The notes beneath the pieces are model-generated. The model was not told the DNA's origin, ran no database searches, and was given only the letters and a program-made list of their open reading frames with translations. A program made the translations under genes and the position numbers. Below are positions 1 to 21,538 of a stretch of DNA of 21,538 bases, in pieces; position 1 is the first letter of the stretch; each line of letters begins with the position of its first letter. The stretch is from a virus. The stretch is taken from the IMG/VR virus record IMGVR_UViG_3300036985_002277, positions 1-21,538 of that record; one strand, 5' to 3'.

Positions 1-75
1 TGATTTGCTTAATATATCATTCTCCGGAACTTGTGTCAGGTGCGATACTATTCTTATTATTTTTTTGGGTGTCAT
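1..75 (-). CDS. Partial gene, DnaA C-terminal-domain-like start
   Basis: An ATG at 75 opens a frame that runs off the left edge after 25 codons, reading MTPKKIIRIVSH then LTQVPENDILSKS. The pattern (Ile/Val-rich helix, then a helix ending in LSKS) resembles the start of the DnaA C-terminal DNA-binding domain, where the next residues are normally an Arg-rich helix. Stand-alone proteins with this domain occur in Bacteroidota phages and mobile elements. The upstream stretch is A-rich, as is common for Bacteroidota starts. Only 25 residues are visible, so the family call is an inference. It could be another cassette gene or belong to whatever lies left of the window. Confidence 0.4.
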   Translation of the reverse strand, partial: MTPKKIIRIVSHLTQVPENDILSKS

Positions 76-135
76 TTCTTTTTTTTTGTTAGATATGTGC
101 GTGTTATGGCGTATAGCGATTCGTTAGTGGCAAGG

Positions 136-312
136 CTAACCCAACACGCCAGCTAACCAAATTGGACAAAATATTAGCCAGTATAAAAAACGTTCTTGCA
201 AACTGACAGCTAAGTTGTCTTTACCTATTGTCTTGCAATCATTCCTCCAAATAAGATAGAATGGTATAAATAATACCAGTTGTAATAATATACATATCAA
301 TATTTCAATCAT
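136..312 (-). CDS. Small membrane protein (58 aa), cassette gene
   Basis: A 58-codon frame from ATG at 312 to TAG at 138-136. The product has two hydrophobic stretches, about residues 2-19 (MIEILICILLQLVLFIPF) and 43-58 (YWLIFCPIWLAGVLG), joined by a short polar segment with NDCKTIGKDN, so it is probably a two-pass inner-membrane peptide. I do not recognise a family. The gene is bracketed by complementary sequence: GTTAGTGGC on the minus strand just upstream (347-339) and GCCACTAAC just downstream (131-123). That bracketing is what an integron cassette would show and supports treating the frame as real despite its size. Confidence 0.5.
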   Translation of the reverse strand: MIEILICILLQLVLFIPFYLIWRNDCKTIGKDNLAVSLQERFLYWLIFCPIWLAGVLG

Positions 313-340
313 TTTGTTTCAATTTGTGAGAAAGCCCAGC

Positions 341-471
341 CACTAACAGCGTGTATAAAAAATGGCGGGTTCTCGGTTAATTTAAAGTTTTGTTATTCTA
401 ATTAAGTTCTGCGTTTGCTGAAAGTTTTGGGTTCAAAATCCGCCACTTCTTATACACGCAAAACGTTATGT
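341..471 (-). repeat. attC-like palindrome between cassettes
   Basis: About 131 bp separating the 77-aa gene from the 58-aa gene. On the minus strand it begins ACATAAC (471-465) and ends GTTAGTG (347-341), resembling the RYYYAAC and GTTRRRY boxes of integron attC sites. Inside are 20-nt arms at 349-368 (GCGTGTATAAAAAATGGCGG) and 440-459, complementary at 18 of 20 positions. The spacers between box and arm are unequal (1 nt versus 5 nt), as in known attC sites. The length is within the usual attC range. The box sequences deviate somewhat from consensus. Confidence 0.55.
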
Positions 472-699
472 TCTAGTTTGCCCATCCGCACTTTCAGCTT
501 CTAATAATCTTTTTTCTAATTCTTTGCCTATACGAAAACAAGCAACCGCATCGTATATATCGCCCTCATCATGTTCATCTTCTTTATTATTTTCTACAAT
601 CCTTTCTTTCAGGTATTTTATATAGGCTCGCTTAACCTTGTCTTTTTCCATTCCACTATACCATGTGGCAAAATCAATTATATCTTTCATCTTATTCAT
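466..699 (-). CDS. Hypothetical cassette protein (77 aa)
   Basis: I chose the ATG at 699 (MNKMKDIIDFATWYSG). A longer version from TTG at 786 would translate the upstream palindrome and looks spurious. The 77-aa product is charged and mostly helical, with WYSGMEKDKVKRAYIKYLKER, then a DEHDEGD acidic patch, then KELEKRLLEAE. It has no signal peptide or membrane segment, and I do not recognise the family. It lies between two attC-like palindromes. The sequence before it (GTTATGTT on the minus strand, 740-733) is complementary to the AACATAAC straight after its stop, which supports a self-contained cassette. Confidence 0.5.
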   Translation of the reverse strand: MNKMKDIIDFATWYSGMEKDKVKRAYIKYLKERIVENNKEDEHDEGDIYDAVACFRIGKELEKRLLEAESADGQTRT

Positions 700-733
700 T
701 TTAATTATTAATTTATCCTTTAGCAAACCGAAA

Positions 734-795
734 ACATAACACAGGCTAAAACAACATTGCGAAAAGCAACGATTGTTTAGCCTCAACCGTTATGC
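734..795 (-). repeat. Compact attC-like site (62 bp)
   Basis: The clearest attC-like element. The minus strand reads GCATAAC (795-789), then arm 783-766 and arm 760-743 around a five-base loop, then GTTATGT (740-734). The arms on the plus strand are AGGCTAAAACAACATTGC (743-760) and GCAACGATTGTTTAGCCT (766-783). The outer eight and the loop-proximal four pairs match, and the mismatches lie between them. Size, box position and imperfect stem all agree with short attC sites of mobile integrons. It overlaps the stop codon of the 102-aa gene. Confidence 0.65.
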
Positions 796-1098
796 CCCAT
801 TTAAGAAGCGTTTAGCGTACTCAATTCCCATTTCAAAAGCATCGGTTAATTTTCTTCGTTCAAGCCACTTGCTATTATTCGGGTTTCCGACAATCTCACG
901 TGCATAGTTTAATCCCGCACAATAAATTCCTTTATCTGTTTTTGGGCTTTCACCATCCAGTTTAAATTCGTACTGTTCAAATATTGGAGGTCTATAATCT
1001 GTTATCCCGTCCCACTCAGGAATAGATAAACGGGGCATAACAGCACCCTTATTCAATGCGGGGGTTTCTGCTTCGTTTGACAAATTTTTGTTACTCAT
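790..1098 (-). CDS. Hypothetical cassette protein (102 aa)
   Basis: Runs from ATG at 1098 to TAA at 792-790. The product is soluble, with a polar N-terminus (MSNKNLSNEAETPALNKG) and a more conserved-looking body: IPEWDGITDYRPPIFEQYEFK, then a C-terminal helical part with GLNYAREIVGN and DAFEMGIEYAKRFLNGA. I do not recognise the family; the C-terminal pair of similar helices (GLNYARE / GIEYAKR) may be a repeated helix unit. Its stop codon overlaps the compact attC-like site at 734-795. Unlike its neighbours, no copy of its expected 5' cassette end (GTTATGCC) is visible upstream between 1098 and 1160. Confidence 0.55.
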   Translation of the reverse strand: MSNKNLSNEAETPALNKGAVMPRLSIPEWDGITDYRPPIFEQYEFKLDGESPKTDKGIYCAGLNYAREIVGNPNNSKWLERRKLTDAFEMGIEYAKRFLNGA

Positions 1099-1159
1099 AA
1101 TTTTGTACTTTTAATGTTGTTCAGTGCTATTAAACCCGCACTAAATAAGGCTGCCTACC

Positions 1160-1192
1160 GTTATCGGTAATGTTTTTTTTCATTTTAATTTT
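1160..1192 (+). repeat. Left inverted repeat of PP-loop cassette
   Basis: 33 bp starting GTTATCGGTAATG followed by a T-run and CATTTTAATTTT. Its reverse complement recurs at 2019-2051 with 31 of 33 positions identical, so the PP-loop gene lies between long inverted repeats. A GAGGACACAGAG sequence sits just inside each end in direct orientation (1196-1207 and 2007-2018, apart from the first base at the left copy). Confidence 0.75.
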
Positions 1193-1213
1193 AAAGAGGA
1201 CACAGAGCCGCTA

Positions 1214-1993
1214 CTAATCAAATGCACACACTTCACACGGCTGTTTGTCTTGACCTAAATCCCTTCCGAATGTTGTGTAAAATTCAACATTATCCCTTCC
1301 CCAGTGTTTATTTAATTCTTCTGATAATTCAACTGCTTTTACAAAGTATTCGGGATAGTGTTCTTTCACATTCGCAAAATCATCTGTTTGCATATTCTTA
1401 CACGGCAGACAATTATTGTGAGGGAATACCCTTTCGCCTTTGGAATCTTTTATGTCATAAATTTTCGGATACCAACCAATTTCTTTTTTCACAATCTGAA
1501 AACACCACTCATTATTTTTGTGAGCAATCGGAAACCCCTTTGTTATTTTCGTGTCGGGATTTTTTGCCCACATATTTCTTATTCGCCTTCCTTCCTCTTT
1601 TACATAGCCAACTAAATCAATATCGGTTTTATTTTCAGCAGCGTATTTCATCATTGGTTCAATCTTCAACATTCGGGTGCAAGGTGCAACCATCGGGTGC
1701 GGAATCATATTTTGTTCCCGAAAGAATTTTAGAATTGAATTATTGGTTTGGCTGTAATGCACATTCTGAAAATGTTTCTTCGCATACTCCACTCCATCCA
1801 AAACAAATTGCAAAGTGTCGGGTGAATGTTCTTCAAAGTGTGCATAAAATAAATGCAACTCCTTCGGCTTGCAATTCTCTGGACAAGTTGCCAACCAACA
1901 CAAAACAGCCATTGAGTTTATTCCACCTGATAAACCAACCAACACTTTCTTGTCGCTGTAATCTTGATAATCTATAAATAGTTCTTGTTGCAT
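1214..1993 (-). CDS. PP-loop / PAPS-reductase-like protein (259 aa)
   Basis: The start is ATG at 1993 (MQQELFIDYQDYSD); an upstream TTG extension would be a hydrophobic artefact. A PP-loop ATP-binding motif SGGINSM occurs near residues 22-28, then a family-typical PCTRMLKIEPM segment near the middle, and two cysteine pairs near the C-terminus (CLPC and CEVC) that could hold a metal or Fe-S cluster. This is the adenine nucleotide alpha-hydrolase / phosphoadenosine phosphosulfate reductase superfamily, whose members activate substrates by adenylation. Similar proteins are common in phages and mobile elements, often without sulfate metabolism genes, as here. The substrate is unknown. The gene is enclosed by 33-bp inverted repeats and behaves as one cassette. 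Confidence 0.75.
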   Translation of the reverse strand: MQQELFIDYQDYSDKKVLVGLSGGINSMAVLCWLATCPENCKPKELHLFYAHFEEHSPDTLQFVLDGVEYAKKHFQNVHYSQTNNSILKFFREQNMIPHPMVAPCTRMLKIEPMMKYAAENKTDIDLVGYVKEEGRRIRNMWAKNPDTKITKGFPIAHKNNEWCFQIVKKEIGWYPKIYDIKDSKGERVFPHNNCLPCKNMQTDDFANVKEHYPEYFVKAVELSEELNKHWGRDNVEFYTTFGRDLGQDKQPCEVCAFD

Positions 1994-2018
1994 AATTCTA
2001 AATTTGAGGACACAGAGA

Positions 2019-2051
2019 AAAATTAAAATGAAAAAAAACACAACCGATAAC
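2019..2051 (-). repeat. Right inverted repeat of PP-loop cassette
   Basis: Reverse-complement partner of 1160-1192; read on the minus strand it starts GTTATCGGTTGTG followed by eight T and CATTTTAATTTT. Two adjacent positions differ from the left copy. Its outer part is also the 3' box of the attC-like palindrome 2045-2195. Confidence 0.75.
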
Positions 2052-2195
2052 AATAAGATTAAAAGAAATTAAAAAATAAAAAGCATTGGTCGTTACCCAA
2101 GCAGTTTTACTTCTAATTAACAGTGTCGGAACTTCAAACATTTGTACTTCTAATCTTTTTATTTTTTAACTTCTTTAATCCCTTTGGCGTTAGGC
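2045..2195 (-). repeat. attC-like palindrome, VCR-sized
   Basis: Separates the 80-aa gene from the PP-loop gene. The minus strand starts GCCTAAC (2195-2189), a perfect RYYYAAC box, and ends GTTATCG (2051-2045). Arms at 2055-2083 and 2155-2182 are A/T-rich and nearly perfectly complementary over more than 25 nt (core GATTAAA, TTAAAAAATAAAAAG). A roughly 70-nt loop lies between them. At about 150 bp it is slightly longer than most attC sites, and the 3' box is a poor GTTRRRY match. Confidence 0.5.
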
Positions 2196-2218
2196 GTAAT
2201 GCCACCCCGACGCACAGA

Positions 2219-2461
2219 TTAGTGCAAATCTTCTTCCTTAATATCTCTGTAACTTTTTAGCTGTTCTATAAGCTCGTCAAGTTGTTCGGTAAGCATTACC
2301 ATTCTCAGTTCTTTTATACCTCGCTCTCTGACAATAACAGATTCATTGTTAACTGAGTATTTTACATCGTCAACTAAGAAAATTATTTCGTGTACCTTTT
2401 TAAATTCTTCACCAACTTTCTTGTAAAGTAGGTTTTCTCTTGTCTGCAATAATTGATTCAT
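2219..2461 (-). CDS. Hypothetical cassette protein (80 aa)
   Basis: From ATG at 2461 (MNQLLQTRENLLYKKVGEEF) to a stop at 2219. The 80-aa product has a short beta-like centre (EIIFLVDDVKYSVNNESVIV) flanked by charged helices, and ends QLDELIEQLKSYRDIKEEDLH, which may form a short coiled coil. There is no membrane segment and no family that I recognise. The minus strand before the gene reads GTTAGGCGTA (2516-2507), and the sequence after it reads TACGCCTAAC. This ten-base match is what is expected for the two ends of one integron cassette. Confidence 0.55.
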   Translation of the reverse strand: MNQLLQTRENLLYKKVGEEFKKVHEIIFLVDDVKYSVNNESVIVRERGIKELRMVMLTEQLDELIEQLKSYRDIKEEDLH

Positions 2462-2808
2462 TTTTTATGTTTTTAATAATTAATATTCCTTCCCTTCTGT
2501 GGCACATACGCCTAACAGCACCTACCCGCCACCAAAGAGGCAGGCGGACGGGTAGCCGCAAACTTGGTCATCACGAGAATATTGACTCGTATTATACTGA
2601 TGTTCTCCGGTTGGTGATGAGGTACAATTTGCCATCGCTTCGTTAATTTTTAAAAATTGCTGTTTTGTATTTCAAAAGGTCGTTCGGGTTCGCTTTTTGT
2701 ACTACTTATATACTTGATACGTTAGCCGCCATCCCCTAAAGCCCCCCATCCTCCGTTTTTCTTTAATAGGCGGATTCTGTGGGGCATCCATCAAAGGCAC
2801 TTGTCCTT
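2462..2808. other. Gene-free junction, cassette array to phage module
   Basis: No convincing gene is seen in these 347 bases. GCCTAAC at 2510-2516 is the 5' end of the 80-aa cassette. Next to it, 2522-2555 can fold as a GC-rich hairpin (CTACCCG / CGGGTAG). A second core-like CGTTAGCC lies at about 2719-2726. The two cores are about 217 bp apart and their flanks are not complementary, so this is not a normal attC; it may be a truncated or chimeric one. No clear terminator follows the exonuclease gene ending at 2809. Confidence 0.4.
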
Positions 2809-3444
2809 TCAGATAGTGGGGTAGGCTTGTACTTTTCCTATTGTCTTGCAAAGTTTCACATCGTATTCATTAAGCCACTCCCGGCATTTGTCAACTTTCT
2901 CAATGATGGACTTGATATCCTCATCGTTTCTTTGAATGCGAAAGGCAGCCCAACGATCATCCCTTGGCATGGTTGAATAGATTATCTCATTGCCATAATT
3001 GCAATGCCCTGGCGTGTCCATTAGCCCATAAAAAAGGATAAATTCATCCTTGCCATATAGGTGCATATAGCCCTGACCTTGCCAATAGTAATCCATGTTC
3101 AATTCCAAAGATGAATCTTGCAAGGTTTTCTTTGACCATGGGGCCTTGACATCAACGATCAACTTTGGCATCACCACATCAGCAGTGCCGGTGATGTATG
3201 AATCTTCCATATAGACCTCATTCTTTTCAGCAAGGCCATATCCCATCACTTCTGCCATGAAGTCAATCAGCTCATTCTCCACTGCATTGCCTTTATCCAT
3301 ATACTTTGAAAATACATCTTCATGCTCACCAGTGTACCAATCTTTGAGGTAAGAGGTGCAGGTGGCTGATAGCTCACCTGCTTTCCTTGCATTACTCATT
3401 ATCTTCCCAATTTGGGAACATCGTATCTTAAATATCTTATCCAT
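2809..3444 (-). CDS. YqaJ/lambda-exonuclease-family recombination nuclease
   Basis: A 211-aa member of the PD-(D/E)XK nuclease superfamily, YqaJ viral recombinase type. Visible motifs are CSQIGKIM near residues 9-16, GNAVENELIDF (52-62, with E56), the acidic GTAD (D89), the catalytic IVDVK (D98, K100), and WQGQGYMHLYG (121-131) matching the family Q-x3-Y signature. Such enzymes resect one strand of double-stranded DNA and hand the other to an annealing protein. The ERF annealing gene lies immediately upstream and overlaps it by 8 bases, so the two form a classic two-component phage recombination system. It is the last gene of the operon. Confidence 0.88.
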   Translation of the reverse strand: MDKIFKIRCSQIGKIMSNARKAGELSATCTSYLKDWYTGEHEDVFSKYMDKGNAVENELIDFMAEVMGYGLAEKNEVYMEDSYITGTADVVMPKLIVDVKAPWSKKTLQDSSLELNMDYYWQGQGYMHLYGKDEFILFYGLMDTPGHCNYGNEIIYSTMPRDDRWAAFRIQRNDEDIKSIIEKVDKCREWLNEYDVKLCKTIGKVQAYPTI

Positions 3445-3970
3445 TTAGAAGTGCTTTTTCGACCTCTGCGGTCATTGAGTATTTTGATTTGATTTTTCCT
3501 ATTGTGTACCCATTTGAAAGGGCTTGTTTGCATTTTGCAAACTCTTCCGAGCCAATTACCAATGGAAGCAATGTCGCTGCCTTTGATGGCGTGGAGGCTT
3601 TATTTCCATCGTCATCCTCATCAATGTTCAAGTTCAGGATTGCGCCAATGGCATACCTGCGCTGATAGGTGATCACACTCCCTGCATCCTGCGGTGTCTG
3701 TTTCACTGGTGTCATGTGGTAGGTTTCCTCAAAGTATTCACCTGACACATGCAGAAGTCTGGTGGTAAGGCCCCAATTATCGCAAGGGAATTGTACAATT
3801 ACCAATTCAGCACTGCTCAAAGGCTCACTGATGGAATCCAAGATGTCAGGCAAAGCTGCATATTTGGATTTGAAAAAAGGATTGTTACTTCCTTTCTTAA
3901 TTTTTCCCACCTCGCTGTGGAATTTATGGAGGGCTTTCGCTATCTCTCCAATGGTGTCGCTTGTTTTCAT
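3437..3970 (-). CDS. erf: ERF-family single-strand annealing protein
   Basis: The start is ATG at 3970 (MKTSDTIGEIAKAL), which overlaps the upstream micro-ORF stop in an ATGA junction; a TTG nine codons earlier is less likely. The 177-aa protein has the ERF hallmarks NPFFKSKYAALPDILDSI followed by EPL, and the highly typical AGSVITYQRRYAIGAIL then NLNIDEDDDGN. ERF proteins anneal complementary single strands during recombination and genome circularisation. The C-terminal part (from about residue 125) is a separate polar domain that probably contacts a partner. The downstream exonuclease gene is the expected partner. The third to fifth codons coincide with the GCGACACC repeat found before other genes. 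Confidence 0.9.
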   Translation of the reverse strand: MKTSDTIGEIAKALHKFHSEVGKIKKGSNNPFFKSKYAALPDILDSISEPLSSAELVIVQFPCDNWGLTTRLLHVSGEYFEETYHMTPVKQTPQDAGSVITYQRRYAIGAILNLNIDEDDDGNKASTPSKAATLLPLVIGSEEFAKCKQALSNGYTIGKIKSKYSMTAEVEKALLNG

Positions 3971-4083
3971 TTTTTTAGTATTAAAGGGAAGCCCCAAAAA
4001 AAGAAACGTACTCGGCTGAAAGCTGCGACACCTTGCCTTTTTGAATCCCTATTTGGGGCTAATATATGTTGGGTTGATTTCAT
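3967..4083 (-). CDS. Possible 38-aa leader peptide/microprotein
   Basis: ATG at 4083 opens a 38-codon frame (MKSTQHILAPNRDSKRQGVA, ending PLILKK) whose TGA at 3969-3967 overlaps the ERF ATG. The product is basic with an aromatic stretch (RVRFFFWGF) near the end. It has no recognisable family. In its favour are a promoter directly upstream, the GCGACACC motif touching its ATG, and stop-start coupling to ERF. Against it are its small size and unconvincing composition. It may act as a translated leader for ERF rather than as a protein. Confidence 0.4.
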   Translation of the reverse strand: MKSTQHILAPNRDSKRQGVAAFSRVRFFFWGFPLILKK

Positions 4084-4093
4084 GGTGTCGCAG
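4023..4093. repeat. 10-bp inverted repeat CTGCGACACC / GGTGTCGCAG
   Basis: CTGCGACACC at 4023-4032 and its exact reverse complement at 4084-4093 are separated by 51 bp. The right copy lies between the promoter -7 box and the ATG at 4083; the left copy is inside the micro-ORF. The arrangement suits a repressor bound at two sites or an RNA stem that occludes the start. Confidence 0.5.
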
Positions 4094-4098
4094 TGATG

Positions 4099-4129
4099 CA
4101 AATATAACTATTTTTTTATTGGTAAACAA
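4099..4129 (-). promoter_or_regulatory. Bacteroidota-type promoter for the ERF/exonuclease operon
   Basis: On the minus strand TTG (4129-4127), 20 bp, then TATATTTG (4106-4099), matching the TTTG-spacer-TAnnTTTG consensus. The predicted transcript would begin around 4092-4094, giving a leader of only about ten bases before the ATG at 4083. Confidence 0.6.
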
Positions 4130-4205
4130 TTTTCTTCTAAATATTTTTCATTTAAGACCACAATGTTAAATTAGTCTTTTCCATTTTAGATTTAGGAGCT
4201 GTAAC

Positions 4206-4517
4206 TTATTCAAGGCCCATACTCCTTTCCTCATCATGTTTGTGCTTGTGTTCAATCATCTTCAAGCAATGTTCCGGCATTGCAAGCTCGCACCATTCTT
4301 TTAGTTGCTTGTCACTGGCGTAATGCAATTCAGCATCCTTGAAAAATGGAACTCCTTTAAGGAACTCCTGCATGTCTTTTCTGTTGGTGTAATCCACATA
4401 GTGTTGGTACTTCACAGCATCCTCAATCATTTGGATGGTTTCGATTAAGAAGTTTGCAAGATAAATATCTTTGCAGGTCTTTAGAGATTCGGTCATGTCT
4501 TTTATTGGATTTTTCAT
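4206..4517 (-). CDS. Hypothetical phage protein (103 aa)
   Basis: The start is ATG at 4517 (MKNPIKDMTESLK) because it forms an ATGA overlap with the stop of the upstream 81-aa gene; a TTG six codons earlier is the alternative. The product is helical and charged, with LANFLIETIQMIEDAVKYQHY, then EFLKGVPFFKDAELHYAS, and a His/Lys/Glu-rich tail (EHKHKHDEERSMGLE). It has no membrane segment. I do not recognise a family. It is the last gene of the 5402-4206 run, just before the ERF promoter, so it probably belongs to early phage functions. Confidence 0.6.
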   Translation of the reverse strand: MKNPIKDMTESLKTCKDIYLANFLIETIQMIEDAVKYQHYVDYTNRKDMQEFLKGVPFFKDAELHYASDKQLKEWCELAMPEHCLKMIEHKHKHDEERSMGLE

Positions 4518-4759
4518 CGGGTTTGGGGTGTACAAGGGTTAGCAAATAATTTCTTCCATCCATCGACATCCATCTTGTCCATTGTGAATGATGTATTGTC
4601 TTGGTGTGGTAACTCTATTTCATACTCATCCAGTAGGTGAGGATGGGCTTCAAACATTAATATAGTCCTTGCGGATAATTGCAGTGCTTGTCTGCTTACT
4701 TTGTGCCGCCCAATCCCATTTGACTTGGCGGCCTTTTTTACGATTTCTATTTTTGTCAT
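4514..4759 (-). CDS. Hypothetical phage protein (81 aa)
   Basis: ATG at 4759 overlaps the stop of the preceding ribbon-helix-helix gene, and its own TGA overlaps the next ATG, so it sits in a tight translationally coupled chain. The N-terminus (MTKIEIVKKAAKSNGIGRHK, then VSRQALQLSARTILMFE) is basic and helical. The middle has DEYEIELPHQDNTSF, and the C-terminus ends DGWKKLFANPCTPQTR. No family is recognised. The basic first half could bind nucleic acid, but no clear helix-turn-helix is visible. Confidence 0.6.
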   Translation of the reverse strand: MTKIEIVKKAAKSNGIGRHKVSRQALQLSARTILMFEAHPHLLDEYEIELPHQDNTSFTMDKMDVDGWKKLFANPCTPQTR

Positions 4760-4884
4760 TTGCTGATTCTAATTAAGTGTTCAAGATACCTGGAGAATGA
4801 CAGTCCTTTTTTGTCTGCCTTTTTTTTGCCTGCCTCAATCACTTCGGGATGAAGCATCACATTCTTTCTAATTCTATTTGCCAT
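4756..4884 (-). CDS. Ribbon-helix-helix microprotein (42 aa)
   Basis: A 42-codon frame, with ATG at 4884 and TGA at 4758-4756 overlapping the next gene's ATG. The sequence reads MANRIRKNVMLHPEVIEAGK, then KKADKKGLSFSRYLEHLIRI. A short basic beta strand, helix, and LSFSRYLEHLI helix is the arrangement of Arc/CopG-type ribbon-helix-helix DNA-binding proteins, which act as dimers and are often phage repressors. The length is typical for a minimal domain. It is a candidate regulator of the early operon, possibly through the repeated GCGACACC boxes, but nothing in the sequence proves that target. Confidence 0.65.
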   Translation of the reverse strand: MANRIRKNVMLHPEVIEAGKKKADKKGLSFSRYLEHLIRISK

Positions 4885-5032
4885 TTGCTTCTTTCATTTC
4901 AATGTACATATCACTTTCAATTATGCCCATCAAGACTATTCGTGTCATTGAATCAAGTGGCAGGGTGATGGCGTATGATTCCAAAGTTTCTTGGAAATTT
5001 GCCACTGCAGTTTTTAATTTAGTTTCTTCCAT
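4874..5032 (-). CDS. Hypothetical microprotein (52 aa)
   Basis: ATG at 5032 gives MEETKLKTAVANFQETLESY, then AITLPLDSMTRIVLMGIIES and DMYIEMKEANGK, with stop TAG at 4876-4874, overlapping the ribbon-helix-helix gene by 11 bases. It is acidic, probably a single helical hairpin, and not recognised. Its ATG directly follows a copy of the GCGACACC leader motif with seven upstream A residues, like two neighbouring genes, which supports this start. The motif lies inside the end of the preceding 40-aa gene. Confidence 0.5.
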   Translation of the reverse strand: MEETKLKTAVANFQETLESYAITLPLDSMTRIVLMGIIESDMYIEMKEANGK

Positions 5033-5141
5033 TGGTGTCGCTTTTTTTGGGGGTTAATAAATAATAAATTATTGATACAATAAATGGGATGGTGAGAATC
5101 TCCAGGGCGAAGATTAACTCGTTGTAGGTTGGCATTTGCAT
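5019..5141 (-). CDS. Small single-pass membrane peptide (40 aa)
   Basis: ATG at 5141, stop TAA at 5021-5019. The product reads MQMPTYNELIFALEIL, then TIPFIVSIIYYLL, and a polar tail TPKKSDTNGRN. One hydrophobic helix spans about residues 9-29 with a basic C-terminal tail. It overlaps the next gene by 14 bases. The start follows an exact copy of the leader found before the 68-aa gene. A membrane peptide inside a replication operon could be a host-membrane or superinfection factor or a holin-like peptide, but there is no specific evidence for any of these. Confidence 0.5.
   Translation of the reverse strand: MQMPTYNELIFALEILTIPFIVSIIYYLLTPKKSDTNGRN
5034..5048 (-). promoter_or_regulatory. GCGACACC leader motif (copy 3)
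   Basis: The minus strand reads seven A then GCGACACC, followed by one extra A and the ATG at 5032. It is the same motif as at 5142-5158 and 5403-5419, but here it is embedded in the coding end of the 40-aa membrane peptide. Confidence 0.6.
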
Positions 5142-5158
5142 GGTGTCGCTTTTTTTAA
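5142..5158 (-). promoter_or_regulatory. GCGACACC leader motif (copy 2)
   Basis: TTAAAAAAAGCGACACC directly abuts the ATG at 5141. Including the ATG, 20 consecutive bases are identical to the leader of the 68-aa gene at 5402. No Bacteroidota promoter is visible just upstream, so it may act within a longer transcript. Confidence 0.65.
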
Positions 5159-5195
5159 GATTATGCAGTTGGTTGGATGCTGCTCCCCTGTATAA

Positions 5196-5402
5196 TTATA
5201 ATGTAAATGATGGGGCCATTGAGTAATTACCATCAGGTAATATATATTTTGAGCCATCAAATGATGTTTTAATTTTTCTTCTGATTATGTTTTTTTGATA
5301 TAAAATAGTTGCATAACTTCCTTTTATCTCTAAAAGTTCAGCAGTTATAATGCAATTGTAATCACAAATTAATCTTGATGTTAAAGTTTTGATTGCTTTC
5401 AT
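5196..5402 (-). CDS. Hypothetical phage protein (68 aa)
   Basis: ATG at 5402, preceded by the GCGACACC leader and, about 35 bases upstream, by a TATATTTG promoter box, so this is the first gene of the 5402-4206 operon. The sequence (MKAIKTLTSRLICDYNCIIT, then AELLEIKGSYATILYQKNII, then a basic RRKIKTSFDGSKYILPDGNY) looks beta-rich and basic, like a small SH3- or OB-type barrel, but I do not recognise a family. As the first gene behind a promoter it may be a regulator or early host-takeover protein; that is inference only. Confidence 0.55.
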   Translation of the reverse strand: MKAIKTLTSRLICDYNCIITAELLEIKGSYATILYQKNIIRRKIKTSFDGSKYILPDGNYSMAPSFTL

Positions 5403-5419
5403 GGTGTCGCTTTTTTTAA
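5403..5419 (-). promoter_or_regulatory. GCGACACC leader motif (copy 1)
   Basis: TTAAAAAAAGCGACACC directly before the ATG at 5402, at the 3' end of the predicted untranslated leader. It is identical to copy 2 at 5142-5158. Confidence 0.65.
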
Positions 5420-5436
5420 TTGTTTAATTATATATG

Positions 5437-5444
5437 CAAATATA
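5437..5444 (-). promoter_or_regulatory. Promoter -7 box TATATTTG
   Basis: On the minus strand TATATTTG matches TAnnTTTG exactly and lies in the only sizeable gap of the early module (5403-5541), behind a terminator. A clear -33 TTTG is missing, so the assignment rests on the -7 box and position. The predicted start is near 5430, with a leader of about 28 bases. Confidence 0.5.
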
Positions 5445-5509
5445 CACACCACATACACACATATAACATTTTAATGTAAATTTTTTTACTTTGATAATCA
5501 GCACTTTAC

Positions 5510-5533
5510 AAAAAACCCCCACATTTCTGTGAG
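5510..5533 (-). terminator. Rho-independent terminator
   Basis: On the minus strand CTCACA, GAAA loop, TGTGGG, then more G and a run of six T. The six-pair stem contains one G-T pair. It lies right after the stop of the 80-aa gene (5542) and upstream of the promoter at 5437-5444, dividing the early region into two transcription units. Confidence 0.6.
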
Positions 5534-5541
5534 CGTTTCTC

Positions 5542-5784
5542 TTAATCTGTCAGCTTTTTTTGGTCCATGTCCTCCATAAATGCAGGAATCGAATAGTGGC
5601 CATCACTCCGATCTCGCACCTTTATAAAGTCAATTTCTAACTTTGCAGAATTGATAATTGTTTGCCCTAGGTCTGCTATTGCCTTGGCCTTTTCAATAGT
5701 CATGTGGCTCTCTTCCGGATCCATCAGGTGTTCTATTGCCTCAAAGAGGTGATTACGCAGGTCTTGAATTTTGTTCCTTGCCAT
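5542..5784 (-). CDS. Small helical phage protein (80 aa)
   Basis: MARNKIQDLRNHLFEAIEHL followed by HMTIEKAKAIADLGQTIIN and SAKLEIDFIKVR. This 'RNHLF-E-L ... AKAIAD-QTI-NSAK-E-DF' pattern recurs in hypothetical proteins of many phages and prophages, usually near regulatory or early genes; its function is not established. The C-terminus after residue 60 is variable (SDGHYSIPAFMEDMDQKKLTD). The ATG at 5784 overlaps the HNH gene by 32 bases, and the gene is closed by a terminator, so it ends the long transcript that starts near 10054. Confidence 0.65.
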   Translation of the reverse strand: MARNKIQDLRNHLFEAIEHLMDPEESHMTIEKAKAIADLGQTIINSAKLEIDFIKVRDRSDGHYSIPAFMEDMDQKKLTD

Positions 5785-6442
5785 TGATTTTCTTTTTTAG
5801 TTTTCGTAATATGTAAATTGCTTCCTTTATATCTTCGGGATAATTGTGAATGGAATTGCGCAGCATGTTTTCGGATTTGGTAATCATTTCAAGGTTTGAA
5901 AGCTCGCAATTTAAAGTGTCATAGTTTTTGAAAATAATGACATGGCCGGGTGGAATTGGACCATGTGCCTGCTCCCACACATGGACCTGATATGATTTCC
6001 ACTTGGCCTTTGCTATGCGGATGAACTTGTAAGGTCTTTTGCTTTTGTCCTCCCGAATAGTGATTGCCCCATCTTCCAACTCATTGAAGTTTCTTCTACC
6101 TTTTTTGAACTGGCTGCTTTGGATTCTTGCCAAGGATTCAGGCGGCACATAGTCCTCCATCTTCCTACCTTTATTTATCGGAATATGGCCTTTTGCAAAG
6201 ACATACTTCTTTCCTGCAATCTTAAAGTTTTTCTTTGCTGCCATACTTTGGCGGTATGCCAAGGACTTTTCAAATCTATTTTTATATGCTATATAATAGA
6301 TTTGATCCAACCGGCATCCCATTATCTTGGCAATGTCTGCGCACTCCATATCGGGATATAATTCCCCAACCTTTTTAACTTCCTCGCTTGTCCATAGCTT
6401 CCTTTCTGCGGAAGCCCTCTTCAATGATGGTTTTGATTTCAT
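5753..6442 (-). CDS. HNH endonuclease with N-terminal Myb-like domain
   Basis: 229 aa. Residues about 15-60 (KLWTSEEVKKVGELYPD, ADIAKIMG, QIYYIAYKNRF) resemble a SANT/Myb-type or helix-turn-helix DNA-reading domain as found in phage HNH proteins. Residues about 150-200 carry the HNH_3-type core: YQVHVWEQAHGPIPPGHVII, then LNCELSNLEMITKSENM and RNSIH, with candidate metal/catalytic residues H154, H160, H167, N183. Such proteins are free-standing nicking or homing endonucleases, or packaging-associated nucleases. Here the gene is embedded in the replication operon, overlapping its neighbours by 68 and 32 bases, so it is an integrated part of the operon rather than a loose insertion. Confidence 0.75.
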   Translation of the reverse strand: MKSKPSLKRASAERKLWTSEEVKKVGELYPDMECADIAKIMGCRLDQIYYIAYKNRFEKSLAYRQSMAAKKNFKIAGKKYVFAKGHIPINKGRKMEDYVPPESLARIQSSQFKKGRRNFNELEDGAITIREDKSKRPYKFIRIAKAKWKSYQVHVWEQAHGPIPPGHVIIFKNYDTLNCELSNLEMITKSENMLRNSIHNYPEDIKEAIYILRKLKKKINGKEQNSRPA

Positions 6443-6614
6443 TCTTTAGATTGTTTTCTCTATCCCAAATATCCTTTTCCTTTTTCCACTGGATCTCTTT
6501 GATGTGATATGCATCAATGCTCGCCATCTGATTGGTGATCTGTTCACCCTGCTCCTTGATTTTCTGCTCAAGGGCTGCTATCTTTTTAGAATGGCATATC
6601 ATTGGCAACAGCAT
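6375..6614 (-). CDS. Coiled-coil hypothetical protein (79 aa)
   Basis: From ATG at 6614, or the ATG four codons later at 6602. Residues about 9-45 (SKKIAALEQKIKEQGEQITN, then QMASIDAYHIKEIQWKKEKD) have a heptad-like pattern, and the rest is strongly charged helix. It overlaps the DUF3127 gene by 29 bases and the HNH gene by 68 bases, so both ends share sequence with neighbours. There is no known family. A helical partner for the OB-fold or HNH protein is possible, but nothing directly supports it. Confidence 0.5.
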   Translation of the reverse strand: MLLPMICHSKKIAALEQKIKEQGEQITNQMASIDAYHIKEIQWKKEKDIWDRENNLKNEIKTIIEEGFRRKEAMDKRGS

Positions 6615-6894
6615 TTTTAGTTATCTTCCAAGCCTCGATAGTATTGAAGTATTTAACAGTACCATCCTTTGCCATCCATTCCCTGCCTTTTAAATTAAAG
6701 GTAACAGTAACATCATCACCCTCTTTGTAGTTATCCAATAGGGTAACTTTATCCTGACAGCATTGCATTGATATTACTTGCGGATAGGTATCACTTAAAT
6801 CCTTGATGACAAATTCTCTCTTTCTGAATTTATCTGATACGGCCTCTGTTTGATTGATCTTTACAATCGTTCCTGTAATCGTGTAATTGCTCAT
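6586..6894 (-). CDS. DUF3127 OB-fold protein, possible SSB substitute
   Basis: 102 aa matching the Bacteroidota-specific DUF3127 pattern: GTIVKINQTEAVSDKFRKRE then FVIKDLSDTYPQVISMQCCQ, LLDNYKEGDDVTVTFNLKGRE and KYFNTIEAWKI. The protein is a predicted OB fold. It ends in an acidic/hydrophobic tip (NDMPF) like the C-terminal peptide of single-stranded DNA-binding proteins, which recruits partners. Its location beside RusA, primase-helicase and ERF fits a role in coating or organising single strands during phage replication. The ATG at 6894 overlaps the stop of the upstream ribbon-helix-helix gene. Confidence 0.8.
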   Translation of the reverse strand: MSNYTITGTIVKINQTEAVSDKFRKREFVIKDLSDTYPQVISMQCCQDKVTLLDNYKEGDDVTVTFNLKGREWMAKDGTVKYFNTIEAWKITKNAVANDMPF

Positions 6895-7028
6895 CGTTTT
6901 TTTATTAAAATGTTTTCAATATACCGGGATAAGGTTAGGCCATCCCGTTCAGCCTTTGTTTTCAATCTTTTTTGCAGTGTGGGAAAGGTTCTGAACATAA
7001 TCATTGATTCCCTTTTCTCTTTTTTCAT
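6891..7028 (-). CDS. Ribbon-helix-helix microprotein (45 aa)
   Basis: ATG at 7028, TGA at 6893-6891; both ends form ATGA junctions (with the RusA stop and the DUF3127 start). The sequence reads MKKEKRESMIMFRTFPTLQK, then RLKTKAERDGLTLSRYIENI and LIKKR. The strand-helix-helix layout with DGLTLSRYIENIL mirrors the other microprotein at 4756-4884 (KGLSFSRYLEHLI). It is therefore a likely second Arc/CopG-type DNA-binding protein in the same operon. It could be an autoregulator; its target is unknown. Confidence 0.65.
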   Translation of the reverse strand: MKKEKRESMIMFRTFPTLQKRLKTKAERDGLTLSRYIENILIKKR

Positions 7029-7414
7029 GATGCAAATGTATTACAATTATCTTTATAAACAATTATTTTCCCACTATTCCCCCATGTTTTTTTTGCAGAA
7101 ATATAATACACAAAATTATCCTGCTCACACAAGGCATCTAAAAAGGCTTTGACAAGGTTGTCAATGTCAGGTGTCTGTTGATGTGGTTTCCCAATCATCA
7201 AGGCTTTCTTTTTATCGGTCCACGAATCAGACATAGGTATGATAAATTCAAGGCACAGCTCCGCAGTTACTTTGTACCCAAGCAGGTTGGCCTGTATGTT
7301 TATCCTGTCCTTGAACTCCCAATATCTTTGCACTGCCGGTCTTTTATTCCACGAATCAGAACGCACCATCCTGGGCTTACCAAGTGGGTTGATATCAAAG
7401 GTTATTTTTTCCAT
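7025..7414 (-). CDS. rusA: RusA-family Holliday junction resolvase
   Basis: 129 aa, the usual RusA length. N-terminal PLGKPRMVRSDSWNKRP (residues 10-26) matches the family's P-x-KPR motif, and TPDIDNLVKAFLDAL (81-95) carries the catalytic acidic residues D83, D85 and D93; a conserved-type lysine lies in SAKKTW (107-111). The enzyme is a dimeric, metal-dependent nuclease that cuts four-way junctions during phage recombination and before packaging. It is preceded by an overlapping 38-aa ORF and followed by a coupled ribbon-helix-helix gene. Confidence 0.88.
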   Translation of the reverse strand: MEKITFDINPLGKPRMVRSDSWNKRPAVQRYWEFKDRINIQANLLGYKVTAELCLEFIIPMSDSWTDKKKALMIGKPHQQTPDIDNLVKAFLDALCEQDNFVYYISAKKTWGNSGKIIVYKDNCNTFAS

Positions 7415-7518
7415 AAATCTTTTAAAGGTATAAAGTCCGTAATCCTAACAGGTCGATCCTGTCTTACTATTGGTTTGTCAAAGTTTAACTTTGGCTGAAT
7501 AATTATTTTCTTTTTCAT
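7402..7518 (-). CDS. Microprotein (38 aa) between helicase and RusA
   Basis: ATG at 7518 starts one base after the primase-helicase stop, and the frame ends at TAA 7404-7402 inside the start of RusA. The product MKKKIIIQPKLNFDKPIVRQ, then DRPVRITDFIPLKDLWKK is basic with no known family. Spacing is the main support: without this gene, about 105 bases of an otherwise gapless operon would be empty. It may be a small partner of RusA or the helicase, which is speculation. Confidence 0.5.
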   Translation of the reverse strand: MKKKIIIQPKLNFDKPIVRQDRPVRITDFIPLKDLWKK

Positions 7519-7519
7519 T

Positions 7520-9370
7520 TTAGAATAGTGTTTCCGTTGGTGGTGGCATGATCTCATAAGTTATTCCATCAATGGTGGTGGTTTCTACCTTGGCCTTGAA
7601 GTCAGCAGCAAAACCAAGATTCTCATTCTTTGGCAGGGTTGGTAATTGGTCTTCAAAGAAAGTCAGCTCTACCTGTTGCCCTTTGTCAAGCCAATTGGTA
7701 TTATCCCATCCAAAGGAAGCATCATGCATATATCTTCCTGAAATGAAATTCCATTTGTATCTGCACATGCCGGGCTTCCCCAGGTGCTTGAACTTTACCT
7801 TTTGGATATGGATTTCTGAAACATATTTATGCTCCTCCTTGCTCCAAGACTTATACACCGATATTCCGTTTTCTGTTTTGTTAAAGAAGTTTGAGCTACC
7901 CATCAAGTCATAAAGATTTGGCACTTCATAATTTCCGGCTTTATCCTTTTTCATCTTGGTAGGATGCACAACCAAAAACGGATGCACCATGTACTTAATT
8001 TGAAATTGGGATATCATGTCCAATTGCTTTGAAATGTATCTCGTTTCACTGCTTCCAATTGGTGGCTCATCATCAAGCCGATTCCAAGGATCAATCACAA
8101 AGGATTTGATTCCATACCTCAAAATCATTCCCTTGGTAATTTTAAGAATACCCTCCAAAGAAAAGTCATCATTCGGGCAGATGAATTTAAAATGCTCATT
8201 TACAAATTCAATGGCTGCATCCTTTTCCATGGGATTCATCTTATACTTCCCCGAAAAGGATTTGCCTATTATTTTCTCTGCAAACTTTGACACATGGATT
8301 TCAAGGGGCATATTTTCAGGAGAGAAGATTCCAAACTTCCAACCGTACTTGATGGCTAACTTCACCATGATGTAATCAAGGAACTCTGATTTACCATGGC
8401 CGGGTATTCCAGTGATGATGGTCTTGTTTCCCAATTCAAAGGACAGGTGCTCATCAAAGTATTCATCACCTATCTGCGCCCCGGCATTCAATCCCATATC
8501 ATACAAATGATTTATTTCATCCTGAATGTCATAGGCATTGACAACCCCATCCAATGGAAACTCCTTTGCATTCTTGACAACCTCAAGCAATTCAAGGATG
8601 CCATATTTCTTTAGATAATCGTTTGAATCCTTGCAATCCTTAAAGTCAACGGTAAGGCATTTGTCGGGATCAAGTCTGCGAGCAAGCTCCATCTTGAGGT
8701 TATGACCTGCATCATCCTGGTCGGTGGCAAGATATATTTTTTCAAGGTGCTCAAAGTATTCCCAACAATTGTCAAGGTACTCAAGTTTATTGCTGCCCTT
8801 GGTTGCACCATTGGGAACTGATACCACATTGAGATATCCTGCCTCAATCCAAGACAAGGCATCCATTTCCCCCTCCACGATTATACATTCCGTTGCATCC
8901 TTAATGGCATCGAGGTTGTAAAATATCAACTCCGCATCCTTTGAAAGTTTGAAATTCTTTGCCCCATCCCGGTACTTCACATTGATGAGCTCACCATTCC
9001 TAAAGTAATTGAACTGGATTGTATTCTCATTCTTTTGGGTTTGAGGCATCCACTCCAATCCTGCCCCTATTTTCATTTTAAGCAAGGTCTGTTGGCTTAT
9101 CCCTCTGTCCTTAAACCAATGTACCACTTTGTCGCCAAGATTCGTTATATCTCTGAATATGGGCTTAACATACGGTTTCTTTTCCTCCTTCATAAATACC
9201 TTTCCTCTAAAGTCGCAACTTGGCTTATGGCACTTGTAAAGCCCTGAATCAATATCAACGGAAAGGTCGGGTGTCTTGCCATTGCATTTCGGGCAGGTGG
9301 TTTTAATTATTCCCCCTGACCTGCCTCGCAGATTAATGCCAAGGTCTGAAAGTAATTGAGCATTTAACAT
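7520..9370 (-). CDS. Bifunctional primase-helicase (T7 gp4/Twinkle-like)
   Basis: 616 aa with three parts in order. A zinc-binding primase head has C26, C29, C47 and C52 (CPKC, YKCHKPSC). A TOPRIM domain has VEGEMDAL (E166, D170) and ATDQDDAG (D217-D220). A RecA-like DnaB-type helicase has Walker A GIPGHGKS (321-328), Walker B FVIDPWN (D427) and VVHPTKM as the sensor-like motif. It would unwind the fork and synthesise primers, so the phage supplies its own priming and helicase activity. The start at 9370 overlaps the DUF6291 stop by seven bases. No DNA polymerase gene is visible, so synthesis probably relies on the host enzyme or on a gene outside the window. Confidence 0.9.
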   Translation of the reverse strand: MLNAQLLSDLGINLRGRSGGIIKTTCPKCNGKTPDLSVDIDSGLYKCHKPSCDFRGKVFMKEEKKPYVKPIFRDITNLGDKVVHWFKDRGISQQTLLKMKIGAGLEWMPQTQKNENTIQFNYFRNGELINVKYRDGAKNFKLSKDAELIFYNLDAIKDATECIIVEGEMDALSWIEAGYLNVVSVPNGATKGSNKLEYLDNCWEYFEHLEKIYLATDQDDAGHNLKMELARRLDPDKCLTVDFKDCKDSNDYLKKYGILELLEVVKNAKEFPLDGVVNAYDIQDEINHLYDMGLNAGAQIGDEYFDEHLSFELGNKTIITGIPGHGKSEFLDYIMVKLAIKYGWKFGIFSPENMPLEIHVSKFAEKIIGKSFSGKYKMNPMEKDAAIEFVNEHFKFICPNDDFSLEGILKITKGMILRYGIKSFVIDPWNRLDDEPPIGSSETRYISKQLDMISQFQIKYMVHPFLVVHPTKMKKDKAGNYEVPNLYDLMGSSNFFNKTENGISVYKSWSKEEHKYVSEIHIQKVKFKHLGKPGMCRYKWNFISGRYMHDASFGWDNTNWLDKGQQVELTFFEDQLPTLPKNENLGFAADFKAKVETTTIDGITYEIMPPPTETLF

Positions 9371-9933
9371 ACAAAGCCCCTTTCCTCTTTTTTATTCTCA
9401 TCCTTAAACCAAACGGAAATCATTTTCTGCTTCCAATTTCTAACCTTATTCCCTCGACTATCTACCCATTTGGCAGTGTCGTAATATTCAAAGGCTTTTT
9501 TGGCTGCCGATTCTAAATAACCGTTGGCGTAAAAGTATTCCCAAACTTCCTTATAAGTCGGAGGGATGAATTTTTTATCGTTCTTATCCTCATTCTTATC
9601 TTCATTTACATTTTCATCCTCATTTACATCCTCATCCTCATTGGGGGTTATTTTAATTAACCCCACTGGGGTTATTTTGTTTTTTCTTGGTCTGCCACCT
9701 TTGATTCCATGTTCGCCACCCTTTAAACCATCTTTATATTTTTTATTGTTTGCTTTTAAATTTGGCCTTATTAAAGTCCAAAGGGTTTTTTCAATACCTA
9801 CAAAGGATGGCTCTTTTTCAAGAAACATGAATTCAAAAATTGCATTATATAAATTCAATTGATTTTCCCTTGGTAAATCCTTAATTGATTCATAAAATGA
9901 TCGGTAAAAAATGGTGCTATCTCTCATTTGCAT
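9364..9933 (-). CDS. DUF6291-domain protein, possible replication initiator
   Basis: Start set at ATG 9933 (MQMRDSTIFYRSFYESIK); ATG 9927 is equally possible, and a longer frame back to 10098 would translate the control region. The N-terminal 85 residues carry the DUF6291 pattern (DSTIFYRSFYESI, LPRENQLNLYNAIFEFMF, IRPNLKANNKKYKDG, GGRPRKNK). A very acidic Asn/Glu/Asp repeat (EDEDVNEDENVNEDKNED) links to a C-terminal part with PPTYKEVWEYFYANG, WVDSRGNKVRNWKQKM typical of phage replication proteins acting before the helicase. It is the first gene of the main early operon, directly ahead of the primase-helicase, where an origin-binding or helicase-loading factor is usual. Confidence 0.7.
   Translation of the reverse strand: MQMRDSTIFYRSFYESIKDLPRENQLNLYNAIFEFMFLEKEPSFVGIEKTLWTLIRPNLKANNKKYKDGLKGGEHGIKGGRPRKNKITPVGLIKITPNEDEDVNEDENVNEDKNEDKNDKKFIPPTYKEVWEYFYANGYLESAAKKAFEYYDTAKWVDSRGNKVRNWKQKMISVWFKDENKKEERGFVC
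9644..9678. repeat. Iteron-like repeats inside the DUF6291 gene
   Basis: GGGGTTATTTT occurs at 9644-9654 and again at 9668-9678 in direct orientation, with TTAACCCC in inverted orientation between them (9657-9664). An A/T-rich, strand-asymmetric block follows on the left (9565-9640). This resembles an origin with iterons inside an initiator gene, as in lambda O, but the number of repeats is small. Confidence 0.3.
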
Positions 9934-9941
9934 AAATATAA

Positions 9942-10012
9942 AGCTCCGCACCAAAAACGCACAAGGTGTCGAATCCTGCCCAATATGATTTGGCGGTTTT
10001 TGGTTTGGAGCT
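9942..10012 (-). promoter_or_regulatory. Long leader hairpin before the early operon
   Basis: AGCTCCGCACCAAAAACGC (9942-9960) pairs with GCGGTTTTTGGTTTGGAGCT (9993-10012): six pairs, a two-base internal mismatch, nine pairs, a one-base bulge, two pairs. It ends nine bases before the ATG at 9933 and would lie in the leader of the transcript from the promoter at 10061-10090. The loop contains a TTCGACACC box. Confidence 0.55.
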
Positions 10013-10057
10013 GTGAATATCTTTGTGGGACATTTGGGTATTAAATAAGATTCGACA
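9967..10057. repeat. Paired GATTCGACA operator-like boxes
   Basis: TGTCGAATC at 9967-9975 is the exact reverse complement of GATTCGACA at 10049-10057. The second copy covers the predicted start of the early transcript and the first sits in the hairpin loop, so a repressor bound to both could loop or block transcription. The core CGACA is shared with the GCGACACC boxes elsewhere. Confidence 0.4.
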
Positions 10058-10060
10058 GGG

Positions 10061-10090
10061 CAAATATACAAATAAATATTCAATTTCAAA
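10061..10090 (-). promoter_or_regulatory. Early promoter, TTTG-N18-TATATTTG
   Basis: On the minus strand TTTG (10090-10087), 18 bp, TATATTTG (10068-10061): a full match to the Bacteroidota promoter consensus. The predicted start is near 10054, giving a leader of about 120 bases that contains the hairpin. It would drive the operon from DUF6291 to the terminator at 5510-5533. Confidence 0.65.
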
Positions 10091-10117
10091 CCTTTCACAA
10101 AAAAAAGATTAAATTTT

Positions 10118-10125
10118 TATATTTA
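10118..10125 (+). promoter_or_regulatory. Possible late promoter -7 box
   Basis: TATATTTA on the plus strand, one base off TAnnTTTG, 24 bases before the small terminase ATG. The best upstream partner is TTTC at 10093-10096, which is weak. As the only gap before the whole plus-strand module, a late promoter is expected here, probably needing an activator. Confidence 0.35.
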
Positions 10126-10149
10126 ATATAGAATCCCTAACTTGCGACA

Positions 10150-10536
10150 ATGAACATTGATGACATAATTTTCCGAATAATTGATGGCCAGACTTACAGG
10201 ACCATTGCTAAAGACTTGAATGTGCCTTTGAGCACTTTGTTTGATTTCATCCACAAGCCCGAACACTCCGCGCGCGCGAGGGAAGCCCTCAAGCTATCAG
10301 CTGATGTGATTGCGGATAAGGCAGAAGAGGTGTTGAAAGAAGCCAAGGGTACTTTGACAGAGGTGACAAGGGCGAGGGAGCTTGCGCAGTATTATAAATG
10401 GAAGTCCTCAAAAAGAAACCCCGGCACTTATGGTGATAAAGTCGATATGAATCACACTGGTGATTTGACCATCCGCAAGATAGAGGTGGAAATAGTGAAA
10501 CCAAAAGACTATGGCAGTACCAACCCTGCGGATTAA
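10150..10536 (+). CDS. terS: Terminase small subunit
   Basis: 128 aa. The N-terminus (IDDIIFRIIDGQTYRTIAKD, then LNVPLSTLFDFIHKPEHSAR) is a helix-turn-helix that would recognise the packaging site. The central part (ALKLSADVIADKAEEVLKEA, then TRARELAQYYKWKSSKRNP) is the oligomerisation region, and GTYGDKVDMNHTGDLTI near the end is a common phage small-terminase signature. It overlaps the large terminase by 26 bases. The ATG is preceded by TTGCGACA, a relative of the GCGACACC boxes, so early and late genes may share a regulator. Confidence 0.85.
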   Translation: MNIDDIIFRIIDGQTYRTIAKDLNVPLSTLFDFIHKPEHSARAREALKLSADVIADKAEEVLKEAKGTLTEVTRARELAQYYKWKSSKRNPGTYGDKVDMNHTGDLTIRKIEVEIVKPKDYGSTNPAD

Positions 10537-11659
10537 GGCATCGGAAATATTTTTAAAGAATAAGGAGGCAGATTCATTCATAGTCCTCAACCAAGGCGGC
10601 ACATCAAGTGGCAAAACTTATTCCATTCTCCAGGTGCTATTGACTTTGGCACTATCTGAAACCTTGCATATCTCGGTCTGCTCATCGACAATGCCCCACT
10701 TGAAAAAGGGTGCGCTGAAAGATTGGATTGACATCCTGACCACAAACGAGATATACAACGAGGCGGATCACAATAAGACTGACCAGGTCTTTAAGATTGG
10801 CAATTCAAAGGTGGAGTTTTTTTCACTCGATAATCCTGGCAAGGCAAGAGGACCAAGGAGAGATATACTTTATGTGAACGAGGTGGATTTGGTCCATCAG
10901 ATAACTTTACAGCAGCTCATGCTTCGGACAAGGGTAAGGGTGTACTTGGATTTTAACCCTGCACCTGAATTTCACTATGTCTATGATGAGATTCAACCCC
11001 GGTCAGATTGCACCTTTATAAAGTCCACCTACAAAGACAATCCATTCATACCAAGGCAGACAGTCCAAGAAATTGAAAGACTATCGGGGAACGATTGGCA
11101 GGTCTATGGCCTTGGGAATCGTGGCAGCTTGAAAGGTTGCATCTATACCCATTGGAAAACTATTGATGAGATTCCCGATGGGTGCGATGTCATCTATGGC
11201 CTTGACTTTGGATTCAACGTACCCAGTGCATTGGTGAGGGTAGGCATCAAAGAGAATGACATATATGTGCAGCAATTGATATACGAGCCACTGCTCACCA
11301 ACTCCGACCTCATTAGGGCAATGGAATCCTTGAACATTGGCAGGTCAGTAATCTATGCCGATGCTGCCGAGCCTCAAAGGATTGAAGAGATATATCGTGC
11401 CGGGTACAATATCAAGTCAGCTGACAAATCACCAGGATCGGTCAAGAAAGGAATTGACAGCATTAAGGCAAGGGGCTTATACATTACTCAAGACAGCCCT
11501 GACTTGATGAAAGAGATACGGAACTATAAGTGGATGGAGGATAAAAACGGTCAGACATTGGAAGATCCTGTTAAGTCGATGGACCATGCCCTTGATGCTA
11601 TGAGATACCCTATCCACTCCCACCTTACCAAGCCAAGTGGCAAATACCACATCTTATAA
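10511..11659 (+). CDS. terL: Terminase large subunit (PBSX/Terminase_3 type)
   Basis: 382 aa. The ATPase half has Walker A GGTSSGKT (29-36) and Walker B DILYVNEVD (118-126). The RNase H-like nuclease half has YGLDFG (D232), IYADAAEP (D284) and DHALDAMRY (D358, D362). The enzyme powers packaging and cuts the concatemer. The length is near the short end for this family, but all motifs are present. No portal gene follows, although that is the usual next gene. Confidence 0.92.
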   Translation: MAVPTLRIKASEIFLKNKEADSFIVLNQGGTSSGKTYSILQVLLTLALSETLHISVCSSTMPHLKKGALKDWIDILTTNEIYNEADHNKTDQVFKIGNSKVEFFSLDNPGKARGPRRDILYVNEVDLVHQITLQQLMLRTRVRVYLDFNPAPEFHYVYDEIQPRSDCTFIKSTYKDNPFIPRQTVQEIERLSGNDWQVYGLGNRGSLKGCIYTHWKTIDEIPDGCDVIYGLDFGFNVPSALVRVGIKENDIYVQQLIYEPLLTNSDLIRAMESLNIGRSVIYADAAEPQRIEEIYRAGYNIKSADKSPGSVKKGIDSIKARGLYITQDSPDLMKEIRNYKWMEDKNGQTLEDPVKSMDHALDAMRYPIHSHLTKPSGKYHIL

Positions 11660-11681
11660 TTTTACCCCTAAATTTATATTT

Positions 11682-12329
11682 ATGAATATGAAAGTACCTC
11701 ACAATTGGTCAGAAATAACGATAGGCAAATATCAAGATTTGATAAGCATGGAGAAATCCGATGACATTATTCAACAGGAGATTCAAATCCTCTCTGCATT
11801 AACAGGTGAGCCTGAATCGATGTTTGAGAATATGTCCGTTGAGGATTTAAAAGGACTGATCAGCAAGACTGCATTCTTAACAGACCTACCCAACAGCAAG
11901 AAAATACCCAAGTCAATCAAGGTGGCAGGAAAGAAATTCACCATAAACTTGATGATTAGTGATTTGTCGGGTGGTCAGTACATCGACCTTATGACGTTGA
12001 CAAAGGATGGGGGCAAGGTGATTGAAAAGATGCATGAGATACTTGCCATCTTCATTCACCCGATGGAAAGGCGTTTCTTTATGTGGATGCCGATACCATA
12101 TTCAGGTGATAAGCACAGGGACACTGCGGATTTCTTGAAAAAGAATCTGACAATGGATGTGGCTTATCCGATTGCAATTTTTTTTTGTCTGCTTTACGAG
12201 AACTTAATGGCCGGTATTCAGGATTATTTTCTAAAGAAAGCGGACAAGGAGATGTCGAAAGCGAAGAGGATATTGAAGAAGTCAACGAAGAAGAAGAAAG
12301 CTACTTCCAAAAATGGGGATGGATTATAA
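11682..12329 (+). CDS. Tail assembly chaperone-like protein, short form (G-like)
   Basis: Start set at ATG 11682 (MNMKVPHNWSEITIGKYQDL); a GTG at 11637 inside the terminase gene is the alternative. The 215-aa protein is mostly helical: DIIQQEIQILSALTGEPESM, MSVEDLKGLISKTAFLTDL, KVAGKKFTINLMISDLSGGQ, FIHPMERRFFMWMPIPYSG, with a Lys-rich end (KKSTKKKKATSKNGDGL). I do not recognise the family with certainty. The chaperone idea rests on position in the tail module and on a T9 slippery run at 12178-12186, beyond which a -1 frame with no ATG stays open to 12460. That is the layout of the G/GT genes of siphophages. Confidence 0.55.
   Translation: MNMKVPHNWSEITIGKYQDLISMEKSDDIIQQEIQILSALTGEPESMFENMSVEDLKGLISKTAFLTDLPNSKKIPKSIKVAGKKFTINLMISDLSGGQYIDLMTLTKDGGKVIEKMHEILAIFIHPMERRFFMWMPIPYSGDKHRDTADFLKKNLTMDVAYPIAIFFCLLYENLMAGIQDYFLKKADKEMSKAKRILKKSTKKKKATSKNGDGL
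12179..12185 (+). promoter_or_regulatory. Candidate -1 frameshift slippery site T TTT TTT
   Basis: Within a run of nine T (12178-12186) the zero frame reads ATT TTT TTT TGT, so T TTT TTT has the X XXY YYZ form needed for tandem -1 slippage. After slipping, the next codon is TTG at 12185, exactly where the downstream open frame begins to be used. Confidence 0.5.
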
Positions 12330-12460
12330 CACTGGATTCATTATCCCAGGGGGATCATTCCAAGTGGGAATATTACACCAACCTTGGGGTGATAGAATTT
12401 CTAAATGTGGTATCATTTCAAAAAGATAAAACAGAATGGCAGAGGAATTTGAATCAGTAG
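12185..12460 (+). CDS. Frameshift extension of the chaperone (T-like domain)
   Basis: The -1 frame is open from 12113 (after TAA at 12110-12112) to TAG at 12458-12460 and contains no ATG; the first possible start is a TTG within the T-run at 12185. Its last half looks like real protein: an acidic linker (ESEEDIEEVNEEEES) and then YFQKWGWIITLDSLSQGDHS and LGVIEFLNVVSFQKDKTEWQ, a KWGW...L...D type of sequence I associate with short tail-region proteins of Bacteroidota phages. It is either the C-terminal domain of a fusion of about 259 aa made by -1 slippage, or a separate coupled gene starting at a rare codon. The first part of the frame has shadow-like composition, so the true coding boundary may lie nearer 12280. 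Confidence 0.5.
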   Translation: MSALRELNGRYSGLFSKESGQGDVESEEDIEEVNEEEESYFQKWGWIITLDSLSQGDHSKWEYYTNLGVIEFLNVVSFQKDKTEWQRNLNQ

Positions 12461-12984
12461 TCGAAGTATTTAGGAAGTTTGGTGAGCACACTGTTGCCAT
12501 CATCCAAAAGAGTATTGATTCAAAGCACATCAATGCCTCTGCTGTGATGCGCCAATCATTGAACTATCATGTAGTCACCTCACCTGAAATCACTCACTTC
12601 ACCCTTGACTTCGGAAAGGCAACGTATGCCAAGTATGTCGATGAGGGCAGAGGTCCAACTAAGCGAGGTGGGAATGGCTCTTTATGGAGAAGTCTTGCCG
12701 GGCCCAATGGTTGGATAGCGCAGAAAGGAATTGCACCACCGATGACAGTGGTCTATAAGAAGCGGACAAAGCAAGGTGTACAATTAGCCCGAAGAACATT
12801 TAAGGACATCAACGAGGCCAATGAGAACTTGGCTAAGATGATCGCAAGGAAGATACATCGCAAAGGAACAAAGGCAACTCACTTTTATTCCGAGGTAGTC
12901 ACTCCGCAGATATTCGATGAATTAAAAATCAATTTGGCAAAGGCAGCAAAAAAAGACATTAGCTTACAAATAAGAAAACAATAA
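12436..12984 (+). CDS. HK97 gp10-like tail completion protein
   Basis: 182 aa. The central FGKATYAKYVDEGRGPTKRG motif, followed by a Gly/Trp-rich segment (SLWRSLAGPNGWIAQKGIAP), is typical of gp10-type head-tail connector or tail terminator proteins, where a ring forms at the head-proximal end of the tail. The N-terminal helices and the C-terminal FDELKINLAKAAKKDISLQI are probably oligomer contacts. It overlaps the preceding frame by 25 bases and ends in a TAATG coupling with the next gene. The family call is moderate: only the YVDEGRGP region is diagnostic. Confidence 0.55.
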   Translation: MAEEFESVVEVFRKFGEHTVAIIQKSIDSKHINASAVMRQSLNYHVVTSPEITHFTLDFGKATYAKYVDEGRGPTKRGGNGSLWRSLAGPNGWIAQKGIAPPMTVVYKKRTKQGVQLARRTFKDINEANENLAKMIARKIHRKGTKATHFYSEVVTPQIFDELKINLAKAAKKDISLQIRKQ

Positions 12985-14216
12985 TGGCAATCACAATAAA
13001 CCAAAACCCAAAGACATACAGCCCGGCATACAATGAAATCAATTTCCTTGTCACATCTACCAACGTGGCACAGGATAACTTCTTGTATGTCTGCGATGTG
13101 TACATCACTGGTGTCACTCCCACCTATTTCAGGTTGAAAGCTGCGCAAGATCCAACGAGTAATAAGGCGGTATTCGATATTCATCGTATCATTGAGAACT
13201 ATTTGACCACCAATATCGATAAAAGTACCTACGGATTCCAACGCAACACATCATCATGGGTGGAATACACCTGCAAATTTGGTGAGGAATACGGATTGAG
13301 CAGCAGCGGAACAACGGTATATGCTGATTTGACAATAGATTCAGGCAAATTTGCATTCAATGGGCTATGGGATTTCCTTGAATTTACCCTTTACAACGAT
13401 GCAAACTACCTCTTGACAAGCTCATCAAGTCTGTTTTTGACATCATTGAAGTCGAAAAGGGTAAGAACTACCATGCATTCATGGGCTCACTTCATGGCCA
13501 ATGCTGCGAATAAGACCAATGTGATGAAGATTGTGGCCACATCGACCACTGGTGCGGTGACAACTACGGTGGTGGATAATGCATTTGCCAATCCATCCTC
13601 TGTCGATGCAGATAAGTTTATGCGAGTAAGCACAGGCCCTGCCAATTTGAATCTCATTACAAGTGGAAGCATATCCTTTGGTGCGCAGCCTATCATTCCA
13701 ACTGACACAGCATCATACACTATTAAGATTCAAACAGGGGCATTGGGAACGGTGACATCGGAAACGCTGACATACACCATTGATGATGCCTGCACCAAGA
13801 ATGATGTGTTGATATTCCATTGGCTCAACAAATATGGGGGCTTTGATTCCTTTGCATTTATCAGGGCCAACACTCAAAAGGCAGACATCACCAGGGCTAA
13901 TTATAAAAAACCAACAGGCACAATCAGCGGCTCAACTTATTCTTATTCCGCAGCGGACAATCAGAATACTGTCTTTGACACAAGGATAAAGGATAAGATT
14001 GAAGTGCTTTCCGATTGGCTCACAGACGCTGAAAGTGTTTGGCTTGAGGAATTGGTAACATCACCCGAGATATATCTTGAGGATGCTACCTATGGCCTTG
14101 TGGCGGTGAATGTGATTGATAAGGCATACGAGAAAAAGAAAGCAGTCAGCTATAAGGCATTCAACTTGAAGCTCACATTTGAATACTCATTCATCAGAAA
14201 CAGACAAAGAGGATAA
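12984..14216 (+). CDS. Phage structural protein, tail region (410 aa)
   Basis: A beta-rich, Ser/Thr-rich virion-type protein beginning MAITINQNPKTYSPAYNEIN. The middle is repetitive in Ala/Thr/Val (IVATSTTGAVTTTVVDNA; GALGTVTSETLTYTIDD). The C-terminal third has DVLIFHWLNKYGGFDSFAFI and a conserved-looking end (SYKAFNLKLTFEYSFIRNRQ), which I associate with tail or baseplate proteins of Bacteroidota siphophages. The exact role is unknown; a distal-tail-like or adaptor role is possible from its place directly before the 748-aa protein, to which it is coupled by TAATG. Confidence 0.55.
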   Translation: MAITINQNPKTYSPAYNEINFLVTSTNVAQDNFLYVCDVYITGVTPTYFRLKAAQDPTSNKAVFDIHRIIENYLTTNIDKSTYGFQRNTSSWVEYTCKFGEEYGLSSSGTTVYADLTIDSGKFAFNGLWDFLEFTLYNDANYLLTSSSSLFLTSLKSKRVRTTMHSWAHFMANAANKTNVMKIVATSTTGAVTTTVVDNAFANPSSVDADKFMRVSTGPANLNLITSGSISFGAQPIIPTDTASYTIKIQTGALGTVTSETLTYTIDDACTKNDVLIFHWLNKYGGFDSFAFIRANTQKADITRANYKKPTGTISGSTYSYSAADNQNTVFDTRIKDKIEVLSDWLTDAESVWLEELVTSPEIYLEDATYGLVAVNVIDKAYEKKKAVSYKAFNLKLTFEYSFIRNRQRG

Positions 14217-16462
14217 TGCAAACTAAAATCAATCTACTTTCTTCGGGAACTATTGATATGTATGATGACATTGCGGTGTCTTGTACTTATTCGATTGCGG
14301 ACATAAAAGATCCTGACAAAAGGAATACGAGTTTCTCCAAGACCATCACCATCCCCGGCACGAAGAATAACAATAAGTTATTCGGGCAACTCTTTGAGAT
14401 TGGCATCGATGGCTCTTTCAATCCGAATTTAAAAACCCCTTGCAATCTAACTGTTGACAATGTTATTATCATGCGAGGCAACTTGCAGCTGCTAACTGTC
14501 AAGAAGATTGACAATGATAAGATTGAATATGACTGCACCATCATTGGAGTGACTGGTAATATCTTTGCGGAACTATCAGACAATAAACTCGAGGATCTTG
14601 ACTTGTCAGAATATGACCATGCTTTACTGCAATATAACCAGGCGCAATCTTGGGCAACGAGCATCATCAAGAATGGTACTTACTATGCATTCACTTTGGG
14701 TGAGGGATATGTTTACCCTCTAATCGATTATGGTGATGATAGTCAGCATATAGGATGGGATGTAACCAATTTGCTTACTGCTGTATATGCAAAGACATAT
14801 CTTGATAAAATCTTTAAGTATGCAGGATTCACTTATAATTCTACATTTCTAAATTCAACTTTTTTCAAGTCACTAATTATACCTGGGATTGTTCCCACCT
14901 TAACTGATACACAGATAGCACTGAAAGAATGCAGGGTGACACCAAATGCAATTACTAACTTTACAAATAATAATTTAGGTGTAATCGTTCCATTCCAAAA
15001 TGACAGCACTGGAACTAATTATGATCCTGGCAATTGCTTCAATACAACCTTTTACACTTACTATGCACCAACAAATACATCGCAGGAGGTTGAGGTAAAT
15101 ATCACTGCAACTGTAAATCTTGGAACTCCACCTGTTGGGGCAACCCAATACAATGGCTCGATAGGATTTCAAGTGTTAATATACAAGGTTGATGTATTGA
15201 CAGGCGTGAACACTATTATTAGCAATGCCCCATTTACAACGCTTCCAATAACAAGCCCAAGATTACCCATCCCACCAAGTAACATCACAGCAAGTTATGA
15301 TTACAATACCAAAACAAAAGTTAATTTAAGTGTTGGCGATTCTGTTTATGTAAAGATTAGGACCAACAATAATTTTATCTATTGGTATAATGCAAGCAAT
15401 GTACTTATAAGTGCAACCCAAACCCAAGTGCTCGAGGTAGCATCCACATCATACTTCACGAATCGAGTATTGAATAAATCAATTTCAGAGAATGAAACGG
15501 TTGTGATGAATAACACCATTCCAACGGACATCTTGATGAAAGATTATTTGATGAGTATTATCAGGATGTTCAACCTTTATGTTGAGCCTGATGCGGACAA
15601 TACCAATCAGCTAAACATCGAGCCAAGGAATACCTTTTATTCCACTGCCGCCCCACTTGATTGGACTGCAAAACTATCCTTGGATAAGCAACTTGAAATT
15701 AAGCCGATGGCGGCACTTGATGCCAAGACCTATAAACTTACATACAAGCAGGATGATGATTACTACAATGCACTCTATTCGGGCAAATACAGCCAAATAT
15801 ATGGCGAAAGGATTTGGGATGTGCAGAATGAGTTTCTAAAGAATGAAAAGAAGATTGAAGTAATCTTTGCCCCAACACCTTGCGTAAACTTTAACAACTC
15901 CGATAGGATAACCCCTGCAATCTATGCGAGGGATAATAATGGCGTGATTACAAAGAAAACAGGCAAGCTCCGCATCTTATATTATGGAGGATTAATATCT
16001 TGCCAAACCCCCTGGACACACTTCTATTTTGAGCCTGCAAAGGTCCACAACTATGTAAATTATACTGTCTACCCTTATGCCGGGATGATAGACCATCCAA
16101 CCAATCCGACATTGGACTTGGGCTTTGGGGCTGTCAAAGAAGTTTACTTCACCATCAAGAAATGGCCCACTGCCAATCTGTTTAATACTTACTATAAAAC
16201 ATTCATAGAAGAAATATCTGATAAGGATTCTAAAATAGTGGTGGCATATTTATATTTAACAATATCAGACATCAATCAATTGGACTTTGGTAGATTGATT
16301 CATATCGATGGCATCAACTATCGATTGAATAAAATCATTGACTTCAATCCAGTATTGAATCAGCTGACAAAGGTTGAACTATTAAAAGCTAAAAATCAAA
16401 CAGCATTCACGCCAAAGACAGGAACGGTCAGAGGTGGAACTAAAACAGCACTCCCTGAATAA
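14216..16462 (+). CDS. Large tail/baseplate protein (748 aa)
   Basis: The N-terminus (MQTKINLLSSGTIDMYDDIA, then KRNTSFSKTITIPGTKNNNK, GNLQLLTVKKIDNDKIEYDC) resembles the hub-forming domains of tail-tip (Tal-like) proteins of Bacteroidota phages. The middle (about residues 240-420) is Thr/Asn-rich and beta-strand dense, and the region around 440-560 has MNNTIPTDILMKDYLMSIIR and LYVEPDADNTNQLNIEPR, the gp27/Tal-like 'ALREILE.. N' type of arrangement. The C-terminus (LTISDINQLDFGRLIHIDGI) looks like a barrel closing domain. It probably contacts the host or carries fibres. No enzymatic motif is visible. TAATG junctions link it to both neighbours. Confidence 0.6.
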   Translation: MQTKINLLSSGTIDMYDDIAVSCTYSIADIKDPDKRNTSFSKTITIPGTKNNNKLFGQLFEIGIDGSFNPNLKTPCNLTVDNVIIMRGNLQLLTVKKIDNDKIEYDCTIIGVTGNIFAELSDNKLEDLDLSEYDHALLQYNQAQSWATSIIKNGTYYAFTLGEGYVYPLIDYGDDSQHIGWDVTNLLTAVYAKTYLDKIFKYAGFTYNSTFLNSTFFKSLIIPGIVPTLTDTQIALKECRVTPNAITNFTNNNLGVIVPFQNDSTGTNYDPGNCFNTTFYTYYAPTNTSQEVEVNITATVNLGTPPVGATQYNGSIGFQVLIYKVDVLTGVNTIISNAPFTTLPITSPRLPIPPSNITASYDYNTKTKVNLSVGDSVYVKIRTNNNFIYWYNASNVLISATQTQVLEVASTSYFTNRVLNKSISENETVVMNNTIPTDILMKDYLMSIIRMFNLYVEPDADNTNQLNIEPRNTFYSTAAPLDWTAKLSLDKQLEIKPMAALDAKTYKLTYKQDDDYYNALYSGKYSQIYGERIWDVQNEFLKNEKKIEVIFAPTPCVNFNNSDRITPAIYARDNNGVITKKTGKLRILYYGGLISCQTPWTHFYFEPAKVHNYVNYTVYPYAGMIDHPTNPTLDLGFGAVKEVYFTIKKWPTANLFNTYYKTFIEEISDKDSKIVVAYLYLTISDINQLDFGRLIHIDGINYRLNKIIDFNPVLNQLTKVELLKAKNQTAFTPKTGTVRGGTKTALPE

Positions 16463-17169
16463 TGGTAAACGAAGAATATAACCCCATCTTTGCGCAGGAT
16501 CAAAACACTTATCCTGATGGCAATATCTATTACCCAATGAATGGCCAAGTGGTCTTGGGGCAAAACAATAACATTGATCCAAAGGCATCATTTATTAATG
16601 TCCAAGGCAATGACAACTTTGTCGGACCTGATTGTACCTATATTTCATTGGTCAATTCATCGGGATGCATTATCGATGGAGGGGTGAACAATGTTTCCCT
16701 TGTCAATTCATCAGGGGTAACGGTGTCCGCTTCCAATTATACAAGGATAAACAATTTGGATATTGATGCGAAGTCAGTAGTGCAGGTAATAGAACTTGAA
16801 ATATCCCCTGCGGAATTGATGACATTTGTTTCCGCACCTGTTCAGATACTTCCTGCGCCTGGCGTTGGGAAAGCTATTGAGGTGATGTCGGCAATGGGAT
16901 ATTATTTGTTCAACACAACTGCCTACGATAATATGTCAACCATTGTGATTGGAAATAATAATCTTGCATCAGGAGGGCAATTGCAATCCAATGCACTTAT
17001 CATGACATATCCTGCATCAATCCTTTTCCGTTTTGGTATTGACATCAATTTCTATTATTTGGAAATACTTGAAAACGATCCTTTATATGTCAGCGCAATC
17101 GGTGTTGATCCAACGGTTGGTGATGGCACTTTAAAAATTTATTTGACTTACAGAATAGTAACTTTATAA
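16462..17169 (+). CDS. Tail-fibre-like beta-solenoid protein (235 aa)
   Basis: Residues about 30-105 form irregular repeats (ISLVNSSGCIIDGGVNNVSL, VNSSGVTVSASNYTRINNLD), with LVNSSG occurring twice and an N/G turn at each coil. This is the look of a beta-solenoid or triple beta-helix stem. The C-terminal 110 residues (VGKAIEVMSAMGYYLFN, then SILFRFGIDINFYYLEI, LKIYLTYRIVTL) form a beta-rich domain that would be the tip. The order after the 748-aa protein suggests a fibre or receptor-contact role. No peptidase or glycosidase motif is seen. Confidence 0.5.
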   Translation: MVNEEYNPIFAQDQNTYPDGNIYYPMNGQVVLGQNNNIDPKASFINVQGNDNFVGPDCTYISLVNSSGCIIDGGVNNVSLVNSSGVTVSASNYTRINNLDIDAKSVVQVIELEISPAELMTFVSAPVQILPAPGVGKAIEVMSAMGYYLFNTTAYDNMSTIVIGNNNLASGGQLQSNALIMTYPASILFRFGIDINFYYLEILENDPLYVSAIGVDPTVGDGTLKIYLTYRIVTL

Positions 17170-17171
17170 CA

Positions 17172-19142
17172 ATGGCAGATGAAACAATAGGGATTGATAT
17201 AATCCTCAACGCAGGCGAGGCGGCAACGAGTGTAAAGGAATTGCGCCAAAGTATTAAGGATTTGCAAAGTGCTGCGTTAAAGGCAGGCTCCGAGGGAAAC
17301 GAAGCCCTTGCGAATAAGTTTGCAAAAGCAGCAGGTCAGGCCAAAGACAAAATTGAGAAATTGAAAGACCAAGTGAATGCCTTTGGAGATACAGGAAGTA
17401 AAATCGGTGCGGTCACTGGATTCGCAAGAACATTGGCAGGTGGATTTGCAGCGGCCCAAGGTGCTGCCGCTTTGTTTGGAAGTACATCAAAAGACCTTGA
17501 AAAAACATTACTCAAGGTACAGGGTGCATTGGCATTATCTCAAGGCATATCCGAATTGGCACAGGCAGGCGAGCAGTTTAAGATTATGAAAGCTGTGGCC
17601 ATCGATGCAATGAAAGGCATCAAGGCGGCCATTGGAAGCACAGGTATTGGACTTTTGGTTGTGGCACTTGGAACGATAGTGGCCTACTGGGATGACATTA
17701 AAGGATTGGTATCAGGCGTAACATCAGAACAAAAGAAACTTAATGAAGAGGCGGATAAGAATGCCACTGCGGAAGAAAAGAAACTGAAAGCACTGAATGC
17801 CTCTGACAATATATTGAAGCTGCAGGGCAAGACAGAAAAGGAAATACTAGAATCTAAAATTGCCCAAGAGCAAAAAGTTATTGACATAACAAAAAAGCAA
17901 ATTCAATTAGCTATAATAACTTTAGAGGCGCAGATTGAAGCGGAAAAAAGAAACAAGGAAATTCTTGAGGGATTGGTAAACTTTATTTCTTTGCCTATTA
18001 CTGCATTGCTTCGCACCATCGATATGGTTGGTCTTGCATTGGGAAAGAATTTCAACTTGATGGGGCAGTTTCAAGATATGACTGCCAATTTAGTTTTTGA
18101 TCCTGCAAAAGTTAAAAAAGAGGGTGAGGCTGCGATTGAAGAACAGAAGCAGAAACTTCTTGAATTGCAAAATACTCAAGCAGGACATAAGGTAGCAATA
18201 AAAAAGATTGATGATGATGCAGCTACGAAAAGTGCAGAAGAAAAAAAGAAAGCAGATACAACAGCAGAGGAAGAAAGAAAGAAAGCTGCTGAACTTGAAT
18301 TAAAATTAAGGGGGGAACTTGCTCAATCAATTGTCAATTCAATAGCAGATGAAAGAGAAAAGGAAATTGCAAATGCTCAACTATCATTCAGAAATAGATT
18401 AGATGCTATTGTTGGTGATGGTGCAACAGAAACAGCATTAAGGGCTCAAATAAAAGAAGAGCAAAGGGTGGCCATGCTTGCCATTGATACTAAATTCCAA
18501 GAAGAAGATGCCGCCAAGAAGTTAGCAGCAGATGAAAAGAAAAAAGCTGATGACCTTAAAACAGCAGCAGATGACAAGAAAAAAGCAGAGGAAAAAATAA
18601 AACTTGAAGTAGCCATTAGGGATGCAAAGATAAATATGGCGCAACAATCTTTAAATATTGTTTCGTCTATTGCAAAACTTGCAGGTATAAAAGGAAAAGA
18701 TGCTGAGAACTTTCAAAAAGCATTAGCCGTTACTCAAATTGCAATTGATACAGCAAAATCAATTTCATCAACTGTTGCTGCAGCATCTGCAGCCACAGCA
18801 GCAGCAGCATTGCTTGGAAATCCCCTTGCACCTGCATTATTTTATTCTTATTTGACATCAGGAATCGCAGCAGTATTTTCAGGAATGGCAGCAGCAAAGG
18901 CAGCTCTATCGACAGCAGGAGCATCAGTACCATCTGATTCAGCAGTTAATATTCCAAGCGGTGGCGGTGGCTCTGCCCCATTAACCCCCACATCTTCCAA
19001 TGTAGGAAACACATCCACAACTATCAGCGAATCAGGGCAGGTGGTTGCGCCAATGGTGGTCAAAGCCTATGTGGTGGAAAGTGAAATGACACAAAGCCAG
19101 CTCCATGTCAAGTCGATTGTGGACAAATCGCAATTCCCTTAA
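17172..19142 (+). CDS. Tape measure protein
   Basis: 656 aa, rich in Ala, Lys, Glu and almost entirely helical. A hydrophobic segment spans about residues 155-173 (IGSTGIGLLVVALGTIVAYW) and a second Ala-rich one lies near 530-580 (STVAAASAATAAAALLGNPL). A long charged coiled coil covers about 340-490 (EEKKKADTTAEEERKKAAEL). These are the hallmarks of siphophage tape measure proteins, which set tail length and may aid DNA entry. At about 0.15 nm per residue the tail would be about 100 nm. Unusually, it follows the tail-tip and fibre genes instead of preceding them. No lysozyme domain is seen. Confidence 0.82.
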   Translation: MADETIGIDIILNAGEAATSVKELRQSIKDLQSAALKAGSEGNEALANKFAKAAGQAKDKIEKLKDQVNAFGDTGSKIGAVTGFARTLAGGFAAAQGAAALFGSTSKDLEKTLLKVQGALALSQGISELAQAGEQFKIMKAVAIDAMKGIKAAIGSTGIGLLVVALGTIVAYWDDIKGLVSGVTSEQKKLNEEADKNATAEEKKLKALNASDNILKLQGKTEKEILESKIAQEQKVIDITKKQIQLAIITLEAQIEAEKRNKEILEGLVNFISLPITALLRTIDMVGLALGKNFNLMGQFQDMTANLVFDPAKVKKEGEAAIEEQKQKLLELQNTQAGHKVAIKKIDDDAATKSAEEKKKADTTAEEERKKAAELELKLRGELAQSIVNSIADEREKEIANAQLSFRNRLDAIVGDGATETALRAQIKEEQRVAMLAIDTKFQEEDAAKKLAADEKKKADDLKTAADDKKKAEEKIKLEVAIRDAKINMAQQSLNIVSSIAKLAGIKGKDAENFQKALAVTQIAIDTAKSISSTVAAASAATAAAALLGNPLAPALFYSYLTSGIAAVFSGMAAAKAALSTAGASVPSDSAVNIPSGGGGSAPLTPTSSNVGNTSTTISESGQVVAPMVVKAYVVESEMTQSQLHVKSIVDKSQFP

Positions 19143-19176
19143 TTATAAAAAAAGCATCTATTTTATATTTTTAGAT

Positions 19177-19752
19177 ATGATTCGCAAACTACCCATTTAC
19201 AAAATCAGGATAAATACAGAAGATACTGGTGTTGATTACATTGCTCTTACTGACGATCCGGCAATTGAAAAGAACTTCATGGCGTTCAATAACCAAAAAA
19301 GATTCATCATGCAAAGCGAGGACAAAAGGATAGTGTCAGGTCCTTTAATTGTAGCTAACTTGCCAATCTATCGCAGGGATGAACAGGGTGAATATTATGT
19401 GTTATTCGATGCCCCAACAACCATGGAGATTGCTCAAAAGTTTTTCCGCCTGGGGTATCAAAGCCATGTGAATCTTAATCACGATCCCTTGAAAAAACCC
19501 GATGGGGTTTATATGTTTGAATCCATGATTATCGATGAGAGCAGAGGCATAGCAACTCCAAAGGGATTTGACATTCTGCCCGATGGCTCTTGGTTTGGCT
19601 CATTCAAAGTGGACAACGATGAAATATGGCAGCAAGTTAAAGATGGCACATTCACAGGATTCTCTGTTGAGGGGCTTTTGGGCTTTGATTATGTCAAGGA
19701 AACCGATGAGGACATCCTTTTGGAAATCATTGACCTCATTCAATCTATGTGA
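19177..19752 (+). CDS. XkdF-like head maturation protease
   Basis: Start set at ATG 19177 (MIRKLPIYKIRINTEDTG); an upstream extension would overlap the tape measure gene. The 191-aa protein shows the XkdF serine-protease pattern: GPLIVANLPIYRRDEQGEYY, then NLNHDPLKKPDGVYMFESMI and DGSWFGSFKVDNDEIWQQVK, FTGFSVEGLLGF. The His in NLNHD and the Ser in GFSVEG are the likely catalytic pair. Such proteases trim the scaffold and capsid during head maturation. The scaffold and major capsid genes follow directly, as expected. Confidence 0.8.
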   Translation: MIRKLPIYKIRINTEDTGVDYIALTDDPAIEKNFMAFNNQKRFIMQSEDKRIVSGPLIVANLPIYRRDEQGEYYVLFDAPTTMEIAQKFFRLGYQSHVNLNHDPLKKPDGVYMFESMIIDESRGIATPKGFDILPDGSWFGSFKVDNDEIWQQVKDGTFTGFSVEGLLGFDYVKETDEDILLEIIDLIQSM

Positions 19753-19805
19753 TGAAATTATAAATTATCAATTCATATTATACTTACAATTAAAAAAGAA
19801 CAAAA

Positions 19806-20405
19806 ATGGACAAATCAATTGTCGAAAGACTTAAAACTTTGGTTGCAAAATTCGATACTACGGAAGCTCCTGCAGCATTCGCTGATGTTACTTTAGCTGA
19901 TGGCACTGTCCTCTCTTACGAGGGCGATATGCCTGTTGTTGGTGCAAAAGTAATGCACACAGATACAGCAGGTGTTCAAGGTGTTGCTGCCGATGGCGAA
20001 TATCAATTACCTGATGGCACAATGCTAACTGTTGCCGGTGGTTTGATTACCGAAATGCACACAATGGAACCAGGCGAAGAAATGATGGGATCTGACAACT
20101 CTGCCGCAGAATTGCAATCCTTATTGGATAAATTGTTTGGCGAAATGTCAAAACAAATTGCTCCTTTGACTGAAAAGATTACAGCATTGGAATCACAAAA
20201 TGCAGAATTGAAATCAGCAATTGCTGCCTTTGATTCAACAAAGAAACTTGCAGAAGATACTTTCAACATCGTTGAAAAGTTAGCTGCCGAGCCAAGTGTT
20301 GAGCCAACAAAAACTGCAACATCAGGAGCATCATCTTTCAGCTCTATGAAAACAATGAAAGAAATTGCAGACGCTGCAAGACAAATCAGAAAAGATTTCA
20401 AATAA
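19806..20405 (+). CDS. Capsid scaffolding protein
   Basis: 199 aa between the protease and the major capsid gene, the standard scaffold position. The first part (VTLADGTVLSYEGDMPVVGA, QLPDGTMLTVAGGLITEM) is a small beta domain with repeated 'DGT-L' hairpins. From about residue 100 it is a coiled coil (AELQSLLDKLFGEMSKQIAP, LTEKITALESQNAELKSAIA). It ends basic (ADAARQIRKDFK), as many scaffold C-termini do, to contact capsid subunits. A-rich sequence precedes the ATG. Confidence 0.75.
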   Translation: MDKSIVERLKTLVAKFDTTEAPAAFADVTLADGTVLSYEGDMPVVGAKVMHTDTAGVQGVAADGEYQLPDGTMLTVAGGLITEMHTMEPGEEMMGSDNSAAELQSLLDKLFGEMSKQIAPLTEKITALESQNAELKSAIAAFDSTKKLAEDTFNIVEKLAAEPSVEPTKTATSGASSFSSMKTMKEIADAARQIRKDFK

Positions 20406-20436
20406 AAATTTAAACCCTTTAAAAAAATAAAATAAA

Positions 20437-21387
20437 ATGGCATTCAACGTAACTGGTCTAACAGACTATATCAAAGAAAACGAAAAAGACATCATCAGCG
20501 CATCCATATTCTCTGCAAAGAGTATATCAATGGTGAAAGTGCAAGTAGGTATCAAATCATCAGAAGATATCGAAATCATGGAAACATTAGCCGATTTCCA
20601 AGCGGATAACGGTTGTGCTTACAACACATCAGGAACAACAACTTTCAGCAGAAGAAACCTTGCAGTTAGCAAGATCATGATTGCTGAAACATTGTGTCCT
20701 GAAGATTTGGAAGCTAAATTCTTACAAAGACTTGTGCAGCCAGGAAGTATGCATGACAAACTTCCATTGGAAAAAGAAATCACAGATCGCAAGATTGCTT
20801 TGATTGCAAAACAATTAGAGGTTGCAGTTTGGCAAGGTGATACCAATTCAGGACTTGTAAACACAAACAAATTTGATGGTTGGTTGAAACTTATCGATGC
20901 TGCCGGAACTGCTGTTGCTGTAACTCCAGCTGCTTCAATTGCCACTGGTAACGTGAGAACAATTTTTGATGAACTTTATGCAAAAATTCCAACTGCCATT
21001 TTAGGTGCTGACGACTTGGTTGCATTCTGCGGATATGACACTTTCCGTATATTAGTAACCAAATTGACTGCTGACAATTTGTATCACTACACAACTGATG
21101 CAGGTGCAGCAATCTTTGAAATGATGTACCCAGGTACTAACTTAAAAATCGTTGGTGTACAAGGATTGAACGCTGATAACAATGCAGGTGCATTGGCTTC
21201 TTACAAGAATCGTATCATTGCAGCAAGAACTTCAAACCTTTACTTTGGTACTGACCTTTTGAACGAATATGAAAAGTATGATGTATGGTTTTCACAAGAT
21301 GACCAAAACATCAAAACATTATTCCGTTTCAAAGCCGGTTGCCAAATTGCTTTCCCAAGTGAAATTGTACAATACAAAAACATCTAA
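20437..21387 (+). CDS. Major capsid protein, probably HK97-fold
   Basis: 316 aa. The ATG at 20437 follows an A-rich leader (AAAAAAATAAAATAAA), typical of strongly translated Bacteroidota genes. The sequence shows the helix MHDKLPLEKEITDRKIALIA, the substrate-like NKFDGWLKLIDA, a long helix VRTIFDELYAKIPTAI, and AFCGYDTFRILVTKL, IIAARTSNLYFGTDLL, KYDVWFSQDDQNIKTLFRFK near the end, which match capsid proteins of related phages where a 'DGW' loop and a 'NLYFGTDL' strand occur. The fold call is by pattern, not by structure. Position after protease and scaffold supports it strongly. Confidence 0.82.
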   Translation: MAFNVTGLTDYIKENEKDIISASIFSAKSISMVKVQVGIKSSEDIEIMETLADFQADNGCAYNTSGTTTFSRRNLAVSKIMIAETLCPEDLEAKFLQRLVQPGSMHDKLPLEKEITDRKIALIAKQLEVAVWQGDTNSGLVNTNKFDGWLKLIDAAGTAVAVTPAASIATGNVRTIFDELYAKIPTAILGADDLVAFCGYDTFRILVTKLTADNLYHYTTDAGAAIFEMMYPGTNLKIVGVQGLNADNNAGALASYKNRIIAARTSNLYFGTDLLNEYEKYDVWFSQDDQNIKTLFRFKAGCQIAFPSEIVQYKNI

Positions 21388-21389
21388 TT

Positions 21390-21538
21390 ATGCCAACTAA
21401 TTGCGCTATAATTCAAGGATATGAGATCCCCTGCAGAAATTCTGTGGGGGGTATCTCCGAAATATATCTGACAGAAATCGAGAACAAAGCTACCTTAACA
21501 GCTGTGTCAGGTGTAATCACTGCCTTCACATTATCTTC
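21390..21538 (+). CDS. Partial gene after the major capsid protein
   Basis: ATG at 21390, two bases after the capsid stop codon, with an open frame to the right edge (49 codons and two bases). It starts MPTNCAIIQGYEIPCRNSVG, then GISEIYLTEIENKATLTAVS. The C-x9-C with VGGI spacing resembles small virion proteins next to the capsid gene in Bacteroidota phages. It is too short to assign further. It could be a head decoration, connector or tail tube protein. Confidence 0.55.
   Translation, partial: MPTNCAIIQGYEIPCRNSVGGISEIYLTEIENKATLTAVSGVITAFTLS

Follow-up and report, generated by a model that had tools for sequence, protein, structure and literature searches.

A phage-borne gene cassette array and a likely non-IntI integron-like recombination system in Bacteroidota

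Organisation of the cassette array in the phage genome

Examination of a 21,538-nucleotide stretch of the IMG/VR virus record IMGVR_UViG_3300036985_002277 (hereafter the window) revealed a minus-strand array of five gene cassettes (123-2516) that sits within a phage genome; all features described here lie on that strand. The constant 5' border of the array (2809-3970) is formed by the genes coding for a phage exonuclease (2809-3444) and an ERF annealing protein (3437-3970), as indicated by phrog_5715, phrog_2324 and Pfam ERF. The constant 3' border is the phage gene after the array, of which only the first codons (1-75) are present owing to truncation by the contig end. This gene encodes a DnaA C-terminal domain protein whose intact homologue (L009:2255-2659) matches Bac_DnaA_C with an E-value of 8.7e-19. 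In relatives, the exonuclease/ERF side is constant to about position 2719 and the opposite side is kept from position 1 to approximately 90.

A degenerate first site (2517-2727) lies between the exonuclease gene and cassette 1. It consists of an intact hairpin (GCGGCTACCC/GGGTAGGTGC) adjoining cassette 1, a remnant without a gene and, last, the TAAC of the constant side (2721-2727); its R'' box has decayed, with CCAAG in place of TAACG, and the same position is intact in most relatives. Cassette 1 (2189-2516) carries an 80-amino acid ORF (2219-2461) between R' GTTAGGCGTA (2507-2516) and R'' (2189-2198), and the first 10 nt of its ends are all complementary (11/15 overall). It is followed by an attC-like hairpin (2052-2188) with a 22-nt inverted repeat and by cassette 2 (1160-2051), which harbors a PP-loop gene (1214-1993, 259 amino acids) with a PAPS reductase domain and has ends complementary over 33 nt (1160-1192 and 2019-2051; 13/15 by the common measure). 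A PP-loop homologue with 69% identity is likewise a cassette in phage contig L004. No such sites were found in the surroundings of the PP-loop relatives L001-L003, L005 and L006, and a search of GTDB contigs with the protein returned no relatives.

Beyond the next attC-like hairpin (1042-1159), cassette 3 (789-1041) contains the fifth gene, an 82-amino acid ORF (790-1038) situated within an ORF called at 102 amino acids, for which no relatives were found in IMG/VR. Both ends of this cassette carry GTTATGCCCC and are complementary at 14/15 nt, R' containing the start codon (GTTATG) and R'' the stop codon (GCATAAC). Cassettes 3 and 4 are separated by an attC-like hairpin with a stable fold (741-788), and cassette 4 (465-740) holds a 77-amino acid ORF (466-699) between R' GTTATGTT (733-740) and R'' (465-472), with 12/15 nt complementary. 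Next comes an attC-like hairpin (348-464) of the form GTTTT GCGTGTATAA... / ...TTATACACGC T, which separates cassette 4 from cassette 5 and contains a 23-nt inverted repeat. Cassette 5 (123-347) has R' GTTAGTGGC (339-347), R'' (123-131), 13/15 complementary nt and a 58-amino acid ORF (136-312) without match in family searches. Immediately past the last TAAC lies an attI-like border (88-122, GAATCGCTATACGCC...), with the TATA at positions 8-11 that is common to attI-like sites beside recombinases. Relatives switch from variable to constant at this border, and recombination there is inferred.

All five cassettes thus have complementary ends (11, 13, 14, 12 and 13 matches over 15 nt), with hairpins between them. 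Pairing of each cassette with its own end scored 43 (positions 4-14 minus position 10), against a mean of 21.8 and a maximum of 35 for the other 119 assignments. Covariance model R1 recovered four sites in the window, two with clear scores (80 bits at 334-478; 48.5 bits at 1028-1173) and two weak (18.2 bits, E=0.2, at 727-802; 16.4 bits, E=0.5, at 2038-2202); an Rfam scan of the window gave no match. A sequence-only reading had proposed complementary repeats around four of the minus-strand genes, AAC/GTT-core palindromes between genes and an integron-like array without integrase, next to or within phage DNA. The repeats held, for five genes rather than four. The palindromes held as well, the hairpins being real by R1 scores and folding, with stems that are plain in the folds at 727-802 and 2038-2202 despite their weak R1 scores. 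The integrase-less array is supported: no integron integrase and no tyrosine recombinase of any kind occurs in the window, and the other pieces of the same phage also lack a tyrosine recombinase.

The site family and cassette exchange between related phages

R1 detected 261 sites in 78 viral loci; these loci were gathered by sequence pattern, and the sample is therefore biased to typical sites. In 223 cassettes, complementarity between the two ends of the same cassette at the five positions after GTTA reached.90,.84,.83,.90 and.82, versus.40,.30,.26,.64 and.36 with shuffled partners. Ends of one cassette pair with each other and those of neighbouring cassettes do not, and the L stem of the sites covaries. 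The sites meet the attC-type trait of R''/R' boxes complementary within the cassette with a stem between, and at 76% of them the fold is more stable on one strand. Their L arms do not differ in length; they show a conserved C.A mismatch, which reads G.T on the opposite strand, and an asymmetric loop of GTTTT/T. In classical integrons the bottom-strand L'' has an extrahelical base, a trait that was not found here. R1 had no match in a class 1 integron region and weak matches in Polaribacter phage P12002L. Arrays keep a single strand direction, with up to 42 sites per genome.

Seven contigs whose exonucleases are 96-99% identical have both borders in common and differ in the genes between them, the replacements often being DNA methyltransferases. 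This comparison had been put forward as a check of the cassette proposal, and its outcome supports cassettes. Differences among relatives end at TAAC|G and not inside the stems. A hairpin keeps one of its neighbours, with a mean stem identity of at least.86 on one side in 11 of 17 clusters and of no more than.64 on the opposite cassette side in 16/16 clusters. The side of the cassette on which the hairpin lies is identical throughout phages and bacteria. Exchange at fixed borders and the unit of exchange are shown by sequence comparison; recombination itself is inferred, no event having been observed and no enzyme assayed, and it is possible that part of the exchange between relatives is homologous recombination through the phage ERF protein and exonuclease.

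Distribution, recombinases and gene orientation in Bacteroidota

In a sample of one genome per species, the covariance model found sites in 126/297 Bacteroidota genomes, compared with 2/151 in one other phylum and 6/150 in another; the claim that such arrays are uncommon in Bacteroidota therefore failed. Sites were present in 73 of the 98 genomes with the recombinase described below and in 53 of the 199 without it (Fisher p=4e-15), and nearby recombinase-site pairs follow a single arrangement in 22/24 cases. Bacterial arrays have a tyrosine recombinase at one end, adjoining a short attI-like sequence located 3' of the recombinase gene. Large phages possess their own version of the recombinase beside arrays; in several cases the contig also encodes a terminase. 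The attI-like sequence TATTATATATAC/TAGTATATA is found next to the recombinase in bacteria as well as in phages, the window having only a border of that kind; its attI function is inferred.

These recombinases cluster with integron integrases (IntI) and apart from XerC/D, which form a separate clade in the same genomes. They lack the IntI-specific insert of about 37 amino acids, the gap being visible in the alignment. In 33/34 array genomes, TIGR02249 did not reach its cut-off and left the 178-238 stretch unmatched, and no IntI above cut-off was found. The closest sequence and fold matches are XerA/XerC-like (NF040815; PDB 4a8e, 5hxy), together with IntI4 2a3v. The bacterial enzyme carries an N-terminal extension, a domain predicted to be beta-beta-alpha-beta-beta-alpha; a HARP-like domain is not claimed, as Pfam hits were weak and below cut-off (E 0.0025 and 0.012).

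Gene orientation, called from the longest ORFs, is classical relative to the site in bacterial arrays (72/76 called), in agreement with the annotated plasmid NZ_CP041688, and inverted in phage arrays, the window included (88/90 called). The idea that bacterial array genes point to the recombinase was rejected, since the model strand of the sites points there and the genes do not. Phage cassettes are rich in methyltransferases (18/76), and a comparison of cassette proteins, 77 from phages and 61 from bacteria, revealed no similar protein between the two sets.

Alternative explanations, proposed mechanism and significance

We consider it likely that a non-IntI integron-like recombination system extends across Bacteroidota and that the window contains its phage-borne mobile cassette array. 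Counterpoints to this reading are the two window hairpins that are weak with R1, the degenerate first site and the absence of a recombinase from the window phage. As in integrons (IntI, attI and attC), a recombinase stands at one end beside a short attI-like site, cassettes are mostly single-gene, folded sites have TAAC/GTTA boxes and own-end complementarity, exchange is consistent with G|TTA and, in bacterial arrays, the site follows the gene. The differences are that the recombinase lacks the insert and has an N-terminal extension in bacteria, that conserved mismatches (L stem, position 10) replace the bulged base, that the bacterial attI-like site lies 3' to the recombinase gene and that phage genes are inverted. 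The integron-like label of the sequence-only reading is supported, with one correction: the lack of the insert and the inverted phage genes set the system apart from a classical integron. XerA and XerC-like recombinases are nearest to the array enzyme in sequence and fold, but XerC/D of the same genomes belong to another clade. Xer enzymes act on dif-type sites, in chromosome resolution.

An ordinary CALIN, in which classical IntI-type cassettes were acquired by a phage, is very unlikely. In its favor are the attC-type boxes with a strand-asymmetric stem and the published phage CALINs with methyltransferases, including an attC of a Bacteroidota phage that works with IntI1 (PMC9892861). Against it stand the lack of IntI above cut-off in nearly all array genomes, the adjoining recombinase without the insert, the blank R1 result on the class 1 integron region, the L'' arm with a conserved mismatch instead of an extra base and the inverted phage genes. 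Integron components were reported in 21 phages with classical attC models (Qi et al. 2023; PMC9892861). Those phage CALINs, such as that of Polaribacter phage P12002L, are also integrase-less attC clusters with methyltransferase cassettes, one of them in a Bacteroidota phage; however, the relevant sections mention neither an exchange locus across a phage family nor a dedicated recombinase of the present type, and they report no inversion as a systematic feature.

Equally improbable is homologous or annealing recombination by the adjacent exonuclease and ERF protein between similar hairpins that serve as terminators or RNA elements. Both proteins flank the array, the window phage has no recombinase and the hairpins would form in RNA too; yet the endpoints of exchange lie at TAAC|G, outside the stems, this mechanism does not predict own-end complementarity, and elsewhere a recombinase adjoins the arrays in a fixed arrangement. 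Separate small transposons lying side by side by chance, which would account for inverted repeats around every gene (reaching 33 nt around the PP-loop gene), are all but excluded by repeats that differ among genes and pair solely within a cassette, by covarying intergenic hairpins and by arrays with a single strand direction and as many as 42 sites per genome.

Under the integron-like reading, each cassette comprises a hairpin (GTTTT, an L stem of about 10 bp and a loop) and one gene, with complementary outer ends GTTANNN... / ...NNNTAAC. Excision as a circle would join the ends and complete the attC-like folded site. A tyrosine recombinase that is related to IntI but lacks its hallmark insert would bind the site in its folded, single-stranded form, cut at G|TTA and move cassettes between arrays and the short attI-like site; single-strand folding, the cut point and the pairing of enzyme with site are all inferred. 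The window phage, with its array and a border resembling an attI-like site, has no recombinase and would presumably be acted on in trans; by this inference, the enzyme for shuffling would have to come from the host or from a large phage infecting the same cell. On the same reading, the array represents a replaceable set of small genes at a fixed position of the early operon, often DNA methyltransferases that could counter host restriction, a role that is also inferred. A bolder reading, which we favor by a narrow margin, is that a second integron-type system, with a recombinase lacking the IntI hallmark, is common to Bacteroidota and their phages. The phage version would have its own recombinase clade, an array resembling an operon upstream of the recombinase, inverted genes and separate cassette pools. 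In this reading, the separation of phage and bacterial pools follows from the inverted phage genes.

The system is undescribed in the open-access literature searched (preprints and most subscription papers lay outside the search), which does report phage CALINs. Bacteroidota are generally regarded as poor in integrons, and IntegronFinder 2.0 (PMC9024848) names one complete integron there, in Salinibacter ruber; if our reading is true, an integron-like system occurs in over a third of sampled species and has probably been overlooked owing to the absence, from its recombinase, of the insert by which integrases are recognised. Phages would then gain a dedicated means of exchanging DNA-modification genes as a counter to host restriction, and the reason for their inverted cassettes would become testable. 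Our evidence points to a large gene-swapping system of Bacteroidota bacteria and phages.

Cassettes exchanged between fixed borders

The window, an IMG/VR virus record, is 21,538 bases long. On its minus strand, it carries a replication and recombination operon coding for a DUF6291 protein, a primase-helicase, RusA, an HNH protein, ERF and an exonuclease, while terminase and further genes occupy the plus strand. Downstream of this operon are five small genes (123-2516), followed by the start of a gene for a DnaA C-terminal domain. Only one of the five, the PP-loop gene, has a family match (PAPS reductase domain). The sequence-only reading had claimed complementary ends around four of these genes and the absence of an integrase from the window. 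Both claims held. Complementarity was seen at all five genes, with 11, 13, 14, 12 and 13 of the 15 nt before each gene pairing with the 15 nt after it; the assignment of own ends scores 43, against a mean of 21.8 when ends are given to the wrong gene. Hairpins are present between the genes. One cassette begins its gene within the 5' box (start codon in GTTATG) and ends it within the 3' box (stop codon in GCATAAC), such that the cassette is almost wholly gene. Neither the window, nor seven relatives, nor the contigs jointly covering the phage yielded a tyrosine recombinase. The first site (2517-2727) retains an intact hairpin, but its R'' is decayed and a stretch of about 150 bp without a gene is left over, as if one cassette had been lost.

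The seven relatives are viral contigs whose exonuclease is 96-99% identical. They align with the window to about position 2719, then again from about 133-81 towards 1. The same reading had proposed comparing the array genes among related genomes; in this comparison the borders are constant and the cassette genes replaced. The variable stretch begins directly after the TAAC beside the exonuclease and stops at the TAAC beside the DnaA-like gene, and the window's array genes are absent between these borders in all seven. Bounded by ends of the same kind, the inserts of the relatives code for MT-A70 and C5 methyltransferases, a YopX-like protein and a protein that has methyltransferase-like motifs without matching any Pfam family, alongside small genes of unknown identity; one insert is common to two relatives (L012 and L013). 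On one phage contig, with an intact DnaA-like homologue, a run of genes resembling glycosyltransferases, judged by eye only, lies downstream of that gene (L009:3188-9185).

Pairing rule, unit of exchange and distribution of the sites

Own ends were compared in 223 cassettes: at the five positions following GTTA they match with frequencies of.90,.84,.83,.90 and.82, compared with.26-.64 when partners are shuffled. At position 10 a match is very rare (.03), and all five window cassettes are mismatched there; matching returns at positions 11-14 (.70-.78). When the same gene has differing neighbours, the hairpin on one side is kept (identity at least.86 in 11 of 17 clusters) whereas the opposite hairpin is no more alike than background (at most.64 in 16 of 16 clusters; background.58). 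The exchanged unit, read on the model strand, is hairpin, R', gene, R''. The R boxes of a single site show no covariation beyond TAAC/GTTA, as would be expected of boxes belonging to different cassettes.

A covariance model (R1) built from 28 sites showed that the L stem covaries relative to shuffled and slid controls. A conserved C.A pair of this stem on one strand is G.T on the other, and the model strand has the more stable fold at 76% of 363 sites. A search pattern covering half of the site, with a chance expectation below 1 by our own estimate, matched at least 119 GTDB contig stretches, the listed ones almost all from Bacteroidota, and at least 120 places in viral contigs. R1 sites occur in 126 of 297 Bacteroidota genomes, sampled at one per species, and in 2 of 151 and 6 of 150 genomes of two other phyla, where they are mostly weak; a class 1 integron region gave no R1 match. 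The highest number of sites in a single genome was 42. One Chitinophagaceae MAG carries dozens of sites on a single strand over about 95 kb (G033 contig C8, 1.7-95 kb), an array comparable to a superintegron.

Recombinases and gene orientation

Sites were found in 73 of 98 Bacteroidota genomes with the recombinase versus 53 of 199 without it (p=4e-15; 297 genomes). Of 24 cases, 22 have the nearest listed site 3' of the recombinase and on the opposite strand. Where the end of the array is readable, the last TAAC is succeeded by a TAGTATATA-like sequence, at 45-105 bp from the stop codon of the recombinase. These enzymes match the IntI model on either side of a missing stretch of about 37 residues in the alignment; among solved structures, archaeal XerA and IntI4 are the nearest to them. 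In the tree, XerC/D of these genomes are separated from the array recombinases and IntI (SH-aLRT 100); branching among the latter is unresolved. IntI exceeded the cut-off in none of the array genomes examined except the Chloroflexota MAG OLB14 (L378; G054 contigs C7, C27, C31 and C61), where one contig has a true IntI and the five R1 sites are all on different contigs; Bacteroidota contamination of this MAG is possible. On a Klebsiella plasmid (L383; NZ_CP084417.1 44025-50774), blaVEB-3 is immediately preceded by a truncated recombinase of this family (53% identical), with similar matches on other Klebsiella and Aeromonas plasmids; this may bear on the origin of the VEB gene.

The viral-contig search returned 80 loci. 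In many of these, on contigs of about 24-362 kb, an array immediately precedes a same-strand recombinase of 265-300 amino acids. In many such phage loci TATTATATATAC follows the last TAAC and the start codon is typically 51-52 bp further. With one exception, phage recombinases form a separate clade. Five contigs with recombinase and array have a good terminase match; the phage status of the others rests on IMG/VR classification. A tyrosine recombinase occurs in 5 of 42 array-bearing viral contigs, and arrays without one, like that of the window, are likely the commoner state in phages, although many contigs are fragments. Two viral records (L385 and L392) have the bacterial arrangement, with sites on the recombinase's 3' side and opposite strand, and could represent prophage borders or misclassified bacterial contigs.

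On the model strand, genes of phage cassettes are sense in 88 cases and antisense in 2, whereas those of bacterial cassettes are antisense in 72 and sense in 4 (Fisher p about 2e-39). Bacterial cassettes therefore have the classical order, gene before site, and phage cassettes the inverted one. The classical form is seen in a PGAP-annotated Chryseobacterium plasmid, with the recombinase followed by same-strand genes, several having a site directly after them. Inversion in phages may align cassette genes with the early operon or, alternatively, may separate phage and host cassette pools; the evidence does not choose between the two.

Cassette cargo and place among known systems

DNA methyltransferases are matched by 18 of 76 distinct phage cassette proteins, and phage cassettes also code for a Mom-family protein and a TET-associated glycosyltransferase; no restriction enzyme appears in the Pfam families listed for them. 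Several of 58 bacterial cassette proteins resemble defence proteins (GmrSD, YhcG, DarT) or resistance proteins (beta-lactamase family, lincosamide nucleotidyltransferase-like). No similar protein is common to the two pools.

Phage CALINs (attC clusters without integrase) have already been described (PMC9892861), and Bacteroidetes integrons are known but rare (PMC9024848). No description of the present system was found in the open-access literature searched, preprints and most subscription papers not being covered. The parts, the complementarity, the exchange between fixed borders, its unit and the placement of the recombinase are shown. By inference from integron biology, the substrate would be a folded single strand, the cut would fall at G|TTA and a circular cassette would insert at an attI-like site; for the window array, the enzyme would act in trans. 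The system is not an integron by definition, since it lacks the IntI insert and, in phages, has its genes in the reverse direction, but under this inferred mechanism it would operate as an integron does.
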